Part shown: one piece after another, positions 1 to 48,164 of the stretch
How the letters are laid out: every line of letters begins with the position of its first letter
Position numbering within the stretch: position 1 is the stretch's first letter
Source: Alphaproteobacteria bacterium
GTDB taxonomy: Bacteria > Pseudomonadota > Alphaproteobacteria > Micropepsales > Micropepsaceae
NCBI GenBank assembly: GCA_027492655.1
Contig: JAPUEF010000235.1
Coordinates: 1-48,164, forward strand
Length of the DNA stretch: 48,164 nucleotides
Direction: 5' to 3'
Position numbers and translations under genes: made by a program
The notes under the pieces: generated by a model
The model's input: only the letters and a program-made list of their open reading frames with translations
What the model was told of the DNA's origin: nothing
The model's database searches: none

Positions 1-581
1 CCGATCACCGAGATCGCGAACGCCAGCGCGCCCGACGGCCAGATCAGATTGACGATCGAGGCGATGATCAGGCCGAACAGGCCCATCATCAGGAACGAAC
101 CCATCGAGGTGAGATCGCGCTTGGTGGAATAGCCCCACAGCGACATCGCGCCGAACATGCCCGCAGTTATCAGGAACACGCGGAAGATCGAACCCTGCGT
201 ATAGACCGCGAAGATCGACGACAGCGAAACGCCCATCACGGCCGCGAAGGCCCAGAACAGGATCTGCGCCGTGCCGGCCGACAGGCGGTTGATGCCGAAG
301 GACAACACCAGCACGAAGGCCAGCGGGGCCAGCATCAGCACCCACATCAGCGGGCCGGTGAACAGGGTTTGACCAAGAGAGGTGAGGCCGATGATGTGGC
401 CCCCGGCTTCGACGAACGAAGCGGTGTAGATTCCATAAGCTGCGGCGGCCGTAACCAGCAGGCCCAGCGCCATGTAATTATAGACCCCGAGCAGATAGCT
501 GCGCAGGCCAAGATCCATCGTCGCGTCGGCGCCCATCGGACGCGCAGGCGTCCCGTAGCCGGGCTGGCGATAGTCAGACAT
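1..581 (-). CDS. Bax inhibitor-1/YccA family membrane protein (3' end cut by window)
   Basis: Reading inward from position 581 gives an open frame that runs off the window edge, so only about 193 N-terminal residues are seen. It starts MSDYRQPGYGTP, has a short hydrophilic cytoplasmic N-terminus, then a series of hydrophobic helices (for example YMALGLLVTAAAAYGIYT, VLMLAPLAFVLVLSFG and ILFWAFAAVMGVSLSSIF). The pattern and the GxxLSSIFAVYT-like segment fit the Bax inhibitor-1 (TMBIM/YccA) family of seven-helix inner-membrane proteins, which are linked to membrane-protein quality control or calcium leak. The start is supported by a GGGAGACG stretch just upstream. The C-terminal acidic helix cannot be checked. 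Family assignment is firm; exact role is not. Confidence 0.85.
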   Translation of the reverse strand, partial: MSDYRQPGYGTPARPMGADATMDLGLRSYLLGVYNYMALGLLVTAAAAYGIYTASFVEAGGHIIGLTSLGQTLFTGPLMWVLMLAPLAFVLVLSFGINRLSAGTAQILFWAFAAVMGVSLSSIFAVYTQGSIFRVFLITAGMFGAMSLWGYSTKRDLTSMGSFLMMGLFGLIIASIVNLIWPSGALAFAISVI

Positions 582-623
582 CGTCGTCTCCCAAGTGTTG
601 CCGGCCGGAGAGCCGGTTGCGAC

Positions 624-654
624 ATAATATCGCCTTCGATGGTGGCGACTTCAA
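624..654 (-). promoter_or_regulatory. Weak candidate promoter for the BI-1-like gene
   Basis: On the minus strand TTGAAG (649-654) and TATTAT (624-629) are separated by 19 bases and lie just upstream of the membrane-protein start. The spacing is longer than ideal and the call rests on consensus matching alone. Confidence 0.25.
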
Positions 655-710
655 GGAAAACCGGACAAGGGTGGATTTTGCGCCCCCGCCCGCGTTAAGC
701 ACGAAACGCC

Positions 711-1265
711 ATGATTTCGCTGTTCACCGCGCTGGAAATTCCCGAACTTCTGCGTTCGCGTCTCGCGACGCTTCAATATGCGGGCGAGGACAACTGGAAC
801 CCCAATTGGGTGCCGGAAGAGAATTTCCACATCACGATCGCGTATATCGGCCAGGTCGAGGAGCCGCTGGCGCATGATATCGACACCGAACTGGCGCGCA
901 TCCGCATGAACGGTTTCGAGGCGCGCCTGAAGGGCGTCAACGCCTTCGGCGGCGCGAAGCCGCAGATGATGCATGCGGTGGTCGAGCCGTCGGAGGCCCT
1001 CAACCGGCTGCACGAAAAGCATGTCTCGGTGCTGCGCCGGCTGGGCGTCGAAACCGAACGGGGCCGCTACGTGCCGCATGTGACGCTGGCCCGCCCGCGC
1101 CACGCGCCGCCCGAGCGGGTGCAGCGCTGGATCGCGGAGAACAATCTGTTCGATTCCGGTTCGTTCCCGGTGGATCGCTTCGTGCTGTTCTCCAGCCACA
1201 AGGCGGGCGAGAGCCGGCACTACGAACCTGAGCGCGACTATCCGCTGGGGCCGGCGCTGATTTAG
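711..1265 (+). CDS. thpR: RNA 2',3'-cyclic phosphodiesterase (2H family, LigT-like)
   Basis: A 184-residue protein with the two HxT(x) motifs that define the 2H phosphoesterase superfamily: HITI at residues 40-43 and HVTL at residues 123-126, each followed by the expected beta-strand. This is the usual length for ThpR/LigT, a cytosolic enzyme that opens 2',3'-cyclic phosphate ends of RNA. The ATG has no strong Shine-Dalgarno sequence, but the MISLFTALEIP start matches the family's first strand. The gene is convergent with the metallopeptidase that follows and their stop regions overlap by four bases. Family assignment is confident; the natural substrate is not shown by the sequence. Confidence 0.9.
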   Translation: MISLFTALEIPELLRSRLATLQYAGEDNWNPNWVPEENFHITIAYIGQVEEPLAHDIDTELARIRMNGFEARLKGVNAFGGAKPQMMHAVVEPSEALNRLHEKHVSVLRRLGVETERGRYVPHVTLARPRHAPPERVQRWIAENNLFDSGSFPVDRFVLFSSHKAGESRHYEPERDYPLGPALI

Positions 1266-1714
1266 CCGCCGCGCTCCTCGCGCTCGGCTTCGTCCTCAAG
1301 CGCGTGCATGGTCTCGTCGCTGAGGCCGAAATGATGGCCGATCTCGTGGATCAGCACATGACGGACGACCCAGCCCAGCGTCTCCTCGTGCTCGGCCCAG
1401 TAATCGAGGATCGGGCGGCGATAGATGTGCACGGTGTTGGGCAGGCGCGGCAGGGCGAAGGTTTCGTCATGGCCGACCGCGACGCCGGTGAAGAGGCCGA
1501 GAATGTCGAACTCGCTTTCAAGGCCCATTTCGCGGACCACGTCGTCGTCGGGGAAATCCTCGACCAGGATCACCACGCCGTTACACAGCGCGCGGAAGGT
1601 TTCCGGCAGCGAGGCCAGCGCTTCGTTCGCCATGGCCTCGAATTCGGCGAGGCCGGGGGCGCTCGCCGTTCGCCAATTGAGTTCCGCCGCCGCCGCTGTC
1701 ACCGTGTCGCTCAT
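1262..1714 (-). CDS. Small zincin-like metallopeptidase (MMP1 / DUF1025-like)
   Basis: A 150-residue protein with the zinc-protease motif HEIGHHFGLSD near the C-terminus (two histidines and the catalytic glutamate visible) and the family phrase DILGLFTGVAVG in the middle. This architecture matches the small 'metallopeptidase family protein' group found in alphaproteobacteria and actinobacteria, whose substrates are unknown. I start it at MSDTVTAAAAE (1714) rather than at an in-frame codon 57 bases upstream, because the longer version would reach into the start of the divergent pterin dehydratase gene. The short acidic C-terminal tail is usual. Cytoplasmic; no signal peptide. Confidence 0.85.
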   Translation of the reverse strand: MSDTVTAAAAELNWRTASAPGLAEFEAMANEALASLPETFRALCNGVVILVEDFPDDDVVREMGLESEFDILGLFTGVAVGHDETFALPRLPNTVHIYRRPILDYWAEHEETLGWVVRHVLIHEIGHHFGLSDETMHALEDEAEREERGG

Positions 1715-1739
1715 GTTCGCCAAGATGGGATGAAAAACG

Positions 1740-2048
1740 ATGCCCGCCAAGTTGACCGCCGCCAAACGCAAAACCGCGCTGAAGAAGCTGAAGGGCTGGA
1801 AGCTCCAGGACGGCCGCGACGCGATCGAGAAGACCTATGTTTTCGACAATTTCATCGAGGCGTTCGGGTTCATGTCGTCCGCCGCGCTGGTGGCGCAGCA
1901 GATGGATCATCATCCCGAATGGTTCAACGTCTATAACCGCGTGATGGTGGTGCTCTCCACCCATGACGCCAACGGGCTGACGCAGCTCGATCTCGACCTC
2001 GCGGAGGCGATGGAGACGCTGGCCAAGGGCCGCGCGCGCAAAGGCTGA
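1740..2048 (+). CDS. phhB: 4a-hydroxytetrahydrobiopterin dehydratase (pterin-4a-carbinolamine dehydratase)
   Basis: A 102-residue protein carrying the family's core motif [20 protein letters not shown] with the catalytic histidine pair and the downstream [10 protein letters not shown] helix. It dehydrates 4a-hydroxytetrahydrobiopterin, regenerating the pterin used by phenylalanine hydroxylase; in bacteria it may also serve other pterin chemistry. No phhA is present in this window, so the partner must lie elsewhere or the protein has another role. The length is typical. It is divergent from the metallopeptidase (25 bases between starts) and is followed five bases later by the YjbR-like gene, suggesting a two-gene unit. 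Confidence 0.93.
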
Positions 2049-2053
2049 CGGCG

Positions 2054-2410
2054 TTGAGCGGCCATCAGGCGATCCGCGCGCATCTCGCCGCGCTGACGGG
2101 CGCGACGCTGTCGGTGCAGTGGGGCGACGACCATGTGTGGAAGGTCGGCGGCAAGATGTTCGCCCTGCTGCGCGCGCCCGACACCAAGGCGCAGACCATC
2201 GCCTTCAAGGCGTCCGACGACAGTTTCGCGATCCTGACGCAGCAGGACGGTATCATCCCAGCGCCCTATCTGCAGCGCGCCAAATGGGTGCAGCTGGATC
2301 GCCTGACGCGGATGAAGCCGGCGGAGCTGAAAGCCTATCTCACCCGCGCCCACGCCATCGTCGCCGCCGGGCTCACGAAGAAGGCGCGGGCGGAGCTGGG
2401 AATCGGATAG
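2054..2410 (+). CDS. MmcQ/YjbR family protein
   Basis: A 118-residue protein with the YjbR (CyaY-like fold) signature: VWKVGGKMFALLRAP, then IAFKASDDSFAIL, then the AKWVQLDRL strand and a C-terminal helix of the AYLTRAHAIVAAGLTKK type. It starts with TTG at 2054, six bases after the phhB stop, and is probably co-transcribed with phhB. The family is predicted to bind DNA because of its double-wing fold, but no function is established. Family call is confident; role unknown. Confidence 0.85.
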   Translation: MSGHQAIRAHLAALTGATLSVQWGDDHVWKVGGKMFALLRAPDTKAQTIAFKASDDSFAILTQQDGIIPAPYLQRAKWVQLDRLTRMKPAELKAYLTRAHAIVAAGLTKKARAELGIG

Positions 2411-2415
2411 CCGGC

Positions 2416-2817
2416 TCAGCCCACCGGTGCGCCGACGCCCCACATATGGCCGAAGGGGTCGCGCAACATGCCGAAGCGGTCGCCCCAGAACATGTCTTCG
2501 GCCGGCATGGTGATCGTGCCACCGGCCTGCACAGCCCTGGCCAGCGCGGCATCGACATCCGCCGCCTTTTCCAGTCCGACGATCATGTTGAAGGTAGTGC
2601 CGCCGAGCGTCGCGGGGCTCTTCATGGCGCCATATTCAGGGAATTCGTCGGCGATCATCAGGGTCTGACCGAACAGCGTGAGCTCGGCGTGGAGCAGTTT
2701 CCTGCCGTCCTCGGCGGGCATGCGGCGCACTTCCTGCGCGCCGAACGCCGCCTTGTAGAAGTCGATCGCCGCCGCTGCGCCGTCGATGGTGAGATAAGCC
2801 CCGAGCGTGATCGCCAT
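2416..2817 (-). CDS. VOC family (PhnB/glyoxalase-like) protein
   Basis: A 133-residue protein of the vicinal-oxygen-chelate fold, PhnB-like subgroup: AYLTIDGAAAAIDFYKAAFG at the start, LTLFGQTLMIADE in the middle and the terminal DRFGMLRDPFGHMWGV motif with its metal-binding-type histidine. The start at 2817 is decided by an AAAGGAG sequence seven bases upstream; an in-frame ATG 45 bases earlier has no such site. Such proteins act as small metal enzymes or antibiotic-binding proteins, but the substrate cannot be read from sequence. It is convergent with the YjbR-like gene. Confidence 0.88.
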   Translation of the reverse strand: MAITLGAYLTIDGAAAAIDFYKAAFGAQEVRRMPAEDGRKLLHAELTLFGQTLMIADEFPEYGAMKSPATLGGTTFNMIVGLEKAADVDAALARAVQAGGTITMPAEDMFWGDRFGMLRDPFGHMWGVGAPVG

Positions 2818-2998
2818 GTGTTCTCCTTTGGCCCGTTGGCCTAGCGTCAGTGTTGAGAACAAATATGGAACAATAACCCACCCGCGTCGAGCGCTATCTT
2901 GGCATGGAGGCCCGGAATGCCGTCGAAATTTCCGTGAACGAGCGCGTCAACGTCAGCCTGCGGCGACCATCGGCATCTTCGCGACACACGCCGCGGCC

Positions 2999-3586
2999 TC
3001 AGCCCGCCCAGCGATAGTGGCCGGTCCGGGGAAAGGCGCCGAGCCGATCCTCTTCGCGCGCGCCCGCGCCGATATTGTGGACGATCAGCGGCAGGTCCGA
3101 TCCGCCGATCCGGTCCGAGATCACCGCGATATGCGGCAGATTGGGCGGCACCGTCATGGTGACGATGTCGCCGGGCAGAAGATCGCCGTCGCCGGGCTGT
3201 TCCAGGCCGCGCCGCTCGAAATAGCGCCGCAGATTGGGGACGCGGCGGTGGTCGATATTGCGGTCGGTCGATTTCAGGCCCCAGAGCTTGGGGTAACGGC
3301 TGAAATGCGCGCGCATGTCCTCGTGCACCAGCTGCTGCAGATCGGCGGCCAGCGCGTCGCGCAGGGCGCGGATCACCACGTCGCAGCACACCCCTCGCTC
3401 GCGCGGGACGTCGCCCATCGGATAGCCGATACTGGCATAGGCCGGGTCGTAAAGCGTCGTGACGCCGATCTGCGCCCGCGCGGCGTTCAGCAGCGCCACG
3501 CCGATATCGGCCGTCGGTTCGGCCTTCGGCCGCGCCGCGAAAGGCATGGCGGCAGCGGCGAGAAGCAAGGTGCGGCGCGTGAGCAA
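2999..3586 (-). CDS. Exported DUF1287 protein (TTG start)
   Basis: A 195-residue protein with an N-terminal export signal (two arginines then LLLAAAAMPFAA) followed by the DUF1287 domain: LLNAARAQIGVTTLYDPAY, then GVCCDVVIRALRDA, then PGDIVTM and a HIAVIS motif. The cysteine/histidine layout resembles an NlpC/P60-like cell-wall amidase fold, so a murein-related role in the periplasm is an inference. The TTG at 3586 is preceded six bases upstream by a perfect AGGAGG, which is why I reject a start 204 bases further out: that would add a lysine/proline/threonine-rich extension lying antisense to another reading frame. Length fits the family. Confidence 0.85.
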   Translation of the reverse strand: MLTRRTLLLAAAAMPFAARPKAEPTADIGVALLNAARAQIGVTTLYDPAYASIGYPMGDVPRERGVCCDVVIRALRDALAADLQQLVHEDMRAHFSRYPKLWGLKSTDRNIDHRRVPNLRRYFERRGLEQPGDGDLLPGDIVTMTVPPNLPHIAVISDRIGGSDLPLIVHNIGAGAREEDRLGAFPRTGHYRWAG

Positions 3587-3592
3587 ATCCGG

Positions 3593-3598
3593 CCTCCT
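3593..3598 (-). promoter_or_regulatory. Perfect Shine-Dalgarno that fixes the TTG start
   Basis: AGGAGG on the minus strand, six bases before the TTG codon of the DUF1287 gene. No ATG or GTG sits at a suitable distance, so this site decides the start. Confidence 0.75.
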
Positions 3599-3647
3599 GA
3601 TGAGACCGTGAAGCTCACGCGCGAATGCGGCGGCGGATTGGCCGAAT

Positions 3648-3851
3648 TCAGGCCTCTTCGGCGTCCGCTTCGTCTTCGTCCGCGCCTTCGGCGTCGGCGG
3701 CTTCGGCGTCGTCCGTTTCGTCGCTCTCGGCTTCGTCGTGTTCTTCGCTGCTTTCCTCGCCGTCATGCGCGGCGTCGGTTTCTTCGGCATCGACGGCGAC
3801 GATCTCGTCCAGTTCGACGTCTTCGCTCACAGGCATTTCGTGTTCGGTCAT
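3648..3851 (-). CDS. Possible very acidic 67-residue protein
   Basis: From the ATG at 3851 the minus strand encodes 67 residues, MTEHEMPVSEDVELDE followed by long runs of Glu, Asp and Ala, with no hydrophobic segment and almost no basic residues. GGAG lies about eleven bases upstream. It precedes the DUF1287 gene on the same strand by 61 bases. I recognise no family. Such composition can arise by chance on the antisense of alanine/serine/arginine-rich frames in G+C-rich DNA, so I keep confidence low. If real it would be a disordered polyanionic cytoplasmic protein. Confidence 0.4.
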   Translation of the reverse strand: MTEHEMPVSEDVELDEIVAVDAEETDAAHDGEESSEEHDEAESDETDDAEAADAEGADEDEADAEEA

Positions 3852-4197
3852 GGCTTCAGCTCCGTGCCGGGGTTGGCGCGTAAAGCTGATGCCCGGCTCG
3901 CGACGGCGGTTCGTCAGCGGCGCGACGGAAACGCGAAGTGTCGGTGACGGCTCAGCGGCCGAGGGCGGCGCGGACGGTCTCGGCGGCCTCGTCCAGCGCC
4001 GCGCGCCGGGTGCGCAGGCGGCCCGCACGGCCGGGATAGCCGCGTCCGCGCCAGAACATGAAGCCCCAGCCGATCGGGCCGGGGTCAAGGACGGCTTAAA
4101 GGCCGCGAAATAAACTTGCGCAAAACCGCCTCTTCCCGACAGGGCGGCCAAGGTTTATGTGACGCCTCCCGATATTTACCTGCCATCCGAGAGCCCC
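3852..4197. other. 346-base gap upstream of leuC
   Basis: Apart from the 35-residue frame on the minus strand, this gap holds the leuC leader. An 8-base palindrome TTGCGCAA (4116-4123) lies about 75 bases upstream of leuC and could be a regulator site. I see no leucine-rich leader peptide or attenuator pair, and no promoter I can defend. Confidence 0.5.
3952..4059 (-). CDS. Possible 35-residue microprotein
   Basis: A short frame, MFWRGRGYPGRAGRLR then an amphipathic helix ending TVRAALGR. The same frame continues upstream as GPIGWGF without an obvious start codon before an in-frame stop, so either the ATG at 4059 is used or this is the remnant of something longer. It reads like real protein but has no clear ribosome-binding site, and I recognise no family. 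Confidence 0.25.
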   Translation of the reverse strand: MFWRGRGYPGRAGRLRTRRAALDEAAETVRAALGR

Positions 4198-5619
4198 ATG
4201 ACCCGCGCCCGCACCCTCTACGACAAGATCTGGGACGAACACCTCGTCTCGGCCGCGCCGGGAGAGCTGCCGGTCATCTATATCGACCGCCATCTGGTGC
4301 ACGAGGTGACGAGCCCCCAGGCCTTCGAGGGGTTGCGCATGAGCGGCCGCAAGGTGCGCCATCCCGAAAAGGTGCTGGCGGTGCCGGACCATAACGTGCC
4401 GACCGACAAGGCGAACCGGGCCGGCGGCATCGAGGGCATTTCCGACCCCGAATCCAAGCTGCAGGTGCAGACCCTTGCCGCCAACGCGGCCGAGTTCGGC
4501 ATCGAGCATCTGGCGATGGACGACATCCGCCAGGGCATCGTCCATATCGTCGGGCCGGAACAGGGCTTCACCCAGCCCGGCATGACCATCGTGTGCGGCG
4601 ACAGCCACACCTCCACGCACGGGGCGTTCGGCGCGCTGGCCTTCGGCATCGGCACCTCCGAGGTCGAGCACGTGCTGGCGACCCAGACGCTGCGCCAGCC
4701 GCAGTCGAAGAACATGCGCGTGACGGTGGACGGCGATCTCGGCCCCGGCGTCGGTGCGAAGGACATCGCGCTCGCCATCATCGGCAGGATCGGCACGGCG
4801 GGCGGTACCGGCTTCGTCATCGAATATGCCGGCTCCGCCATTCGCGGCCTGTCGATGGAAGGCCGCATGACGCTCTGCAACATGTCGATCGAGGGCGGTG
4901 CGCGCGCCGGCCTCATCGCGCCGGACGAAAAGACGTTCGATTACATCAAGGGCCGCCCCAAGGCGCCCAAGGGCGGCGCTTGGGACATGGCCGTCGCCTA
5001 TTGGAAGACGCTGTTCTCGGATGACGACGCGACGTTCGATGTCGAGCTGAGGCTCGATGCAGCCGAAATTCCGCCGCTCGTCACCTGGGGCACCAGCCCG
5101 GAAGACGTCGCGCCGGTGACGGGCGTGGTGCCGGACCCGGCGAACGAAACCGATCCGGGCCGCCGCGCGGCCAAGGAGCGGGCGCTGGACTATATGGGCC
5201 TGAAAGCCGGGCAGAAGCTCAGCGACGTGAAGGTCGACCGCGTCTTCATCGGCTCGTGCACCAATGGCCGCATCGAGGATCTGCGCGCCGTCGCCGGCAT
5301 CGCGAAGGGCCGCAAGGTCGCCGGCCATGTCCACGCGATGATCGTGCCGGGCTCGGGTCTGGTGAAGGAACAGGCTGAGCGCGAGGGCCTCGACAAGGTG
5401 TTCATCGAAGCGGGTTTCGACTGGCGCGAGCCGGGCTGTTCGATGTGCCTGGCCATGAACGCCGACAAGCTGACCGATGGCGAGCGCTGCGCCTCCACCT
5501 CGAACCGCAATTTCGAGGGCCGTCAGGGCCGGGGCGGCCGCACGCATCTGGTGTCGCCCGTCATGGCGGCTGCGGCGGCGATCAAGGGCACGCTCACCGA
5601 CGTGCGCGAACTCGCCTGA
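4198..5619 (+). CDS. leuC: 3-isopropylmalate dehydratase large subunit
   Basis: A 473-residue aconitase-superfamily protein that, with LeuD, isomerises 2-isopropylmalate to 3-isopropylmalate in leucine biosynthesis. The three [4Fe-4S] ligands are visible: Cys354 in GSCTNGR and Cys414/Cys417 in GCSMC. Other family hallmarks are [19 protein letters not shown] and the C-terminal [12 protein letters not shown] use the ATG at 4198 ([17 protein letters not shown]), with GAGAG eight bases upstream, because LeuC proteins normally begin just before the TLYDKIWD motif; a GTG at 4159 would add 13 unrelated residues. leuD follows 760 bases later, with an opposite-strand gene in between. Confidence 0.97.
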
Positions 5620-5627
5620 CGCTTTTG

Positions 5628-5648
5628 GGGGAGGCGGTGAGCCTCCCC
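5628..5648 (+). terminator. Hairpin after leuC
   Basis: A perfect 8-base-pair stem (GGGGAGGC / GCCTCCCC) with a 5-base loop begins nine bases after the leuC stop. There is no T-run on its 3' side, so it is a weak intrinsic terminator or an mRNA-stabilising hairpin. Confidence 0.4.
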
Positions 5649-5749
5649 TGTCCGGATACTATACGCCGACGCTGCGCCCCGACGCGCATAACCTGTTCCG
5701 GAAACAGCCGGTGCGGCGGCGACGATCGCCTTCCTCGCTTCCTTCTCCG

Positions 5750-6247
5750 TCAGAAATTCGCGGCGACCGCCTTGCCGATAGCGATCATGGCGTCGTGGCT
5801 GGTGCGCGAGGTCGAGATCGTCACGATCCTCTCGCCTTTCAGGATCATCAGCACGGCGCTCTGCATATCGCCTTCGCCTTCCAGCAGCAGCGTCGCCTTC
5901 TCGCCGATCCCTTCCAGTTCCTCCGGCTCCACTTTCATGCCGGCATTGAACGAGCGCAGATACATATCGAAGGTCTTTTCCGGGCCGCCCATCATGGCGA
6001 TCGTCTCGCCTTCCATCAGCGTCACGATCAGATTGGCGAAATCGTCGCTGGCCCACGAGCAGTTCGACATGCCCGACTGCGCCGGGCCGCCATCCGACAC
6101 ATGCTTCGCCTCGCGGCCCCATGCCGTCGCGACTTCGGGCGTCAGCAGGGCGCAGGCCGGCGATTGCGGACCTGCGGGCGCGGACTCGGCCTGTGGGGTC
6201 AGGCTCAGTGCGGCGCTCAACATCAGGCTTGCGAATATCCGGCGCAT
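5750..6247 (-). CDS. Secreted protein of unknown function, DUF3558-like pattern
   Basis: A 165-residue protein with a clear signal peptide (MRRIFASLMLSAALSL) and then a mature domain with one cysteine in the first helix (SPACALLTPEVATAWG) and a second in the first strand (SNCSWASDD). This 'C-x-LLT-EV ... C-x-W' layout resembles DUF3558-type substrate-binding folds, but the match is by eye only. The start at 6247 has GGAG about ten bases upstream. It sits on the opposite strand between leuC and leuD, so it is not part of the leucine transcript. No partner genes suggest a function. Confidence 0.75.
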   Translation of the reverse strand: MRRIFASLMLSAALSLTPQAESAPAGPQSPACALLTPEVATAWGREAKHVSDGGPAQSGMSNCSWASDDFANLIVTLMEGETIAMMGGPEKTFDMYLRSFNAGMKVEPEELEGIGEKATLLLEGEGDMQSAVLMILKGERIVTISTSRTSHDAMIAIGKAVAANF

Positions 6248-6336
6248 GGCAAGCGTCTCCTCGTTTCCTGCTGTCCCTTCAGTATGGGGGTGAGGGGACG
6301 TCAGGTCATGCCTCTGTCCCTGCGGCAAATTGGCGA

Positions 6337-6381
6337 AAAGCCGCTCGCAAAGGGCGGCTTTCCGGTGCTAAAGCAACACCG
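6337..6381 (+). promoter_or_regulatory. Two tandem hairpins directly upstream of leuD
   Basis: An 8-base-pair hairpin (AAAGCCGC 6337-6344 / GCGGCTTT 6354-6361) is followed at once by a 5-base-pair one (CGGTG 6363-6367 / CACCG 6377-6381), which ends two bases before the leuD ATG. No Shine-Dalgarno sequence is visible between them and the start. They could control leuD translation or processing; no regulator is implied. Confidence 0.4.
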
Positions 6382-6383
6382 TC

Positions 6384-6989
6384 ATGGAACCGTTCAATAC
6401 GCTCACCGCCGTCGCGGCCCCGCTGCCTCTGGTCAATGTCGATACCGACATGATCATCCCGAAGCAGTTCCTGAAAACCATCCAGCGCTCCGGTCTTGGG
6501 AATGCGCTGTTCGACGAAATGCGGCGCACGCCCGAAGGGACGGAAATTCCCGACTTCGTGCTAAACAAGCCGGCCTACAAGGACGCGAAGATCCTCGTCT
6601 CGGGCGCGAATTTCGGCTGCGGCTCGTCGCGTGAGCACGCGCCCTGGGCGCTGCTGGATTACGGCTTCCGGTGCATCATCGCGCCCAGCTTCGCCGACAT
6701 TTTCTACGGCAATTGCTTCAAGAACGGCATCCTGCCGATCGCCCTGCCGCAGGAAGAGATCGACAAGCTGATGGACGACGCCGAACGCGGCGCCAACGCG
6801 ATCGTCTCGGTGGATCTTGAGAAGCAGGAAATCCGCGGCCCCGACGGCGGCGTGATCCGTTTCGAGATCGACCCGTTCCGCAAGCAGATCCTGCTGAACG
6901 GCTGGGACGATATCGGCCTGACGCTGCGCGACGAAGGCTCGATCGACGCCTACGAGGAAAAGGCGAAGCTCGCCAAGCCCTGGCTCTGA
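6384..6989 (+). CDS. leuD: 3-isopropylmalate dehydratase small subunit
   Basis: A 201-residue Leu[17 protein letters not shown] at the N-terminus, the flexible-loop motif [17 protein letters not shown] that shapes the active site with LeuC, and [15 protein letters not shown]. Length and order of motifs are standard for the bacterial swivel-domain subunit. The ATG lies right after a pair of hairpins and lacks an obvious ribosome-binding site. leuB follows 96 bases downstream, with a degenerate inverted repeat between them. Confidence 0.97.
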
Positions 6990-6997
6990 TCCGTTCC

Positions 6998-7060
6998 TGT
7001 CATCCAGGGCGCAAGCGGTTCTTAGGCCCAGGCTCTGCGCTTCGCTCCGGCCGGATGACA
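6998..7060. repeat. Imperfect inverted repeat of interspersed (REP-like) type
   Basis: TGTCATCC (6998-7005) pairs with GGATGACA (7053-7060), and the inner sequence is G+C-rich and partly self-complementary. TGTCATCC-bounded imperfect hairpins are common intergenic repeats in alphaproteobacterial genomes. Only one copy is visible here, so repeat status is inferred. Confidence 0.45.
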
Positions 7061-7085
7061 ATTCCTGCTCGATGAAAGACACCCC

Positions 7086-8198
<1,113 letters not shown>

Positions 8199-8203
8199 GC
8201 CCG

Positions 8204-8239
8204 GCCTTGAATTTCGCCATTCAAGGCTTATTTTCCTTT
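8204..8239 (+). terminator. Intrinsic terminator after leuB
   Basis: A perfect 9-base-pair stem (GCCTTGAAT / ATTCAAGGC) with a 6-base loop is followed by TTATTTTCCTTT. It begins five bases after the leuB stop, so the leucine transcript should end here. Confidence 0.8.
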
Positions 8240-8240
8240 G

Positions 8241-8272
8241 AAAGGCAGCTGCGCCCGGCGTGGCTGCCTTTT
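8241..8272 (+). terminator. Second, tandem terminator after leuB
   Basis: A 9-base-pair stem (AAAGGCAGC 8241-8249 / GCTGCCTTT 8263-8271) ends in TTTT. It lies directly after the first terminator and further isolates leuB from the Asd-like gene. Confidence 0.7.
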
Positions 8273-8403
8273 GCGTTCGGGGCGGCCGGCCGCCGGACAT
8301 CCCGAACATTGCAAAACGCGCCTTGGGATAAGATGCGGGCGGACATACTGGATATCGGGCAGGTATCGCGCGCCGCCAGCGCCGCCTCCCATCAGGAGCA
8401 CCC

Positions 8404-9429
8404 ATGAGCTGGACCATCGCCGTCGTCGGAGCCACCGGAACCGTCGGCCAGGAAATTCTCAACGTGCTCGCTGAGCGCGAGATCGAAGATGTCGAGGTCG
8501 TGGCGCTCGCCTCGCGTCAGTCGATGGGCGTCGAGGTGTCGTTCGGCGACGCCACGCTGAAATGCCGCGACATCGCGCAGCATGATTTCACGAAGACCGC
8601 GATCGCCTTTCTGGCGCTGGACGCCAAGACCGCCAAGGAATGGGCCCCGAAGATCGCGACCGCCGGCGCGGTGGTGATCGACACCTCGTCCGCCTTCCGG
8701 CTCGATCCGGCGGTGCCGCTGGTGGTGCCGGAGGTGAACGCCCATACGCTGGAGCGTTTCGCGAAAAAGAACATCGTCGCCGTCGCCAATGGCGCGGTGG
8801 CGCAGCGCCTCGCGGCGCTGAAACCGTTGCATGACGAGGCGAAGATCACGCGCGTCGTCGCCACCACGTTCCAGTCGGTCTCCGGCGCGGGCAAGGACGC
8901 GATGGACGAACTCTTCGCACAGACCCGCGCCATTTTCGTCGGCGACCAGGTGGAGCGCGCGGCGCTGCCCAAGCAGATCGCCTTCAACGTCATCCCCCAG
9001 ATCGGCGACATCGACGCTGAGGGCGCGACCTCGGAAGAGACCTCGCAGGCGATGGAGATGCGCAAGGTGCTCGACCCCGATGTGAGGCTGGCGGTCACGG
9101 CGGTGCGCACCCCGGTCTTCGTGGGCGACGCGGAGGCCTGCGTCGTGGAGTTCGAGCGACCGATCACCGCGCAGAAGGCGAAGTCGCTGCTGCGCGAGGC
9201 CCCCGGTCTCATCCTGATCGACCGCCGCGAGGATGGCGGCTATGTCACGCCGGTCGAGGCGGTCGGCGATTTCGCCACCTATGTCAGCCGCGTGCGCAAG
9301 GATTCCAGCGTACCGAACGGCCTGGCGCTGTGGCTGGCTTCCGACAATCTGCGCAAAGGCGCGGCGCTCAACGCCGTCCAGATCGCCGAAACGCTGATGG
9401 CGAAGCATCTGAAGAAGCGGATCGCGTGA
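8404..9429 (+). CDS. Aspartate-semialdehyde dehydrogenase homologue lacking catalytic Cys and His
   Basis: A full-length 341-residue protein collinear with Asd (ASADH). The nucleotide motif VVGATGTVGQEIL, the phosphate-site region SSAFRLDPAVPLVVPEVN, TTFQSVSGAGKDAMDEL (Gln157) and the C-terminal SDNLRKGAALNAVQIAE are well kept. The two catalytic residues are not. Where Asd has PNCST, this protein reads VANGAVAQ, with Gly130 in place of the nucleophilic cysteine. Where Asd has RVPV..GH, it reads RTPVFVGDAE, with Asp242 in place of the acid/base histidine. The frame is open, with AGGAG five bases before the ATG, so this is not simple decay. It should not reduce aspartyl phosphate; a structural or regulatory role is likelier. 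No second asd is in the window. The downstream SnoaL-like gene overlaps its stop by one base. Confidence 0.9.
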   Translation: MSWTIAVVGATGTVGQEILNVLAEREIEDVEVVALASRQSMGVEVSFGDATLKCRDIAQHDFTKTAIAFLALDAKTAKEWAPKIATAGAVVIDTSSAFRLDPAVPLVVPEVNAHTLERFAKKNIVAVANGAVAQRLAALKPLHDEAKITRVVATTFQSVSGAGKDAMDELFAQTRAIFVGDQVERAALPKQIAFNVIPQIGDIDAEGATSEETSQAMEMRKVLDPDVRLAVTAVRTPVFVGDAEACVVEFERPITAQKAKSLLREAPGLILIDRREDGGYVTPVEAVGDFATYVSRVRKDSSVPNGLALWLASDNLRKGAALNAVQIAETLMAKHLKKRIA

Positions 9430-9932
9430 TGGAGATCGCCGCCTTCCGCGCATTGCTGGACCGGCTTCAGCAGGCCGCTAGCGACGGCGACGCAGAGACC
9501 TTCGCGGGTTGCTTCACGCCGGGCGGCGTCTATCACGACTATGTCTATGGCGCGTTCGCGGGCCGCGCGAATATCGCCCATATGCTGCAAGACCATTTTC
9601 ACGCCGCGTGCCGCGACTATGACTGGCGCTTCTTCGATGCGGCGGTGACGGGCGAGACGGGTTATGCCCACTCGCTCTCGCGCTTCGTCTCGACCATGCC
9701 GGATTTCGAGGGCCGCGAAGTGGTCATCGACGGCATCAGCCGCTTCCGGCTTCAGGACGGCCTCATCGCGGAATACTGGGAGAGCGTGAACGCCGGCGTC
9801 GCGCATCAGCAGCTGGGCGTCGATCCCGCCCGCTCGGCCAAAGTCTTCGCGCGCTGGGGCCGCGAACTGCGCGAACGCGCCGACGTGACCGCCTATGTCG
9901 AGGCCGTCCGCGCCCGCTACGCGAAGGGCTGA
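9429..9932 (+). CDS. SnoaL-like / nuclear-transport-factor-2 family protein
   Basis: A 167-residue protein of the NTF2-like cone fold: FRALLDRLQQAASDGDAETF, then FTPGGVYHDYVYGAFAGRAN and a C-terminal strand pair around GISRFRLQDGLIAEYWE. Members of this fold bind or isomerise small hydrophobic ligands, but many are of unknown function. Its ATG overlaps the Asd-like stop in a TGATG junction, which implies translational coupling and makes it a candidate functional partner of the active-site-less Asd homologue. The last 16 bases overlap the convergent pdxY gene. Confidence 0.82.
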   Translation: MEIAAFRALLDRLQQAASDGDAETFAGCFTPGGVYHDYVYGAFAGRANIAHMLQDHFHAACRDYDWRFFDAAVTGETGYAHSLSRFVSTMPDFEGREVVIDGISRFRLQDGLIAEYWESVNAGVAHQQLGVDPARSAKVFARWGRELRERADVTAYVEAVRARYAKG

Positions 9933-10765
9933 GCCCTCTCGCCGATCGCCGGATCGGCCAGCGCCTGCTGCTCTGCGGCCAGCGGCATCTCGATGAACCC
10001 GCCGATCCCGGCCGCGCGGATCATGTGATCGACCGAGGCGACGGCGGCGCTCAATGCATCTGCAATATCGGCACCCTTCAGCCGCCGGGCGAGGAACAGC
10101 GCGGCCAGCAGATCGCCGGTGCCGGAAGGCGGGGCTTCGACCCGCGCCGTCGTGACGAGGAAGGCCGTCTTCGCGGTGATAGCCATCGTGCCGATGCGGC
10201 CTGCGGCGACGGGGGTGGAAGTCGCCAGAACCAGCGGCCGCCCCAGACGGCGGGCGGCATCGACGGCGTCGGCGGCGTTTTCGATCCTGCGGCTGGTGAG
10301 GCTCGCCAGCTCGAAGCGGTTGGGCGTCACGATGTCCGCCAGCGGCAGAAGCTGGCGCGCCATGGCCTCGGCGATGCCCGGCTTGGCATAGGCTCCGCCT
10401 TCGTCGCCGAACACGGGGTCCAGCAAATACAGGGCGTCGGGGTTGCGGCTCTTTACGGCGGCGACGGCGCGGCGCACCGATTCGGCCTGCGCCGGATCGC
10501 CCAGATAGCCGGAGGTGACGGCGTCCACACCGTCCAGCAAGCCGCGCTCCTCGAGCCCCGTCAGCAGCTCGTCCAGCCTCGCCGCCGGTATCGCCTCGCC
10601 CCGCTTGCCGCCATGGCCCGGCTGGTTCGAGAACAGAACGGTCGGCAGGCTCATCACGTCCACCCCCAGACGCTGGAGGGCGAACCGGGCGGCGGCGTTG
10701 CCGACATGGCCGAACACGACTTCGGACTGAATGGAGAGGACGCGGGGGTGAGGGAACCTGGACAT
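9917..10765 (-). CDS. pdxY: Pyridoxal kinase
   Basis: A 282-residue ribokinase-fold enzyme that phosphorylates pyridoxal in vitamin B6 salvage. Visible features are VLSIQSEVVFGHVGNAAA at the N-terminus (the family's S-x-V-x-x-GHVGN motif), FSNQPGHGG, DPVFGDEGG, ADIVTPNRFELASL, and the ATP-site motif PPSGTGDLLAALFLAR with its catalytic aspartate. Length matches PdxY/PdxK. Cytoplasmic. It is convergent with the SnoaL-like gene and divergent from the CoA-ester lyase, so it is likely transcribed alone. The start has no marked Shine-Dalgarno sequence. Confidence 0.93.
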   Translation of the reverse strand: MSRFPHPRVLSIQSEVVFGHVGNAAARFALQRLGVDVMSLPTVLFSNQPGHGGKRGEAIPAARLDELLTGLEERGLLDGVDAVTSGYLGDPAQAESVRRAVAAVKSRNPDALYLLDPVFGDEGGAYAKPGIAEAMARQLLPLADIVTPNRFELASLTSRRIENAADAVDAARRLGRPLVLATSTPVAAGRIGTMAITAKTAFLVTTARVEAPPSGTGDLLAALFLARRLKGADIADALSAAVASVDHMIRAAGIGGFIEMPLAAEQQALADPAIGERAQPFA

Positions 10766-10834
10766 GGGCGTCAGGTTTGCATGGCGCGGCCCGCTTTGTG
10801 TAGGGTCCGCGATCTCATCATTTCCCGGAAGTCT

Positions 10835-11707
10835 ATGACCGCCGTCACGCCCCGCCGCAGCGCCCTGTATATGCCGGGTTCAAATGCCCGTGCGCTTGAA
10901 AAAGCCCGCTCCATTCCCGCCGATGCCCTGATCCTCGACCTTGAGGACGCCGTCGCTCCCGACGCCAAGGACATCGCGCGCAAGCAGGTGACGGAGGCCG
11001 TGGCGGCCAGGAGCTTCGGCTATCGCGAGATCGCGATCCGGATCAACGGCCTTGCGACGCCCTGGGGTGCAGACGATCTGAAAGCCGTCGCATCCAGCGG
11101 GGCTGCGGCGATGCTGGTGCCAAAGGTCGAAAGCGCCGAGGAAGCCGCCGCGCTCTCCAAGGCGCTGGACGAGGCCGGCGCGCCGGCAGATCTGAAACTC
11201 TGGATCATGTTCGAGACGCCCAGGGCGGTGCTGAACGCTTCGACCATCGGCAATGCCGGTGGGCGTCTCTCCTGCCTCGTCGCCGGCACCAACGATCTGG
11301 TGAAGGAGTTCCGCGGCCTCCACACGCCCGGCCGCGAGGGCCTGTTGCCGATGCTGACGCTGCTGCTGGCCGCCGCCCGGGCGAACGGCCTCGCGGCGCT
11401 GGACGGGGTCTATAACGATATCCAGAACGCCGATGGCTTCCGCGCCGCCTGCGCCCAGGGCCGGGCGCTGGGCTTCGACGGCAAGACGCTGATCCACCCC
11501 AGCCAGGTGGATCCCTGCAATGCCGCCTTTTCGCCGGGCGAGGCGGAAATCGCCGACGCCCGAAAGATCATCGCCGCCTTCGACCTGCCCGAGAACCGCG
11601 CCAAAGGCGCGATCTCGCTGGACGGCCGGATGGTGGAACGTCTCCACGCCGAAATCGCCCGTTCCGTGGTCGCGATGGCCGACGCCATCGCCGCCCGGGC
11701 GGCTTGA
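10835..11707 (+). CDS. CitE-like CoA-ester lyase (HpcH/HpaI family)
   Basis: A 290-residue TIM-barrel protein of the citrate lyase beta/malyl-CoA lyase group. Motifs in order: RRSALYMPGSNARAL, ALILDLEDAVAPDAK (metal-binding acids), IAIRINGL, AAMLVPKVES, LWIMFETPRAVLNA, CLVAGTNDLVKEFR, LDGVYNDIQNADGF and KTLIHPSQVD. It should cleave or form a 3-hydroxyacyl-CoA such as malyl-, beta-methylmalyl- or citramalyl-CoA, or act as a malyl-CoA thioesterase; the sequence does not settle which. The mesaconyl-CoA hydratase-like gene 1.65 kb downstream favours beta-methylmalyl- or citramalyl-CoA. I start at the ATG at 10835, because the open frame further upstream runs antisense through pdxY. Confidence 0.9.
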   Translation: MTAVTPRRSALYMPGSNARALEKARSIPADALILDLEDAVAPDAKDIARKQVTEAVAARSFGYREIAIRINGLATPWGADDLKAVASSGAAAMLVPKVESAEEAAALSKALDEAGAPADLKLWIMFETPRAVLNASTIGNAGGRLSCLVAGTNDLVKEFRGLHTPGREGLLPMLTLLLAAARANGLAALDGVYNDIQNADGFRAACAQGRALGFDGKTLIHPSQVDPCNAAFSPGEAEIADARKIIAAFDLPENRAKGAISLDGRMVERLHAEIARSVVAMADAIAARAA

Positions 11708-11725
11708 CCATTCAGCCAGGGTTCA

Positions 11726-11749
11726 GCGCCGCAGCCCTTTAAGCGGCGC
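11726..11749 (+). terminator. Weak hairpin after the CoA-ester lyase
   Basis: A 7-base-pair stem (GCGCCGC / GCGGCGC) with a 10-base loop lies 19 bases after the lyase stop. There is no T-tract, so termination is uncertain. Confidence 0.3.
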
Positions 11750-11792
11750 AAGGTTCAGTCGGCGCACTCGCGCCCGTCGATGAGAGGACACC

Positions 11793-12449
11793 ATGCGTAA
11801 AGCACTTACCGCCGTTGCGCTCGCCGCCGCCCTCGTGGTTCCGGCCGACGCGCGTCTCCAGGACCGCAAGAACAACGCCTCCAGAGAAGGCGTGGAGGCG
11901 CTGGAAGCCGGCGTCGAGGCCATGAAGGCCAGCGACTTCCAGAAGGCTGTCGACGAATTCTCGCGCGCCATCGAAATCGGCGGCATGAACGAGCAGAACG
12001 AAAAGGCGGCGCATCTCAATCGCGGCATCGCCTATGCGCAGCTCAAGCAGTGCCCCAAAGCGATCCCCGATTTCGACAAGGCGCTGGAAGTCGGCGGCGA
12101 GGATGCGCTGGCCTATATCCAGCGTGGCCAGTGTCAGTCGGATATCGGTCAGGTCCAGCTTGCCGTCGCCGATCTGAAGAAAGCCGTGGCGATGACGCCG
12201 GACGATCCGGCCTATGCCAAGCTCTATTGCGCCATCGCCTTCAACGGCAAGGTCTATGCCGAGGCCGGCCCGGCCTGCGAGAATGTCGTGGTGCGTTTCG
12301 AGCCGCAGAACGCCCAGCTGACGCAGGCTTCGGCCCAGTCTTATGACGCCGCCGGCAACAAGGCGAAGGCCAAGGAGATGTGGACGAAACTGCTCGCGCT
12401 CGATCCGTCGTCCGAAGCCGCCAAGCAGGGCATCAAGAAGAACAGCTGA
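11793..12449 (+). CDS. Exported tetratricopeptide-repeat protein
   Basis: A 218-residue protein with a signal peptide (MRKALTAVALAAALVV) and three to four TPR units, for example FQKAVDEFSRAIEIGG, AAHLNRGIAYAQLKQCPKAI and AYIQRGQCQSDIGQVQLAV. Four cysteines sit in the repeats and could form disulfides in the periplasm. It should act as a protein-interaction scaffold; no partner is evident. AGAGGA precedes the ATG at a good distance. A second TPR protein of similar design follows on the same strand, so the pair may be a tandem duplication. Confidence 0.85.
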   Translation: MRKALTAVALAAALVVPADARLQDRKNNASREGVEALEAGVEAMKASDFQKAVDEFSRAIEIGGMNEQNEKAAHLNRGIAYAQLKQCPKAIPDFDKALEVGGEDALAYIQRGQCQSDIGQVQLAVADLKKAVAMTPDDPAYAKLYCAIAFNGKVYAEAGPACENVVVRFEPQNAQLTQASAQSYDAAGNKAKAKEMWTKLLALDPSSEAAKQGIKKNS

Positions 12450-12469
12450 CGCCCGGCGATCACGGCGCG

Positions 12470-12497
12470 TTGACTCACACCTCACGGGAATTACAGT
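12470..12497 (+). promoter_or_regulatory. Candidate sigma70-type promoter for the second TPR gene
   Basis: TTGACT (12470-12475) and TACAGT (12492-12497) are spaced by 16 bases and lie about 75 bases before the ATG at 12571. They match the -35 and -10 consensus at five and four of six positions. Confidence 0.5.
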
Positions 12498-12570
12498 CGC
12501 GCGCCGTATTCCGGCCACATCGGCCGACCATCCTCCTCACCACAGCCTGAGTTCAGGGAACCCATCGAAG

Positions 12571-13284
12571 ATGCGTCTTGCCTTGTTCGCCGCGGCCACC
12601 GCCGCCCTTGTCGCCTTCGCCACCCCGGCCTTCGCCCAGACCGCGTCGGAAGCCGCCGCGATCGAGGAGTTCAAGAAGGGCCAGGCTTCGGCCAACGCCA
12701 AGAAGAACGACGAAACGATCACGATCATGACCGGCGTGATCGAAGCCGGGAAATTGCCCAAGGAATGGCAGCCCTACCCGTATTTCTATCGCGGTCAGGC
12801 CTATCGCCGGCTGGAGAAATATGTCGAGGCGCTGGCCGATTTCGACAAGGCGGTCGAGATCAAGCCCGACCTCGCGGCGGCGCATTTCGAAACCGGCATG
12901 ACCTTCCATGCGCAGGAAAAATACAAGCAGGCGATCGCCGCCTATGACAAGGCGATCAAGGTCTCGCCGGACAACGCCGACTACCTCTATTCGCGCTGTG
13001 TCTCGAAATCATGGTCGGGCGACAATGCCGGGGCCCGCGACGACTGCCGCAAGGCGGTGAAGATCAAGGACGATTTCGTCGATGCCTGGGCGACGCTGGG
13101 CCGCGCCTATGAAGATATGGGCCAGACCGACAAGGCCGAGGAAGCCTACAAGAAAGTCCTGACGCTCGATCCCAAGCACAAGGGCGCGAAGGAAGGCCTC
13201 GAATATATCGAGACCTGCCGCAAGCCCGGCGCCCAGTGCGGCGCGGCGGCGGAAGAACCCGCGAAGAAGAAAAAGGGCAAGTAA
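12571..13284 (+). CDS. Exported tetratricopeptide-repeat protein, paralogue of the preceding gene
   Basis: A 237-residue protein with a clean signal peptide ending AFAQ, then TPR units such as YFYRGQAYRRLEKYVEALAD, AAHFETGMTFHAQEKYKQAI and AWATLGRAYEDMGQTDKAEE. It ends in a lysine-rich tail (AKKKKGK) after a CRKPGAQCG segment. Periplasmic scaffold or adaptor by family; no specific function is known. The ATG at 12571 starts the signal peptide exactly, and its own candidate promoter lies upstream. A stable hairpin separates it from the hydratase gene. Confidence 0.87.
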   Translation: MRLALFAAATAALVAFATPAFAQTASEAAAIEEFKKGQASANAKKNDETITIMTGVIEAGKLPKEWQPYPYFYRGQAYRRLEKYVEALADFDKAVEIKPDLAAAHFETGMTFHAQEKYKQAIAAYDKAIKVSPDNADYLYSRCVSKSWSGDNAGARDDCRKAVKIKDDFVDAWATLGRAYEDMGQTDKAEEAYKKVLTLDPKHKGAKEGLEYIETCRKPGAQCGAAAEEPAKKKKGK

Positions 13285-13310
13285 GCCCCTTCACATGACG
13301 GCTTGAACGG

Positions 13311-13339
13311 ACGGCGCGGGCTGATAAGGCTCGCGCCGT
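13311..13339 (+). terminator. Hairpin between the TPR gene and the hydratase gene
   Basis: An 11-base-pair stem with one G-U pair (ACGGCGCGGGC / GCTCGCGCCGT) and a 7-base loop lies 26 bases after the TPR stop and 20 bases before the next start. It lacks a long T-run. Confidence 0.45.
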
Positions 13340-13359
13340 TCGCCATTTGGGGGTCGGCC

Positions 13360-14415
13360 GTGACCAAGTCGTTCGCAGGTAATTTCTTCGAGGATTTCCG
13401 CATCGGTCAGACGCTGCGTCATGCGACGCCGCGCACGCTGACCGGCGGCGACGTGGCGCTCTACAACGCGATCTATGGCGGACGCTTCGCCATCCCTTCA
13501 TCCGACGCCTTCGCCCGAACGCTTTCCTTGAAGGAATCGCCGGTCGACGAGCTGCTGGCCTTCCACATCGTCTTCGGCAAGACGGTGCCGGACATCTCGC
13601 TGAATGCGGTCGCCAATCTGGGTTATGCCGAGTGCCGATTCCTGAAGCCGGTGCATCGCCACGAGACGCTGAGCGCGGTCAGCGATGTGATCGGCCTGAA
13701 GGAAAACACCAACCGGCAGACCGGCATCGTCTATGTCCGCACGACCGGGCTGAACCAGGATGGCGAAACGGTGCTGTCCTATGTGCGCTGGGTGATGGTC
13801 AGGAAGCGCGACGCGGACGCCGAGGTGAAGGATCAAAGCACGCCGAAACTGGACGGCGCGGTCAGCCCGGCCGATCTGGCGCTGGCTCCCGGGATCGACT
13901 TCCGGGCCTACGATGCAGGCCTCGCCGGATCGCCCTATCTCTGGGACGACTACGTGGTCGGCGAGAAGATCGACCATGTCGATGGCGTCACGGTGGAAGA
14001 AAGCGACCACATGCTGGCGACGCGGCTTTACCAGAACACCGCCAAGGTCCACTTCAACCAGCACACCGAGGGGCAGGGCCGCTTCGGACGGCGGCTGATC
14101 TATGGCGGACACGTCATCAGCCTCGCCCGCGCATTGTCGTTCAACGGCCTCGCCAACGCGGCGCAGATCGTGGCGATCAATGCCGGACGGCATGTGAACC
14201 CGTTCTTCGCGGGCGGCACGGTCTATGCCTGGTCGGAAGTGACGGAGAAGGCGGAGCTGCCGGGCCGCAACGACGCGGGCGCGCTGCGGCTGAGGCTGGT
14301 CGCGACGAAAGATCGTCCCTGCGCCGACTTCCCCGACAAGGACGACAAGGGCGTCTATCCCGCCGATGTCATCCTCGATCTCGACTACTGGGCGGTCATG
14401 CCGCGCCGCGGCTGA
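13360..14415 (+). CDS. Mesaconyl-CoA hydratase-like double-hotdog (MaoC) dehydratase
   Basis: A 351-residue protein with two hotdog halves. It begins TKSFAGNFFEDFRIGQTLRH, has the ATPRTLTGGDVALYNAIYGG block and SSDAFARTLSL in the first half, and the second half carries QNTAKVHFNQHTEG and YGGHVISLARAL. The overall pattern matches mesaconyl-CoA hydratase (beta-methylmalyl-CoA dehydratase) of the ethylmalonyl-CoA and C5-dicarboxylate pathways. I use the GTG at 13360 after GGGGG; the family normally starts close to this point. Together with the CoA-ester lyase upstream it could interconvert mesaconyl-CoA, beta-methylmalyl-CoA, and glyoxylate plus propionyl-CoA. The rest of that pathway is not in this window. 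Confidence 0.85.
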   Translation: MTKSFAGNFFEDFRIGQTLRHATPRTLTGGDVALYNAIYGGRFAIPSSDAFARTLSLKESPVDELLAFHIVFGKTVPDISLNAVANLGYAECRFLKPVHRHETLSAVSDVIGLKENTNRQTGIVYVRTTGLNQDGETVLSYVRWVMVRKRDADAEVKDQSTPKLDGAVSPADLALAPGIDFRAYDAGLAGSPYLWDDYVVGEKIDHVDGVTVEESDHMLATRLYQNTAKVHFNQHTEGQGRFGRRLIYGGHVISLARALSFNGLANAAQIVAINAGRHVNPFFAGGTVYAWSEVTEKAELPGRNDAGALRLRLVATKDRPCADFPDKDDKGVYPADVILDLDYWAVMPRRG

Positions 14416-14959
14416 GCCAGTCTTCGCGGGCGATCGACCACAGCATGTTCTCGTGGCCCCTGAAGACGAAAGGCTTCCATGGGCTTTGGCCCAGCCGTTT
14501 CGCGACACCCTGAGACGGGGTGTTGTCCGGGTTGATCATCGAGAACACGCGGGTCATGCCGATCTTCCCGAAGCCGAAATCGCGCGCCGCCATGGCGGCC
14601 TCGGTGGCGAAGCCCTTGCCCCAGACGTCGCGCGAGAAGGTCCAGCCGAGTTCGTTGCCCGGCCATTCGTGATCGTTTTCATAGAAGCCGGTACGGCCGA
14701 TCATCCGGCCGGAAGTCTTCTCCACAACCGCCCAGCGCCCGAAGCCTCTCAGGTGCCAATGGCCGAGATAGCCCAGAATGGTGTTGAACGCGCCGTGGGC
14801 GGTGCCGTCGGTGACGCCGCCCAGATATTTCATGGTTCGCTCGTCGCCGTGAATGGCGGCCAGCGGCCCCGCATCGGCAGCGGTGAAGGCGCGAAGGACC
14901 AGCCGTTCGGTCTCAAGCGTGGGAATGTCGAGAGCGGGGCAGGTCCGGTTCGGCGTCAT
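14396..14959 (-). CDS. GNAT family N-acetyltransferase (RimJ/RimL-like)
   Basis: A 187-residue protein with the classic opening PTLETERLVLRAFTAADA, the central GRWAVVEKTSGRMIGRTGFY, the acetyl-CoA loop region DVWGKGFATEAAMAARDFGF and the closing INPDNTPSQGVAKRLG. It probably acetylates an amino group on a protein or small molecule. Its ATG overlaps the stop of the PhoD-like gene by four bases (ATGA), indicating a coupled two-gene operon. The 3' end overlaps the hydratase gene convergently by 20 bases. Confidence 0.92.
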   Translation of the reverse strand: MTPNRTCPALDIPTLETERLVLRAFTAADAGPLAAIHGDERTMKYLGGVTDGTAHGAFNTILGYLGHWHLRGFGRWAVVEKTSGRMIGRTGFYENDHEWPGNELGWTFSRDVWGKGFATEAAMAARDFGFGKIGMTRVFSMINPDNTPSQGVAKRLGQSPWKPFVFRGHENMLWSIAREDWLSRGAA

Positions 14960-16101
14960 GCTTTCAGGGCGTCCATCGCGAAGCCGTGGCTCAGCACGGT
15001 CCTGTCGTTCTCGTCCAGAATATAGAACGCCACCTGCCGCGTCTCCCAGTCGAGCCCGACAAGGCCGACATTGTTCTGCCGGAAGGTGGGGCCGATGCGG
15101 TTGGGGCCGGGTTCCTCGCCCGGCTGCATATCCCAACTCCAGCTCATATTGATGGCCGAAGAGGTCAACTCGTGCATCGGATAGGGCGCGCCTCCGGTCT
15201 CGCGATAAATGCCGGCGCGATGACGGTCGCCCGAAACCAGCACCACGCCGTTCGCCCGCGTCTTCGCCACCAGATCGTAGAAGCGCTGACGTTCAGCGGG
15301 GAACAGACCCCATTTCTCCCAGCCATGTCCGTCGGCCACCAATTGATAGGAGGTGACGACGAGGCGCAGATCGGCCGGTTGGCTCAGCTGGTCTTCCAGC
15401 CAGGCCCATTGCGCCGCGCCGAGGATGGTCTTCGCCGGATCGCGATCCTCGATATAGCGCTCCTTGCCGACCGCGCCTTTCTCGTCGCTCGCCTTGAAGC
15501 GGTCGCGGAAGCTGCGGGTGTCCAGCAGTATGGTCTGCACCCGCGCGCCTTTCGGTCCCGTGACGAAGGCGTCGTAGATGCCGCCGCTGGCCCGGCGCGG
15601 GCTGTCCGCCGGCACGCCCCAGAAATCGAAGAACAGCGGCGTCGTCTGTGCCTTGTAGGGGTAGTCGCCGCCCGCATCGTTGTCGCCGAAATCGTGATCG
15701 TCCCACACGGCGGCGAAGGGCATGGCGGCGCGGAAGGCGCGGTAGTCAGGCCTGGCCAGCGCGCCGGCATAGGCGGCTTTCAGCTCGTCCACGTGCGGGC
15801 TGGTGGTGTCGCCATAGACATTGTCGCCCATCATCAGAAAAAGGTCGGGGCGGGTGCGGATCGCGGTCCCGAGCAGCTTGCCCTCGTTCCCCTGATGAAA
15901 GCACGAGCCGATGCCGATGCGGGTCAGCCGCGTTTCAGGGTCGAGCGCCGGTTCGGGCGGCAGGCTCAACGGCCCGCCGGCCGTCGGAAAGGCGCGGCCG
16001 GCAATAGCGGCGGCGCTGCGCGGCCCGGCGCAACCGGCGGCGGTGAGCGTGGCGAGCCCGGCCATGCCGCCCAGCAAAGCGCGGCGATCGATCTTGCTCA
16101 T
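14956..16101 (-). CDS. PhoD-like alkaline phosphatase/phosphodiesterase, exported
   Basis: A 381-residue protein with a twin-arginine-like leader (DRRALLGGMAGLATLTAAG) ending in a lipobox-like LTAAGCAG, so it may be a Tat-exported lipoprotein. Metal-site motifs of the PhoD/metallophosphatase family are visible: IGIGSCFHQGN, LFLMMGDNVYGDT, AVWDDHDFGDND and VLVSGDRHRAG. It should hydrolyse phosphate mono- or diesters outside the cytoplasm. GGAGG sits seven bases before the ATG. It is followed, with coupling, by the acetyltransferase. The exact substrate is unknown. Confidence 0.9.
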   Translation of the reverse strand: MSKIDRRALLGGMAGLATLTAAGCAGPRSAAAIAGRAFPTAGGPLSLPPEPALDPETRLTRIGIGSCFHQGNEGKLLGTAIRTRPDLFLMMGDNVYGDTTSPHVDELKAAYAGALARPDYRAFRAAMPFAAVWDDHDFGDNDAGGDYPYKAQTTPLFFDFWGVPADSPRRASGGIYDAFVTGPKGARVQTILLDTRSFRDRFKASDEKGAVGKERYIEDRDPAKTILGAAQWAWLEDQLSQPADLRLVVTSYQLVADGHGWEKWGLFPAERQRFYDLVAKTRANGVVLVSGDRHRAGIYRETGGAPYPMHELTSSAINMSWSWDMQPGEEPGPNRIGPTFRQNNVGLVGLDWETRQVAFYILDENDRTVLSHGFAMDALKA

Positions 16102-16249
16102 GGGTTATCCTCCATCATGCGGCGCTCAGTGCTAACGGGCCTGCATGACGCCTTTGCGATGCCGCGCCCTCCTGCCGTCCCGACGACAATACGCCGCCTT
16201 GCGCGCTGCGGGCGCGCCGGTCAGGCTGACTTCAGGCGTTGGAGGCGGT

Positions 16250-16714
16250 ATGGCGGTTTCGATCATCGACGGCACGCTGGAGACTTTCACGGTGAAACGG
16301 AAGGCGTCCGCCGTGTGGCGGCTGCACGATCTTGTCTTCCGCACCAATGAGGGCGGCGAGAGCCGGCTGGACGGCATGTGCGTGGTCACGCCGCAGATCG
16401 GCGCGGCGCTGCAGCCTGGGGTCAGCGGGCGCTTCTACATCTACCGGGCGATCGACAACAAAGGCATCCACGCGGTGCGCCCGGCGGGTGGATCGGTGCT
16501 GATGAAATTCCCGCGCAGCAACGAAACGCTGATGGGCATCCTGTTTCTCATCAACATCGCCGCGGCGGGCGCGATGTTCGCGCTCGACGGCCGGCCCAAC
16601 TGGCTGACCATTGCGCTCATTCCGTTCACCAGCGTGCTGTGGTTTCTCTACCGCGCAACGCGGAAGGAAGCCGAGGCGCAGGTGGCGGCGGACGGCGCGG
16701 CGCGGCCTGCATGA
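16250..16714 (+). CDS. Small membrane protein of unknown function
   Basis: A 154-residue protein with a soluble beta-rich N-terminal part (SIIDGTLETFTVKRK, then RLHDLVFRTNEGG) and two C-terminal membrane segments (LMGILFLINIAAAGAMFAL and WLTIALIPFTSVLWFLY). The ATG at 16250 has GGAGG a few bases upstream; an upstream in-frame ATG at 16145 would add arginine-rich residues and has no such site. I do not recognise the family. Its stop overlaps the start of the DUF4328 gene in an ATGA junction, so the two are translated together. Confidence 0.75.
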   Translation: MAVSIIDGTLETFTVKRKASAVWRLHDLVFRTNEGGESRLDGMCVVTPQIGAALQPGVSGRFYIYRAIDNKGIHAVRPAGGSVLMKFPRSNETLMGILFLINIAAAGAMFALDGRPNWLTIALIPFTSVLWFLYRATRKEAEAQVAADGAARPA

Positions 16715-17376
16715 GCAAGACCTATGTCTATCGCGACAATAGCGGGCTGGCGCGCTGGTCGGTTTCGCTGCTCTACATCTACGCCGCTATCTGCGCTGCA
16801 GCGGCGGTGTCGGACTATCTGGAGCTCGATCTGCTTTTCCGCATAAAGGCGCAGGCTTTCACGTCATCGCAAGGGTTCGTCGCGGAAGCGGAAGCGAGCG
16901 ACCGCAGGCAGCAGGCCCTCGCCGTCCTGGGGCTCGTGTCGATCCTCGTCACCGGCATTACGAGTCTGGTGTGGGTCTATCGGGCGAACGTGAATGCGCG
17001 GGCGATGGGCGCCGATCTTGAGACAAGCCCCGGTTGGGCCGTCGGATGGTTCTTCATTCCGTTGGCGTCGCTGATCATGCCGTATCAGGCGATGAGCGAT
17101 CTCTGGAAGGGCAGCGCCGCGCCCGACAGGACTTGGCGGGAACAGCCGATACCCGAACTTCTGATGCGCGGGTGGTGGGGCTTTTTCCTCGTCGGAAACT
17201 TGCTAGGCGTGGCCGGGGCACGTCTTGGTCTCAACGCTGATGCGCTGGACGAATTCATCCTGTCGTCGCGGCTGACTCTGGCCAGCGACGTGATGGATGT
17301 CGCGACGGCGTTGCTCTTCGCCGCCATCATTCGCGGGATACATAGCATGCAGCGTCCGCCCGCCGGGCCTCTCTGA
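16711..17376 (+). CDS. DUF4328 domain membrane protein
   Basis: A 221-residue protein with about five membrane segments (for example LLYIYAAICAAAAVSDYL, VLGLVSILVTGITSLVWVY and WGFFLVGNLLGVAGA). The conserved DUF4328 phrases are present: VWVYRANVNARAMGA, then SPGWAVGWFFIPLASLIMPY and AMSDLWKGS. The function of DUF4328 is not known. The start codon is embedded in the stop of the previous gene (4-base overlap), indicating co-translation with the other small membrane protein. Confidence 0.85.
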   Translation: MSKTYVYRDNSGLARWSVSLLYIYAAICAAAAVSDYLELDLLFRIKAQAFTSSQGFVAEAEASDRRQQALAVLGLVSILVTGITSLVWVYRANVNARAMGADLETSPGWAVGWFFIPLASLIMPYQAMSDLWKGSAAPDRTWREQPIPELLMRGWWGFFLVGNLLGVAGARLGLNADALDEFILSSRLTLASDVMDVATALLFAAIIRGIHSMQRPPAGPL

Positions 17377-17452
17377 TGCCTCACGCGATTGCGATGGGTG
17401 ATCACGGGAACGCCATGTGACAGCGGCGCGGCGCGCTTTCACGCTCCGCTGC

Positions 17453-18634
17453 ATGACACGTTCGATCCTTCTTCTCCCGCTCTCCGTCCTCATCGCCGCC
17501 GGGTCTTCGGCGGCCGCCGCACCGCTTTACCGCGCCGCCGAGCCCGGCAGCCTGCCGCCGCGCGCCGACGCGCTGCGGGCGATGGACGCGGCGGCGGGCG
17601 ACATAGACGGCGACGGCGATATCGACCTCTTCATCGCGCAGGAATTCCAGTCGAACCGCATCCTCATCAATGACGGCAAAGGCCATTTCACCGACGAGAC
17701 CGCCGACCGCCTGCCCGCCAGCGCCTATGACAGCGAAGAGGTGCAGCTGGTCGATCTGGACGGCGATGGCGATCTCGACGCCATCGTCGCCTGCGAGGAC
17801 GATCAGAAGAAGACGCTGCTGCTGAACGATGGCGCGGGGCGCTTCTCGAATGCCTCCGACCGGCTGGCGCAGAAGGGCGTCTCGAACGGGGTCGAGGCGG
17901 TGGACGTGGACGGCGACGGCGACATCGATCTGGCGTTCGCCAATGCCTGGACCGACGCGCTGCTGATCAATGACGGCAAGGCCAACTTCACCGATGAGAC
18001 GGCGGCGCGTCTGCCCTATGACGCCGATACCTCGCAGGATTTCACGGCGGCCGATGTGGACGGCGATGGTGATCTCGACCTCATATCGGGCGGCGAAACC
18101 GGCAATCGCCTGCTGCTGAACGACGGCAAGGGCGTTTTCACAGATGCGTCGGATCGCCTGCCCAAGCCCGAGAACCCCGAGGTGACGCGCAAGGTCGGCG
18201 CGGTGGACGTGGACGGCGACGGCGACATCGATCTGTTCTTCGCGAATATGGTGGGCCACCCCGAAGCGTGGACGCCCAACCGGCTGCTCATCAATGACGG
18301 CAAGGGGAACTTCACCGACGAAACCGCCGCGCGCCTGCCGCCGCAGGCCGAGCCGTCGAACACCATCCATGCCGGCTTCCACGACCTCGACGGCGATGGC
18401 GACATGGACATTCTGGTCGGCACTATCACCAGCCCGACCGATCCGGGCGACGCGCCGACCATCGCGTTGCTGAACGACGGGGCGGGTCATTTCACGGTGG
18501 CGGCCGATGCGCTGCCGCCCGACGCCAAAGGCAACACGATGGATATCGTGCAGGCCGATTTCGACGGCGACGGGAAGGCCGATCTCTTCTTCGCCACCCG
18601 CATCGGCGCGGACGTTCTGCTGTTCGGGCTTTAA
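17453..18634 (+). CDS. Secreted VCBS/FG-GAP calcium-repeat protein
   Basis: A protein of about 393 residues made of a signal peptide (MTRSILLLPLSVLIAAG) and seven repeats. Each repeat carries a calcium loop of the DxDGDGDxD type followed by LLLNDGKGxFTDETA-like strands. The last loop is DFDGDGKAD. This is an integrin-alpha-like beta-propeller (VCBS/FG-GAP), a calcium-stabilised surface or periplasmic protein probably used in binding. A GTG at 17417, with GGGA upstream, could add 12 residues to the signal peptide, so the exact start is uncertain. A strong hairpin follows. The ligand is unknown. Confidence 0.88.
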   Translation: MTRSILLLPLSVLIAAGSSAAAAPLYRAAEPGSLPPRADALRAMDAAAGDIDGDGDIDLFIAQEFQSNRILINDGKGHFTDETADRLPASAYDSEEVQLVDLDGDGDLDAIVACEDDQKKTLLLNDGAGRFSNASDRLAQKGVSNGVEAVDVDGDGDIDLAFANAWTDALLINDGKANFTDETAARLPYDADTSQDFTAADVDGDGDLDLISGGETGNRLLLNDGKGVFTDASDRLPKPENPEVTRKVGAVDVDGDGDIDLFFANMVGHPEAWTPNRLLINDGKGNFTDETAARLPPQAEPSNTIHAGFHDLDGDGDMDILVGTITSPTDPGDAPTIALLNDGAGHFTVAADALPPDAKGNTMDIVQADFDGDGKADLFFATRIGADVLLFGL

Positions 18635-18640
18635 ACGCAG

Positions 18641-18674
18641 AACGGGCGCGCACCCTTCAAGGCGCGCGCCCGTT
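18641..18674. terminator. Bidirectional hairpin between convergent genes
   Basis: A perfect 11-base-pair stem (AACGGGCGCGC / GCGCGCCCGTT) with a 12-base loop lies between the VCBS gene and mdh, seven bases past the VCBS stop. It could end transcription from both sides, although neither flank has a strong T-run. Confidence 0.6.
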
Positions 18675-18696
18675 CGCTCGGAGGCGATCCGTAAAC

Positions 18697-19668
<972 letters not shown>

Positions 19669-19728
19669 CTAGAGGGGGAATTCGGTGGCGAGGGCGTAGC
19701 CCGAACCCCCCGCCCGTTCAAGTGAGCC

Positions 19729-20736
19729 CTAGTGGTCGTAGAGGTCGGCGGCGGCCTTGCCGCGGAAGATCCAGTAGGAGAGGGCGCTGTAGCTGGCGAT
19801 CACCGGAACCACGATCACCGCGCCGTACAGCATGATCAGCAGGCTCTCCGGGGCGCTGGCGGCCTCGTAGATGGTCAGCCGTTCGGGCACGACATAGGGG
19901 TAGAACGAATAGGCGAGCCCCAGGAAGGCGAACAGGAAGATCGACGCGCCGCCGATGAAGGGGGCCCAGGCCCAGCGGTCGTCTTTCAGCGGCATGCGCC
20001 CCAGCAGAACGAAAAGGCCAAGAAACGCAGCCCCGGCCAGAAGCGGCAGGGGGCTGAGCCAGAGTATCTCCGGCCAGGCGAACCATTTCTCGAAGATGCG
20101 CGGGCTGGCCAGCGGCGAGGCGGCGCTGATGGCGGCGAAGCCGATGGCGCTGGCGGCGAGGCCGAATCGCGCCCAGGCGGCGGCCTTCCGCTGCAAGGCT
20201 CCGTCGGTCTTGAAGACGATCCACGCGCCGCCCAGCATCGCATAACCCGCCGCGACGCAGATCGCGGTGAGCAGGGCGAAGGCGATATTGGGCAGCGTCA
20301 CCTCAAGTCCCAGCACGTAAAGGCCCAGCATGAAGCCCTGGGTCAGCGCGGCCAGCAGCGAGCCGGCGAAGAACAGCCGGTTCCACAGACGCTTGTATTT
20401 CGCATGCGCCTTGATGCGGAACTCGAACGCCACGCCGCGCATGATCAAGCCGATCAGCAGCAGCGCGACCGGCAGATACAGCGCGCCCAGGATCACGCCA
20501 TGGGCGATTGGGAACGCCACCAGCAGCAATCCCACCGCAAGCACCAGCCAGGTCTCGTTGGCGTCCCAGAACGGGCCGATGGACGAGATCATGCGGTCCT
20601 GTTCGGCCTCTTCGGCGAAGGGCATCAGGATGCCGACACCCAGATCGTAGCCGTCGAGGATCACGTAGATCAGGATCGACAGCCCCATCAGGCTGGCGAA
20701 GACGAAGGGCAGCCACAGGGCAGGGTCGTCGAACAT
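19729..20736 (-). CDS. cydB: Cytochrome bd-type quinol oxidase subunit II
   Basis: A 335-residue membrane protein with the CydB/CioB pattern: FASLMGLSILIYVILDGYDL with the conserved DGYDLG turn, GPFWDANETWLV, LRIMRGVAFEFR-type region (here LIMRGVAFEFRIKA), and repeated hydrophobic helices to the end. With CydA it forms the terminal oxidase that reduces oxygen with quinol. The ATG overlaps the cydA stop by one base (TGATG), so the subunits are translationally coupled. No small cydX gene is seen between cydB and mdh. Confidence 0.95.
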   Translation of the reverse strand: MFDDPALWLPFVFASLMGLSILIYVILDGYDLGVGILMPFAEEAEQDRMISSIGPFWDANETWLVLAVGLLLVAFPIAHGVILGALYLPVALLLIGLIMRGVAFEFRIKAHAKYKRLWNRLFFAGSLLAALTQGFMLGLYVLGLEVTLPNIAFALLTAICVAAGYAMLGGAWIVFKTDGALQRKAAAWARFGLAASAIGFAAISAASPLASPRIFEKWFAWPEILWLSPLPLLAGAAFLGLFVLLGRMPLKDDRWAWAPFIGGASIFLFAFLGLAYSFYPYVVPERLTIYEAASAPESLLIMLYGAVIVVPVIASYSALSYWIFRGKAAADLYDH

Positions 20737-22112
20737 CAGCGGCCTCCCGTCACGGCGCCGGCTGCGCCCAGTGTCGTCTGGATCGCGCCTTCCTCGGGCT
20801 CGCCGGTCGGCTTCGCGCCGATGCGGGCGAGATAGAAGAGCACGGTGATATAGGCGACCAGCAACACGGCGTAGGTCGCGAGATACATCAGCAACGTCGT
20901 CAGGATCATCGGGGCGGGCGTGGCCGAGGCGGCGTCGGCGGTCTTCAGCACGCCGGTGACGAGCCAGGGCTGGCGGCCGATCTCGGTTACGTACCAGCCG
21001 GCCAGCGTCGCGATCCAGCCCGAGAAGGTCATCGCCACCAGCGCGCGGGCGAGCCAGGGGCTGGCGTCCTTGCGTCGCCACAATCGGGCGGTTCCCCACC
21101 ACGAAACGATCAGCATCAGCACGCCCATGCCCACCATCACGCGGAAACCCCAGAACAGCGGCGCGACCGGCGGGTGCCCGCCTTCAAAGTCGTTGAGGCC
21201 GGGCACCACGCCATCGGCGCTGTGGCGCAGGATCAGGCTGGCGCCGTCGGGAATGGCGATCTCGAAATGGTTGGTGCGGTTCTTCTCGTCGGGCCAGGCG
21301 AAGAGGATCAACGGCACATTCGGGCCGGTCTCCCAGTTCGCCTCCATGGCGGCGATCTTAGCGGGCTGATGCTCCAGCGTGTTGAGGCCATGCTGATCGC
21401 CGACGAAAATCTGGATCGGGATCAGGATGGCGGCGAGCGGAACGGCGGTCCCGAGCGCGCGCCTGACGCCATCGGCCCTGTCGCCGCGCAGCCAGCGATA
21501 GGCGGAAAGGCCCGCGACAAGGAACGAGACCGTCAGGCCCGAGGCCAGCAGCATATGCGTCACACGATAGGGCATCGACGGGTTGAAGACGATCGCCCAC
21601 CAGTCGGTCGCATGGACGATGCCGTCGCGGATTTCATAGCCGGCCGGCGTCTGCATCCAGGAATTGAGCGCGATGATCCAGAACGCCGACAGCGTGGTGC
21701 CGCCCGCGACGAGACATGTCGCGAGCGTGTGAACCCAACCCGGGACGCGGCGAAAGCCGAACAGCATGATGCCGAGAAAGACCGCTTCGAGGAAAAAGGC
21801 GGTCAGAATTTCGTAGGCGAGCAGCGGGCCGGCGACATTGCCCACCTTCTCCATATAGCCCGGCCAGTTGGTGCCGAACTGGAAGCTCATGGTGATGCCG
21901 CTGACCACGCCCATCGCGAAGGACAGCGCGAACACCTTGGTCCAGAAGCGATAGGCGTCCATCCACGCCATGTCGCGCGATCTCGCATAGCGCAGCTTGA
22001 AGTAGAGCAGCACCCAGCCGAGCGCGATGGTGATGGTGGGGAAGAGGATGTGGAACGAGATGTTCGCGGCGAACTGGATGCGGGCGAGGACGATGGGTTC
22101 CATGTCGGTCAT
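20736..22112 (-). CDS. cydA: Cytochrome bd-type quinol oxidase subunit I, short Q-loop (CioA-like)
   Basis: A 458-residue haem-bearing subunit. Visible features are the b595/d-site histidine in NISFHILFPT, the EILTAFFLEAVFLG helix with its glutamates, YRVTHMLLASG (haem ligand region) and the GRQPWLV motif. The quinol-binding Q-loop between GDQHG and the following helices is short, and the protein is well below the roughly 520 residues of E. coli CydA. This places it with the cyanide-insensitive oxidase (CIO) type. The start overlaps the regulator gene by four bases, so regulator, cydA and cydB form one coupled operon. Confidence 0.95.
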   Translation of the reverse strand: MTDMEPIVLARIQFAANISFHILFPTITIALGWVLLYFKLRYARSRDMAWMDAYRFWTKVFALSFAMGVVSGITMSFQFGTNWPGYMEKVGNVAGPLLAYEILTAFFLEAVFLGIMLFGFRRVPGWVHTLATCLVAGGTTLSAFWIIALNSWMQTPAGYEIRDGIVHATDWWAIVFNPSMPYRVTHMLLASGLTVSFLVAGLSAYRWLRGDRADGVRRALGTAVPLAAILIPIQIFVGDQHGLNTLEHQPAKIAAMEANWETGPNVPLILFAWPDEKNRTNHFEIAIPDGASLILRHSADGVVPGLNDFEGGHPPVAPLFWGFRVMVGMGVLMLIVSWWGTARLWRRKDASPWLARALVAMTFSGWIATLAGWYVTEIGRQPWLVTGVLKTADAASATPAPMILTTLLMYLATYAVLLVAYITVLFYLARIGAKPTGEPEEGAIQTTLGAAGAVTGGR

Positions 22113-22675
22113 CCCTCCACGGCATCGGCGGGTTTCGCCTTGCCGGTGATGCGGTCCTTGAATTCCAGCACGCGCTGCACCTTCGCCCCCAGCGCCAGCA
22201 GCTTCATCAGGCGCTTGTCGTCCATGCGCTTCACGTCGTCGTACCAGCGCGTCAGCGTCTCGATCAGCCCCAGCATATCGGTCATGCGCTTCTGGGCATG
22301 GGCGTCGGACGGGCTGTCGGTCGGCTGCAGCACCAATTCGCGCAGCACCGACAAGGTGGGATCGACCTCGCGCTTCTTACGCTCCTCGACCAGGGTGCGC
22401 AGGATCGTCCAGATGTCGCCCGGCGTCGTGAAATGATCGCGCCGATCGTGCGGCTTGTGGATCAGCCGAACCAGGTTCCAACCCTGAAGCTCTTTCAGGC
22501 CGATGGAGACGTTGGAGCGCGAAAAGCCCAGCTGATCGACGATCTGATCGGCGTTCAGCGGTTCGGCGCTCAGGAACAACAGGGCGTAGATCTGCCCCAC
22601 CGTGCGGTTGAAGCCCCAGCGGCTGCCCATTTCACCGAAGTGGAGGACGAAAGCCTGGGTCAGTGGCGGCAGCAT
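22109..22675 (-). CDS. GbsR/MarR-type transcriptional regulator of the cyd operon
   Basis: A 188-residue winged-helix protein. The N-terminal region FGEMGSRWGFNRTVGQIYAL is the GbsR-type signature, followed by the HTH LNADQIVDQLGFSRSNVSIG and a wing with KPHDRRDHF. The C-terminal half is helical and probably mediates dimerisation or ligand sensing. It is the first gene of the cyd operon, overlapping cydA in an ATGA junction, and two AT-rich inverted repeats lie within 40 bases upstream of its own start. Autoregulation and control of cydAB follow by inference. No sensing cysteine cluster is present. Confidence 0.88.
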   Translation of the reverse strand: MLPPLTQAFVLHFGEMGSRWGFNRTVGQIYALLFLSAEPLNADQIVDQLGFSRSNVSIGLKELQGWNLVRLIHKPHDRRDHFTTPGDIWTILRTLVEERKKREVDPTLSVLRELVLQPTDSPSDAHAQKRMTDMLGLIETLTRWYDDVKRMDDKRLMKLLALGAKVQRVLEFKDRITGKAKPADAVEG

Positions 22676-22679
22676 AGTC

Positions 22680-22711
22680 GAAATTTTCCGAAATTTCAGA
22701 ATTTTCTGAAA
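22680..22711 (-). promoter_or_regulatory. Double palindromic operator upstream of the cyd regulator
   Basis: Two inverted repeats overlap: GAAATTT-4 bases-AAATTTC (22680-22697) and TTTCAGAA-2 bases-TTCTGAAA (22694-22711), both perfect in their arms. They form an AT-rich island in G+C-rich DNA, between the regulator's start codon and its candidate -10 box. This is the position expected of an autorepressor site. Confidence 0.7.
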
Positions 22712-22736
22712 CTACCACATCGCCGGCGTCCGGCAA
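22709..22736 (-). promoter_or_regulatory. Candidate promoter of the regulator-cydAB operon
   Basis: On the minus strand TTGCCG (22731-22736) and TAGTTT (22709-22714) are spaced by 16 bases. The -10 box touches the palindromic operator, so a bound repressor would block it. The match to consensus is moderate. Confidence 0.4.
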
Positions 22737-22762
22737 GCGTTTCCGGGAACGGCGGAAGCGCG

Positions 22763-23851
22763 TCAGCTCGGCGTCCCGGCCGGCCAGTCGGCGGACTGCA
22801 TCTCCATCAGGCGCGAGACGGTGCGCTCGAACTCGAACGCGCCGTCGCCCGTGGGGTAGAGCGCCTCGGCCGGCGCGGCGGCGGAACAGATGAGGCGGCG
22901 GCGGGCCTCGTAAAGCGCGTCGATCAGCGTCACGAAGCGCTTGGCTTCGTTGCGGCGCGCGGGCTCCAGGAGCGGGATATGCTCAAGGATCAGCGTGTGT
23001 GCGGCCTCGGCGATGGCCAGCATGTCTTGCGGCCCCAGCGGTTGGGCGCAAAGCTCGGCGAAGTTTGCACGGGCGACGCCGTGCGCGAAGCGGCTCAAGG
23101 TCAGCGTCCTGCCCAGCAAATGCAGCTCTTCCGGGCGGCCTTCCGCGCCGTCGGTCAGATGCGCCCAGGCTTCGTCCAGCGCCCTGGCCGCCGCCGCGTC
23201 ATCCGGCGTCAGATAGACGGGCAGACCCTTGATCCGGCCCAGACGATAATCCGTCGGGCCGGCGATGCGGACGACATCCAGCTTCTGCTCGATCATGTCG
23301 ATGAAAGGCAGGAAGAGCTGTCGGTTGATGCCATACTTGTAGAGGTCGGCGGGCGGGCGGTTGGAGGTCGCCACGATGGTCACGCCCTCGGCGAACAGCG
23401 TCTCGAACAGACGGCCCAGCAGCATCGCGTCGGCGATGTCCGTGACCTGAAACTCGTCGAAGCACAAAAGCCGCGCGGCTTTGGCGATTCGTTTCGCAAC
23501 CGGGGCGATGGGATCGCCGGGGTGTTCGGTCCGCATGAGGCGGATGGCTTCGTGCGTCTCGCCCATGAAGGCGTGGAAATGGACGCGGCGCTTGGGCTCC
23601 ACCGGGGCGGCCGCAAAGAAGAGGTCCATCAGCATCGACTTGCCGCGCCCGACCGGACCCCACAGATACAGGCCCTTGGGAGCTTCGCGCTTGCGGGCGA
23701 AGCCCAGCAGGCCGCGCGATCTTCCGCGGGCATGCGCGGCGAGCGCGGCGCTCAGCGCATCCAGACGCTGCACGGCGGCGGCCTGCGCCGGATCGGACGC
23801 GATCTCGGCCCCGGCGACCAGGGCGTCATAGGCTTCACGGAGCGATGGCAT
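22763..23851 (-). CDS. zapE: Cell division ATPase ZapE (AFG1-like)
   Basis: A 362-residue AAA-type ATPase. The Walker A is GPVGRGKSMLMDLFF, followed by RVHFHAFMGETHEAI, the Walker B ARLLCFDEFQVTDIADAMLL, the sensor region IVATSNRPPADLYKYG and the C-terminal FERTVSRLMEMQS. ZapE/AFG1 proteins bind FtsZ at the division site in bacteria, and the mitochondrial homologue handles respiratory proteins. In many alphaproteobacteria this gene sits beside mdh and sdh, as it does here at slightly larger distance. It is the first of the same-strand genes leading to cydAB and mdh. Confidence 0.95.
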   Translation of the reverse strand: MPSLREAYDALVAGAEIASDPAQAAAVQRLDALSAALAAHARGRSRGLLGFARKREAPKGLYLWGPVGRGKSMLMDLFFAAAPVEPKRRVHFHAFMGETHEAIRLMRTEHPGDPIAPVAKRIAKAARLLCFDEFQVTDIADAMLLGRLFETLFAEGVTIVATSNRPPADLYKYGINRQLFLPFIDMIEQKLDVVRIAGPTDYRLGRIKGLPVYLTPDDAAAARALDEAWAHLTDGAEGRPEELHLLGRTLTLSRFAHGVARANFAELCAQPLGPQDMLAIAEAAHTLILEHIPLLEPARRNEAKRFVTLIDALYEARRRLICSAAAPAEALYPTGDGAFEFERTVSRLMEMQSADWPAGTPS

Positions 23852-23878
23852 CGCCCCGGTCTGTAGCGGCTGTCGCGA

Positions 23879-24604
23879 TCATGCGCCAGCGATGCGCGGC
23901 AGGATCAGGCTGTCGAACGTATTCGGATCGTAACCGATATAAACCTGCCAGACGCCATTCTCCTGCCAGAAGATGGCGGGCACGAAGGTCTCGACGCCGT
24001 TGGCGGCGAGTAGTTCGTTCAGCGTCTTGATGAAGTCGCGGCTCTTCTGGACATAGGCGGCGCGCGCCGGGTCGCTGTCGGCGTCGGGCGGCAGCGGTTC
24101 GGTCTCGTAGAAGGTGGCGGGGTCGGTCTCGTACCAGCGCTCATACAGCGCATAGTCGCGGGTTTTCCACAGTTCCGCGATCATCGCCCGCTCGCCGGGT
24201 TTGGAGCGCGGTTTGCCATCGGCGCTGTCGGCGCGGGCATACAGAATCTTGCGGATATCGGCTCCGGCCGCTTCCAGTTTGCCGTAAGCGCCTTCGTGCT
24301 GGGCGACGCAGTCGGGGCACGAGCGGAAGCCGACCGTATAGAGCGGCACCCGGCCCTTGCCGTTGTGAACCCAGCCCGCGCTTTCGAGCAGCTTGCCCAG
24401 CTCCTCGCCGCGCACGGTCAGCGCGATGGGCGCGTTCGCAGCTTCATCGGGATTGGTTTCGCCCTTTGGGACGGGCGCGGCAGAGTCCTCCGCGACGAAA
24501 TAACCTCGTTCCTGCAGAACCTGCATCACCGGCACGCCTTGTTCGGCGGCCAGGGCGACCGGTGCAAGAAGCAGCGCTGCAATCGCGGCGATACGGCGGA
24601 GCAT
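23879..24604 (-). CDS. Exported thioredoxin-fold protein with CPDC motif
   Basis: A 241-residue protein with a signal peptide (MLRRIAAIAALLLAPVALA) and a periplasmic domain containing FRSCPDCVAQHEGAY, a CxxC pair on a thioredoxin-like strand/helix. A helical segment (YVQKSRDFIKTLNELLA) and a terminal FVPAIFWQENGVWQVYIGY strand pair follow, where a cis-proline (VPA) is expected. A thiol-disulfide or redox-sensing role is inferred. It lacks the dimerisation region of DsbC/DsbG. GAGG lies eight bases before the ATG. It lies upstream of zapE on the same strand with a 27-base gap. I do not recognise the exact family. Confidence 0.75.
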   Translation of the reverse strand: MLRRIAAIAALLLAPVALAAEQGVPVMQVLQERGYFVAEDSAAPVPKGETNPDEAANAPIALTVRGEELGKLLESAGWVHNGKGRVPLYTVGFRSCPDCVAQHEGAYGKLEAAGADIRKILYARADSADGKPRSKPGERAMIAELWKTRDYALYERWYETDPATFYETEPLPPDADSDPARAAYVQKSRDFIKTLNELLAANGVETFVPAIFWQENGVWQVYIGYDPNTFDSLILPRIAGA

Positions 24605-24672
24605 GGGGCACCTCAAAACAATTGCCTGAGGATATGGGCCTTTTCGCGCCGCCACGCCACTTGATCGACGCT

Positions 24673-25386
24673 TCAGTCGCGGGCGGTGAAGCTGCCCGAT
24701 AGTTCCGCCCGCATGCCGCAATACCAGGTGCACCCGTCGCCCTCGGCTGCGATGGTCAGCGTACCGCCCCTGGTCGTGCCGGTGATGGTGCAGGCCTCCC
24801 GATAGGAGGGGTCGGGCTTTTCCGACCAATGAATCGCACCTTTCGGATCGGCCTTGGCCGTGTCGGTCTCAAAGGTGCAGGTATGGTCGCCGCCGCCGAC
24901 GGTCATTATCGTCAGCGCCACGCTCCTGTCGGGATAGCGGACGAGATCGACCCGTCCGGTTTCGCCCGCATAGGTGCCGACCGCAAAGGGCAGATCGTCG
25001 AAATGCTCGGTCAGCTGGCGGATGCGGCCGAGATAGGCCTCTGTCATGCAGTTATAGACGTCGTCCGACCTGACACAGGCGTCGCGGGTCTTCAGGAAGG
25101 CCTTCTGATCCGCCTTCAGCGCCGCTTCGCCGGCTTTGCCGACCCGGGCAAGGGTGACCGCCCAGCTTTTGGCGAGCTGCCGGTCGTACCAGCCAAGGCC
25201 CGGCGTGTCGCAGATCGCGTGCTCGGCGGGTGTCGCGGCCCTGGCGCAACTGAAAGACGGCGCGCCGTCGTCAGCATTGGCCGGACTGGAGAGAATCAAC
25301 CCTGCGCTCCAGAGAATCATTCCGGCGCACACCAGAATCTTGACGCCGGCGGCACGAATCCTGATGGCGGTGAAACGGCTTGGCAT
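24673..25386 (-). CDS. Exported LprI-like (DUF1311) protein
   Basis: A 237-residue protein with an N-terminal hydrophobic export segment (VKILVCAGMILWSAGLIL) and an LprI-type domain: FSCARAATPAEHAICDTPGL, then a helix with ADQKAFLKTRDACV and YNCMTEAYLGRIRQL. The cysteine spacing is that of the LprI family, named after a mycobacterial lysozyme inhibitor; whether it inhibits lysozyme here is unknown. The C-terminal half is beta-rich with four more cysteines and matches nothing I know. It is divergent from the autotransporter gene, with about 200 bases between them. Confidence 0.8.
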   Translation of the reverse strand: MPSRFTAIRIRAAGVKILVCAGMILWSAGLILSSPANADDGAPSFSCARAATPAEHAICDTPGLGWYDRQLAKSWAVTLARVGKAGEAALKADQKAFLKTRDACVRSDDVYNCMTEAYLGRIRQLTEHFDDLPFAVGTYAGETGRVDLVRYPDRSVALTIMTVGGGDHTCTFETDTAKADPKGAIHWSEKPDPSYREACTITGTTRGGTLTIAAEGDGCTWYCGMRAELSGSFTARD

Positions 25387-25583
25387 GACTTGAGCGGGCT
25401 CCGTTCGGAGGGAATTTCTGCCGCAATCCGCGCTATTTCTGCAACGGCTTCGCCCGCGACGTTTTGGCCTGCCAATTTAACCTTTGGTTTGGGTTGCAAA
25501 ACTTTAACGACATGCTTTTCTCCACGTTCAAACGCTGGCGGGGGGCATCCGTCCAGCGGGATTTTTGGGGAGTATTCAATCGC

Positions 25584-28500
25584 ATGACTGCCAATAATGG
25601 CGCGCGCGGCCTTCGTGCCGCGCTTCTGGGCGCTACGTCGCTCCTCGCGGTCGCCACCGCCGGAATTCTCGCAGCCGGAACCGCGAACGCAATCGTCATC
25701 AACGACAATTACACGCCCGGTGACGCTATCGATACCGCTGGCGGCGTGAACGGCGTCAGCCAGATGGTCATCGACAACCAGGACGGCACGATCGGCCTGT
25801 GCACGATGTCGCTGATCAACCCCCGCACCGTCATCTTCGCGGCGCACTGCGTAAATACGCGCGCGCAAGGCGCATATGGCAATGGCGGCACGTTCAAGAT
25901 CGGCGCGTTTTTCAATGTAAACAACAACCAGTCGGGCAATTCGGCGATCGGCCGCTGGCTCAATCTCGGTTATGTGACCGACCCGACGCGGTTCGCCTAC
26001 ACCATCAATCAGGTCCAGTGGCACCCGGATTCGGTGATCGGCGCTTCCGGTGGTTTCCGGCAGGCCGATATTGCGATCGGTACGCTCGATACGCCGGCGG
26101 TCGGTATCCCGACCTGGGCCGTGCTGTTTTCGCCGCTGCCCACGCCGGATGAAATCGATACGCACACCGGCACTGGTTATCACGTCAACATCACCGGGTA
26201 CGGACGTAACGGCACGGCGACCACAGGGTCGTCCGGCGGCATCGACTACCGCCGCCGCGCAGCCGAGAACATGCTGGGCGCGCTCGTCTCGCTCGACGAC
26301 TTCACGAGCTTCCTGTTCGGCACCACCACCGGTCAGCTGCCGCAGCAATTGTACTGGATCGATTTCGACAGCCCGAACCACAGCAATGTGTTCGACTTCA
26401 ACGCCTGGCGTGACGACTTCACGCCGCGCGAAGGCATCACCGCCAGCGGTGACTCGGGCGGTCCGCTGATTCTGGACGCGGCGAACAATGTGATTTCGAC
26501 GCGCGATATCATTTTGGGCGTGCTTTCAGGCGGCTATACGCGGTTCTTCAACGGTCAGCCGGCCAATGGCTACGGTACCGCTTCGTTCTATCAGCCTCTC
26601 TATCTCTATTGGGATTACATCGCTGCGGCGAACCCGTATCGCTATGCTTCGGCTCTGGCCGGAAACGGCAACTGGGAAGACGCTGCGCACTGGCAGTCGC
26701 TGCTGGATCCCAATTATTTCGTGATCAACGGCTCCACGGCAGTGAACGGCGTTCCCACCAATCCCGGTGCCGGAATTCAGGGCAACGAGCCGATCTTCGG
26801 TGAAGCCTGCTTTGAGCAGGCCGGCACCAGCGAGTGCTATAATTATGGCACGGACGAATATTACAACGGGCCGACGCCGACGACTGAAGCGGGCGACTAC
26901 GTCTCCAATATCGGCACCGCCAATCTCTCCGATTTCCTGCCCGAGATGTCCGGCTCGGGATCGGCGACGGTCGGGTCTCTCGGCGGCCAGATCGCGGCCG
27001 TCGAGCCTGAACCGCAGACCGTCTATCTGCCCGGCCCGCTGCCGGCGGCGACGCTGGCCAACGGTCTGCCCGGCGCGACGAATTTCGTGCCGAACAACAT
27101 CGACCCCACCGCCAACACGCTTGCGCGCTACTTCGACATCACGCTGAGCGCCGCCGGCGTCACGACGCTTTCCAGCACCGTCACGATCGATCGTCTGCGG
27201 GTCGCCAGCGTGGCCGGCCTGACGGTCGGCGCGGCTGGCAATCTTTCCAGCCTGATCGATGTGACGCAGACCGGCGGCACGGTCATCGTCAATGGCCGCC
27301 TGCGCTCGGTCGGCGACTATTCGTTGATGGCGGGCCGTCTCGCCGGCGCCGGCACGGTGGAAGCGCCGTTCGTGACCAGCCTCATGGGCGGCATCGCCCC
27401 CGGCTCGACCGGCGTCGGCACCGTCGGCACGTTGACGGTCCAGGGATCGGTCGTCATGGCTTCGGGCAGCGGGTTCCTCGTCGATGTCGCCTCGGCATCG
27501 TCGGCCGACCGCCTGACCGTCACCGGCGCGCTGAATCTCGGCGGCACGTTCATCGCCAGCAGCATCGGCAACTACATGCCGACCTTCGGCAACTCGTGGA
27601 CGGTGGCGAGCGGCGCTGGCGGCATCACCGGCTCGTTCTCGTCGATTGGCAGCACGTTCGGCGGCGTTCTTGCGCCGCAGCTGTCGATCAGCGGCAATAA
27701 TCTGATCCTCAGCATCATCGCGGCGAACTACACGGACGTGGCTGATTTCACCTCGCCCGAGCAGATCGAAGTCGCCACGACCCTGGATCAGATCCGCGAC
27801 ATGACGGGCGGCTACGCGGCGCTGTCGAGCTTGTTCAACTCGCTTGACCAGAGCAATCCGGACGATCTGCCCTTCTTCATGGAGGCGCTGACGCCGCTTA
27901 ACGGCTTCGTCGCCCAGGGTCTGACGCAGAGCAGCGTCGGTCTGTTCACGCAGGCCATCGTCAAGCGTTCGGATCAGCTGAGCGATGGCGGTGGCCATGG
28001 CTTCGACGCTTCGGGCACCGCGGCGCTGTTCAACAACGCCCAGCTTCAGGCCTCGGCCGATCCGTTCGATGCCATGATGATGGGCACGACGGCGCTGCTC
28101 GCGGCGCAGGACGCGGCGGCCGAAACGGCGCAGAAAGCCGCTTCGATCAAGCTGCGCGAGGGTTGGGGCGGCTTCTTCGACGTCTCCACGGCGCTCAGCT
28201 CGAGCTACGAGGCGACGCCGTTCGCGGGCGATGCCGACATCAATGCCACGGCCGGCACGCTGGGCTTCGACTACGGCTTCTCGGACGGCGCGTTCGCCGG
28301 CTTCTCGGTCTCCTATGCGACCGCTGATGCCGATCTCAACGTGCCACAGCAGTCGGCCGAAACGGACTCGTGGGGCTTCACCGTCTATGGCGGTGTCCAC
28401 GAGGGTTCGAGCTTCCTGAACGGCTATGTCGGATATTCGAGCCAGTCGTACGATCTGGAGCGTGTCGTCCCGCTGCCGCTCTCCACGCAGGTGATCACGG

Positions 28501-28991
28501 CGTCGCCGGATGGCGATACGTGGTCGGCCGGTGCGAAGATGGGCTTCGATCTGGGCAGCGAGACGAGCGTCTTCACGCCGTATGCGGCGATCGACGCGAA
28601 GTGGATCTCGATCGACGCATATAACGAGACCGGCGGCTCGGCTGCGCTGGCGTTCGGCGGCCAGAACATCTCGTTGGTCGATGCGCGCATCGGCATGCAG
28701 TACGCGGGCGTGTTCGACATGGGCGATGGCGCGATCCTGCGTCCGCGCGTCGGCCTTGCGTGGGTGATCGACGTGCAGAGCGAGGACAATGTCCTCAACA
28801 CGGCCTTCGCCGCGTTCCCCTCTGCGCCGCTCACCTTCGTCGGTTCGCAGCGCGATGGCGACTGGGTCGAGTACGAAGCAGCGCTCGAATACGAGGGCGC
28901 GAATTTCGGCCTCGCCGTCACCTATACCGGCGGCGACAACGGCGTGCTGAACTACAACACGCTGGGCGGCCGGGTCAGCTTCGCCTGGTAA
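25584..28991 (+). CDS. Autotransporter with trypsin-like serine protease passenger
   Basis: A type Va autotransporter of about 1135 residues. A signal peptide (RAALLGATSLLAVATAGI) is followed by a chymotrypsin-fold protease. The catalytic triad is visible as His88 in FAAHCV, Asp162 in ADIAIGTL and Ser291 in ASGDSGGPLIL. Next comes a low-complexity Gly/Thr/Ser-rich beta-helix spacer with repeated strands, and from about residue 855 a beta-barrel domain starting GWGGFFDVSTALSSS and ending VSFAW, the terminal aromatic residue used by the BAM machinery. The ATG at 25584 has GGGGAG upstream; an in-frame ATG at 25512 would give an extended leader. The substrate is unknown. A strong terminator follows. 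Confidence 0.92.
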   Translation: MTANNGARGLRAALLGATSLLAVATAGILAAGTANAIVINDNYTPGDAIDTAGGVNGVSQMVIDNQDGTIGLCTMSLINPRTVIFAAHCVNTRAQGAYGNGGTFKIGAFFNVNNNQSGNSAIGRWLNLGYVTDPTRFAYTINQVQWHPDSVIGASGGFRQADIAIGTLDTPAVGIPTWAVLFSPLPTPDEIDTHTGTGYHVNITGYGRNGTATTGSSGGIDYRRRAAENMLGALVSLDDFTSFLFGTTTGQLPQQLYWIDFDSPNHSNVFDFNAWRDDFTPREGITASGDSGGPLILDAANNVISTRDIILGVLSGGYTRFFNGQPANGYGTASFYQPLYLYWDYIAAANPYRYASALAGNGNWEDAAHWQSLLDPNYFVINGSTAVNGVPTNPGAGIQGNEPIFGEACFEQAGTSECYNYGTDEYYNGPTPTTEAGDYVSNIGTANLSDFLPEMSGSGSATVGSLGGQIAAVEPEPQTVYLPGPLPAATLANGLPGATNFVPNNIDPTANTLARYFDITLSAAGVTTLSSTVTIDRLRVASVAGLTVGAAGNLSSLIDVTQTGGTVIVNGRLRSVGDYSLMAGRLAGAGTVEAPFVTSLMGGIAPGSTGVGTVGTLTVQGSVVMASGSGFLVDVASASSADRLTVTGALNLGGTFIASSIGNYMPTFGNSWTVASGAGGITGSFSSIGSTFGGVLAPQLSISGNNLILSIIAANYTDVADFTSPEQIEVATTLDQIRDMTGGYAALSSLFNSLDQSNPDDLPFFMEALTPLNGFVAQGLTQSSVGLFTQAIVKRSDQLSDGGGHGFDASGTAALFNNAQLQASADPFDAMMMGTTALLAAQDAAAETAQKAASIKLREGWGGFFDVSTALSSSYEATPFAGDADINATAGTLGFDYGFSDGAFAGFSVSYATADADLNVPQQSAETDSWGFTVYGGVHEGSSFLNGYVGYSSQSYDLERVVPLPLSTQVITASPDGDTWSAGAKMGFDLGSETSVFTPYAAIDAKWISIDAYNETGGSAALAFGGQNISLVDARIGMQYAGVFDMGDGAILRPRVGLAWVIDVQSEDNVLNTAFAAFPSAPLTFVGSQRDGDWVEYEAALEYEGANFGLAVTYTGGDNGVLNYNTLGGRVSFAW

Positions 28992-29016
28992 GGCGCGGCG
29001 GCAAGCGCTGAAAATG

Positions 29017-29050
29017 AAACGCCCGGCCGAAAGGCCGGGCGTTTTCTTTC
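29017..29050 (+). terminator. Strong intrinsic terminator of the autotransporter gene
   Basis: A perfect 12-base-pair stem (AAACGCCCGGCC / GGCCGGGCGTTT) with a GAAA tetraloop runs straight into TTTTCTTTC, 25 bases after the stop codon. Confidence 0.92.
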
Positions 29051-29096
29051 GCGATGCATCCTTGAAGGCGGCGGGATGGCCCGCCGCATCGCGGCG

Positions 29097-30137
29097 TCAG
29101 GGAACGATCCAACCCTTTGCGCCGCTCGCCGCCTGAAGGTCAGCCTTCGGAATCGCGCAGGTGTAGTCCCCTTCGGCGTACGAGCCGAGCGCGTAAGGCG
29201 GGAAATAGACCTCGGCGCGATCCTCATAGATCAGCCAGTTGTTGAAGTCGGAGACGCCGGCGCCGATCGCTTCGGCATAGTTCGTCATGTCGCCGGCCAC
29301 GAGCTGTTCGACTTCTTCCTTGCTGCCGCTCTCGGCGAAGCGCTCATATTTCGCAGCCTTGATGCCTTCCGCGCATTTCGCGGTCAGCGCTTTCGTGGCG
29401 TCGGGGCCGAAGACGTCTGAAAATAGCAGCGCTTTGCCTGTCTTGCGGTCCAGCGTGATCGAATTCGCCGTCGAGTTGCCGTGCGCGCCGCCGCCGAACA
29501 TATAGATCGAGACATTCATCGCGACGAGATCCGGCGAGGCATAGGTGATGACCGCGCCGGCGGAATATTCGCAAGCCATGCCTTCGGGCAGATCGCCTTC
29601 GGCGTAGCCGCCGTAATCGTTCTCCAGATTCTTCGCCAGATCGTCCACCCAGCCGTTGAAGACCTTCTCACCGCCATCGCCGGCGGCGCCGGCGAAGCGG
29701 TAGAGCGACACCTCGGACGAGCATTTGCCTTTGCCGAAATCGTGGGCGGAGAGATGGGGCACGAGCGCCGGACTGTCGCCGAAGCCGGGGCCACTGGCAG
29801 GCTTGGCGGAAAGATAGTCGGCGCGCTGGGTCGTTTTCTCGACGAGGCAGGCCGCCTTTTCCGCCGCCGTTTCCTGCCAGCCGCAATTCTGTTCGCGCAG
29901 CTTCAGCCAGGCGCGCTGGCTGGCCTTGAGCATCGCCGCCTGCTCGCCCTGCATCTTGGACAGCAGCGCCTCATAGGCTGCGGTCATCGCATCGTCTGCC
30001 GCCTTGGCGGCGGGGTCGGCGCAGATCGCTTTCTCGGTATCGGTCGATGCCTTGGCGCAGTCGAAGGCCGATGCGGCCGGGGCAAGCATCACCGCCGCCG
30101 CCAGCGCGGCCGACGACATGAGGGCAGACTTGATCAA
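29097..30137 (-). CDS. Exported LprI-like plus DUF3298/RsiV-like protein
   Basis: A 346-residue secreted protein in two parts. After the signal peptide (ending PAASAFDC) comes an LprI/DUF1311 domain (CAKASTDTEKAICADP, then LKASQRAWLKLREQNCG). The C-terminal half (from about residue 140) has the DUF3298 pattern: SIYMFGGGAHGNSTANSITL, then KTGKALLFSDVF and YFPPYALGSYAEGDY. DUF3298 occurs in RsiV-type lysozyme-sensing anti-sigma factors, which gives the combination an interesting link to lysozyme binding, but no sigma factor is nearby. It lies 16 bases downstream of sdhB on the same strand. Confidence 0.88.
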   Translation of the reverse strand: MIKSALMSSAALAAAVMLAPAASAFDCAKASTDTEKAICADPAAKAADDAMTAAYEALLSKMQGEQAAMLKASQRAWLKLREQNCGWQETAAEKAACLVEKTTQRADYLSAKPASGPGFGDSPALVPHLSAHDFGKGKCSSEVSLYRFAGAAGDGGEKVFNGWVDDLAKNLENDYGGYAEGDLPEGMACEYSAGAVITYASPDLVAMNVSIYMFGGGAHGNSTANSITLDRKTGKALLFSDVFGPDATKALTAKCAEGIKAAKYERFAESGSKEEVEQLVAGDMTNYAEAIGAGVSDFNNWLIYEDRAEVYFPPYALGSYAEGDYTCAIPKADLQAASGAKGWIVP

Positions 30138-30153
30138 TGGGAACTCCCTTAGG

Positions 30154-30951
30154 CTAGAGCGTGCGCTCGACCATCATCTTCTTAATCTCGGCGATGGCCT
30201 TCGCCGGATTGAGCCCCTTGGGGCAGGTATTGGCGCAGTTCATAATCGTGTGGCAGCGATAGAGCCGGAACGGATCTTCCAGATCGTCCAACCGTTCGCC
30301 CTTGGCGTCATCGCGGCTGTCGGCCAGCCAGCGATACGATTGCAGCAACGCCGCCGGCCCCAGATATTTCTCGCTGTTCCACCAGTAAGACGGGCACGAG
30401 GTCGAGCAGCAGGCGCACAGGATGCACTCGTAAAGGCCGTCGATCTTCGCGCGCTCTTCCGGCGACTGTTTCCACTCCGTCACGGGTTCTGCGGAATCGG
30501 CCTGCAGGAATGGCTGGATCGAGGCGTACTGCGCGTAAAAATTGGTCAGATCCGCGACCAGATCCTTCACCACCGGCAGATGCGGCAGCGGGTAGACGTT
30601 CACGACGTCGCCCTTCACCTCGTCCATACCGCGAGTGCAGGCGAGCGTATTTCCGCCGCCAATATTCATGGCGCACGAACCGCAGACGCCTTCACGGCAG
30701 GAACGGCGGAAGGTCAGCGTCGGATCGACATTGTTCTTCAGCCAGATCAGGCCATCCAGCACCATCGGGGCGCAGCCGTCGCGATCGACCCAGTAGGTGT
30801 CGATCGTCGGATTGCCACCGCTGTCCGGATCGTAACGGTAGATCCGGAACTCGGTCAGGTTCTTGGCTGGTGTCCCGTCGGGCCTGACCGGCTTCGGCCA
30901 AGTCTTGCCCTTGGTGTAGCGGGAGTTTTTCGGGAGCCGCAACTGGACCAT
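30154..30951 (-). CDS. sdhB: Succinate dehydrogenase iron-sulfur subunit
   Basis: A 265-residue SdhB. All three cluster signatures are visible: [2Fe-2S] CREGVCGSC with a distal cysteine in NTLACTRG, [4Fe-4S] [13 protein letters not shown], and [3Fe-4S] [17 protein letters not shown]. It passes electrons from SdhA to quinone at SdhCD in the inner membrane. I start it at [12 protein letters not shown] (30951), with GAGG six bases upstream; an ATG ten codons earlier is less likely. Unusually it is not next to sdhA: six unrelated genes (31.2-35.8 kb) lie between them, so it must be transcribed from its own promoter. Confidence 0.97.
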
Positions 30952-31221
30952 CGGATGCCTCAAGCCGCCGGCGCCGCTCAAGGGCGGCGCGCTTATACTT
31001 TGATGGCTACGATGTAGTGCGGAGGGCGGATCGCGGTCAACGAAAAGGCTTATAATTCAGCCAGAAGCCGTCCAGCGACGGCTTTGCCGGTTCGGCAGGC
31101 GATCCTGACGTGTTCCTCAAGCTCGGCTGGGGCGTCGGCGAAACTGGGCAGTCGCCGCGTTACCGGCATTGTGCCACAACCTGCCCGTGAAAGGCGCCGG
31201 AGCGCCCGGGGATAAGACGGC

Positions 31222-31962
31222 ATGTCAGAGGGTCGGGCCATCGACGTCCGTGTGATCAGCCTGGTCGCCTCCACCGACAGGCGGACGGCGAGCCGGAAGA
31301 CGCTTCAGGCGGCCGGTATCGACTTTGGGTTTTTTGATGCTCGGGATGGGCGGGGGGGTGAGGTCGACATGCCGGTGGCGGCTGTGCGGCGTCATATAGG
31401 CCGTGAGATGGGGCCTGGGGAGCTGGGTTGCTACCGCAGTCACCTCGCACTCTGGCGGCTTTGTGCGGCCGGAGATCGTAAGATGTTGATCCTGGAAGAC
31501 GATCTTCGCGTGGCGGACGATCTGGCGGACGTGCTCGACTGGCTGCCGGATATCCTCGCCGAGCGCGATTTTGTGCGGCTGGCCGGGCATTTCGCCGTGC
31601 CCTCACGCGATCTGCAGCCCGCGCCCGGCGGCCGGCGTCTGGTCCGGTTGTCCAAAGGGCCGTGGAACACGCTGGCCTATGCCATATCGCCCAGAGGGGC
31701 GCAGCGTCTGCTGGACAGCTGCGGCGTCATCGCATGGCCGGTGGATCAGGCTCTCGACCGGTTTTTCGAGCATGGGATCATACCCTATGCGGTGCTGCCT
31801 TATCCCATCACGGTCGATCCGGCGCACGACTCGCTGCTGGACGCCGACGTGAAGCGTTCAGGCTGGAAGCCGCCCCGGCGGCTGGAACGATGGCGGCTGA
31901 AGCTCCGGCGGCACGGCGAAAGCATCCGCCGGCGCATCTATAACTGGCGCGCGGCGGAGTAG
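31222..31962 (+). CDS. Glycosyltransferase family 25 (LPS-type)
   Basis: A 246-residue cytoplasmic GT25-type enzyme. It opens with VRVISLVASTDRRTASRKTL, has the family block GPGELGCYRSHLALWRLC and the catalytic DxD-type motif KMLILEDDLRVADD, then AYAISPRGAQRLLD and PVDQALDRFF. GT25 enzymes add galactose or related sugars to lipooligosaccharide. The tail is arginine-rich (RRLERWRLKLRRHG), perhaps for membrane contact. It is convergent with a second glycosyltransferase (8-base gap), with which it may share a pathway although on opposite strands. Confidence 0.9.
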   Translation: MSEGRAIDVRVISLVASTDRRTASRKTLQAAGIDFGFFDARDGRGGEVDMPVAAVRRHIGREMGPGELGCYRSHLALWRLCAAGDRKMLILEDDLRVADDLADVLDWLPDILAERDFVRLAGHFAVPSRDLQPAPGGRRLVRLSKGPWNTLAYAISPRGAQRLLDSCGVIAWPVDQALDRFFEHGIIPYAVLPYPITVDPAHDSLLDADVKRSGWKPPRRLERWRLKLRRHGESIRRRIYNWRAAE

Positions 31963-31969
31963 CGGCGCG

Positions 31970-33007
31970 TCATCCGGCGGCCGTCACCGCGCCGGCCTGT
32001 GCGCCGCCGGAACCGCCCAGAACCGCATCGTAGAGCGCCGTGATCTTCGCGGCCTGTCCTTCCGGGGCGAAGGGGCTGAGATCGTAAGCCTGACGGCGGC
32101 GGCCTTTCGCATGTTCGCTGCGGATCAATTGCGCCAGCGCGGCGACATCGCCCGGCGGCGTCAGATGGGCAGGCGGAGCGGGCACGAACTCGGCGAGGCT
32201 TTCGATGTCGGAGACGATCATCGGCAGGTTCGTGCCCATGGCTTCAAGAACAGCCAGCGGCACCTGCTCGAACCGCGACGGCAGAACGAAGAGGTCGAAG
32301 GCCCGGTAAAGCGCGGGCGCGTCGGTGCGATAGCCAAGGAGGCGGACGGTATCGTCGGCGGCGATCAGGGTTTCGAGCCGGGCGCGCTCGGGGCCTTCGC
32401 CGGCCAGCAGCAGCATGGCGTCCGGCAGCGCCGCCGCCCTGAACGCGCGCACCAGCGTTTCGGGATCTTTGGAGGGATGCAGCCGTCCGACGAAGCCGAC
32501 GACGAACCGCTCCGGCGCGATGCCGAGTTCGGCCCGCACACGCGGCCCGGCATCGGAGCCCGGATCGGCCGCTTTCGGAGCCCAGTTCCAGATCTTTTCC
32601 AGTCGGCCGCGATAGCCGGCCGCACGCGCAGCGGCGGCGGCGCTTTCGGTAAGGGCGACGAGACCCTCAAGCCGGTCATGCTGCCGCGCCTTGTATCCGA
32701 CATGCAGCGTCGCGACGGCGGGAGCGCGGCGGGCGATGCCGCCCAGCGCCTTGCAGGCGGCGCTGAGATGGGCGTGGGCGATGTCCGGCTTCACCCGCGC
32801 CATCAGCCGCGCCAGCCCAAAGCGCCGGAACAGACGTCCGGCGCGGTGCACGGTGATACCCGGCGCGAGAACCCCGGCGATGCGCGCGCGGCGATCGATC
32901 GCGACATGCACCTCATGGCCGGCTTCGAGCTGCAGGCGCGCGAGGTCGGCGGCGTAGCGTTCGGAGCCGAAGAGCGACCGCGTGAAGACGCAGTGTAGGA
33001 TGCGCAT
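31970..33007 (-). CDS. Glycosyltransferase family 4 (GT-B fold)
   Basis: A 345-residue GT4 enzyme. The N-terminal half begins MRILHCVFTRSLFGSERYA and has a DIAHAHLS strand. The C-terminal donor-binding half has VVGFVGRLHPSKDPETLVRA, LLLAGEGPERARLE, VRLLGYRTDAPALYRAFDLF and the nucleotide-sugar motif PSRFEQVPLAVLEAMGTNLP. It probably builds cell-surface polysaccharide or lipopolysaccharide core; the sugar is unknown. AAGGAGGATAGGGAG lies just before the ATG. The neighbouring GT25 supports an envelope-glycan role. Confidence 0.92.
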   Translation of the reverse strand: MRILHCVFTRSLFGSERYAADLARLQLEAGHEVHVAIDRRARIAGVLAPGITVHRAGRLFRRFGLARLMARVKPDIAHAHLSAACKALGGIARRAPAVATLHVGYKARQHDRLEGLVALTESAAAAARAAGYRGRLEKIWNWAPKAADPGSDAGPRVRAELGIAPERFVVGFVGRLHPSKDPETLVRAFRAAALPDAMLLLAGEGPERARLETLIAADDTVRLLGYRTDAPALYRAFDLFVLPSRFEQVPLAVLEAMGTNLPMIVSDIESLAEFVPAPPAHLTPPGDVAALAQLIRSEHAKGRRRQAYDLSPFAPEGQAAKITALYDAVLGGSGGAQAGAVTAAG

Positions 33008-33103
33008 GAGACTCCCTATCCTCCTTCCCGACCTCGCGGAAGCGCCGTTCTTCCGCCGTAATCGCCGCCGAGCCTTGTTACGTTCGTATCAAAGGAGGCC
33101 GCC

Positions 33104-33523
33104 ATGGCCGAAATCGTCTCGTTCATCGTCGGGCTGCTGATGCTGGCGCTGCCGCCGGGCTGGTCGGAGAAAGCGCCCGCATCGTGTCAGACGGTCAATG
33201 TGCTGGTGGGGCCGCCCGGCGGAACGACCGAGGAGTGCAGCGCGACCTATGTGAACGGCGCGCAGGAGCTGACGGTGATCGTGTGGCGTCCGGTGGTGGC
33301 GCGCGACGGCGGACCGATGGTTTCGGTGGAGGATTTCAAGGGCAAGCTGCTGGGCGAAGATGTGATGGTCAGCCGGACCTCGCAATTTCTGGGGCAGGCG
33401 CAGGAGGTGCTGACGACGGCGGTGACGCTGAAATCGCCCGAGGCGCATGTGCTGATCTACGCCAAAGGCGTCAGCCCCGAGGCGTTTCAGACGATTCTGG
33501 ATGGGGTGTCCGTCGCGCCCTGA
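33104..33523 (+). CDS. Small exported protein of unknown function
   Basis: A 139-residue protein starting with a hydrophobic export segment (IVSFIVGLLMLALPPGW) and continuing with a compact alpha/beta domain: CQTVNVLVGPPGG, then ELTVIVWRPVVARDG and a C-terminal ISPEAFQTILDGV-like helix. A perfect AAAGGAGG lies five bases before the ATG, so it is clearly translated. Two cysteines near the mature N-terminus could pair. I do not recognise the family. It is divergent from the GT4 gene and convergent with the next. Confidence 0.75.
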   Translation: MAEIVSFIVGLLMLALPPGWSEKAPASCQTVNVLVGPPGGTTEECSATYVNGAQELTVIVWRPVVARDGGPMVSVEDFKGKLLGEDVMVSRTSQFLGQAQEVLTTAVTLKSPEAHVLIYAKGVSPEAFQTILDGVSVAP

Positions 33524-33582
33524 CGCGGCGGCGCCGGTTCAGGGCGGCTGCGACGCCTGCGAGGGTGTCGCCGCCGCCCTCG

Positions 33583-34677
33583 TCACAGCAGGAACTGGTC
33601 GGACAGGCGCAGGACATGCGGCCAGTCGCCCGGCACGAAGGGTCCGTGATCGTTGAGGCCGAGATGGGTGTCCGCCGCCTGCACCACGCAGAACGAGTCG
33701 CCCACCTGATGCACCATGGCGATGTGAAGGTGAGGCTTGGTTTTGATGATCACGTCGGCGTTCATCGGCTTGGCCTTGCCGATGCTGACGAAGCCTGAAT
33801 TCGGCTTCAGGAACGCCTCGATGTCGAGGCCGAAGGGCAGGGGCGGCTTCAGCCCGCTTTTGTAATAACGGGCATAGCAATAGTTCACGAGACCGACGCA
33901 ATCGAAATGCGGCACGCCGTGGCAGCTCTCGCCCCAGTGAATGCCGTCCTTCAGCTTGTCGCGATAGTGGACCCGCCGGGGAAACAGGTTTTTCTGCGGC
34001 CCGTAACCCTGCCAGGCGCGGTCCTCGACGCGCTGCTCGCGGCATTGCTGGATGAATTTGTCGAGTTCGTCCTGGGTGGGCTGGATGTCGCCCAGAACCG
34101 CCCAGCGCCCGCCGCAGGTGGAGTATTGGACCACGTCCTGCACCGCCATGTTGATGCCCAGCACCTCGCTGCGCGGGTTCAGCGGCCGGTGGTCGAGCTT
34201 GCTGGTGCGCATCTTCACGACGAAGGATTTGTTGCCGCCGGGATTGCCGTTGGCGAAGCCGGGCGTATTGCCCGCCGCGCCATCGACATAGTGACAGCCG
34301 ATGCGCACGAAATAGCGCGCGAGATCGACGATCTTGCGCCGTGTGTCGGTCTTGCCTGTGGGCACGGCGAGGCTGGCGTCGGAAACCAGCGTCACCTTGG
34401 CCGAATAGTCTCCGCCCTGGTGCATGGCGCGCACCACGCCGCCGGCCCGGGCGGTATCGATTTCGTAGATGAAGGTCCAGTTGGCGCGGTCCTTGCGGAT
34501 CTCGCGCACCGCCGGGTCGGGAATGCGGTAAGGCCCGGTGTCGTGGGGATCGGTGATAACGTCAAGTTCCGCGCCGTCCGGCCCGCCGCCCCACAGGGCG
34601 ATCAGCACCTTGGCGCCCGGCGCATGCTTCAGCGTGCCGATCGACGCGCCGTTCGAGGGATTGAAAAAATGAGCCAT
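33583..34677 (-). CDS. NlpC/P60-like cysteine hydrolase with unusual N-terminal region
   Basis: A 364-residue protein. The last 110 residues carry a papain-like NlpC/P60 core: HFDCVGLVNYCYARYY with Cys260 as likely nucleophile, then ADVIIKTKPHLHIAMVHQVG with His318. This is the C...H order of cell-wall amidases. A second cysteine-histidine segment (FVRIGCHYVDGAAG, residues 123-136) hints at a decayed or duplicated domain. The first 110 residues (NPSNGASIGTLKHAPGAKVL...) are unknown to me. There is no signal peptide, so it acts in the cytoplasm or is exported another way. It lies in the block separating sdhA from sdhB. Confidence 0.7.
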   Translation of the reverse strand: MAHFFNPSNGASIGTLKHAPGAKVLIALWGGGPDGAELDVITDPHDTGPYRIPDPAVREIRKDRANWTFIYEIDTARAGGVVRAMHQGGDYSAKVTLVSDASLAVPTGKTDTRRKIVDLARYFVRIGCHYVDGAAGNTPGFANGNPGGNKSFVVKMRTSKLDHRPLNPRSEVLGINMAVQDVVQYSTCGGRWAVLGDIQPTQDELDKFIQQCREQRVEDRAWQGYGPQKNLFPRRVHYRDKLKDGIHWGESCHGVPHFDCVGLVNYCYARYYKSGLKPPLPFGLDIEAFLKPNSGFVSIGKAKPMNADVIIKTKPHLHIAMVHQVGDSFCVVQAADTHLGLNDHGPFVPGDWPHVLRLSDQFLL

Positions 34678-34781
34678 GCCTGCCGCTCCGCGCAGAGGGC
34701 GGCATGGTAGGCTGACGGGCAGGCGGCGCAAGGCGGGTGCGAGAGGCACGTCGTCGCGCGGCGATCGGAGGCGGAGAGACG

Positions 34782-35234
34782 ATGAGCGAGACCATCGAAG
34801 GCGGGTGCCGGTGCGGCGCGGTGCGGTATCGCCTGACGGCGCCGAAGTTCCCGAACGCCTATGCCTGCCACTGCCGGGATTGCCAGACATGGTCGGGCAG
34901 CGCCTTCAGCCTGCAGGTGGTGGCCCCCGAGGACGCGCTGGAGGTGACAGGCGCGCCGCATCTCTATGAAATGGCGACCGGCGCGGGCGACGAACGCCGG
35001 GTGTCACGCCAGCGCGGCTGCGCGCGGTGCATGACGCGGGTGTACAACACCAACACGCGCCGGCCGGGCGTTGCCGTGTTGCGCGCGGGGACGCTGGACC
35101 GCAGCGACGAGCTGAACGTCGTCGCGCATATCTGGGTGTCGCGCAAAGTCGGCGGGATCGAGATTCCGGACGGCGTGCCGAGCTGGCCGGAAGGTGCGCC
35201 GCCGGCCGCGTTCTTCGCGGCGCTGATGAAGTGA
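34782..35234 (+). CDS. GFA family zinc-binding protein
   Basis: A 150-residue protein of the glutathione-dependent formaldehyde-activating (GFA/CENP-V) fold. Zinc ligands are visible as CRCG near the start, then CHCRDCQTWSG, then a CARC pair after RVSRQRG. The start at 34782 follows GGAGGCGGAGAG. Despite the name, many members have no proven role in formaldehyde metabolism. It is divergent from the NlpC-like gene and convergent with the GIY-YIG gene, so it is probably transcribed alone. Confidence 0.9.
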   Translation: MSETIEGGCRCGAVRYRLTAPKFPNAYACHCRDCQTWSGSAFSLQVVAPEDALEVTGAPHLYEMATGAGDERRVSRQRGCARCMTRVYNTNTRRPGVAVLRAGTLDRSDELNVVAHIWVSRKVGGIEIPDGVPSWPEGAPPAAFFAALMK

Positions 35235-35243
35235 GCGGGCGCG

Positions 35244-35825
35244 TCAAGCGCCTCGCATATTCCACCTGATGGCATAGTCGGCAATCAGGCCTGCCTCGAG
35301 CCCGACAGCACCGCTCAGTCGCAGGCCGTTCCATTCGCCATCGTCCGGAAACGCAATCAGTACCGAGATGGCCGAACCCTCCTTCAGCGCGGTCTCAAGA
35401 AGCCCCTTTATCCGGATGCTGGTGGTTTGGGTTATTCCGGGGCGCGCGTAGAAATAGAGCCGCTTCCTCAATCCCATTGTCGCGACGCCGACATACAGGG
35501 CTTCGGCATCGTTGCAGAATGCATAGACGCCGGCTTCCCTGGGGATTCCTTCAGGCAAAAGAAGAACGCCGGCGTCGTTCAACGTCCAGGCGGCGAGGCG
35601 ATTGAAGCCTCTGTCCAGAAGCAGTTCAGGCGTGAGAGTCGGTTTGGGCGGCGGGACAGGCGCAGGTGAGCCATCCGGCAGGGTCTGTTCGCGCGTCAGG
35701 CGCTTCATCCCGGCGTCGAGCAGAACCTTCCGAGCGTGCTGGTATTTGATGTTGAGCCGCTTCGCGATGGTCGCCGTCGGCACGCCGGCTTTTCCCAGCC
35801 GGCGTATTTCGTCTGAAAGTGTCAT
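35244..35825 (-). CDS. HTH plus GIY-YIG nuclease-like protein
   Basis: A 193-residue protein that starts with a helix-turn-helix (MTLSDEIRRLGKAGVPTATI then AKRLNIKYQHARKVLLDAGM), has a proline-rich linker (PAPVPPPKP), and ends with a GIY-YIG domain. The family marks are GVYAFCNDAEALYVGVA (GVY...YVG), LRKRLYFYARPG with the conserved arginine, and a glutamate in GLEAGLIADY. The ATG at 35825 begins the HTH directly; further upstream the frame is arginine/serine-rich. A site-specific DNA nuclease or nicking protein is plausible, but no mobile-element partner is seen. It is the gene nearest to sdhA in the inserted block. Confidence 0.8.
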   Translation of the reverse strand: MTLSDEIRRLGKAGVPTATIAKRLNIKYQHARKVLLDAGMKRLTREQTLPDGSPAPVPPPKPTLTPELLLDRGFNRLAAWTLNDAGVLLLPEGIPREAGVYAFCNDAEALYVGVATMGLRKRLYFYARPGITQTTSIRIKGLLETALKEGSAISVLIAFPDDGEWNGLRLSGAVGLEAGLIADYAIRWNMRGA

Positions 35826-35960
35826 GGGACGCCCGCCTCGTCGTTGCCGCGACTCTAGCGAGCAGGCGCGTCCGGGCAATCGGGGTGACGAGGAAATTCC
35901 GGCGCGGTCATGCGACCGGCTGCGGCAGAAGCGGGTTTTCTCGCATGTCTCGGGCATGTT

Positions 35961-35987
35961 CCTCGGGTCCGCTTCGCAGACCCGAGG
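35961..35987 (-). terminator. Hairpin after sdhA
   Basis: A 9-base-pair stem (CCTCGGGTC / GACCCGAGG) with a 9-base loop starts 13 bases beyond the sdhA stop. It has no T-run. It marks the end of the sdhCDA transcript before the unrelated genes. Confidence 0.5.
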
Positions 35988-36000
35988 GTGACGGCGGCGA

Positions 36001-37785
36001 TCAGTACACGCGCGCCTTGGGCTGGATGTACTCGATGTCGTTGGTCATCGTGTATTCGTGGACCGGGCGGTAATCGATCTTCACCGCGCCCTTGTCGTCG
36101 ATCCACGCCAGCGTGTGCTTCATCCAGTTCTTGTCGTCGCGCTCGGCATAGTCCTCGCGGGCATGCGCGCCGCGCGATTCCTTGCGGTTCTCGGCCGAGG
36201 TCATGGTGACGACGGCCTGCGAGATCAGGTTGTCGTATTCGAGCGACTCCATGAGGTCGGAGTTCCAGATCAGCGTGCGGTCGGTGACGCCGATGTCGGA
36301 CGAGCCGGCGAAGACCTTCTCGATCTTTTCCACGCCCTCTTTCAGCACCTCGCCGGTGCGATAGACGGCGCAGTTCGCCTGCATCGTGCGCTGCATCTGC
36401 AGGCGGAGCTGGGCGGTGGGCGTGCCGCCCCTGGCGTAGCGGATGCGGTCGAAACGGGCGAGGGCGGCCTCGGCGCTGTCCTTGGGGAGGTCGGCGTGAC
36501 GTTCGCCGATCTTCACGGTCTCGGCGACGCGGAGGCCCGCGGCGCGGCCGAAGACGACGAGGTCGGTGAGCGAGTTGGAGCCGAGGCGGTTCGCGCCATG
36601 GACCGAGACGCAGGCCGCTTCGCCGATCGCCATCAGGCCGGGGACGACGCTGTCGGGGTTGTCGCCGGCCTTGGTGAGGACTTCGCCGTGATAGTTCGTG
36701 GGGATGCCGCCCATATTGTAGTGGACGGTCGGCAGAACCGGGATCGGCTCTTTCGTGACGTCCACGTTGGCGAAGATCTTGGCGCTTTCGGAAATGCCGG
36801 GCAGGCGCTCGTGCACGATCTTCGGGTCGAGATGGTCGATGTGGAGATGGATCCACTCGCCATGCGGGCCGCAGCCGCGGCCTTCGCGGATTTCCATGGT
36901 CATGGCGCGCGAAACGACGTCGCGCGAGGCGAGATCCTTCACGCTGGGCGCATAGCGCTCCATGAAGCGCTCGCCGTTCTTGTTGGTGAGATAGCCGCCT
37001 TCGCCGCGCACGCCTTCGGTGATCAGGCAGCCCGCGCCGTAGATGCCGGTCGGGTGGAACTGCACGAATTCCATGTCCTGCAGCGGCAGGCCGGCGCGCA
37101 GCACCATGCCGCCGCCGTCGCCGGTGCAGGTATGCGCCGAGGTGCAGGAGAAATAGGCGCGGCCATAGCCGCCGGTCGCCAGAATCACCTCATGCGCGCG
37201 GAAGCGATGGATCGTGCCGTCTTCCAGGCACCACACCATCACGCCGCGGCAGCGTCCGTCCTCCATGATGAGGTCGAGCGCGAAATACTCGATGAAGAAC
37301 TGCACCTTGTTCTTCACGCACTGGCCGTAAAGCGTGTGCAGGATGGCGTGGCCGGTGCGGTCGGCGGCGGCGCAGGTGCGCTGCTGCGGCGACTGGCCGA
37401 AATTCTTGGTCATGCCGCCGAAGGCGCGCTGATAGATCTTGCCTTCCTCGGTGCGGCTGAACGGCACGCCCCAGTGTTCAAGCTCGTACACCGCATCGAC
37501 GGCGTTGCGGACGAGATACTCGATCGCGTCCTGGTCGCCGAGCCAGTCGGCGCCTTTCACGGTGTCGTACATGTGCCAGCGCCAGTCGTCCTCGCCCATA
37601 TTGCCGAGGCTGGCCGAGATGCCGCCCTGCGCGGCGACGGTGTGCGAGCGTGTGGGGAACACCTTGGTGACGCAGGCCGTCTTGAGGCCGGCCTGGGCGG
37701 CGCCCAGCGTGGCGCGCAGGCCCGCGCCGCCGGCGCCGACGACGACGACGTCATAGGTATGGTCGATGATCTTGTATGCGGACAT
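36001..37785 (-). CDS. sdhA: Succinate dehydrogenase flavoprotein subunit
   Basis: A 594-residue SdhA that oxidises succinate to fumarate and feeds electrons to SdhB. Visible features are the FAD-binding [18 protein letters not shown], the covalent-flavin histidine in [10 protein letters not shown], the substrate-site [15 protein letters not shown] and [28 protein letters not shown] and the C-terminal RPVHEYTM. Length and order are standard. The start follows sdhD with no gap. The downstream hairpin and the unrelated genes beyond it separate it from sdhB, which is otherwise its usual neighbour. Confidence 0.98.
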
Positions 37786-38175
37786 CTAGAGGGCCAGTTT
37801 CAGAATGGCGAGAACGCAGGCGAGCGTCACGATGACCGAGAAGAAGGTGTTGGCGATCAGCGCCGCGACCTTCCAGCCTTCATGGGTGACGTAATCGAGG
37901 ATCGTCTCCTCGAAGCCCAGGCGGAAATGCCAGAGCGCGGCGACGACGAAAGCCAGCATCAATCCGGCGTTCACCGGATGGGCGAAGAACGCGGCGGTTT
38001 CGGCGTAGGGCGCGCCGGCATGGGAGATGACCGCCCAGAGAAACCACAGACCGAGCGGCGCCAGCGCCACGCCGAGCGTGCGCAGCGCGATGAAATGGCC
38101 GGTGCCCTTGCGGGCGGCGCCGAGGCCGCGGACGCGGGCGGTGGGGGTGCGGAGCGAGGTTTTGGGCGTCGCCAT
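37786..38175 (-). CDS. sdhD: Succinate dehydrogenase membrane anchor subunit
   Basis: A 129-residue protein with three membrane helices. The typical start is RVRGLGAARKGTGHFIALRT, and the motif HPVNAGLMLAFVVAALWHFRLG includes the haem/quinone-site histidines, followed by FEETILDYVTHEGWKVAALI. With SdhC it anchors SdhAB and binds haem b and ubiquinone. Its ATG overlaps the sdhC stop by one base (TAATG), and sdhA follows directly, so the three are co-translated. Confidence 0.95.
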   Translation of the reverse strand: MATPKTSLRTPTARVRGLGAARKGTGHFIALRTLGVALAPLGLWFLWAVISHAGAPYAETAAFFAHPVNAGLMLAFVVAALWHFRLGFEETILDYVTHEGWKVAALIANTFFSVIVTLACVLAILKLAL

Positions 38176-38591
38176 TACAGCCTCCCCATCGTGGCGTAGG
38201 CGGCGATCCAGACCGCGACGGTCAGGATGCCGGTGAGCGCGACCACCAGCCAGCCGGTGAAACGCGCGGTCGGCTTTTCAAAGCCGAGCCCTGAATCCCA
38301 GAAGAGATGCCGCACGCCGTTCAACAGATGGAACAGGAAGGCGACGGTGAAGCCGAGCAGCACGAGGCGGCCCAGCCAGTGCCCGGCGGCGGCGGCGAAG
38401 TCGGCATAGGCCGCAGGGCCGACGGCGGCGGCGATCAGCCACCAGGCGACCGCCAGCGTGCCGACGCCGAGGCCGATCCCGGTGAAGCGATGGAAGATCG
38501 ACGAGAACATCGTCACCGACCAGCGATAGATCTGGAGGTGCGGCGAAAGCGGCCGCTCGGGGCGGCGGGTGGACGCGGTTGCGTCGGCCAT
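38175..38591 (-). CDS. sdhC: Succinate dehydrogenase cytochrome b556 subunit
   Basis: A 138-residue membrane subunit with the family start RPERPLSPHLQIYRWSVTMF and the motif SIFHRFTGIGLGVGTL, three helices, and a second histidine region FHLLNGVRHLFWDSGL. It binds haem b with SdhD and contributes to the quinone site. First gene of the sdhC-sdhD-sdhA operon. A promoter (38633-38660) lies just upstream and abuts the terminator of the DUF1329 gene, giving a compact boundary. Confidence 0.96.
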   Translation of the reverse strand: MADATASTRRPERPLSPHLQIYRWSVTMFSSIFHRFTGIGLGVGTLAVAWWLIAAAVGPAAYADFAAAAGHWLGRLVLLGFTVAFLFHLLNGVRHLFWDSGLGFEKPTARFTGWLVVALTGILTVAVWIAAYATMGRL

Positions 38592-38632
38592 GAGGCGAGG
38601 CTTCCCGAAAATGCGTTGGCGAACGGGGTTGG

Positions 38633-38660
38633 AGTATAGGAAGCGACCCCCTCAAAGCAA
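38633..38660 (-). promoter_or_regulatory. Candidate promoter of sdhCDA
   Basis: On the minus strand TTGCTT (38655-38660) and TATACT (38633-38638) are spaced by 16 bases, about 40 bases before the sdhC ATG. The -10 box matches consensus at five of six positions. Confidence 0.6.
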
Positions 38661-38662
38661 CG

Positions 38663-38692
38663 CGCCCGCGGCCTCTTTCGAGGCCACGGGCG
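38663..38692 (-). terminator. Terminator hairpin of the DUF1329 gene
   Basis: A 13-base-pair stem with one G-U pair and a GAAA loop on the transcribed strand (38680-38692 with 38663-38675), 31 bases past the DUF1329 stop. It is followed by GTTGCTTTG. The sdhC promoter begins two bases later. Confidence 0.7.
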
Positions 38693-38722
38693 TTGAGAAA
38701 CATTCTCAATTATCGGCGCGGC

Positions 38723-40078
38723 TTAGCGGACGCCGAGCTGACGCAGGTTGTTCGGGTTGAAACGGTCTTCGCCCGTCGAGACATCCCAGCGGATCGACTT
38801 GGTTTCGTTGCCCAGCGCATCGACGAAATAGCCCTTCGACTGGAGGTCGTAGGCCACGGTCGCCGCTTCCGAGCAGATCGACTGGTCGTAGTAGTTGATC
38901 ATGTGGGCTTCCTGCACGCGCCACAGCTCGCCGCGCGCGTCATACAGCTCGCCCGCCACGATCATCCAGGTGTCCTCGTCGAGGTGGAAGGTGCGGCGCG
39001 AGTAGATGTGGCGGGTGTCGGGCTTCAGCGTGCCGTCCACCGTCCAGACGCGATGCAGCTCGTAACGCAGCACGTCGGGGTTCAGCGTGTTGGGCGTCGC
39101 CAGCTGGTCGATCTTCGTCGCGGGCGAGGCGAGCTTGTAGGCGTTGTAGGGCACATAGACTTCGCTCTTGCCCTTCAGCTCCCAGTTGTAGCGGTCGGGG
39201 GCGCCGTTGAACATCGACAGCATGTCAGATGTGGTCAGGCCCTCGGACGTCGCGCTGGGGTTGTCGTACTGCACGTCGGGCGCGCGGCGGACGCGGCGCT
39301 GGCCGGGGTTGTAGGTCCACACCTGACGCGGCATCGCGACCTGGTCGATGGTCTCGTGCACCAGAAGCGCCGTGCCGGCCTGACGGGCGGGCTCGATCGT
39401 CTGCTGCAGGAAGTAGATCGACTTGTTGTCGAGCTGGGCGACATCGTTGCGGGCCGGGTCGGACCAGCGGAAGATCACCTCGTCCTGGATGCGGACGCGG
39501 CTGGGGGCGCGGCCCGGGTAAACGACCGCGCCGTAATAGTCGCGGGCGATCTTGTAGCCGCGATAGCGCAGCAGGTGGTTCCAGAGCACCTCAAGGCCAT
39601 TCTCGGGCACCGGGAACGGGGTGGCGTAGAACGCGCCGGCGACACCGTTGCCGCCCGAGGTGAGCTGGCCGGTGACGGCGTTCTTCTTGTTCCATTCGGC
39701 CGCCTTGGCCGGCAGGCCGCAGGAGCGGCGGGTCGGATAGACGTTCATCTTAAACGTCGGATAGGCCTTCAGCAGCGCCTTGCTGCCAGCGGTGAGATGG
39801 GTCTCGTACTGGGCGGCGTTCGAGCCGTCGATCGTGAACAGGATGGCGTCGGAGGCGAACGGGTCGGTATAGGCGCCGCCCGGCGTGTGATCGCCCAGAT
39901 CTTTCAGGCCGCCGTCGAAGGCGGGGATGGCGCCGTCGGCGGTGCCGGCGACTTCTGCGCCGTTGGGCGTCAGGTCGGCGCCCAGACGGGCGGCGTCAGC
40001 TTCCGAGGCGGCGGCGAGGCCGCCGAGCAGGGCCGCAAGAGCGACCGTGGCGGCGAACTGGTTGAGGCGTTTCGACAA
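38723..40078 (-). CDS. Exported DUF1329 protein
   Basis: A 451-residue protein with a signal peptide (AATVALAALLGGLAAASEADA) and the full DUF1329 pattern: GADLTPNGAEVAGTADGAIP near the mature start, ETIDQVAMPRQVWTYNPGQR, RRAPDVQYDNPSATSEGL, RYELHRVWTVDGTLKPDTRH and the terminal LYDARGELWRV. DUF1329 proteins are LolB-like beta-structures of the periplasm or outer membrane, common in sphingomonads and pseudomonads. They are often encoded near efflux or lipid genes; their role is not settled. A candidate promoter with a perfect -35 box lies upstream, and a strong hairpin follows. Confidence 0.93.
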   Translation of the reverse strand: MSKRLNQFAATVALAALLGGLAAASEADAARLGADLTPNGAEVAGTADGAIPAFDGGLKDLGDHTPGGAYTDPFASDAILFTIDGSNAAQYETHLTAGSKALLKAYPTFKMNVYPTRRSCGLPAKAAEWNKKNAVTGQLTSGGNGVAGAFYATPFPVPENGLEVLWNHLLRYRGYKIARDYYGAVVYPGRAPSRVRIQDEVIFRWSDPARNDVAQLDNKSIYFLQQTIEPARQAGTALLVHETIDQVAMPRQVWTYNPGQRRVRRAPDVQYDNPSATSEGLTTSDMLSMFNGAPDRYNWELKGKSEVYVPYNAYKLASPATKIDQLATPNTLNPDVLRYELHRVWTVDGTLKPDTRHIYSRRTFHLDEDTWMIVAGELYDARGELWRVQEAHMINYYDQSICSEAATVAYDLQSKGYFVDALGNETKSIRWDVSTGEDRFNPNNLRQLGVR

Positions 40079-40143
40079 TTCTAGCTCCCTAGGTTGCAGT
40101 TGGGCGCGAGTTAGCCCGCCGTTTGCGCGTTAGGGAAGCCTGA

Positions 40144-40190
40144 ATCCTGGATTTATCGTTCATCTGGTGTCAAATTATCGCTTGCAAGCG
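40144..40190 (-). promoter_or_regulatory. Candidate DUF1329 promoter with adjacent palindrome
   Basis: On the minus strand a perfect TTGACA (40168-40173) is followed after 18 bases by the weak -10 CAGGAT (40144-40149). A 12-base perfect palindrome CGCTTGCAAGCG (40179-40190) lies six bases upstream of the -35 box. It sits between divergent genes and could serve either one. Confidence 0.4.
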
Positions 40191-40291
40191 TCAACTTTTG
40201 CAACTGCGAAGCGCGCCTGACGAAAGCCGGAGGGAGCGCTTGAACGCCGGCGCGGCTGCGGCGATGGTGCGCCCGAACGCAAGGGGCAGAC

Positions 40292-41908
40292 ATGAGCGAT
40301 CTTCCGGGCATCTTCATCGGCAAGGGCGAGAATCGGGTGGAGCTGGCGCTGTCGCTGGCCAACAGGCACGGGCTGATCGCGGGCGCGACCGGCACCGGCA
40401 AGACGGTGACGCTGCAGATCCTGGCCGAAGGGCTCTCGGCGATGGGCGTGCCGGTCTTCGCCGCCGACGTGAAGGGCGATCTTTCGGGAATCGCGTTGGC
40501 CGGAACCGAGAAATCCTTCCTGACCGAACGGGCCGCGAAGATCGGGCTGGACCCTTATGTCTTCGAGCCGCATCCGACGATCTTCTGGGACGTCTTCGGC
40601 AAGCAGGGCCACCCGATCCGCGCGACGGTGTCCGAGATGGGGCCGCTGTTGCTCTCGCGGCTGCTGGACCTGAACGACGTGCAGGAAGGCGTGCTGAACA
40701 TCGCCTTCCGCGTGGCGGACGACGAGGGCCTGCTGCTGCTGGACCTGAAAGACCTGCGCGCGATCCTGGCCTTCCTCGCCGAGCATGCCGACGACGTGAA
40801 GGCGCGTTACGGCAATGTCTCGCCGACCAGCGTAGGCGCGATCCAGCGTCAGCTGCTGGTTCTGGAGAACCAAGGCGGCGACGCCTTCTTCGGCGAGCCG
40901 GCGCTGGCGCTGTCCGACTTTATGATGACCGACGCGCAGGGGCGCGGGGCGATCAACGTGCTGGCCGCCGATCAGCTGATGTCGAACCCGCGCGTCTATG
41001 CGACGTTCCTGCTGTGGATGATGTCGGAGCTGTTCGAGCAGCTGCCCGAGGCCGGCGATCTGGAGAAGCCGAAGCTCGTGTTCTTCTTCGACGAGGCGCA
41101 CCTGCTGTTCAACGACGCGCCCAAAGCCCTGCTTGAGAAGGTCACGCAGGTCGTGCGGCTGATCCGCTCGAAGGGCGTCGGCGTCTATTTCATCACCCAG
41201 AACCCGCAGGACGTGCCGGAGATCGTGCTGAGCCAGCTGGGCAATCGCATCCAGCATGCGCTGAGGGCCTATACGCCCAAGGAGCAGAAGGCGGTGCGGG
41301 TGGCGGCGGAGAGCTTCCGCGCCAATCCGGCGTTCAGGACGGAAGATGCGATCACCGAGATGGGCACGGGCGAGGCGCTGGTCTCGACGCTGCAGAAAGG
41401 CGGCGTGCCGGCCGTGGTGGAGCGCACGCTGATCCGTCCGCCGTCGGGGCGGATGGGGCCGCTGACGCCGGAGGAGCGCACGCAGCTGATGACGGGCAGT
41501 CCGCTGGCCGGGAAATACGAGCAGGTGGTGGACCGCGAGAGCGCTTATGAAATCCTGAACGGCCAGCGCAAGGTGGAGACGCCGCCCCCCGCGAAGCCGG
41601 AGACGAAGACGGGCGGGATCGACTGGGGCGCGCGGCCTGTGCCGGCGCCCATTCCGGCGCCCGAGCCGCGTGCGCCGCGCGAGAGCAGCACGCGCGGCTC
41701 GATCCGCGACCGCGAGCCGCCGCCGCCGGCGCGCGAGGAGAAATCCTCGGGCGGCTGGCTGTCGGACGTGCTGGGCGGGGGAGGCGGCAAGCGCCAGAGC
41801 GTCGGCGAGGCGGCGATCAAGTCGGTGACGCGGTCGGTGTCCTCGACCATCGGGCGCGAGATCGGCCGTTCGATCCTCGGCAGCATTCTGGGCGGCAAGC
41901 GGCGCTAG
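40292..41908 (+). CDS. HerA-like ATPase (DUF853 family)
   Basis: A 538-residue P-loop ATPase. The Walker A is GATGTGKT (residues 31-38), followed by [13 protein letters not shown], the DUF853 phrases [20 protein letters not shown] and [14 protein letters not shown], the Walker [13 protein letters not shown] (about 262-273) and the sensor [15 protein letters not shown]. The C-terminus has a proline-rich low-complexity linker and a conserved [15 protein letters not shown] tail. DUF853 proteins (for example E. coli YjgR) are HerA/FtsK-related with no proven role. The TIR gene starts 21 bases after its stop on the same strand. Confidence 0.92.
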
Positions 41909-41929
41909 TCTCCGCTGGTGGGCGGGCCG

Positions 41930-43342
41930 ATGAGCGGAATCGTCATTTCCTACCGGCGGGCCGATACCCAGGCGCTCGCCGGGCGAATCCGGGACCGGCT
42001 GGTGGCGCGGTTCGGTGCGTCGGTCGTCTTCATGGATATCGACAGCATCGGCTACGGCGCGGATTTCGCTTCGGAGATCCGCCGCGCGCTGGAAGGGGCC
42101 GATGCGCTGGTGCCGGTCATCGGTCCGGGGTGGACGGGGCCGCAGCCGGGCGGCCGCGCGCGCATCCATGAAGCCGACGATCCGGTGCGGATCGAGATCG
42201 AGACAGCGCTGGGCCTTGGCCTCAGGATCGTGCCGGTGCTGGTCGAGGGCACGGCCATGCCCTACGCGGCGGCGCTGCCGCCGTCGATCGCCGGACTCTC
42301 CGCGCTCAACGCCGTCGTGGTCGATCCGGGCCGGGATTTCGATGTCCATATCGGGCGGCTGATTACGGCGTTGTCGCGCCCGGCGCGCAGGCCGTCATGG
42401 CGGCGGCCCGTCTCTGCCGCCGCAGCCGTGGTGACGCTCGGTCTTGCGGGTCTGGCCGGATGGTGGCTGAGCCGGGATGGCGGGGCGGACGACCCGGCGC
42501 GTCTTGCCCTGACCGACACGGAATGTGCCGGGCTGCGCGGGCTGGTGGCGGAGGCGCCGCAGCGCTTCATGGGCCTCAGGGGCATCATCAGGGGGCAGGA
42601 TTTCTGGGAGGCGCCGGTCCGGATCGATGGCTTCGACGCCTGCTTCGTAGGCACAGGGCTTGGGCCTGCCGTCACCTGCGAGCGAGCGATTGCCGCCGGG
42701 GAGCGCCGCGCTGAAATGCTGGACGCCTATGCGGCCAGCGCGGCGACCTGTCTCGGCCAGGGCTGGACGGCCCTGTCGGGCGATGCGCTGAGCCGCACCA
42801 TTGCGGGCAAGGATGCGGGCCTGCTGATCAAACTGGATGATGTCGCCGGCCCGGCGCCATTGCTGCCGGAGGGCGGCAAGGCGACCCACAAACTGAACGT
42901 GCTGGTGAGCGCGCTGAAGCCGGAGCCCGGCGTCGAGACCAAGTGCCAGCAGGTCTCGCTGTTTCTCGGTTCGGCCGCGAACGGCTTCACCGCCTTCAAA
43001 GGCATGCCGGACGAGGCGGGCGGGTATGCCGTCATCGTGACGCCGGCGATGTTCGACCGCTGCAGGATCGTACCCGTCAATGGCCGGCTGGAGATGGCGT
43101 GCGACGTGGCGACGGCGGTCGCCGACGGCCAGCTCACGCAGTGGATGGACGCCAACGCCCAGTTCTATTTCGCCTGCCTCGGGTCGTCATTCGCCGTCGA
43201 GGGCGTCGATGCCCGCTCGCGCGTCATACGATCGACCAATCCCGGCACCGGCGAAATCCGCATGACTATCGCGCCGCAGACGCCGCCGGCCGACCGGCCG
43301 CTGATGACCGGCCTCTTGCGGGTGACGTTCGCGCCGCCCTGA
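41930..43342 (+). CDS. Membrane-anchored TIR-domain protein with cysteine-rich outer domain
   Basis: A 470-residue protein. Residues 1-145 are a bacterial TIR domain: IVISYRRADTQALAGRI, VVFMDIDSIGYGADF, ADALVPVIGPGW and DDPVRIEIETALGLGLRIVP. Glu89 in the last motif aligns with the catalytic glutamate of NAD-cleaving TIRs such as SARM1. An arginine-rich stretch then leads into one membrane helix (VSAAAAVVTLGLAGLAGWWL, 161-180), so the TIR lies in the cytoplasm and the rest outside. The 290-residue outer part has eight cysteines and the TIR none, which suggests four disulfides; I know no family for it. The ATG at 41930 follows GGTGGGCGG. Signal-triggered NAD depletion is an inference from the layout. 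Confidence 0.85.
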   Translation: MSGIVISYRRADTQALAGRIRDRLVARFGASVVFMDIDSIGYGADFASEIRRALEGADALVPVIGPGWTGPQPGGRARIHEADDPVRIEIETALGLGLRIVPVLVEGTAMPYAAALPPSIAGLSALNAVVVDPGRDFDVHIGRLITALSRPARRPSWRRPVSAAAAVVTLGLAGLAGWWLSRDGGADDPARLALTDTECAGLRGLVAEAPQRFMGLRGIIRGQDFWEAPVRIDGFDACFVGTGLGPAVTCERAIAAGERRAEMLDAYAASAATCLGQGWTALSGDALSRTIAGKDAGLLIKLDDVAGPAPLLPEGGKATHKLNVLVSALKPEPGVETKCQQVSLFLGSAANGFTAFKGMPDEAGGYAVIVTPAMFDRCRIVPVNGRLEMACDVATAVADGQLTQWMDANAQFYFACLGSSFAVEGVDARSRVIRSTNPGTGEIRMTIAPQTPPADRPLMTGLLRVTFAPP

Positions 43343-43348
43343 CAGGCG

Positions 43349-44173
43349 CTAGGCGGCGAGCTTCGCGACGAAGGTATCGACCGCGTCGGTGTGGCCGACG
43401 ATCATCGGGCGCTTCCAGTTGCGCAGGTCAGGCGCTTCGGGCGTGCCCTCGAAGCGATCGAGCGTGTGCCAGGCGCCGTTCTCGAAGATGCGGACGGCGC
43501 CGCCCGCGGCGTGAACCAGTGCGACGCCGCCTGCGATGTCCCACAGATTGACGTTGTCGAAGCGGGCGAGGGTGAGCGATCCGGCCGCGACCAGTGCGCA
43601 TTCGATGGCGGCGGAGCCTGTCTTGCGCGTATCGAAGGGGCCTTCGACATCGCCGGCGCGCGGCACGCCTGCGAGACGGCGGCGAATGTCGGCATTCTCG
43701 GCGCGGGTGACGGGCTGACCGTCGAAGAGCAGCGGTGCGCCCGCATGGGCGTGATAGACGCCGGCGCGGACGGCGTGGCCGGTGGTGCACCAGGTGGCGC
43801 CGGCGATGGGTCTGCCGCGATAGAGGACGCCGACGGTGGCGGCGAACATCGGGAACCCGTTGACGAAATTGGTGGTGCCGTCGATCGGATCGACCGCCCA
43901 GACGAAATCGTCGTCGCGGCCGGAGCGTTCGTCCAGCTCTTCGCCGATGATGTCGTGGCCTGGAAAGCGCTCGGCGAGGCGGGCGCGGATCAGCACCTCG
44001 ACGCGGTGATCGACTTCGGAGACGGGGTCTTTCAGCTCGTCGTCGCCGGCGCCCGTCTTGTAGCGGACCGAGAGCATGCCGCCGAGCGCGGCGAGGATTT
44101 CCGCGCCCGCGAGCTGCGCCAGTTCGACGGCGGTGCGTTCGATTTCGATCAGCAGGTCTTCGGACGGGATCAT
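43349..44173 (-). CDS. Inositol-monophosphatase-family phosphatase
   Basis: A 274-residue protein with the three metal motifs of the IMPase family: GEELDE, DPIDGTTNFVNGFPMF and LWDIAGGVALVHAAGG. It is a magnesium-dependent phosphatase; in alphaproteobacteria relatives include inositol-1-phosphatase, histidinol-phosphatase (HisN) and 3'-phosphoadenosine phosphatase (CysQ). The sequence alone does not settle the substrate. Its ATG overlaps the stop of the diacylglycerol-kinase-like gene by four bases, so the pair is coupled and may act in phospholipid or inositol-phosphate metabolism. It is convergent with the TIR gene (6 bases apart). Confidence 0.92.
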   Translation of the reverse strand: MIPSEDLLIEIERTAVELAQLAGAEILAALGGMLSVRYKTGAGDDELKDPVSEVDHRVEVLIRARLAERFPGHDIIGEELDERSGRDDDFVWAVDPIDGTTNFVNGFPMFAATVGVLYRGRPIAGATWCTTGHAVRAGVYHAHAGAPLLFDGQPVTRAENADIRRRLAGVPRAGDVEGPFDTRKTGSAAIECALVAAGSLTLARFDNVNLWDIAGGVALVHAAGGAVRIFENGAWHTLDRFEGTPEAPDLRNWKRPMIVGHTDAVDTFVAKLAA

Positions 44174-45147
44174 GCCTTCGCCGCCTTGCCCGGTTTGGCG
44201 GGCGTGCGCTTGCGGGTGGCGGGTTTTTTCTTCGCGGCGGACCTGGTCTTGCGTTTCGCCGCAGGGCTCTTCGCGCCCCTGGGCAGCAGGATCGTCAGCT
44301 TGTCTTTCGAGAGTCTCAGCTTGATCTTCGTCTTCGCGTCGGGCGGGTCGATATAGCCGTCATCCAGCCGCATCGGCGGCTTGCCCTTCCATTCGATGAC
44401 GATCTCGCGGCCGCGCCGGGCGGTCAGCGGCGGCGCGGTTTCCTCGTGCGCGGGGCCGAGCCAGTCGAGCATGCCCTCGCGCTGATCGTCGCCGATCATC
44501 ACCACGTCGAGCAGGTCGTCGCCGGGGTCTGCGGCGAGACGCAGCGGAATGCCCGGCCCGGCATAGCCGATATTCAGCACCTCCAGCGCGAGCAGCTTGT
44601 TGGTGATCGGCTTGCCGTCGATGGTGACGTGAAGGTTGCGGGCCTTGCCCTTCTTCAGCGCCTTACGGAGCGCATCGCGCCCAAGCACGAGGCGATGGTC
44701 GCCTTCGACGTTTTCACCGATGGACGAATCCGTCGCATCGACCATCGCGCCGAAGCCGACCGCCTCGATGAAGTTCATCTTGCCCCACGGCCCCTTCGCG
44801 ACCCCCACCGACAGCTCGCGGGTGCGTTTGGGCGTCCACGACGTGACGATCTCGGCGGGCGGACCTGAGATGCCGAGCGAGGTCGCGATGTTGTTCGCCG
44901 TGCCGAGCGGCAGGATGCCGATGGGCATCGAGCGGTCTTTCAGGCCCTTGAGCACCTTGCCGACCGTGCCGTCGCCGCCGGCGACGACGGCGAGCTCGTA
45001 GGTTTTCTTCAGGGCGGATTTAAAGCCGCTGCTTTTGGTCGAGCAATAAGTGACGTCGTGTCCCGCTAGGCGCAGGATCGCCTGGAGTTCCTCCGCGCCG
45101 TATTCGCCCGTGCCGGAGCCGGGATTGTGGAAGAGAATGGCCTTCAT
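44170..45147 (-). CDS. Diacylglycerol-kinase-catalytic-domain protein with basic tail
   Basis: A 325-residue lipid-kinase-fold protein. It begins MKAILFHNPGSGTG and has the nucleotide motif VVAGGDGTVGKVLKGL, IGILPLGTANNIATSLG and a C-terminal beta-sandwich ending LTILLPRG. Members phosphorylate diacylglycerol or related lipids. The final 35 or so residues are not part of the fold: they are almost only Lys, Arg, Ala, Pro and Thr (AKRKTRSAAKKKPATRKRTP), as in histone H1-like or membrane-clamping tails. The ATG at 45147 fits the family start; it lies at the 3' edge of a perfect inverted repeat. Coupled to the IMPase-family gene. Confidence 0.9.
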   Translation of the reverse strand: MKAILFHNPGSGTGEYGAEELQAILRLAGHDVTYCSTKSSGFKSALKKTYELAVVAGGDGTVGKVLKGLKDRSMPIGILPLGTANNIATSLGISGPPAEIVTSWTPKRTRELSVGVAKGPWGKMNFIEAVGFGAMVDATDSSIGENVEGDHRLVLGRDALRKALKKGKARNLHVTIDGKPITNKLLALEVLNIGYAGPGIPLRLAADPGDDLLDVVMIGDDQREGMLDWLGPAHEETAPPLTARRGREIVIEWKGKPPMRLDDGYIDPPDAKTKIKLRLSKDKLTILLPRGAKSPAAKRKTRSAAKKKPATRKRTPAKPGKAAKA

Positions 45148-45174
45148 GCGGAACTCAACGAATGAGTTCCGCAT
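45146..45174 (-). repeat. Perfect 12-base inverted repeat containing the kinase start
   Basis: ATGCGGAACTCA (45146-45157) and TGAGTTCCGCAT (45163-45174) are exact reverse complements with a 5-base loop, giving a 12-base-pair hairpin. Each end of the palindrome supplies part of an ATG on the minus strand: one in-frame ATG at 45174 and the family start at 45147. It could hide the start codon in mRNA or act as an operator; there is no T-run for termination. Confidence 0.75.
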
Positions 45175-45190
45175 TGGCTCCCGCTTCGCG

Positions 45191-46462
45191 TCAGTCCTTC
45201 CAGTCGGTGCGGAGCGTGCGGCTGGCGAGGAACATCAGCGCCACCGCAGCCAGATAGAAGAAGCCGCCGGTGTAGAGCGAATAAAGCATCGAGTCGTCGC
45301 CGTATTGCGGCTTCAGCGCATCGGCGACCACGGCGAAGTAATACGTGCCGACGCCGATGCCGAGCAGGTTGTTCACGAAAAGGAACAAGGCGGACGCCGT
45401 CGCGCGCATCGACGGCGCGACGAGGTGCTGCACCGCCGTCACCACAGGACCGAGCCAGACGAGATTGAGCGCGGTCGGCACGAGGAAGAGCGGGAAGGCG
45501 ATCCAGAGCGAGGGCGCATTCAGCGCGAGCAGGAAGAAGGGCAGGGCGATGAGGAAGGCATAGCCCGGCACCTTGGCGTAGGCGCCGCGATCCGCCGCGC
45601 CCATACGGTCAGCCAGAACGCCGCCGCCCCAGATGCCGGCGATGCCGCCGAACAGCGTCATGGCGCTGATATACCAGGACGTATCGACGAGGCTGAGCTG
45701 AAAGGTCGTCATAAAGAGGCTGGGCAGCCAGAAGGCGACGCCATAGCCGCAGATGGACGAGCAGGCCGCGCCGAAGGCGAGCAGCCAGAAGCTGCGCTTG
45801 GGCAGCAGCGTGCGGCACACCTCGCCGAACGAGGGCACCTCGCCCTTCGGGCCTTGCGGCGCGGGATCGAGCCCGCCGCGCACCGGATCGCGCACCGTGA
45901 GACGGAAGATCGGCGCGAGCACAAGGCCCGCGACGCCGACCGTGATGAAGGCGACGCGCCAGTCGATATGCGCGGCGATGAGGCCGCCGAGCAGGATGCC
46001 CAGCGCCATGCCGAGCGGAATGCCGAATGAGAAGGCGGCAAGCGCGCGGGCGCGTTGCTTCGGCGGAAAGTAATCGGCGATCAGCGAATAGGCCGGGGCG
46101 ACGCCGCCGGCTTCGCCGACGCCGACGCCCATGCGCATCGCGAACATCGACCAGAATGACGAAGCGTAGCCGCAGGCGATCGTGAAAGCGCTCCAGACGG
46201 TGAGCGCCCCGGTCATGATCCAGACGCGGCTGTAGCGATCGGCGAGCCAGGCGAGAGGCAGAGCGAGCGTGCAGTAGAGCGCGGCGAAGGCGATGCCGCC
46301 CATCAGGCCCATCTCGGAACGGGTGAGCCCCAGATCCTGCATGATCGGCACGGCCAGGATGCCGACGATCTGCCGATCGAGGAAGTTGAACATGTAGATG
46401 AGGATCAGCAGCGCCAGCACATAGGTGCGGTAGCTCGTGCTGGCCGGCGTCGCTGTGGTCAT
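45191..46462 (-). CDS. Major facilitator superfamily transporter (Spinster-like)
   Basis: A 423-residue protein with twelve hydrophobic segments. The first helix block LILIYMFNFLDRQIVGILAVP carries the NFLDRQ motif typical of the Spinster-like/phthalate-permease group, followed by GLMGGIAFAALYCTLALPLAWLADR (motif A region) and GVGVGEAGGVAPAYSLIADYFPP. It exports or imports a small lipid-like or organic anion; the substrate is unknown. Such carriers in sphingomonads are often beside TetR regulators and TonB receptors, exactly as here. GGGGCGGGG lies before the ATG. Confidence 0.92.
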   Translation of the reverse strand: MTTATPASTSYRTYVLALLILIYMFNFLDRQIVGILAVPIMQDLGLTRSEMGLMGGIAFAALYCTLALPLAWLADRYSRVWIMTGALTVWSAFTIACGYASSFWSMFAMRMGVGVGEAGGVAPAYSLIADYFPPKQRARALAAFSFGIPLGMALGILLGGLIAAHIDWRVAFITVGVAGLVLAPIFRLTVRDPVRGGLDPAPQGPKGEVPSFGEVCRTLLPKRSFWLLAFGAACSSICGYGVAFWLPSLFMTTFQLSLVDTSWYISAMTLFGGIAGIWGGGVLADRMGAADRGAYAKVPGYAFLIALPFFLLALNAPSLWIAFPLFLVPTALNLVWLGPVVTAVQHLVAPSMRATASALFLFVNNLLGIGVGTYYFAVVADALKPQYGDDSMLYSLYTGGFFYLAAVALMFLASRTLRTDWKD

Positions 46463-46558
46463 GTCCCCGCCCCGAAATAAAAGCGCGGCGTCCCGAGGCG
46501 CCGCTTATCGATCTTCAGTCTATGCGGAGAGGGACCGCAGGCTGCAAGCGTCTTCGCG

Positions 46559-47281
46559 TCAGGCGCGCGCGCACAGCGCCCGGAAGCCGGCGGCGGCGAA
46601 GCGGGCCATATTGGCGTGGGCTCTTTTCAGATCGCCCGAACGGCACAGGCCATTGGAGAGGCGATCGAGGCGGCCGGTTTCGCCGATGGTCAGCGTCAGC
46701 GCGCCGGAGAGATTGTGATAGGCCCAGTAAAGGTCTTCGTCGCGCGCGCCGGGAATGGCCTTGCGCATGAGATCGATCAGCTTGCGGATCACCGTGTCGA
46801 AATTGCGCGCCATCATCTCGCCGCCCCAGATCGGGTTGGCGTTGGCCTGGCTGATGAGCGCGAAATAATGCTTCCAGCCGGGGCCGCCCTTTTCGCCCCA
46901 TTCCAGCAGCGGACGCAGGAACGCCTCGATCACCCCTTCCGGCGTCATGTGATCGCCGCGCTCGCGCTCATAGGCGTCGAGCGCCGCCATGCGGTCGGCG
47001 TTGAGGATTTCCGAACGGCGCGCGAAAACGGCGTCGAAGAGGCCGCGCTTGGTGCCGAAATAATAGTGGAGCAGGGCGGTATCGACGCCCGCCTCGTTCG
47101 CGACGTCGCGGATCGAGACGCCGTGCAGGCCGTGTTTCGAGAAGAGGTCTTCGGCGACGTCCAGGATGAGGGCGCTGGTATCGGCCGCGCCCGCCGATTT
47201 GGGCGGCCGGCCGCGGCGACCGGGCGTGCGCGCCGGGCGCTGGGCGGCGTCTTCGTCGACGCGAAGCTGGGTCTCTTTCAC
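46559..47281 (-). CDS. TetR family transcriptional regulator
   Basis: A 240-residue regulator with a basic, disordered N-terminal stretch (RRGRPPKSAG) and a TetR HTH: LILDVAEDLFSKHGLHGVSIRDVANEAGVDTALLHYYFGTK. The C-terminal domain ends in the helix LSGALTLTIGETGRLDRLS and is of the CecR/DUF1956 kind. I use the GTG at 47281, with GGAG seven bases upstream; another GTG 33 bases earlier lacks this. It is divergent from the TonB receptor gene and upstream of the MFS gene on the same strand, so it probably controls one or both. Confidence 0.9.
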   Translation of the reverse strand: MKETQLRVDEDAAQRPARTPGRRGRPPKSAGAADTSALILDVAEDLFSKHGLHGVSIRDVANEAGVDTALLHYYFGTKRGLFDAVFARRSEILNADRMAALDAYERERGDHMTPEGVIEAFLRPLLEWGEKGGPGWKHYFALISQANANPIWGGEMMARNFDTVIRKLIDLMRKAIPGARDEDLYWAYHNLSGALTLTIGETGRLDRLSNGLCRSGDLKRAHANMARFAAAGFRALCARA

Positions 47282-47373
47282 GGCGACGCTCCGCTGAAAC
47301 CGCCGCGAACGCACGCGGCCGGGACAAAATAGTCACAGTTTCGGGTTTTCCGCGAGCGTCAACCGCAGGCCCT

Positions 47374-47438
47374 TTGACAGCCGACCGTAGCGTCAGCATC
47401 CTGCATTTAATCATCGGGCGCTGAATAATAGCGCTAAT
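47374..47438 (+). promoter_or_regulatory. Receptor promoter region with possible TetR site
   Basis: A perfect TTGACA (47374-47379) has only a weak -10 partner (CATCCT at 47397-47402, 17 bases away). An 8-base palindrome TAGCGCTA (47429-47436), set in AATAGCGCTAAT, lies 20 bases before the receptor start. Its place between divergent regulator and receptor fits an operator, but no repeat copy confirms it. Confidence 0.35.
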
Positions 47439-47456
47439 CGCCTTGGGAGGCACGCC

Positions 47457-48164
47457 ATGAAGCCGGTTCTGAAAGCTACTCTTCTTGCGTCCGCCGCCTG
47501 GGCGTTCGCCAGCCTGCCCTCCTTCGCGCAGGATGCCGCGCCTTCCGCTACGGAAGCCGCGACCGCCGAGGGTGAGGAGGAAATCACCGTCACCGCCCGC
47601 CGGGTCGAGGAACGCGCCGACAAGGTGCCGGCCTCGATCTCGGCCTTCTCGGAAAAGACCCTGGATCGCCTGGGGGCGACGGACTCGACCGGCCTGCAGG
47701 GGGCGGTGCCGAACCTGAACCTGGTGCAGGGCCGCGGCTCGTCGAACGCGACCAACATCTATATCCGCGGCATCGGCCAGCCGGATGCGCTGCAGACCTT
47801 CGATCCCGCCGTCGGCTTCTATGTGGACGACGTCTATTACAGCCGTATCCGCGGCACGCAGATGGACCTGTTCGACATCAGCCGCGTGGAAGTGCTGCGC
47901 GGCCCGCAGGGCACGCTCTATGGCAAGAACACGATCGGCGGCGCGCTGAAGGTCGTGACGCGCAAGCCCGATCAGGAGAAGCGCGGCTTCCTGACGCTGA
48001 CGGCCGGCTCGTACGGGCAGCTGGAAGCGAAGGGCGGTTTCTCGGGCCCGCTGTCGGACTTCGCGGCGGTCGGCGTGGCGCAGGCGCTGGCGCAGCGCGC
48101 GCGCGGTGTGTCCGGTCCGGGCCGCGACCGCGACAAACACGACCAGAACGTGTCGGCGGGCCGC
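47457..48164 (+). CDS. TonB-dependent receptor, N-terminal part (cut by window)
   Basis: Only the first 236 residues are present and the frame stays open to the edge. There is a signal peptide (TLLASAAWAFASLPSFAQ), a TonB box-like segment EEEITVTARRVEERADKVP, and the plug domain with VPNLNLVQGRGSSNATNIYI, RGIGQPDALQTFDPAVGFYV, DDVYYSRIRG, VEVLRGPQGTLYGKNTIGGA and ALKVVTRKP. GGGAGG sits six to seven bases before the ATG. The plug style is that of sphingomonad receptors for siderophores or hydrophobic substrates. The barrel is outside the window, so substrate cannot be judged. Confidence 0.95.
   Translation, partial: MKPVLKATLLASAAWAFASLPSFAQDAAPSATEAATAEGEEEITVTARRVEERADKVPASISAFSEKTLDRLGATDSTGLQGAVPNLNLVQGRGSSNATNIYIRGIGQPDALQTFDPAVGFYVDDVYYSRIRGTQMDLFDISRVEVLRGPQGTLYGKNTIGGALKVVTRKPDQEKRGFLTLTAGSYGQLEAKGGFSGPLSDFAAVGVAQALAQRARGVSGPGRDRDKHDQNVSAGR

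Follow-up and report, generated by a model that had tools for sequence, protein, structure and literature searches.

Background

The closest precedent for an aspartate-semialdehyde dehydrogenase (Asd, or ASADH) homologue of the kind described in the present work, in which catalytic residues have been replaced in an otherwise full-length protein, is Usg/USG-1 (E. coli b2319, PRK08040; P. aeruginosa 2hjs, PRK05671). One paper treats Usg as a putative Asd (PMC6358828); literature searches on Asd pseudoenzymes or USG-1 returned nothing, and no function for Usg was found in the papers searched. The product of the E. coli usg gene (L134:3637-4650) itself exceeds the cutoff of NCBIfam models that are described as aspartate-semialdehyde dehydrogenase. 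Catalytically dead paralogues of another kind, the prozymes, activate or regulate the deoxyhypusine synthase and AdoMet decarboxylase of trypanosomatids (PMC3663545, PMC5201418). The dependence of Asd catalysis on its nucleophilic cysteine and its acid/base histidine is documented by mutants of the H. influenzae enzyme, in which C136S leaves less than 0.01% of the activity and H277N leaves 1% (PMC3276109).

The gene and its product

The stretch of DNA that was analyzed, here called the window, comprises 48,164 nucleotides of the genome (G000) of an alphaproteobacterium from a small, uncultured group, and the features that bear on the analysis are as follows.

7086-8198, forward strand: leuB, upstream of asd1, used as a rate control
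8404-9429, forward strand: asd1, Asd homologue without the catalytic Cys and His, 341 aa
8614-8622, forward strand: codons 71-73, Ala-Leu-Asp where Ser-Ala-Gly is canonical (Ala-Val-Asp in G004 and G001)
8698-8700, forward strand: Arg99, kept (phosphate-binding Arg103 in H. influenzae)
8791-8793, forward strand: codon 130, GGC (Gly), position of the nucleophilic Cys
8869-8871, forward strand: codon 156, Phe, position of a near-invariant interface Tyr (V. cholerae Tyr160)
8872-8874, forward strand: Gln157, kept
9055-9066, forward strand: Glu218 and Lys221, kept (amino-group and phosphate binding; Glu243/Lys246 in H. influenzae)
9106-9108, forward strand: Arg235, kept (substrate-carboxylate Arg270 in H. 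influenzae)
9127-9129, forward strand: codon 242, GAC (Asp), position of the acid/base His
9429-9932, forward strand: SnoaL_2-family gene, its start overlapping the asd1 stop (TGATG)

The initial annotation had described the asd1 product, here called Asd1, as a full-length Asd homologue, and this is borne out by an uninterrupted frame of 341 codons that encodes both Asd domains, by an alignment to the solved V. cholerae Asd (2qz9), and by curated cutoffs: Asd1 scores 357.2 bits against asd_B (NCBIfam TIGR01296; equivalog cutoff 324.2) and 396.2 bits against PRK14874 (NF011456; cutoff 223). AlphaFold returns an Asd fold (pLDDT 83; five models with similar scores), and the predicted structure matches V. 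cholerae Asd with a TM score of 0.88. Judged by its sequence, Asd1 is an Asd orthologue, with 57-66% identity to intact relatives. There are no gaps in the alignment across either catalytic site; the nucleophile segment is NPNCSTIQ in 2qz9 and VANGAVAQ in Asd1, and the acid/base segment is FYGHAEA in 2qz9 and FVGDAEA in Asd1, so that the reported glycine and aspartate in place of Cys and His are confirmed at the codon level (GGC at 8791-8793, GAC at 9127-9129). The asd_B and PRK14874 models pass all three of the proteins considered here to be catalytically dead (that of the window, and L003 and L004). Because Asd1 is over both cutoffs, standard annotation would call it an active aspartate-semialdehyde dehydrogenase, and pipelines and databases would list it as an active and essential enzyme of a drug target class.

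Distribution and gene neighbourhood

The genus was represented by five genomes: that of the window (G000), G001, G002, G003 and G004. The initial annotation had raised the possibility that the Gly/Asp pair is a trait of a clade, which holds for the sister species G004 (Asd1 82% identical to that of the window) and does not extend to G001 (70% identical), where the Cys has become Pro and the His is kept; G002 has an intact Asd1 (66% identical). Neither Asd1 nor LeuB was found in the G003 assembly, but since rpoB and rpoC are missing from several assemblies, and likewise from that of G003, the absence of asd1 and leuB there may be an assembly gap. A census of approximately 173 Asd1 loci, drawn from the window’s family, other alphaproteobacterial genomes and named genome records, with some genomes counted twice, contains 164 loci in which all 13 of the key residues checked are present and one in which only Gly73 is changed; the remainder are fragments or partial matches, apart from three loci without the Cys, the only such loci in the census, all of which belong to the window’s genus. 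G001 also contains 48 codons from the C-terminal part of an asd gene (L148:5971-6114, on G001:C89), 62-69% identical to their best-matching Asd1 proteins and apparently the remnant of a further asd copy in that genome.

In the window asd1 comes after leuB, and this leu-asd synteny is conserved. The asd1 and snoaL genes adjoin each other in all four of the genus members that have asd1, with the TGATG overlap conserved, and the same adjacency occurs in 13 further members of the family in which asd1 is intact, while most of the family is without it. Because snoaL also stands beside intact asd1 genes, the pairing must either predate the loss of catalytic residues or have arisen independently, and it does not by itself explain the loss. 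A gene that fuses an ammonium transporter to a histidine kinase lies between leuB and asd1 in G004 (L142:6220-8376) and after snoaL in G002 (L141:8800-11004; 77% identical), and is absent from the window; it is a movable gene, possibly a nitrogen sensor, beside these genes.

Residues lost and residues kept

Both the Cys and the His are present in 105 of 105 distinct sequences of canonical relatives, whereas both are gone in G000 and G004 and the Cys alone is gone in G001. On the basis of the published H. influenzae mutants, ASADH turnover by Asd1 is predicted to be absent (PMC3276109). The statement in the initial annotation that the nucleotide and phosphate motifs and Gln157 are retained holds for GATGxVG and for Gln157 itself, but not for the near-invariant Ser-Ala-Gly motif at positions 71-73 or for Asn94, which is changed in both G000 and G004; with Asp at position 73 and Asn94 lost, the Rossmann/cofactor side of the protein is not fully conserved. 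The two replacements G73D and N94T may abolish the binding of NADP, which closes the domains in known Asd. Both G000 and G004 also have Phe at the site of Tyr156, the counterpart of the interface tyrosine (V. cholerae Tyr160) of a proposed intersubunit hydrogen-bond network (PMC3276109), and this replacement takes away one hydroxyl of the network.

Canonical Asd1 sequences agree at 90% or better at 195 positions, of which 37 have been lost in G000 and G004 alike. In the three proteins without the Cys, losses at such positions fall preferentially in the active-site and cofactor loops (odds ratios 2.9, 3.6 and 5.1; p = 0.005, 0.0007 and 0.0007), and there is no such enrichment in the intact Asd1 of G002 (odds ratio 0.74, p = 0.80), although the test is not blind because the loops were picked from known motifs around changes that were already known. 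The same three proteins all have Arg99, Gln157, Glu218, Lys221, Arg235 and Gln326, which are the counterparts of published substrate-, phosphate- and nicotinamide-binding residues (PMC3276109). Retention of these residues could simply reflect general constraint, and taken alone it is only suggestive, because with about 17-19% of near-invariant sites lost, the survival of ten sites would be expected by chance about once in every 6-8 cases.

The intact second copy

The search for another asd that the initial annotation had proposed was successful: the window’s genome holds a second copy, Asd2, in which PNCST is present and the His loop is intact, and which at 379 bits against asd_B is over the cutoff. 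Asd2 occurs in all five genomes of the genus, with the nucleophile motif ANPNCST and the His loop RAHCEA (RAHSEA in G001), and is 38-39% identical to Asd1. With an intact Asd2 and dapA in 5/5 genomes, aspartate-semialdehyde can still be made throughout the genus, and it is presumably Asd2 that supplies it. Elsewhere in the family, many members pair an intact Asd1 with Asd2, which makes it probable that the second copy was there before the loss. In a neighbouring genus (g5) of the same family, Asd2 (L150, L151, L153 and L156) has PNCTA and RAHTIS or RAHTIA in place of PNCST and RAHCEA, the Glu two residues after the His being lost, and Asd1 is canonical; it may be Asd2 rather than Asd1 that is changing function there.

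Order of the losses

The Asd1 tree joins G000, G004 and G001 (support 99/97), but when the active-site columns are removed this group appears in only 11% of bootstraps. A 15-gene species tree, from which rpoB and rpoC were left out because they are missing from several assemblies, places G001 with G002 and G003 (95/99), but an AU test (p = 0.149) does not reject the alternative. The three proteins without the Cys share the loss of 16 conserved positions, and at 7 of the 16 the replacement is identical (R16Q, M18I, S71A, G73D, W98F, T132V and I227V), which favours a single origin. The simplest reading is a single loss of the Cys followed by loss of the His in G000 and G004; parallel loss, or regain in G002, is possible but less simple.

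Selection on asd1

Because the Gly and Asp are common to G000 and G004, the divergence of this pair postdates both losses by parsimony, and a comparison of the two genes measures selection on asd1 after the catalytic residues had gone. The comparison gives dN/dS = 0.063 at dS = 1.45, where the approach to saturation makes the ratio approximate, with no stop or frameshift, and fixing the ratio at the neutral value of 1 worsens the fit by 2dlnL = 212. Controls from the same pair of genomes give similar ratios, 0.051 for LeuB and 0.039 for Asd2, and dN in asd1 is approximately twice that of either. In the Asd1 tree a long stem (0.41) leads to the G000/G004 pair and the two tips are short (0.11 and 0.17), as would be expected if a burst of change had given way to renewed constraint. 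Simple decay of asd1 is contradicted by the low ratio, the frame that is still open at this divergence and the rejection of neutrality, and the proposal of the initial annotation that the gene encodes a selected pseudoenzyme is supported. Among the features expected of a pseudoenzyme, an enzyme fold, the loss of key catalytic residues and maintenance by selection are found in Asd1, and a non-catalytic function is proposed for it below.

Discussion

That Asd1 is a catalytically dead Asd which has been kept by selection is very probable; what it now does is a separate question, to which a ligand sensor, a partner of Asd2 and new chemistry are the candidate answers. We moderately favour the proposal that Asd1 is a selected pseudoenzyme which has turned into a ligand-responsive binding or regulatory protein, while Asd2 makes aspartate-semialdehyde. 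The sequences show that a second Asd with complete catalytic residues is present throughout the genus, that Asd1 has lost the nucleophile and the SAG cofactor-loop motif, and then the His in the window’s species and its sister, and that purifying selection has kept asd1 an intact gene whose substrate-binding residues remain. In the proposed reading, Asd2 would now carry the aspartate-semialdehyde flux, and Asd1, keeping the Asd fold, would bind an aspartate-type or phosphate ligand without turnover and regulate aspartate-family and leucine metabolism in response to it. Binding of a ligand without turnover is about evenly balanced between true and false, and the more specific suggestion that the dead Asd, either with ligand bound or as a subunit together with Asd2, senses intermediates of the aspartate pathway and tunes aspartate- and leucine-family synthesis is offered tentatively.

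The main rival, which we consider unlikely, is that Asd1 acts as a prozyme does, joining Asd2 in a heteromer and activating or regulating it. Asd works as a dimer for which cross-subunit communication has been proposed (PMC3276109), the trypanosomatid enzymes provide precedents (PMC3663545, PMC5201418), and Asd2 accompanies the dead Asd1 in 3/3 genomes; but the two proteins share only 38-39% identity, the interface Tyr is Phe in G000 and G004, G003 has Asd2 and no detectable Asd1 (with the reservation of a possible assembly gap), and in many relatives Asd2 occurs beside an Asd1 that is intact. It is less likely again that Asd1 has become a different enzyme which has no need of the Cys and His and uses the kept anion-binding pocket. 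The long stem followed by slower change, the strong constraint on asd1 and the coherent set of changes to the cofactor and nucleophile loops that the three species share would all fit such an enzyme, but the nucleophile position holds Gly or Pro and no other residue obviously takes its place, an Asp has been gained in the cofactor loop, and none of the relatives among the profile and structure matches, whether solved or curated, has chemistry of this kind.

A relaxation of constraint, in which Asd1 is redundant with Asd2 and drifts toward loss, would accommodate the doubled dN of asd1, the failure to detect Asd1 in G003 and the fact that even the intact Asd1 of G002 is long-branched (0.36) with 25 losses at conserved sites; we regard it as very unlikely, because the ratio of 0.063 was reached after both losses with the frame open at dS = 1.45 and neutrality strongly rejected. 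The conserved TGATG overlap might instead suggest that the frame is kept only for the expression of a translationally coupled snoaL, but coupling needs an open frame and not the conservation of amino acids that is observed, and since snoaL adjoins intact asd1 in other genera and is missing from that position in most of the family, this explanation is highly improbable. Sequencing or assembly error can be dismissed even though the assembly behind the window is in 355 contigs, because the Gly and Asp recur at the same sites in the independently assembled G004 (L037), whose protein is 82% identical and thus 18% diverged, and because they lie among many other linked changes.

If the proposed reading of Asd1 as a ligand-responsive pseudoenzyme is true, it represents a bacterial pseudoenzyme regulator that evolved from an essential enzyme of amino acid synthesis after a second copy had taken over the reaction. 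Compared with Asd proper (TIGR01296, PRK14874), Asd1 has the same length, fold, leu-gene neighbourhood and substrate- and phosphate-binding residues, but lacks the nucleophilic Cys, the acid/base His and the SAG cofactor-loop motif, and has Phe for the interface Tyr. Like the prozymes, it is a dead paralogue of a biosynthetic enzyme that is kept beside an active copy (PMC3663545, PMC5201418); unlike them, it is linked to the active copy by coexistence, the two sharing only 38-39% identity, and Asd2 looks complete alone.

Usg resembles Asd1 in being an Asd-fold paralogue beside a real Asd with part of the catalytic set missing, and the P. aeruginosa protein 2hjs even has Asp at the His position, but 2hjs keeps a Cys and has Gln for Arg235, while in E. 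coli Usg the Cys position is Ser, the His is kept and Arg99, Gln157 and Arg235 have been lost. Asd1 falls below both Usg cutoffs (241.0 against 284 bits for PRK05671, and 253.3 against 273 bits for PRK08040), and in a tree of genus and family sequences, in which Usg was not placed, it groups with the intact, syntenic Asd1 of G002 (100/97); by these sequence comparisons it is not a member of Usg but a separate lineage. The residue patterns of the two are opposite, catalysis being lost (as predicted) and the binding set kept in Asd1. The genus provides a readable series, from the intact Asd1 of G002 through loss of the Cys in G001 to loss of both Cys and His in G000 and G004, which shows how a metabolic enzyme with a second copy in the genome turns into a pseudoenzyme, and in this respect it complements Usg.
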